Part shown: positions 1 to 13,997 of the stretch, piece by piece | Position numbering within the stretch: position 1 is the stretch's first letter | How the letters are laid out: every line of letters starts with the position of its first letter | Made by a program: the position numbers and the translations under genes | Assembly: GCA_029975625.1 (NCBI GenBank) | Contig: JARKOR010000262.1 | Span: forward strand, 1 to 13,997 | Direction: 5' to 3' | DNA length: 13,997 nt | From: Nanosynbacter sp. | Lineage (GTDB): Bacteria; Patescibacteriota; Saccharimonadia; Saccharimonadales; Saccharimonadaceae | The notes under the pieces: model-generated | Seen by the model: the letters and a program-made list of their open reading frames with translations, nothing else | Databases searched by the model: none | Told to the model about the DNA's origin: nothing

Positions 1-80
1 ACCCGAAATGAAACTTACTCAAAGTATTCTTCGCCTCGGACTTGTGCATTGTTCGATATATAATAAAAGAGGTTGCACGA

Positions 81-117
81 AAAACAAAAGGCCTTACGTT
101 CGGTGACGTAAGGCCTT
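81..117 (-). terminator. Rho-independent terminator
   Basis: A perfect inverted repeat has left arm 88-99 and right arm 106-117 (AAGGCCTTACG/CGTAAGGCCTT core) around a 6-base loop. Read on the minus strand it is followed directly by a T-rich run (TTTGTTTT, complement of 81-87). This is the classic intrinsic terminator layout for leftward transcription. It lies just downstream of the tRNA-like 3' end at 127-142, so it is probably the original terminator of a minus-strand tRNA gene. On the plus strand the stem is followed only by TTGATTTT, a weaker tail. Confidence 0.75.
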
Positions 118-126
118 GATTTTACA

Positions 127-142
127 TGGTGCCAGGGACGAG
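127..142 (-). other. Putative att site: tRNA 3'-end fragment
   Basis: On the minus strand this reads CTCGTCCCTGGCACCA. That fits a 7-base acceptor strand (CCCTGGC), a discriminator A and an encoded CCA, with part of a T-stem before it. No T-loop consensus (TTCRANY), anticodon arm or 5' half is found to the right, so it is not an intact tRNA. A terminator lies where a tRNA terminator belongs. Tyrosine integrases commonly target tRNA 3' ends and rebuild the tRNA at one end, leaving a short copy at the other. The integrase at the right end of the window fits this. The match is short, so it could be chance. Confidence 0.4.
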
Positions 143-316
143 TTACAACTATTAGTGTAACTTGCTGATATTTAATAATAATTACAGGTTGTATTTTGCT
201 TAAGGCCCCTAAAAAGGCCCCCATAGCCCATTGCAAATCTGGTTGGATAGTTTTTCTAAGAGCAGTTTCAGTACGCCGCCAGGTCAACTTTAAAAAAGTC
301 ACCTCTTTGCCGCCAA

Positions 317-358
317 TCCACTAATTCCGCAAAAATCAGAAAGTGCGGAGTTAGTGGA
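317..358. repeat. 15-bp inverted repeat, one mismatch
   Basis: TCCACTAATTCCGCA (317-331) is repeated inverted as TGCGGAGTTAGTGGA (344-358), with a single mismatch and a 12-base spacer. No T-run follows, so a terminator is unlikely. The length and symmetry fit a recombinase or transposase end-binding site or a stable RNA hairpin. I cannot assign it to a known element. Confidence 0.6.
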
Positions 359-415
359 CAATCTCCTTGCTTTCAAGATAGCCCCGCTTTGTCTCTGCGT
401 GAAATGAAGACAATT

Positions 416-482
416 AATTGCACCAGGAATTGCCACGGACAATTATCGGGGCAATTATCGCTGAATTGCTCCAGAAATTGCC
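416..482. repeat. Nested direct repeats (AATTGC / CAATTATCG)
   Basis: AATTGCACCAGGAATTGCC (416-434) recurs as AATTGCTCCAGAAATTGCC (464-482), 19 bases with two differences. Between the copies CAATTATCG occurs twice (440-448 and 452-460), 12 bases apart. The motif AATTG(C/T) is therefore reused many times in under 100 bases. This could be protein-binding arm sites, for example for an excisionase or integrase, or decayed low-complexity sequence. Confidence 0.5.
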
Positions 483-551
483 CACAATGTCAATTCCGGA
501 TCAATCCTTCACCCGTGAATGCCATAAAGCCCCGGCCAGGCGGCATGAACA

Positions 552-592
552 CCATACCAGGTATGGAATTGAGCCTGTGGCAGTGCTGCCAC
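552..592. promoter_or_regulatory. Two perfect palindromes, possible operators
   Basis: CCATACC-A-GGTATGG (552-566) and GTGGCAG-TG-CTGCCAC (577-592) are both perfect dyads with 7-base arms and centres of one and two bases. They are separated by only 10 bases and lie upstream of the R-M operon. Dimeric repressors commonly bind dyads of this size. No adjacent controller (C protein) gene is seen, so the cognate regulator is unknown. Hairpins in a leader RNA are an alternative. Confidence 0.35.
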
Positions 593-696
593 CGCCTTTA
601 ATTTGTGGACGCGGTCTGCTAAAGAACTGGAAAAACCGCAAAAAATCTGATATGTTCCAACGGTTTCTAACCAATGCTGCACACCGCAATAATCGC

Positions 697-727
697 TTGA
701 CAATAAGAGGCTGTTGGCGGACATTGT
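697..727 (+). promoter_or_regulatory. Weak candidate promoter for the operon
   Basis: A perfect -35 hexamer TTGACA sits at 697-702. No good -10 follows at the ideal distance: GACATT (720-725, 17-base spacer) or CATTGT (722-727) are poor matches to TATAAT. It precedes the Abi fragment and hsdM, with no better promoter seen nearby. Confidence 0.22.
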
Positions 728-736
728 AAGCAACAC

Positions 737-780
737 ACCCGCCACGCCTCTCAACGATGCGCACCCCGGCGGGTATTTTT
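737..780 (+). promoter_or_regulatory. Hairpin overlapping the Abi ribosome site
   Basis: ACCCGCC (737-743) can pair with GGCGGGT (768-774), and ATTTTT (775-780) leads straight into the ATG at 781. The right arm is the only G-rich stretch that could act as a ribosome-binding site, so pairing would hide it. With the T-run it also looks like a weak terminator/attenuator, although the 24-base loop is long for one. Confidence 0.25.
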
Positions 781-996
781 ATGTCCGATGTACAGAAGCA
801 GATCTATTGCAAACCAGCCCTCACTCTTGACGATCAGATCGACCTGCCGACAGCAAGGGGACTTACCGTTCCAGATCGTGACAAAGCCCGCCACTACCTC
901 CGATATGTCGGATACTATCGTCTCTCCGGTTATTTCCTCACCCTCCAGCAACGCGGCAGCGACGTTCAGTCGCACACCAAAGGGACTTTACATTAA
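781..996 (+). pseudogene. Truncated Abi_2 family (AbiD/F-like) gene
   Basis: The 71-residue frame reads like the N-terminus of Abi_2 (PF07751-type) abortive infection proteins: KPALTLDDQIDLPTARGL, then the hallmark block HYLRYVGYYRLSGYFLTLQQ, then SHT..G. Full-length members are about 300 residues, so only roughly the first quarter is present. The frame ends at a TAA that overlaps the hsdM start (TAATG). I chose ATG 781 because the sequence becomes family-like right after it; ATG 757 in the same frame is an alternative. The lost C-terminal part means an intact Abi function is unlikely. The fragment may persist as a leader for translational coupling to hsdM, or as a scar of recombination between defence genes. 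A real short gene cannot be excluded. Confidence 0.6.
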
Positions 997-3317
997 TGGA
1001 CCAATCTCAACTGAATACAATAACCAACTTTATCTGGAACATCGCAGACGATGTGCTGCGCGATATTTATGTACGCGGAAAGTACCGAGATGTAATTCTG
1101 CCAATGACGGTGTTGCGCCGCCTTGATGCTGTCCTCGAACCCACCAAACAAGCGGTGCTGGACATGAAGGCTGCCCTTGACAGAGAAGGGATTGCCAACC
1201 AGGACGATGCCTTGCGGTCCGCTTCGGGCGAGGCTTTTTATAATACTTCACCGTTTCTCCTGCGGGATCTGAAGTCGCGGGCCACCCAGCAGAAGCTCCG
1301 CGACGATTTTGAGGCGTACCTGGATGGTTTTTCACCTAATGTACAGGATATTCTGACCAACTTCGAATTCCGCCATCAAATCCCCCGCCTATCGAAGGCA
1401 GGTGTACTCGGCGATTTGATCGAGAAGTTTCTCGACAAAGACATCAACCTCAGTCCAAATCCGACGTCGACGCAGCCAGGTCTCGATAATCATTCCATGG
1501 GGACAATCTTTGAGGAATTGGTGCTTCGTTTCAACGAAGCGAACAACCAGGAGGCAGGTGAGCACTGGACCCCACGCGATGCAGTCAAACTGATGGCAAG
1601 TCTCATGTTCCTGCCAGTGGCCAACAAGATCGAATCCGGTACCTACCTGCTTTATGACTGTGCCTGCGGAACCGGTGGCATGCTCACCGTTGCCGAGGAA
1701 ACTTTGCAGAAAATTGCCGCTGAACACGGCAAGCAGATTGCCACCCATCTATACGGTCAGGAGATCAACGGCGAAACCTACGCCATCTGCAAGGCCGACC
1801 TGCTCCTCAAGGGGGACGGCGATGCTGCTGACAACATCGTCGGTGGCCCGGCTCATTCTACCCTTTCCGCCGATGCCTTCCGCTCCCGTGAGTTTGATTT
1901 TATGCTGGCCAACCCTCCATACGGCAAGAGCTGGAAAACCGACCTTGAGCGGATGGGTGGCAAGAAGGAACTGAAGGACCCGCGTTTCATCATTCAGCAC
2001 GGCGGCGATCCCGAGTATTCACTGGTTACCCGTTCCAGCGACGGACAGATGATGTTCCTGGCCAACATGCTGAGCAAGATGAAGCACGATACCCCGCTCG
2101 GCAGCCGGATCGCCGAAGTACATAACGGCTCGTCCCTCTTCACCGGCGATGCCGGCCAGGGGGAAAGCAATATACGGCGCTGGATCATCGAGAACGACTG
2201 GTTGGAGGCCATTGTAGCCCTGCCGCTGAACATGTTCTACAACACCGGCATCGCCACTTATGTCTGGGTTCTCAGCAATCGCAAACCCGAGGCGCGCCGG
2301 GGCAAGGTGCAACTCATCGATGCCACCCAGTGGTTCGAACCGCTGCGCAAGAACATGGGTAAAAAGAACTGCCGACTCTCCGACCAGGATATTCAGCGTA
2401 TTTGCGACACCTTTCTCGCTTTCGAAGAGACGGAGCAATCCAAGATCTTCCCCAATGCGGTGTTCGGCTACTGGAAGGTCAAGGTCGAGCGTCCCTTGCG
2501 CCTGCACAGCCAGCTTACCTGGAAGGCCATCGAAACCCTGCGGTTCGCCTCGGGCGACGAAGAGATTCGCAGCTCGTTGTACGACACTTTGGGCGACGAT
2601 CTGTTCGAGAAACCGGAATCCGTGCGCGCGGAGCTGGAGAGACTCGTCAACGACTGGGGCAAAGGTGACGACGAGGAGGATGGCGAAGAGAACAGCGGCA
2701 GCAAGAAAGGACTTTCCGACAAAAAAAAGAAGAAGCTCCTCAACGAAGCCACCTGGAAACGGGACGCCATGCTGGTCGATGTGGCCACCAAACTCCGCCA
2801 TGAGTTGGGAGACGGACTGTTTGATGACCACAACCGCTTCCGGGAACAGGTAGACGCCACCCTAAAGAAGCTCGCCATAAAGATCAGCGCCGCCGAGTTG
2901 AAGCTGATCTTCAACGCCGTCAGCTGGCGGGTAGAGGAAGCTCCCCGGGTTATCGGCAAGGTTCACAAGCCGGGAAAGGTACTTGCCGATCCACTGCATG
3001 GTTTCTTTGAAGCGGTAATTAATGGTAAAACGAGCATAGTTGAATACGAAGCAGACACGGAACTGCGGGATTCCGAGCAGGTGCCGCTTCTGGAAGAAGG
3101 GGGAATCGAAGCATTCTTCCGCCGGGAAGTGCTTCCCTACACTCCTGATGCCTGGATCGACTCCGACGCCACCAAGATTGGCTACGAAATCAGCTTCACC
3201 CGCTATTTTTACAAACCTCCGGTGCTGCGCACCCTGGATCAAATCAGCGCGGACATCCGTGCCCTGGAAGAGGAAACGGAAGGTCTGCTCGACGAGATCA
3301 TGGGAGGAACGTCATGA
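996..3317 (+). CDS. hsdM: Type I R-M DNA methyltransferase subunit HsdM
   Basis: This 773-residue protein is the N6-adenine methylase subunit of a type I system and should work as M2S (methylase) or with HsdR as R2M2S. The HsdM_N helical region is at about 5-150 (FIWNIADDVLRD, VILPMTVLRRLDAVLE). The N6_Mtase core follows: EHWTPRDAVKLM (189-200), the SAM-binding motif DCACGTGG (221-228) and the catalytic NPPY (306-309). It is longer than the usual ~500 residues. The C-terminal ~270 residues include a strongly charged, low-complexity linker (about 555-580, acidic then KKKKK) and a tail, also found in long HsdM proteins, that ends in a coiled-coil-like helix. AAAGGGA (979-985) is a plausible ribosome site 10 bases before the ATG, which overlaps the Abi stop. 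The next gene starts within its stop codon (ATGA). The genetic target sequence cannot be read from this subunit. Confidence 0.96.
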   Translation: MDQSQLNTITNFIWNIADDVLRDIYVRGKYRDVILPMTVLRRLDAVLEPTKQAVLDMKAALDREGIANQDDALRSASGEAFYNTSPFLLRDLKSRATQQKLRDDFEAYLDGFSPNVQDILTNFEFRHQIPRLSKAGVLGDLIEKFLDKDINLSPNPTSTQPGLDNHSMGTIFEELVLRFNEANNQEAGEHWTPRDAVKLMASLMFLPVANKIESGTYLLYDCACGTGGMLTVAEETLQKIAAEHGKQIATHLYGQEINGETYAICKADLLLKGDGDAADNIVGGPAHSTLSADAFRSREFDFMLANPPYGKSWKTDLERMGGKKELKDPRFIIQHGGDPEYSLVTRSSDGQMMFLANMLSKMKHDTPLGSRIAEVHNGSSLFTGDAGQGESNIRRWIIENDWLEAIVALPLNMFYNTGIATYVWVLSNRKPEARRGKVQLIDATQWFEPLRKNMGKKNCRLSDQDIQRICDTFLAFEETEQSKIFPNAVFGYWKVKVERPLRLHSQLTWKAIETLRFASGDEEIRSSLYDTLGDDLFEKPESVRAELERLVNDWGKGDDEEDGEENSGSKKGLSDKKKKKLLNEATWKRDAMLVDVATKLRHELGDGLFDDHNRFREQVDATLKKLAIKISAAELKLIFNAVSWRVEEAPRVIGKVHKPGKVLADPLHGFFEAVINGKTSIVEYEADTELRDSEQVPLLEEGGIEAFFRREVLPYTPDAWIDSDATKIGYEISFTRYFYKPPVLRTLDQISADIRALEEETEGLLDEIMGGTS

Positions 3318-3961
3318 GCAGTCGAGCGAAAAAGCCGGTGATCTTTGTCTCCTCGACAGTGTACGGCATCGAAGAACTACTAGAGCGAATCTATACCCTA
3401 TTGACGACATTCGGCTACGAAGTATGGATGTCCCACAAGGGGACGGTGCCTGTCCGGTCCGACCGTACTGCCTTTGAAAATTGTCTCGCCGGAGTTGACG
3501 ACTGTGAACTTTTTCTCGGAATCATTACCCCCTCCTACGGCAGCGGCAAGGATGGCGATGAGCTTTCCATAACCCACCAGGAACTTCAAAAAGCCATTGC
3601 ATTGAATAAGCCCCGCTGGCTCCTTACCCACACCGATGTGGTCTTTGCCCGACGTTTGCTGCGTGATCTGGGTAAGGGCACGCCGGAAGAACGTAATCAG
3701 CTGAAATTGAAAAAAGACGCCGCATCAATTTCCGACCTGCGGGTCATAGATATGTACGAGGAAGCGATTCGTCACGACGAGCCGCTATCGGAACGTAACG
3801 GGAACTGGGCACAGCCATTCAGTGCCGATGAGGACGTGCTCCGCTTTGTTTCGGCCCAGTTTTCCCGATTTCAGGAGGTGGAGCGGTTTATTACGGAAAA
3901 TCTCTCTGATCCGGCTGGTGTTTTAACCAGCATTAAAGGAAAGCGGGGAGGTAAGCCATGA
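3314..3961 (+). CDS. DUF4062 (TIR-like fold) protein
   Basis: This 215-residue protein opens with a DUF4062 domain: IFVSSTVYGIEELLERIYTL (10-30), GYEVWMSHKGTVPV (34-47), then CELFLGIITPSYGS (64-77) and SITHQELQKAI (85-95). DUF4062 is related to TIR/nucleoside-deoxyribosyltransferase-like folds. The Glu at 90 sits where TIR-type NADases carry their catalytic Glu, but I cannot confirm activity. The C-terminal half (about 110-215) is less typical and ends in a charged helix. It overlaps hsdM and the next gene by ATGA and has a strong GGGAGG ribosome site at 3302-3307, six bases from the ATG. DUF4062 genes between hsdM and hsdS recur in type I loci. Its role is unknown; sensing, signalling or an NAD-directed effector are all possible. 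Confidence 0.8.
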   Translation: MSSRAKKPVIFVSSTVYGIEELLERIYTLLTTFGYEVWMSHKGTVPVRSDRTAFENCLAGVDDCELFLGIITPSYGSGKDGDELSITHQELQKAIALNKPRWLLTHTDVVFARRLLRDLGKGTPEERNQLKLKKDAASISDLRVIDMYEEAIRHDEPLSERNGNWAQPFSADEDVLRFVSAQFSRFQEVERFITENLSDPAGVLTSIKGKRGGKP

Positions 3962-5391
3962 ACCGTGAAGAGTTGCAGCGTTTTCTATCTTTGGGTGAGG
4001 GGCAGAGCCTGGAATTCAAAACCGGAGTCAATCCGGCGGCAATCGGGAAAGTGATCTGCGCCTTTCTCAACTCCGGTGGCGGCTACCTGGTCGTCGGCAT
4101 TGCAGACAAGGGTGAGGTCGTTGGGGTTCCAGCCGATCAGGATATCAAGCGACTGGAGCAAACCGTCACGGTAGGGCTGGTCCCTGGCGCGCTGGTCTCC
4201 TTTGAAGAGCAAATATTGGAAAGCAAGCCGGTCTGGGTAATCGAAGTTCCCTCAGGCCGGGACATCCCCTACAGTTTCAGGAATGAGATCTTTGTCCGTG
4301 AAGGTGAACGGACCGGTCGGGCCGATGTGGAAACTATTAGGGACATGGTCATGCGACGCCAAGTGGAGCCGGAGCGCTGGGAACGTCGTTTTTCCGATGC
4401 CAACCCGGATCGTGACCTTGATCGGGAAGAGATTGCCGCCACTGCCCGTCAGGCTGCCGCGGCGCATCGCGGGGGCTTGGTGGCCGAAAGCCCGAAGAAT
4501 CTCCTCGAGCGTCTGGGACTGCTGAAATATGGCCGGCTTACCAACGGCGGCGACGTGCTCTTTGCCGTAAACCCTGCCGTCCGCCACCCGCAGGTACGGG
4601 TGCGGGCCGTGTGCTACCCGGGCGACAAAAGCGACGAAACCTACCGCGACCACAAAAATTTTGAAGGCCCGCTCGTTCAAGTGCTGGAACAGGCATTTGT
4701 CTTCATTCAGCGCAACACGCCGAGCCGCAGTCGGTTTCGACCGGCAAAATTGGAGCGGGAAGAGCAAAGCCTTTATCCCCCCGAGGCGATTCGCGAAGGC
4801 CTGGTCAATGCCTTTGCCCATCGCGACTATGCCGACTTCCGGGGCGGCATTGCCGTGCACATTTACCCCAACCGTCTGGAAATATGGAATTCGGGAACCT
4901 TTCTCGATGGAATTTCGCCGGAAAATCTGGCCACGGGACACATCTCCGTTCTGCGTAATCCCGACATTGCCCATGTGCTCTACCTGCGCGGCATGATGGA
5001 GAAGTTGGGACGGGGCTGCGTCATGATCCGCAGGTCGTGCGAGGAGCAGGGACTGCGCCCCCCTGAATGGCGCTCCGATGCCACCGGCGTCACCCTGACC
5101 TTCTTTGCCATGGAAGTCACCACGGAAGTCGCCATGGATGTCACCATGGATGTCACCATGGAAGTCAGAACAGTTTTGCAGGCTCTCACCGGGACAATGA
5201 CGCGCCAGGAGTTACAGGACAAACTCGGTCTCAAGAATGCGGACCATTTCCGCAAGCATTACTTGGCGCCGGCTGTGGATGGCGGTTTCGTGGCCATGAC
5301 CATTCCTGGCAAGCCCAAGAGCCGAATGCAGCGCTACCAGGTGACGGAGAAGGGACGGCGGGCGCTAGCTGGTGAGGTAGAAAATACATGA
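3958..5391 (+). CDS. AlbA_2 / HATPase-like ATP-binding protein
   Basis: This 477-residue protein starts with an AlbA_2 (Schlafen-like) domain at about 12-115 (GQSLEFKTG 15-23; FLNSGGGYLVVGIADKG 36-52). A HATPase_c_4-type GHKL ATP-binding domain follows at about 270-385, with REGLVNAFAHRDY (279-291, N-box Asn 284), IWNSGTF (309-315) and KLGRG (349-353). After a repetitive linker (385-404) comes a winged-helix-like C-terminus (about 405-470) of the kind found in Fic-like and transcriptional regulator proteins. The family is usually labelled 'putative transcriptional regulator' or 'ATP-binding protein' and often sits inside type I R-M operons. AlbA_2 domains bind nucleic acid and in Schlafens can cleave RNA; I see no proof of catalysis here. 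It overlaps the DUF4062 gene by ATGA and has GGAGG at 3947-3951. Regulation of the operon or an RNA-directed effector role are the main options. Confidence 0.87.
   Translation: MNREELQRFLSLGEGQSLEFKTGVNPAAIGKVICAFLNSGGGYLVVGIADKGEVVGVPADQDIKRLEQTVTVGLVPGALVSFEEQILESKPVWVIEVPSGRDIPYSFRNEIFVREGERTGRADVETIRDMVMRRQVEPERWERRFSDANPDRDLDREEIAATARQAAAAHRGGLVAESPKNLLERLGLLKYGRLTNGGDVLFAVNPAVRHPQVRVRAVCYPGDKSDETYRDHKNFEGPLVQVLEQAFVFIQRNTPSRSRFRPAKLEREEQSLYPPEAIREGLVNAFAHRDYADFRGGIAVHIYPNRLEIWNSGTFLDGISPENLATGHISVLRNPDIAHVLYLRGMMEKLGRGCVMIRRSCEEQGLRPPEWRSDATGVTLTFFAMEVTTEVAMDVTMDVTMEVRTVLQALTGTMTRQELQDKLGLKNADHFRKHYLAPAVDGGFVAMTIPGKPKSRMQRYQVTEKGRRALAGEVENT
5110..5169 (+). repeat. 12-bp in-frame minisatellite, five units
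   Basis: Five tandem 12-base units, consensus ATGGA(A/T)GTCACC, occur at 5110-5121, 5122-5133, 5134-5145, 5146-5157 and 5158-5169. Units three and four are identical. They encode a four-residue repeat (MEVT/TEVA/MDVT/MDVT/MEVR, residues 385-404) linking the ATPase-like domain to the winged helix. Unit gain or loss keeps the frame and would only change linker length. Confidence 0.85.
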
Positions 5392-5425
5392 TTGCCGAGG
5401 ACAATCCTGGCTGTCCGCAATATTT
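5392..5425 (+). terminator. Intra-operon hairpin, weak terminator or attenuator
   Basis: TTGC (5392-5395) plus GGACA (5399-5403) can pair with TGTCC (5412-5416) plus GCAA (5417-5420), leaving a 3-base bulge and an 8-base loop. TATTTTA follows. It starts right after the stop codon of the AlbA_2 gene and fills most of the only sizeable gap (66 bases) in the operon. It may reduce expression of the downstream genes or mark an insertion junction. Confidence 0.35.
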
Positions 5426-5457
5426 TAGCTAATCATATTTGATATTGGGGGAATGCA

Positions 5458-6498
5458 ATGAGTAAACGAGAGGAATTGCTTTCATCAATTGCAGATATAA
5501 TTAAAGACTATCGGGCAGGTGAAATACCTAAACCTACACCACAACATGTGGAACGATGGGTATGTCAATTTAGCGATTCGGCTCAGCTTTCGTTGCTAGC
5601 GGAAATGGAACACCTTTTAAAGATCACATACTTTACAAAAAAAACGATAGGAGAATTCTTTGGCAACCAGATTAAGCATAAAAAAATTGCCGGGGAAAAT
5701 TATATATCTTACTGGAAGAGTGCCAACTTGTTAGATATTCAGGAACACGGGCACAGCCAGAGTGAGATACTCGAACTATTTGACAAAAGCCTAGAAGAGC
5801 AGTGTGGGTACGGTGTTGAGGATTGTGGAAGTAAAAGCGGTGAATTTATTTATGTTGACGATGTGCTCTTTAGTGGAGGTCGTATTGGTACTGACCTCAA
5901 GACTTGGATAAATGACGAGGCACCAAAAGAAGCAAAAGTTCATATTCTTGTCATCGGTGCGCATCGCTTGGGCGAGTGGCAATGTGTTGAGGGACTAAAA
6001 AAAGCTGCCAAAGAGGCCGGTAAAGACATAGCATTTGAAAGTTGGGCAGCAATTCGCTTTGAAAATCGCAAGTACTATAAGAATATCTCGGAAGTGCTGT
6101 GGCCCGCCGTGTTACCGGACAATGCAGAATTGGTGGCATATATGGCACAGGAAAAGAGATTCCCATTTGAGCCTCGCATGCCCGGCGGCAAACTGGCGCA
6201 TGATATATTTACGGGTGAAGAGGGCCGACAGCTACTCGAAAGGGAAATGCTACTGGCTGGTATTCATATTCGCTCAAAATGCAAAGAACCTAAACCGTCA
6301 ATGCGCCCGTTGGGTTTTAGCCCATTTGGGCTTGGTTTCGGGGCAACCATTGTGACATTCCGTAATTGCCCGAATAACTGCCCATTGGCACTTTGGTGGG
6401 GCGACCCTGAAGTAACCTCGGGGGCATTTCACTGGTATCCACTCTTGCCAAGAAAAACGTATGAGCAGTCTTTCGACTTCTCAGCATTCGGTTTTTAA
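5458..6498 (+). CDS. Phosphoribosyltransferase-like conflict-system protein
   Basis: This 346-residue protein has a type I PRTase PRPP-binding loop, FIYVDDVLFSGGRIGTDL (130-147), with the paired Asp 134/135 and the small Ser-Gly-Gly loop typical of enzymes that bind PRPP. The following strand VHILVIGAHR (161-170) fits the same Rossmann-like fold. The C-terminus carries a distinctive block, FRNCPNNCPLALWWGD (301-316) and WYPLLPR (326-332), which I associate with the PRTase-CE group found in bacterial conflict loci and not with purine/pyrimidine salvage enzymes. The N-terminal ~120 residues are helical and not recognised. A GGGGGA ribosome site (5447-5452) supports the start. Its stop codon directly abuts the NADAR-HsdS start, implying coupled synthesis. 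The gene is visibly more A+T-rich than hsdM and hsdR. Substrate is unknown; transfer of phosphoribose to a base or nucleic acid, or PRPP sensing, are inferences. Confidence 0.75.
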   Translation: MSKREELLSSIADIIKDYRAGEIPKPTPQHVERWVCQFSDSAQLSLLAEMEHLLKITYFTKKTIGEFFGNQIKHKKIAGENYISYWKSANLLDIQEHGHSQSEILELFDKSLEEQCGYGVEDCGSKSGEFIYVDDVLFSGGRIGTDLKTWINDEAPKEAKVHILVIGAHRLGEWQCVEGLKKAAKEAGKDIAFESWAAIRFENRKYYKNISEVLWPAVLPDNAELVAYMAQEKRFPFEPRMPGGKLAHDIFTGEEGRQLLEREMLLAGIHIRSKCKEPKPSMRPLGFSPFGLGFGATIVTFRNCPNNCPLALWWGDPEVTSGAFHWYPLLPRKTYEQSFDFSAFGF

Positions 6499-8565
6499 AT
6501 GAGTAATCAATCGCAAGTTCGTACATATCTGAGAAAAGACTCTGCCGTGTTTCGGAAGACATCTGAAGCCTTCGGTGGTCTTTCTAATATGGCACCAGGT
6601 TATCCCATCCGGATCAATGGAGTTCTTTACCACACGTCGGAAGCACTCTATCAAGCTTGCCGGTTCCCGCACAGACCAGAAGTTCAAAAGCTAATCGTCG
6701 GCCAACATAGCCCAATGACCGCAAAGATGAAAAGCAAACCATACCGCAAAGATTCACGGCCAGATTGGGAACTGGTCCGTGTAAAAATTATGCGATGGTG
6801 TCTTCAGGTTAAGCTTGCACAAAATTGGGAAAAATTTAGTCGGTTACTTCTCTCAACAGGTGATAGACCTATTGTCGAAGATTCACGTAAGGATGACTTT
6901 TGGGGGGCAAAAGAGAAAGACGAAAAGACGTTGGCTGGTATGAATGTCTTGGGCCGTTTATTGATGGAGTTAAGAGAATTTATCAAGCAAGGCAAAGAAC
7001 TAAAAATTGTAGAACCACCAAATATTCCAAGTTTTCTTCTCTTCGGTGAACCTGCTGCTACAATCGAATGCCGACATGTCCGCTACGGACAACCATGTAT
7101 TGAGACAACACTTGCATTGCAACCACAAAAGAGCAACATGCCTCTCTTTGATTTCATAGAATCACTTCCGATAGATTACAGCGCCCAAGATGAACTCGCT
7201 ACAAGAGTTGAAAAGCATACTTTAATTTCCGAGTTGCAGCAGTTTGAAGAGTATAAGGAGTCGGGGCAGGAGTGGCTCGGACTACTGCCGAGACATTGGT
7301 CTGTGCTTCCGAATCGTGCTTTGTTCAATGAAGTCAATGATAGGAATCATCCCGATGAAGAGATGCTTTCGGTGACAATCACGCGAGGCATTGTCAGACA
7401 GTCGACACTTTTAGCAAACACATCCAAGAAAGACAGCTCAAACAGTAATAAGTCGGCCTACAAGCTTGTCCAACCTAACGACATTGCGTATAACAAAATG
7501 CGTGCCTGGCAAGGTGCGCTTGGCGCTTCAACATTGCGAGGCATCATCAGCCCGGCCTATGTGGTAATACGCCCGAGGACAACTGCAAGCACATGGTACT
7601 ATCACCATCTCTACCGCACTCCGGCATTTGCTAAGGAAGCGGAGCGATGGTCATACGGCATTACTTCCGACATGTGGAGCCTTCGACCTGAGCATTTCAA
7701 ACTGATTTATTCCCCGTCCCCCCCTCCCGATGAACAAGCCGCCATCGTCCGCTTTCTTGATCATGCCAACCGGAAGATTGACCGTTTCATCCGCTCCAAG
7801 CGAAAGATGATTGCGCTGTTGAACGAGCAGAAACAGGCCATCATACACCACGGAATTGACCAAGGCATAAATGGTGAATGTGGCTGTTTCCCGATGCGTG
7901 CAGTTCTAAGGCCGGTAAAACGGTTTGGCTATGCCGATAAAGTACTGCTTTCTTTATTTCGTGACTATGGCGTCATCCCAAAAGATTCACGCGAAAACAA
8001 AAACGTTGATGTGCGTGACCTTGATCTTTGCCAACTTGTCCTGCCAGGTGATGTAGTGATGAATAAGATGAAAGCTTGGCAAGGCTCAATCGCGGTGAGC
8101 GATCTGGAAGGGATAGTCAGCCCAGATTACATGGTGCTTGAGTTTATTCGTGACGGAATAGATCGTAAATTTTTTCACTACTTACTGCGTTCGCCAGATA
8201 TGGTGACTCAATATCGAAGGAATGCATATGGTGTCCGGCCAGGGCAGTGGCGATTGATGTATCCAGAATTTTGCCGTCTTCATGTGCATATCCCTTCGGT
8301 TGAAGAACAGGAAAGGATTGTTAAGCAAATAGAAGACGCGACATCTACTCTTAACAAAGGCATCACCCGAACCGAGCGGGAAATCGCCCTGATGCAGGAA
8401 TTCCGTACCCGCCTGACTGCGGACGTCGTCACCGGAAAACTGGACGTGCGGGCGGCGGCGGCGAAGCTGCCGGAGCTGGAGGAGCGCGGCGTCCCGGAGG
8501 ACGAAGGCGAGGAGCCTGACGACGAACTGCTGGCGGAAAACGACGCGGAGGAAAGCGATGAGTAA
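6499..8565 (+). CDS. hsdS: NADAR domain fused to HsdS specificity subunit
   Basis: One uninterrupted 688-residue frame joins two families. Residues about 8-190 form a NADAR (YbiA-like) domain: FGGLSNMAPG (25-34), TSEALYQACRFPH (46-58, with the conserved Glu 48), MTAKMKSKPYR (73-83), VEDSRKDDFWGAK (126-138) and GMNVLGRLLMELRE (147-160). NADAR proteins cleave N-glycosidic bonds of riboflavin intermediates or remove ADP-ribose from guanine. From about 252 the protein is HsdS: YKESGQEWLGLLPRHW, TRD1 (about 265-410), a spacer helix (PPDEQAAIVRFLD and on, 409-455), TRD2 (about 465-600), a second conserved helix (EEQERIVKQIE) and an acidic tail (660-688). There is no Shine-Dalgarno; the ATG follows the PRTase stop directly, so translation is probably by reinitiation. 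An internal start at Met 214 lacks a good ribosome site, making a separate HsdS unlikely. Composition becomes GC-rich again from about 8340. Confidence 0.9.
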   Translation: MSNQSQVRTYLRKDSAVFRKTSEAFGGLSNMAPGYPIRINGVLYHTSEALYQACRFPHRPEVQKLIVGQHSPMTAKMKSKPYRKDSRPDWELVRVKIMRWCLQVKLAQNWEKFSRLLLSTGDRPIVEDSRKDDFWGAKEKDEKTLAGMNVLGRLLMELREFIKQGKELKIVEPPNIPSFLLFGEPAATIECRHVRYGQPCIETTLALQPQKSNMPLFDFIESLPIDYSAQDELATRVEKHTLISELQQFEEYKESGQEWLGLLPRHWSVLPNRALFNEVNDRNHPDEEMLSVTITRGIVRQSTLLANTSKKDSSNSNKSAYKLVQPNDIAYNKMRAWQGALGASTLRGIISPAYVVIRPRTTASTWYYHHLYRTPAFAKEAERWSYGITSDMWSLRPEHFKLIYSPSPPPDEQAAIVRFLDHANRKIDRFIRSKRKMIALLNEQKQAIIHHGIDQGINGECGCFPMRAVLRPVKRFGYADKVLLSLFRDYGVIPKDSRENKNVDVRDLDLCQLVLPGDVVMNKMKAWQGSIAVSDLEGIVSPDYMVLEFIRDGIDRKFFHYLLRSPDMVTQYRRNAYGVRPGQWRLMYPEFCRLHVHIPSVEEQERIVKQIEDATSTLNKGITRTEREIALMQEFRTRLTADVVTGKLDVRAAAAKLPELEERGVPEDEGEEPDDELLAENDAEESDE

Positions 8566-11500
8566 CCGGCCCCCCATACCGATAGACGTTCAACGCGATT
8601 TGCTCTTCGAATGCCGTTACCGTTGCGCGTGCTGTTGTGAGCCGGTTTCTCTGGAAAAATGCCACATTGATCCGTGGTCAAAGACGGCGGAACACTGCTT
8701 TGAAAATCTGGTAGTACTGTGCAGTAACTGCCATACCCGCTCCCATGCCGATAAATGGCCTGCATCCACGATGCGGCGCTTCAAACAGGAGCCGTGCGCC
8801 TTACAACGGGACCGGACACCGCCGGTATCCGCCGAACAGAAGGCGATGATCGACCTGATTGCTGCCGCGCATCCTGATTCGATGAATGAGCGTGGGCGCG
8901 CCCGCCTGGTGCGGATGGTCGCCGCCTATGCCAATGTGGCGATTGCCGATATTAGCGTCGAAGCCGTCGCGCCGACCAACAGCTCCCTCATCCGTCTGTC
9001 GATGCCGCGATCCGCCGCCGAGCGGATCATTCTCGGCTTCGAGTCTCAAGACCCCCGTCTTGCTTCCTTTCTCGACGACTTCGCAATCCCGACGGTTGAA
9101 GCTGTTACCAAACGACTTCTTACTGGGGGTAATTTCGACCCATTCGGACCTGAAGGCGGGATCAAGCTGATCGAAACCGCTAGGCCGACACCGGCGGAGC
9201 GGCCGCCGGTGACCAACGTCAAGGAAGAGGGTCTGGAAAGCCTGATCTTCAATGCCATGACCAACTTCGGCTGGCTGGCGGGGGAGAACAGGTGTTACGA
9301 CAAAGAGTACGCCGTCGATCTGGCCCAATTGACCGCCTTCCTGGAGGCGACCCAGGAGGACACCGCCGCTGCCCTGCAGTTGCGAACCGATGGGCCGGTA
9401 CGACGCAAGTTTCTGGCCCGACTGCAGGGAGAGATAACCCGGCGCGGCACCATCGACGTGCTGCGCAAGGGGATAGAGCACGAGAAATACCACGTTGATC
9501 TCTTCTACGGTACCCCGTCGCCGGAAAACCGTAAAGCGGTAGCCCGCCATGCTGAAAACCGGTTCAGCATCACCCGGCAGCTGCGCTACAGCCGGGAAGA
9601 GTCCAGAAACGCCCTCGACCTTGCCCTGTTCATCAACGGTCTGCCCATTGCCACCTTTGAGCTAAAAAACAGCCTGACCAAGCAGACGGTGGAGGATGCG
9701 GTGGAGCAGTACAAGCGGGACCGCGATCCGCGGGAACCGCTCTTTCTGTTCGGCCGCTGCGTGGTTCACTTCGCCTTGGACGATCACGAAGTCCGGATGT
9801 GCACGGAGCTGAAAGGGGCAAAAGGTATGGCCAAGGATTCCTGGTTTCTCCCCTTCAACCAGGGGTGGAACTTCGGCGCGGGCAATCCCCCTAATCCCTA
9901 CGGCATCAAGTCCGACTACCTCTGGCGGCGGATTCTCACACCCGGAGGCTTGACCGACATTCTGGAAAATTACGCCCAGGTCGTGGAGGTGAAGAACGAG
10001 AAGACCGGCAAAAAGAAGCGGGTACAGGTTTTCCCCCGCTACCATCAACTGGACGTGGTTCGCAAGCTCCTGGCCGATGCGGCGTGGTACGGCGTGGGGA
10101 AACGCTACCTGATCCAGCACTCCGCTGGCAGCGGCAAGTCCAACTCCATCGCCTGGCTTGCCCACCAGTTGATCGGCCTGCGCAAGGACAACGCCGAGCT
10201 GTTCGACTCAATTGTCGTCATCACCGACCGGCGGGTGCTCGACAAGCAACTGCGGGAAACCATCAAGGGGTTTGCCCAGGTGAACTCCATCATTGGCGCA
10301 GTGAAGGAGGGGGATAACCTCTCCAAGACCCAGCAATTGGCGAAATTTCTCAAGGTCGGCAAGAAAATAATCATCTCCACGGTGCAGACTTTCCCGTTTG
10401 TGCTCGATACCATCGGCGCCGAACACCGGGGGATGCGATTCGCCATCATCATCGACGAAGCCCATTCCAGTCAGGGTGGACGTACCGCCGGCAAGATGAA
10501 CATGGCCCTGGCGGAAGACATGGAGGAGTTCGCCGAGGAGGGGACCGATCTGGAGGACCGGATTAACAGGATCATCTCTTCCCGGAAGATGCTGACCAAT
10601 GCCAGCTACTTTGCTTTCACCGCCACTCCAAAGAACAAGACCCTGGAGATCTTCGGAATTCCCTGTCAAGCCGGCGATGAGGTGAAACACCGCCCCTTCC
10701 ACAGCTACACCATGAAACAGGCGATTCAAGAGGGGTTCATCCTCGACGTCCTGAAATACTACACCCCGGTAGAGAGCTATTACCGCCTAGCCAAGACCAT
10801 CAAGGGGGATCCGGAGTATGACGTAAAGAAGGCGAGAAAGAAGTTGCGCCGGTATGTGGAGTCCCACCAGAAGGCGATCCGGGACAAGGCGGAGATCATG
10901 GTCGATCATTTCCTGGAGCAGGTGATCGGCCAGAACAAGATCGGCGGCCAGGCCCGAGCCATGGTGGTGACCGGCAGTATCCAGCGGGCCATTCAATACT
11001 TCCATGCCTTCCGGGATTACCTTGCAGAGATAAAGAGCCCCTTCCAGGCAATAGTCGCGTTTTCCGGCGAACCGGAATTCAAGGGGGAAAAGGTTAGTGA
11101 GGCCAAACTGAACGGCTTCCCCAGCGGCCTGATCGAGGACAAGATTCAGGAAGACCCGTACCGGTTCCTCATCTGCGCCGAGAAGTTCCAGACCGGGTAC
11201 GATGAGCCGCTGCTCCATACCATGTACGTTGACAAGCAGCTCTCCGGCATCAAGGCGGTTCAGACCCTGTCTCGCCTCAATCGCGCCCACCCGAAAAAGC
11301 ACGACGTGTTCGTTCTCGATTTCCAGAACAACACCGGAACCATCGAACACGCTTTTGCCGACTATTATCGGACCACGATTCTCAGCAAGGAGACGGATGC
11401 CAACAAGCTGCACACCCTGAAGGCGGAACTCGACGCCTATCAGGTCTACTCACCGGAGCAGGTCGAATCCCTGGTCACTCTCTACCTGGACGGCGCCGAC

Positions 11501-12172
11501 CGTGACCGGCTCGATCCGATCCTTGACGCCTGTGTGGCGATGTACGTAGAGGAATTGGACGAGGATGGTCAGGTGGACTTCAAGGGAAAAGCCAAGGCGT
11601 TCACCCGCACCTACGATTTCCTGGCAACTATTCTTCCCTACGGTGTGCCGGCCTGGGAGAAGCTTTCCATTTTCCTCAACTTCCTGATTCCGAAGCTCCC
11701 GGCTCCGAAGGAAGAGGACCTGGCCAGAGGGATTCTGGAAGCCATCGACATGGATAGCTACCGGGCCGAAAAGAAGGCAACCATGACAATAGCGTTGCCG
11801 GACGCCGATGCGGAAATAGAGCCGGTCCCAACCTCCGGTGGTGGCCGTAAGTCGGAGCCGGAGATGGACAGACTCTCCAACATAATCAAGGCTTTTAATG
11901 AGCAGTTCGGTTCACTATTTGCCGACACGATACGGATGGAAAAACGAATAACCGAAGAGATACCAGGCAAGGTGTCTGCTGATCAGGCATACCAGAATGC
12001 CAGGAAAAATTCAGATCGGCAGAATGCCCGGATCGAGCACGACAAGGCGTTGAAGCGGGTCATCACGGCACTTTTTAACGACGACGCGCAACTTTTCAAA
12101 CAGTTCCAGGATAATGACTCATTCCGGAAGTGGTTGACGGATACTGTTTTCGGGCTGACGTACACAGAGTAA
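8558..12172 (+). CDS. hsdR: HsdR restriction subunit with N-terminal HNH domain
   Basis: This 1204-residue protein is the type I motor/nuclease subunit with about 217 extra residues in front. Residues 10-67 form an HNH nuclease: zinc-type pairs C23/C26 and C55/C58, ECHI-like KCHIDPW (34-40, His 36), Asn 50 in ENLVVLC, and CHTRSH (58-63, His 59). Residues about 90-185 are a small alpha/beta module (SLIRLSMP, AAERIILGFESQDPRLASF). From about 220 the usual HsdR begins (EGLESLIFNAM, GWLAGENRCYD). The PD-(D/E)XK site is Asp 354 with ELK (368-370). Helicase motifs are Walker A HSAGSGKS (521-528), DEAH (633-636), FTATP (687-691), EKFQTGYDEP (875-884) and QTLSRLNR (902-909). The C-terminal helical part (about 1100-1204) should dock onto HsdM/HsdS. 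GGAGG at 8547-8551, six bases before the ATG, fixes the start; it overlaps hsdS by eight bases (ATGAGTAA). Two nuclease domains in one R subunit is unusual. Confidence 0.95.
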   Translation: MSNRPPIPIDVQRDLLFECRYRCACCCEPVSLEKCHIDPWSKTAEHCFENLVVLCSNCHTRSHADKWPASTMRRFKQEPCALQRDRTPPVSAEQKAMIDLIAAAHPDSMNERGRARLVRMVAAYANVAIADISVEAVAPTNSSLIRLSMPRSAAERIILGFESQDPRLASFLDDFAIPTVEAVTKRLLTGGNFDPFGPEGGIKLIETARPTPAERPPVTNVKEEGLESLIFNAMTNFGWLAGENRCYDKEYAVDLAQLTAFLEATQEDTAAALQLRTDGPVRRKFLARLQGEITRRGTIDVLRKGIEHEKYHVDLFYGTPSPENRKAVARHAENRFSITRQLRYSREESRNALDLALFINGLPIATFELKNSLTKQTVEDAVEQYKRDRDPREPLFLFGRCVVHFALDDHEVRMCTELKGAKGMAKDSWFLPFNQGWNFGAGNPPNPYGIKSDYLWRRILTPGGLTDILENYAQVVEVKNEKTGKKKRVQVFPRYHQLDVVRKLLADAAWYGVGKRYLIQHSAGSGKSNSIAWLAHQLIGLRKDNAELFDSIVVITDRRVLDKQLRETIKGFAQVNSIIGAVKEGDNLSKTQQLAKFLKVGKKIIISTVQTFPFVLDTIGAEHRGMRFAIIIDEAHSSQGGRTAGKMNMALAEDMEEFAEEGTDLEDRINRIISSRKMLTNASYFAFTATPKNKTLEIFGIPCQAGDEVKHRPFHSYTMKQAIQEGFILDVLKYYTPVESYYRLAKTIKGDPEYDVKKARKKLRRYVESHQKAIRDKAEIMVDHFLEQVIGQNKIGGQARAMVVTGSIQRAIQYFHAFRDYLAEIKSPFQAIVAFSGEPEFKGEKVSEAKLNGFPSGLIEDKIQEDPYRFLICAEKFQTGYDEPLLHTMYVDKQLSGIKAVQTLSRLNRAHPKKHDVFVLDFQNNTGTIEHAFADYYRTTILSKETDANKLHTLKAELDAYQVYSPEQVESLVTLYLDGADRDRLDPILDACVAMYVEELDEDGQVDFKGKAKAFTRTYDFLATILPYGVPAWEKLSIFLNFLIPKLPAPKEEDLARGILEAIDMDSYRAEKKATMTIALPDADAEIEPVPTSGGGRKSEPEMDRLSNIIKAFNEQFGSLFADTIRMEKRITEEIPGKVSADQAYQNARKNSDRQNARIEHDKALKRVITALFNDDAQLFKQFQDNDSFRKWLTDTVFGLTYTE

Positions 12173-13028
12173 GATCTGAGAGTACTCTGAGGATGAGGAA
12201 GATGCCGACAAGGTCCGGCGCCATGAGCAGACCCTTGGTGCGGACCATTTCTTGAGTCGTTAGAAACAACTCTCATGCGGAAAGTAAAGCTAAAGAATGC
12301 TGCGTGGGAGAAGAATCCTTCATACAAATAAATCGGTATGGTGGCACTGTATTTTTGTTTTTTCTCGGTCTACAGGATATCCTCCTCTCAAACAGCAGCG
12401 GACTTGGCTTTAAAGCAGGAAGCCCAAACTCATCACCCATTTCAATATCCATGAGCGCCTTACCAACACCGAGTTCTGCAGGCACTTTGAGGGGAGCCGA
12501 AATTCTGCAACAAAGGTGCTGAGACATCGGTGTGACGAAGGGTTCCTGAATTCCAGTCGGACAACGGAAAGGAGCGCATTACACTCCAGGTCCAGACTTG
12601 AGCCGTCTGCTTGCGGCGTGAGAAGATGTTATGCGCCTTATAAATAGACTTATGCGCGCTCATAACATTTTCCTGCGCTATTTCGAAAGTTGTAGAAATT
12701 TAAATTAGCCGAATGGGTAAGAGAGAATCTACCTGATATGGTTGTTCTTCTTGAACTGCCCGTCTTCGCGCCGCTTTAGATTGCCTACGATCAGCTTGAG
12801 CTGCCGTGGCCGATGATCATTGACCACCGCGAGAAGTCACCTTCCCGATTCGCCCCCAGATTTTTCAGCGTGGGACTGTTCGCCGCTGCTACCCTTTGCA
12901 ATGCGTGCCGGTCTGGGTAGGGCCTGGACAGATTCACCATCGTGGTCGGCTCTGCTGGGCCAGTCCGTGTGTCTCAAGGAGACGAAGCGTCACGGTACGC
13001 TTTATATGGGTGGAATGTACCAAAACCA
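12173..13028. other. Gene-poor flank with coding remnants
   Basis: No convincing intact gene is seen in these ~856 bases. A 10-base palindrome (AGAGTACTCT, 12179-12188) follows hsdR but lacks a T-run, so no clear operon terminator is present. Short stretches look protein-like yet are bounded by stops. One is a plus-strand tail at 12180-12263 (EYSEDEEDADKVRRHEQ…LSR). Another is a minus-strand tail at about 12729-12837 (RQLKLIVGNLKRREDGQ…HIR). A third is a minus-strand open frame at 12273-12527 (PAELGVGKALMDIEMGDEFG…) with no motif I know. They suggest decayed gene ends from past rearrangements. A TTATGCGC repeat cluster lies at 12629-12666. Confidence 0.45.
12629..12666. repeat. TTATGCGC repeat cluster, dif-like core
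   Basis: TTATGCGC occurs at 12629-12636 and again at 12650-12657 in direct orientation, and GCGCTCATAA (12656-12665) is a near-inverted copy. On the minus strand 12660-12633 reads AGCGCGCATAA, then a 6-base spacer GTCTAT, then TTATAAGGCGC. The first arm matches the E. coli dif XerC arm at 9 of 11 positions. The second matches the XerD arm only at TTAT. It could be a degenerate Xer-type or integrase core/arm site. Confidence 0.45.
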
Positions 13029-13652
13029 TTAGAAATCGTCAATAGGGTCGCATTCCAGCCGTCCAATCTTCACCTCAAGCCTCCGGATCTTGTTCTTGGC
13101 CTTTTTCAGTTCAGTTTCGGTCGATTCCGCGCGACGCGCCTTTTCCTCCAACCCTGCCTTCATCTTCTCAAGCTCGCTGCGTTCCTTTTGCTGCGCATAC
13201 GCAATCTTCTCCAGATATTCCATTCGGGATATGGAATCTTGTCTCAACTTGGCGGCTTCAGCCAGTCTGCGCTGTGCCTCGTCATCCCGCCGCTCCGCTT
13301 CCGTAGCTAATTTTGCCGCATCCTTCACGGCCTTCTTTGATGCCACATCAATCGCCAGTATCCGTCGAGCCTGGTCACCAGCGAAGAAACCCGACACACA
13401 ACCGAGCAGGATACCTATCATTACGTAAGGCCATGCCGCAAATACTCCGGACCATCCCCGTTCAAGAAAATCGATCGACCTGAATCCAACCAGTTTGAAA
13501 TGTTCATGATATGCGAGAAGATAACCGCTTTGCTGGAGGGGCTCAGTGGTTCTGGCGAAATGGACAATTGCCAGGTTGGGCAGTATCCACCAGTTGAGTA
13601 GGGCGAACAGGATAAGAACGAGAATGACCACCGCAATCCTTGCTTTATTCAT
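13029..13652 (-). CDS. Two-TM coiled-coil membrane protein, unknown function
   Basis: This 207-residue protein is not recognised as a named family. It has an N-terminal membrane helix (about 5-28, preceded by MNKAR), a ~45-residue loop, a second membrane helix (about 72-92, WPYVMIGILLGCVSGFF) and then about 110 residues of charged heptad-like helix (about 100-200, rich in Ala/Glu/Lys/Arg) ending ECDPIDDF. The short positive N-terminus and two helices predict the coiled coil on the cytoplasmic side. Its ATG overlaps the integrase stop (ATGA on the minus strand), and GGAGG lies at 13667-13663, ten bases upstream. It is therefore coupled to the integrase and likely belongs to the mobile element. 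A role in exclusion, in anchoring a complex or in conjugation-like functions is possible but unsupported. Confidence 0.75.
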   Translation of the reverse strand: MNKARIAVVILVLILFALLNWWILPNLAIVHFARTTEPLQQSGYLLAYHEHFKLVGFRSIDFLERGWSGVFAAWPYVMIGILLGCVSGFFAGDQARRILAIDVASKKAVKDAAKLATEAERRDDEAQRRLAEAAKLRQDSISRMEYLEKIAYAQQKERSELEKMKAGLEEKARRAESTETELKKAKNKIRRLEVKIGRLECDPIDDF

Positions 13653-13997
13653 CTGAGATACGCCTCCGTCGTGTCCTTGTCGAAGTGGCCCACTTCCTGG
13701 GCAACGATCCCTTTTGCCTCCTCGTAATTGATCCCCCGCAGCTGCAGCTCCTCCATCCGCTCCTGGGCATAGCTGTGCCGGAGACCGTGCGCACCGTTGG
13801 AAAAGGAAAGCTCCCGCTGGCTCGCCGCGGTAAAGCTCTGGCTCCAGGCCTGGCCGCCGGCCAGGTCATAATGCTGGGTGTAATGCACCTCCCTGTCGGT
13901 TACCTCTCGCGGCTCATCCAGCCGGGTCGCCTCCAGCTGCTGCGCCAGCTCCCTCGACAGCAGGACCTCCCGCACCAGGCCCCCTTTCCCTTCCACC
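13649..13997 (-). CDS. Tyrosine recombinase/integrase, C-terminal part
   Basis: The visible 115 residues are the end of the catalytic domain of a phage-type tyrosine integrase; the gene continues beyond the right edge, so the first visible codon (GTG) is not its start. Seen residues are the beta-hairpin Lys in GKGG (visible residue 4), the HxxR box HGLRHSYAQER (70-80; His 70, Arg 73), the GHF histidine (104) and the nucleophile Tyr 113 in DTTEAYLR. The first catalytic Arg lies outside the window. The wording of the HGLRHSYAQER…VGHF block recalls the Integrase_1 type group. It is transcribed leftward and overlaps the membrane-protein gene by ATGA. With the tRNA-like fragment at the left edge it suggests the whole segment is an integrated island. 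Confidence 0.88.
   Translation of the reverse strand, partial: VEGKGGLVREVLLSRELAQQLEATRLDEPREVTDREVHYTQHYDLAGGQAWSQSFTAASQRELSFSNGAHGLRHSYAQERMEELQLRGINYEEAKGIVAQEVGHFDKDTTEAYLR

Follow-up and report, generated by a model that had tools for sequence, protein, structure and literature searches.

A NADAR domain fused to the HsdS specificity subunit of a type I restriction-modification operon, beside a phosphoribosyltransferase-like partner

NADAR proteins have been described as erasers of guanine ADP-ribosylation, one member of the family hydrolysing guanine-linked ADP-ribose (PMC11543638). A phosphoribosyltransferase-like (PRTase) protein and a NADAR protein together make up the anti-phage pair DS-32 (NCBIfam NF053875/NF053876), which apparently derives from DefensePredictor (PMC13092281); the main text of that source uses NADAR once and phosphoribosyltransferase once, and the terms 'DS-32' and 'HsdS' are absent from it. 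In the main text of PMC12839542, which deals with the Hma system, the words NADAR, PRTase and phosphoribosyl have zero occurrences. The PRTase-NADAR pair is already known; no description of the NADAR fusions and the tail motif reported below was found in the literature searched.

The window analysed here is a stretch of 13,997 nucleotides from Nanosynbacter sp. (contig JARKOR010000262.1, assembly GCA_029975625.1), in which the genes are ordered hsdM-DUF4062-Schlafen-PRTase-NADAR::hsdS-hsdR, all on the forward strand (Table 1). The type I restriction-modification (R-M) gene set is complete, with HsdM, HsdS and HsdR all detected by Pfam and PADLOC. The DUF4062 gene overlaps hsdM by 4 bp, the start codon of the fusion abuts the PRTase stop codon, and the 3' end of the fusion overlaps hsdR by 8 bp; a promoter scan was uninformative (3 sites versus 8.1 in shuffles). 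The HNH match of HsdR (18.6 bits) lies below the Pfam cut-off of 21.4, and the motif CxxC...H...CxxCH is present. The Schlafen-ATPase protein is probably a second embedded effector, a backup effector of similar architecture having been described (PMC12839542).

Table 1. Features of the NADAR::HsdS operon in the window
Feature	Position	Strand	Basis
HsdM, type I N6-adenine methyltransferase, 773 aa	996..3317	+	N6_Mtase E 9.5e-52, HsdM_N 5.2e-23 (Pfam); PADLOC MTase_I E 2.3e-255; NPPY motif
DUF4062 protein, 215 aa, accessory operon gene	3314..3961	+	Pfam DUF4062 E 8.4e-19
Schlafen AlbA_2, histidine-kinase-type ATPase, winged-helix-type protein, 477 aa	3958..5391	+	Pfam SLFN_AlbA_2, HATPase_c_4, Fic-like_C
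PRTase-CE / DS32_1 phosphoribosyltransferase-like partner, 346 aa	5458..6498	+	Pfam PRTase-CE E 1.8e-53; NCBIfam DS32_1 406.6 bits vs cut-off 250
NADAR::HsdS fusion protein, 688 aa	6499..8565	+	single open frame, ATG 6499 to stop 8565
NADAR domain, DS32_2 family, residues 8-185	6520..7053	+	NCBIfam NF053876
NADAR-HsdS linker, 59 residues	7054..7230	+	without domain match; variable in alignments except LF pair
Tail motif N-M-P-L-F, residues 213-217, degenerate Q-x-x-L-F	7135..7149	+	alignment of relatives
HsdS specificity subunit, two halves, residues 245-676	7231..8526	+	PADLOC Specificity_I; 5ybb/3okg HsdS structures
HsdR with extra N-terminal HNH-like domain, 1204 aa	8558..12172	+	HSDR_N E 7.5e-20, SWI2_SNF2 E 7.3e-24

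The preliminary description of this DNA placed a NADAR domain and a complete two-half HsdS in one uninterrupted frame, and this is borne out: the frame is open throughout, with no stop between the two parts. The N-terminal part matches Pfam NADAR (residues 18-162, E 3.6e-27, 96 bits against a cut-off of 35.1) and the NCBIfam DS32_2 model (284.6 bits against a curated cut-off of 240), and the two HsdS halves are covered by the PADLOC type I specificity models PDLC03105 (best stretch 245-458, whole-protein E 1e-78) and PDLC03174 (469-676, E 3.5e-70). The Methylase_S check suggested at that time passes marginally (22.9 versus 22 bits) and holds for the second HsdS half only. Among solved structures, the fusion protein matches YbiA (2b3w, E 8.3e-17), a NADAR protein (8bau, E 0.0013) and the two HsdS structures (both E about 2e-7). 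An ATG at 7138 is a possible internal hsdS start, and no strong ribosome site was seen there by eye.

The NADAR-HsdS fusion is genuine and recurrent. A search with residues 1-215 returned 969 proteins (size class 378-1204 aa, E<=1e-3), and HsdS homology follows NADAR in 117 of the 120 relatives that were listed and aligned, which rules out chance or an assembly slip; the conserved architecture of the relatives likewise argues against a frameshift in the window contig. NADAR ORFs were present in 96 of the loci fetched, and 52 of these are HsdS fusions (47/80 from the genome collection and 5/16 from the viral collection). Both fused and split forms, which the preliminary description had proposed to survey, exist: the 80 nearest genome loci comprise 47 HsdS fusions, 6 fusions to a DUF1156 methylase and 27 NADARs joined to neither, counts that are not population frequencies because the sampling took the window's closest relatives. 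HsdM upstream, the PRTase and HsdR downstream were all detected in 48 of the 52 HsdS-fused loci, 19 of the 52 having an exact 4-bp hsdM/PRTase overlap. BLAST with the window's HsdS found no second hsdS in any of the 52, so the operon's M2S complex would carry NADAR. A single recent fusion in one lineage was rejected, as the HsdS-fused NADARs of the 80 genome loci are labelled as eight phyla, many of them from MAGs with unchecked binning. A strict clade of all HsdS fusions, as a single origin would give, was also rejected (p-AU 7.5e-5), whereas a clade including two unfused members (L034 and L035, chosen after the tree was seen) was kept (p 0.10), as was a single origin of the seven DUF1156 fusions (p 0.235); the NADAR tree was built quickly and leaves 40 of its 88 inner branches open. 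Because the topology tests allow these clades, our claim is one of two partner types and not of many independent fusions.

The conserved Glu and the DDFWGAK/NVLGRLLM motifs noted earlier are present, and E48, R55, K76, W90, R94, E127, D132 and W135 are invariant in the 120 aligned relatives. Pairwise mapping keeps this set in 52/52 HsdS fusions except for D132 (46/52; Lys in 6), and the exceptions are read as an alignment shift because D132 is invariant in the MAFFT alignment of the listed relatives. According to spacing and the alignment to 2b3w and 8bau, the YbiA-type set E43, K50, E125, D130 and W133 of the P. nicotianae enzyme corresponds to E48, R55, E127, D132 and W135 in the window, with Lys replaced by Arg at 55. 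The acid is a Glu (E127) and not the catalytic Asp of the DarT1-associated antitoxins, which leaves the window protein outside that group. R55 occupies the position of the Lys in DarT1-type NADARs, which counts against an eraser function; when the Lys of the E. coli C7 NADAR was changed to Arg, the protein stayed active in vitro but no longer gave rescue (PMC11543638). No ART match, and hence no darT candidate, was found by Pfam among the nine window proteins scanned.

The PRTase contains a PRPP-type loop (YVDDVLFSGG), of which D134, D135 and G140 are invariant in 33 aligned PRTases, and it exceeds its curated DS-32 cut-off (NF053875), as NADAR does (NF053876). Its gene lies directly 5' of NADAR in 90 of the 96 loci, and four of the six exceptions start near a contig end; together with the DS-32 scores, this upholds the earlier view of the PRTase as a likely functional partner. 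A profile of the PRTase had no significant match among solved structures (E 0.04 and 0.11 for the best two, which are unrelated proteins), and PyrR aligned with it over the PRPP loop only (E about 0.5). A distant blastn of the Halomonas pair against E. coli genomes gave no match.

The second fusion partner belongs to another system. DUF1156 is present in all seven long NADAR fusions, and in both fusions scanned this methylase is HmaB of the Hma system. One of these loci (L050) has the order HmaA (1583 bits)-PRTase-NADAR::HmaB (1102)-HmaC (801), and BLAST clustering found relatives of its HmaA in 7/7 and of its HmaC in 6/7 of the DUF1156-fusion loci. At a further locus (L093), an HHH domain follows NADAR. 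In the 96 loci it is NADAR that has been fused, to the specificity subunit in one system and to the methylase in the other, unrelated one. That the fusion recurs in many relatives and in a second defence system suggests that NADAR needs delivery to DNA, possibly for the protection of the cell's own genome. No PRTase joined to such a subunit was noticed, PRTase fusions lying outside the targeted search.

The unfused copies have varied surroundings. Three loci (L130, L131 and L133) hold unfused PRTase and NADAR pairs whose annotated surroundings contain no R-M gene, and among the 27 loci fused to neither partner, only one (L076) has ORFs like the window's HsdM/HsdR within the flanks fetched, flank lengths varying and neighbours being mostly unannotated. 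Since most neighbours are unannotated, other DNA-targeting partners, or none, could accompany the unfused loci. Vibrio NADARs (L132, L134 and L137) adjoin a Dam methylase, with no PRTase found, and end in QLGFF, and two phage copies (L135 and L136) have no PRTase within the 3.5 kb fetched and lack the tail motif. A GmrSD_N-type gene occupies the same operon slot in 18 loci, one of which was scanned.

Among 61 non-redundant linkers from fused proteins, 35 contain the motif Q-x-x-[LM]-F, against a shuffle mean of 0.96 and a maximum of 6. The linker set was reduced at 60% identity, which removes shared ancestry only partly, and the shuffles do not remove it; P0018 and P0078, at least, are members of the set without an HsdS fusion. 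The form Q-x-x-[LMIF]-[FLI] lies within the last seven residues of 20/37 non-fused NADARs, in none of 90 PRTases and in 4 of 2037 other six-frame ORFs longer than 150 aa from the same loci; composition as the source of the motif is ruled out by the shuffles and these control ORFs. Earlier counts with another spelling of the motif gave 73/116 fused linkers versus a shuffle mean of 0.6 (4/120 unparsed) and 35/98 short proteins versus 0.4 (22/120 unparsed). QL(S/D)LF is a bacterial beta-sliding-clamp motif (PMC9690074), and the tail motif of many relatives is a putative beta-clamp docking site, to judge from this resemblance. A docking site for the PRTase appears less plausible because the Vibrio NADARs carry the motif without a PRTase found. 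L216 and F217 are at least 90% conserved among 40 aligned sequences.

Taken together, the anatomy, the conserved catalytic residues, the recurrent fusions and the motif statistics could fit a DS-32-type pair built into a type I operon, in which the PRTase would be toxic and NADAR would be an eraser that reaches host DNA through HsdS, HmaB or the clamp; we give this reading a probability of roughly 0.4. The PRTase, with PRPP or a related ribosyl donor, would add a ribosyl-type adduct to bases of DNA or nucleotides, and this adduct would block replication as the toxic, anti-phage step. NADAR would be the matching N-glycosidase, as it is for guanine ADP-ribose in DarT1-NADAR, and would act only where delivered: it may travel on HsdS, or on HmaB in Hma, over host DNA that is kept methylated, and in many relatives the tail motif may also tether it to the beta clamp at the forks of the host. 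Host DNA would thereby be repaired. Damage would persist in phage DNA, or in a cell with a seized R-M complex or replisome. The narrower proposal that NADAR is a DNA-tethered eraser marking self by location, the tail leading to host forks and the fusions to methylation-maintained host DNA, is more doubtful. Against the delivered-eraser model stand the missing Gln of the window motif (NMPLF), likewise missing in 4/5 relatives of its clade, the absence of the motif from all seven Hma fusions and its absence from 17/37 non-fused NADARs; NADAR could instead degrade soluble molecules. Of the roles first suggested, the comparative evidence favours protection of self DNA from the neighbouring PRTase.

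A PrrC-like guard of the R-M system is somewhat unlikely, yet the nearest competitor. Here the PRTase product or signal would be toxic and restrained by the NADAR-HsdS/HsdM complex, and an anti-restriction protein gripping S/M would displace or block NADAR and cause abortive infection, making the fusion a sensor of R-M integrity and not an address label. There is a precedent in prrC, which lies within the type IC locus ecoprrI and becomes active once that enzyme is inhibited by T4 Stp (PMC12707154); type III retrons usually have PRTases as their effectors (PMC12548924), and the window PRTase matches PADLOC PRTase_III-A (E 1.2e-7). NADAR also sits on the DNA-recognition subunit that anti-restriction proteins would presumably contact, and the Hma fusion is equally compatible. 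However, a guard leaves the tail motif unexplained, and 27/80 genome loci have NADAR on neither subunit, with HsdM/HsdR-like ORFs at L076 alone. It is improbable that embedding and fusion merely fix the ratio of the pair in a mobile R-M cassette, with HsdS giving no address: the translational overlaps of M, PRTase, NADAR-S and R and the other genes in the same slot (GmrSD_N-type; DUF4062 and Schlafen in the window) would suit such co-expression, whereas the embedded companions stay separate genes and it is NADAR that is fused in both systems. Slightly less probable again is a role in which NADAR on HsdS strips phage-made base modifications near the recognition site and thereby lets HsdR cleave; the preliminary description had also raised the erasing of such modifications at the target. 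The NADAR family cleaves base-linked ribosyl groups, HsdS supplies an address, and the Vibrio copies beside Dam imply that a PRTase is not always needed; but type I cleavage takes place far from the recognition site, and this role is less supported because the PRTase, for which, as for the unfused copies, it has no function, accompanies 90/96 copies and unfused pairs occur without an annotated R-M gene. A housekeeping N-glycosidase of riboflavin intermediates joined to hsdS by accident is very improbable and was rejected on scores, TIGR02464 reaching 77.9 bits (cut-off 73.7) versus 284.6 for the DS32_2 anti-phage model, in a defence operon with a PRTase partner.

If the delivered-eraser reading is right, R-M would be the carrier of a second, chemically different immune system, and a recurring rule would emerge, one eraser being fused to the specificity subunit of one methylation-based system and to the methylase of another, unrelated one. 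A function would be suggested for a poorly described PRTase class, and E127, the LF motif and a cut in the linker would be mutable handles on how a base-ribosylating enzyme is kept off the own DNA. Should location indeed mark self, self and non-self would be set by the eraser's position and not by sequence or methyl mark, a rule joining base-ribosylation toxin, restriction-modification and replication fork.

Compared with DS-32, the window pair is likewise adjacent with the PRTase gene first, but its NADAR forms the N-terminal part of HsdS, and both genes lie within a type I operon. As in type I R-M systems, HsdM, a two-half HsdS and HsdR stand together on one strand; in contrast, the S subunit bears NADAR, three extra genes separate hsdM from hsdS, and HsdR has an HNH-like domain. 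The window NADAR shares the ADP-ribose-binding residue set of DarT1-NADAR (DarTG1), whereas its partner is a PRTase and not an ART, it is fused to HsdS, its acid is of the YbiA type, and it has Arg for Lys at 55. Nesting of a second toxin-type system in a type I locus is also known for PrrC in ecoprrI (PMC12707154) and DarTG2 in an EPEC locus (PMC12255303), although these are described as separate genes with other chemistry; in the window the nesting is seen, and the candidate effector is a PRTase and not an anticodon nuclease. The Hma, or DUF499, BREX-related system (HmaA-HmaB-HmaC; PMC8565338, PMC12839542) differs in that its methylase and helicase are unrelated to those of the type I window, but its sister loci hold the same PRTase-NADAR module, with NADAR fused to the methylase.

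The preliminary description had placed a NADAR domain and a two-half HsdS in one frame, and the profile searches bore this out (table). The fusion belongs to an apparent single operon, a run of plus-strand genes from hsdM through hsdR. Its NADAR domain and the PRTase before it both exceed the cut-offs of NCBI's curated models, so that by these models the pair is DS-32, named there as anti-phage proteins. We link this name to the DefensePredictor series (PMC13092281) through the common DS numbering; in the main text of that paper "DS-32" is absent, NADAR occurs once, and phosphoribosyltransferase occurs once, as an abbreviation in the legend of Fig. 4.

Features of the window (nucleotides, or residues of the fusion protein where stated)
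Feature	Position	Strand	Remark
Abi_2-like ORF	757-996		short, ahead of hsdM
hsdM	996-3317	+	operon gene
DUF4062 gene	3314-3961	+	operon gene
Schlafen/ATPase/winged-helix-type gene	3958-5391	+	operon gene
PRTase gene	5458-6498	+	NCBIfam DS32_1, 406.6 bits (cut-off 250)
NADAR::hsdS	6499-8565	+	single frame
NADAR domain in fusion	residues 18-162 (Pfam); 8-185 (NCBIfam DS32_2)		284.6 bits (cut-off 240)
HsdS in fusion	residues 245-676		two halves
hsdR	8558-12172	+	operon gene
HNH-like domain	8558-8760		HsdR N-terminus, ahead of HSDR_N
Integrase-like ORF	13649-13996	-	runs off the window

The DUF4062 and Schlafen-ATPase-winged-helix-type pair (3314-5391), between hsdM and the PRTase gene, probably acts as another embedded effector. 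One protein cluster takes its place in 18 related loci, with GmrSD_N in the single member scanned. The HNH-like motif of HsdR (CxxC...H...CxxCH) was found by motif search in nine of the ten related loci with an HsdR longer than 1100 aa; in the remaining one (L063) it is visible on inspection of the sequence. The ORF ahead of hsdM, similar by motif to the start of an Abi_2-type protein, had no Pfam match at E 0.01 and is probably a remnant. The ORF at the window's end, similar by motif to the C-terminal region of a tyrosine integrase, had no Pfam match and hints at a mobile element.

A search with residues 1-215 of the fusion matched 969 proteins in the 378-1204 aa size class, and HsdS homology was present in 117 of the 120 listed and aligned; P0018 and P0070 carried DUF1156 instead, and P0078 neither. 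A 17-sequence NADAR alignment was the query for fetching all 18 relatives in the viral collection and the best 80 of 271 in the genome collection; a script found a NADAR ORF in 96 of these 98 loci (one, L115, a distant NADAR). They comprised 52 HsdS fusions, seven long fusions and 37 others, counts that describe the nearest relatives of the window rather than a random sample. The 80 genome-collection loci (best of 271) held 47, six and 27, respectively. The phylum labels of these 47 HsdS fusions, many of which come from MAGs, were Pseudomonadota (37), Acidobacteriota (3), Thermodesulfobacteriota (2), and Verrucomicrobiota, Planctomycetota, Chloroflexota, Melainabacteria and Myxococcota (one each). 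Two loci on contigs labelled Chloroflexota and Pseudomonadota (L058 and L062) have nearly identical NADARs with the same tail, reflecting either recent transfer or misbinning. Within the window's own phylum (379 genomes), no genome but that of the window passed the DS32_2 cut-off; 16 others had weaker NADAR matches, one of them (G086) with a divergent, unfused PRTase+NADAR pair. G+C content is 53% in the window vs 42-47% in four readable stretches of the same genome, whose relatives have small genomes otherwise nearly devoid of the PRTase-NADAR system; the gap and near-absence would indicate either recent acquisition or a misbinned contig.

The HsdS half apparently remains a working S subunit. 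HsdM, PRTase and HsdR all surround the fusion in 48 of the 52 fused loci, and BLAST with the window's HsdS, which a very divergent S could escape, found no second hsdS in any of the 52. In seven hand-chosen pairs, identity was 77-97% in NADAR vs 31-46% in the HsdS remainder (37-96% in the first TRD region), a pattern of TRD turnover like that of ordinary S subunits next to a conserved NADAR. The counterparts of the ADP-ribose-binding and catalytic set described in PMC11543638 (E48, R55, K76, W90, R94, E127, D132 and W135) are all invariant across the 120-sequence alignment. Pairwise mapping gave D132 in 46 of 52 HsdS fusions and K in the other six, which we read as an alignment shift, and Q for R94 in one of 36 unfused NADARs.

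All seven long fusions continue into DUF1156. The Bradyrhizobium locus L050, scanned with its neighbours, encodes HmaA (1583 bits), the PRTase, NADAR::HmaB (1102 bits, the PRTase lying between HmaA and this fusion) and HmaC (801 bits), and a second long fusion, L087, matched HmaB at 335 bits. BLAST clustering placed relatives of L050's HmaA in 7/7 long-fusion loci and of its HmaC in 6/7. In L042 the NADAR and DUF1156 methylase are adjacent separate genes, a split version. The PRTase-NADAR module thus occurs in two unrelated methylation-based systems, type I R-M and Hma; in both, the specificity or methylase subunit carries NADAR, not the PRTase, at its N-terminus. A helix-hairpin-helix domain follows NADAR in L093 in place of HsdS or methylase.

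Mapping the HsdS label onto the NADAR tree takes seven changes, at least two forced by starred branches. A strict single clade of HsdS fusions was rejected (p-AU 7.5e-5). One HsdS fusion event with later losses is possible, because adding the unfused L034 and L035 to the clade lifts the rejection (p 0.10). One origin of the DUF1156 fusions was not rejected (p 0.235).

A single LF pair in the otherwise variable stretch after NADAR is at least 90% conserved (120- and 40-sequence alignments) and mostly takes the form Q-x-[S/A/G]-L-F; many unfused NADARs end in a version of it (QPALF, QPELF, QSELF, QSDMF, QCGLF). PMC9690074 gives the bacterial clamp-binding motif as C-terminal QL(S/D)LF, with a warning of variability. 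Q-x-x-[LM]-F occurred in 35 of 61 non-redundant fused linkers vs a shuffle mean of 0.96 (maximum 6), and Q-x-x-[LMIF]-[FLI] lay within the last seven residues of 20/37 non-fused NADARs, 0/90 PRTases and 4/2037 other ORFs. By groups drawn by eye from the NADAR tree (35 of 37 unfused loci included), Q-x-x-[LMIF]-[FLI] was present in 23/24, 16/16 and 6/7 members of HsdS-fusion clades, 1/5 in the window's clade, 0/7 DUF1156 fusions, and 13/16, 3/4, 6/8 and 2/7 unfused NADARs; L045, among the 6/8 cyanobacterial positives, has it only elsewhere in the tail. The cyanobacterial NADARs have about 130-200 extra C-terminal residues, and five of the eight (L040, L069, L072, L073, L077) end in or near QLPLI, QLSLI or QLSLL; of the eight, L040 and L064 were scanned and gave no further Pfam match. 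The Vibrio algicola NADAR with a PRTase ends in QINMFDV; the motif is absent from a Methylobacterium NADAR (TLQLWGIP) and two phage-borne copies. The window's form is NMPLF, lacking the Gln, and clamp binding is therefore not claimed for its own protein.

A PRTase homologue lies directly upstream of NADAR in 90 of the 96 loci. Four of the six exceptions begin near a contig end (L025, L026, L090, L110); the others are a large-phage contig (L114) and the distant NADAR L115. A PRPP-type loop, YVDDVLFSGG, is retained in the PRTase, and its D134, D135 and G140 do not vary across 33 sequences, including unfused and Hma-linked ones. In the plasmid collection, all three records with the PRTase (E 1e-20) also carry NADAR, and no PRTase was found in four of seven NADAR records (E 1e-30), all four Vibrio. 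The Vibrio NADARs of L132, L134 and L137 (about 44% identity), where a PRTase was sought and not found, lie beside a Dam-family methylase and end in QLGFF. The large-phage loci L114, L135 and L136 carry NADARs of the window's family without the tail motif, and no PRTase within the stretch fetched; these are possible counter-defence erasers.

In the literature searched, with preprints and most subscription papers outside it, we found no description of a NADAR fusion with HsdS or HmaB, nor of a clamp motif on NADAR. In the NADAR paper PMC11543638, HsdS is a strain genotype only, and the long treatment of Hma-type systems in the main text of PMC12839542 is without NADAR or PRTase. Given this literature scope, and database labels for such proteins that already read "NADAR domain-containing" or "type I restriction enzyme S subunit", others may have noticed the NADAR-HsdS fusion before.

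Harm would come from the PRTase and protection from NADAR, since a NADAR can undo base-linked ADP-ribose in DarT1-NADAR (PMC11543638) and type III retrons usually have PRTases as effectors (PMC12548924). From architecture, the recurrent joining of DNA-directed parts to NADAR suggests a need to bring this protection to the DNA. The main rival keeps both roles, and in it the weld to HsdS would serve as a tripwire that senses anti-restriction proteins, by analogy with PrrC (PMC12707154).
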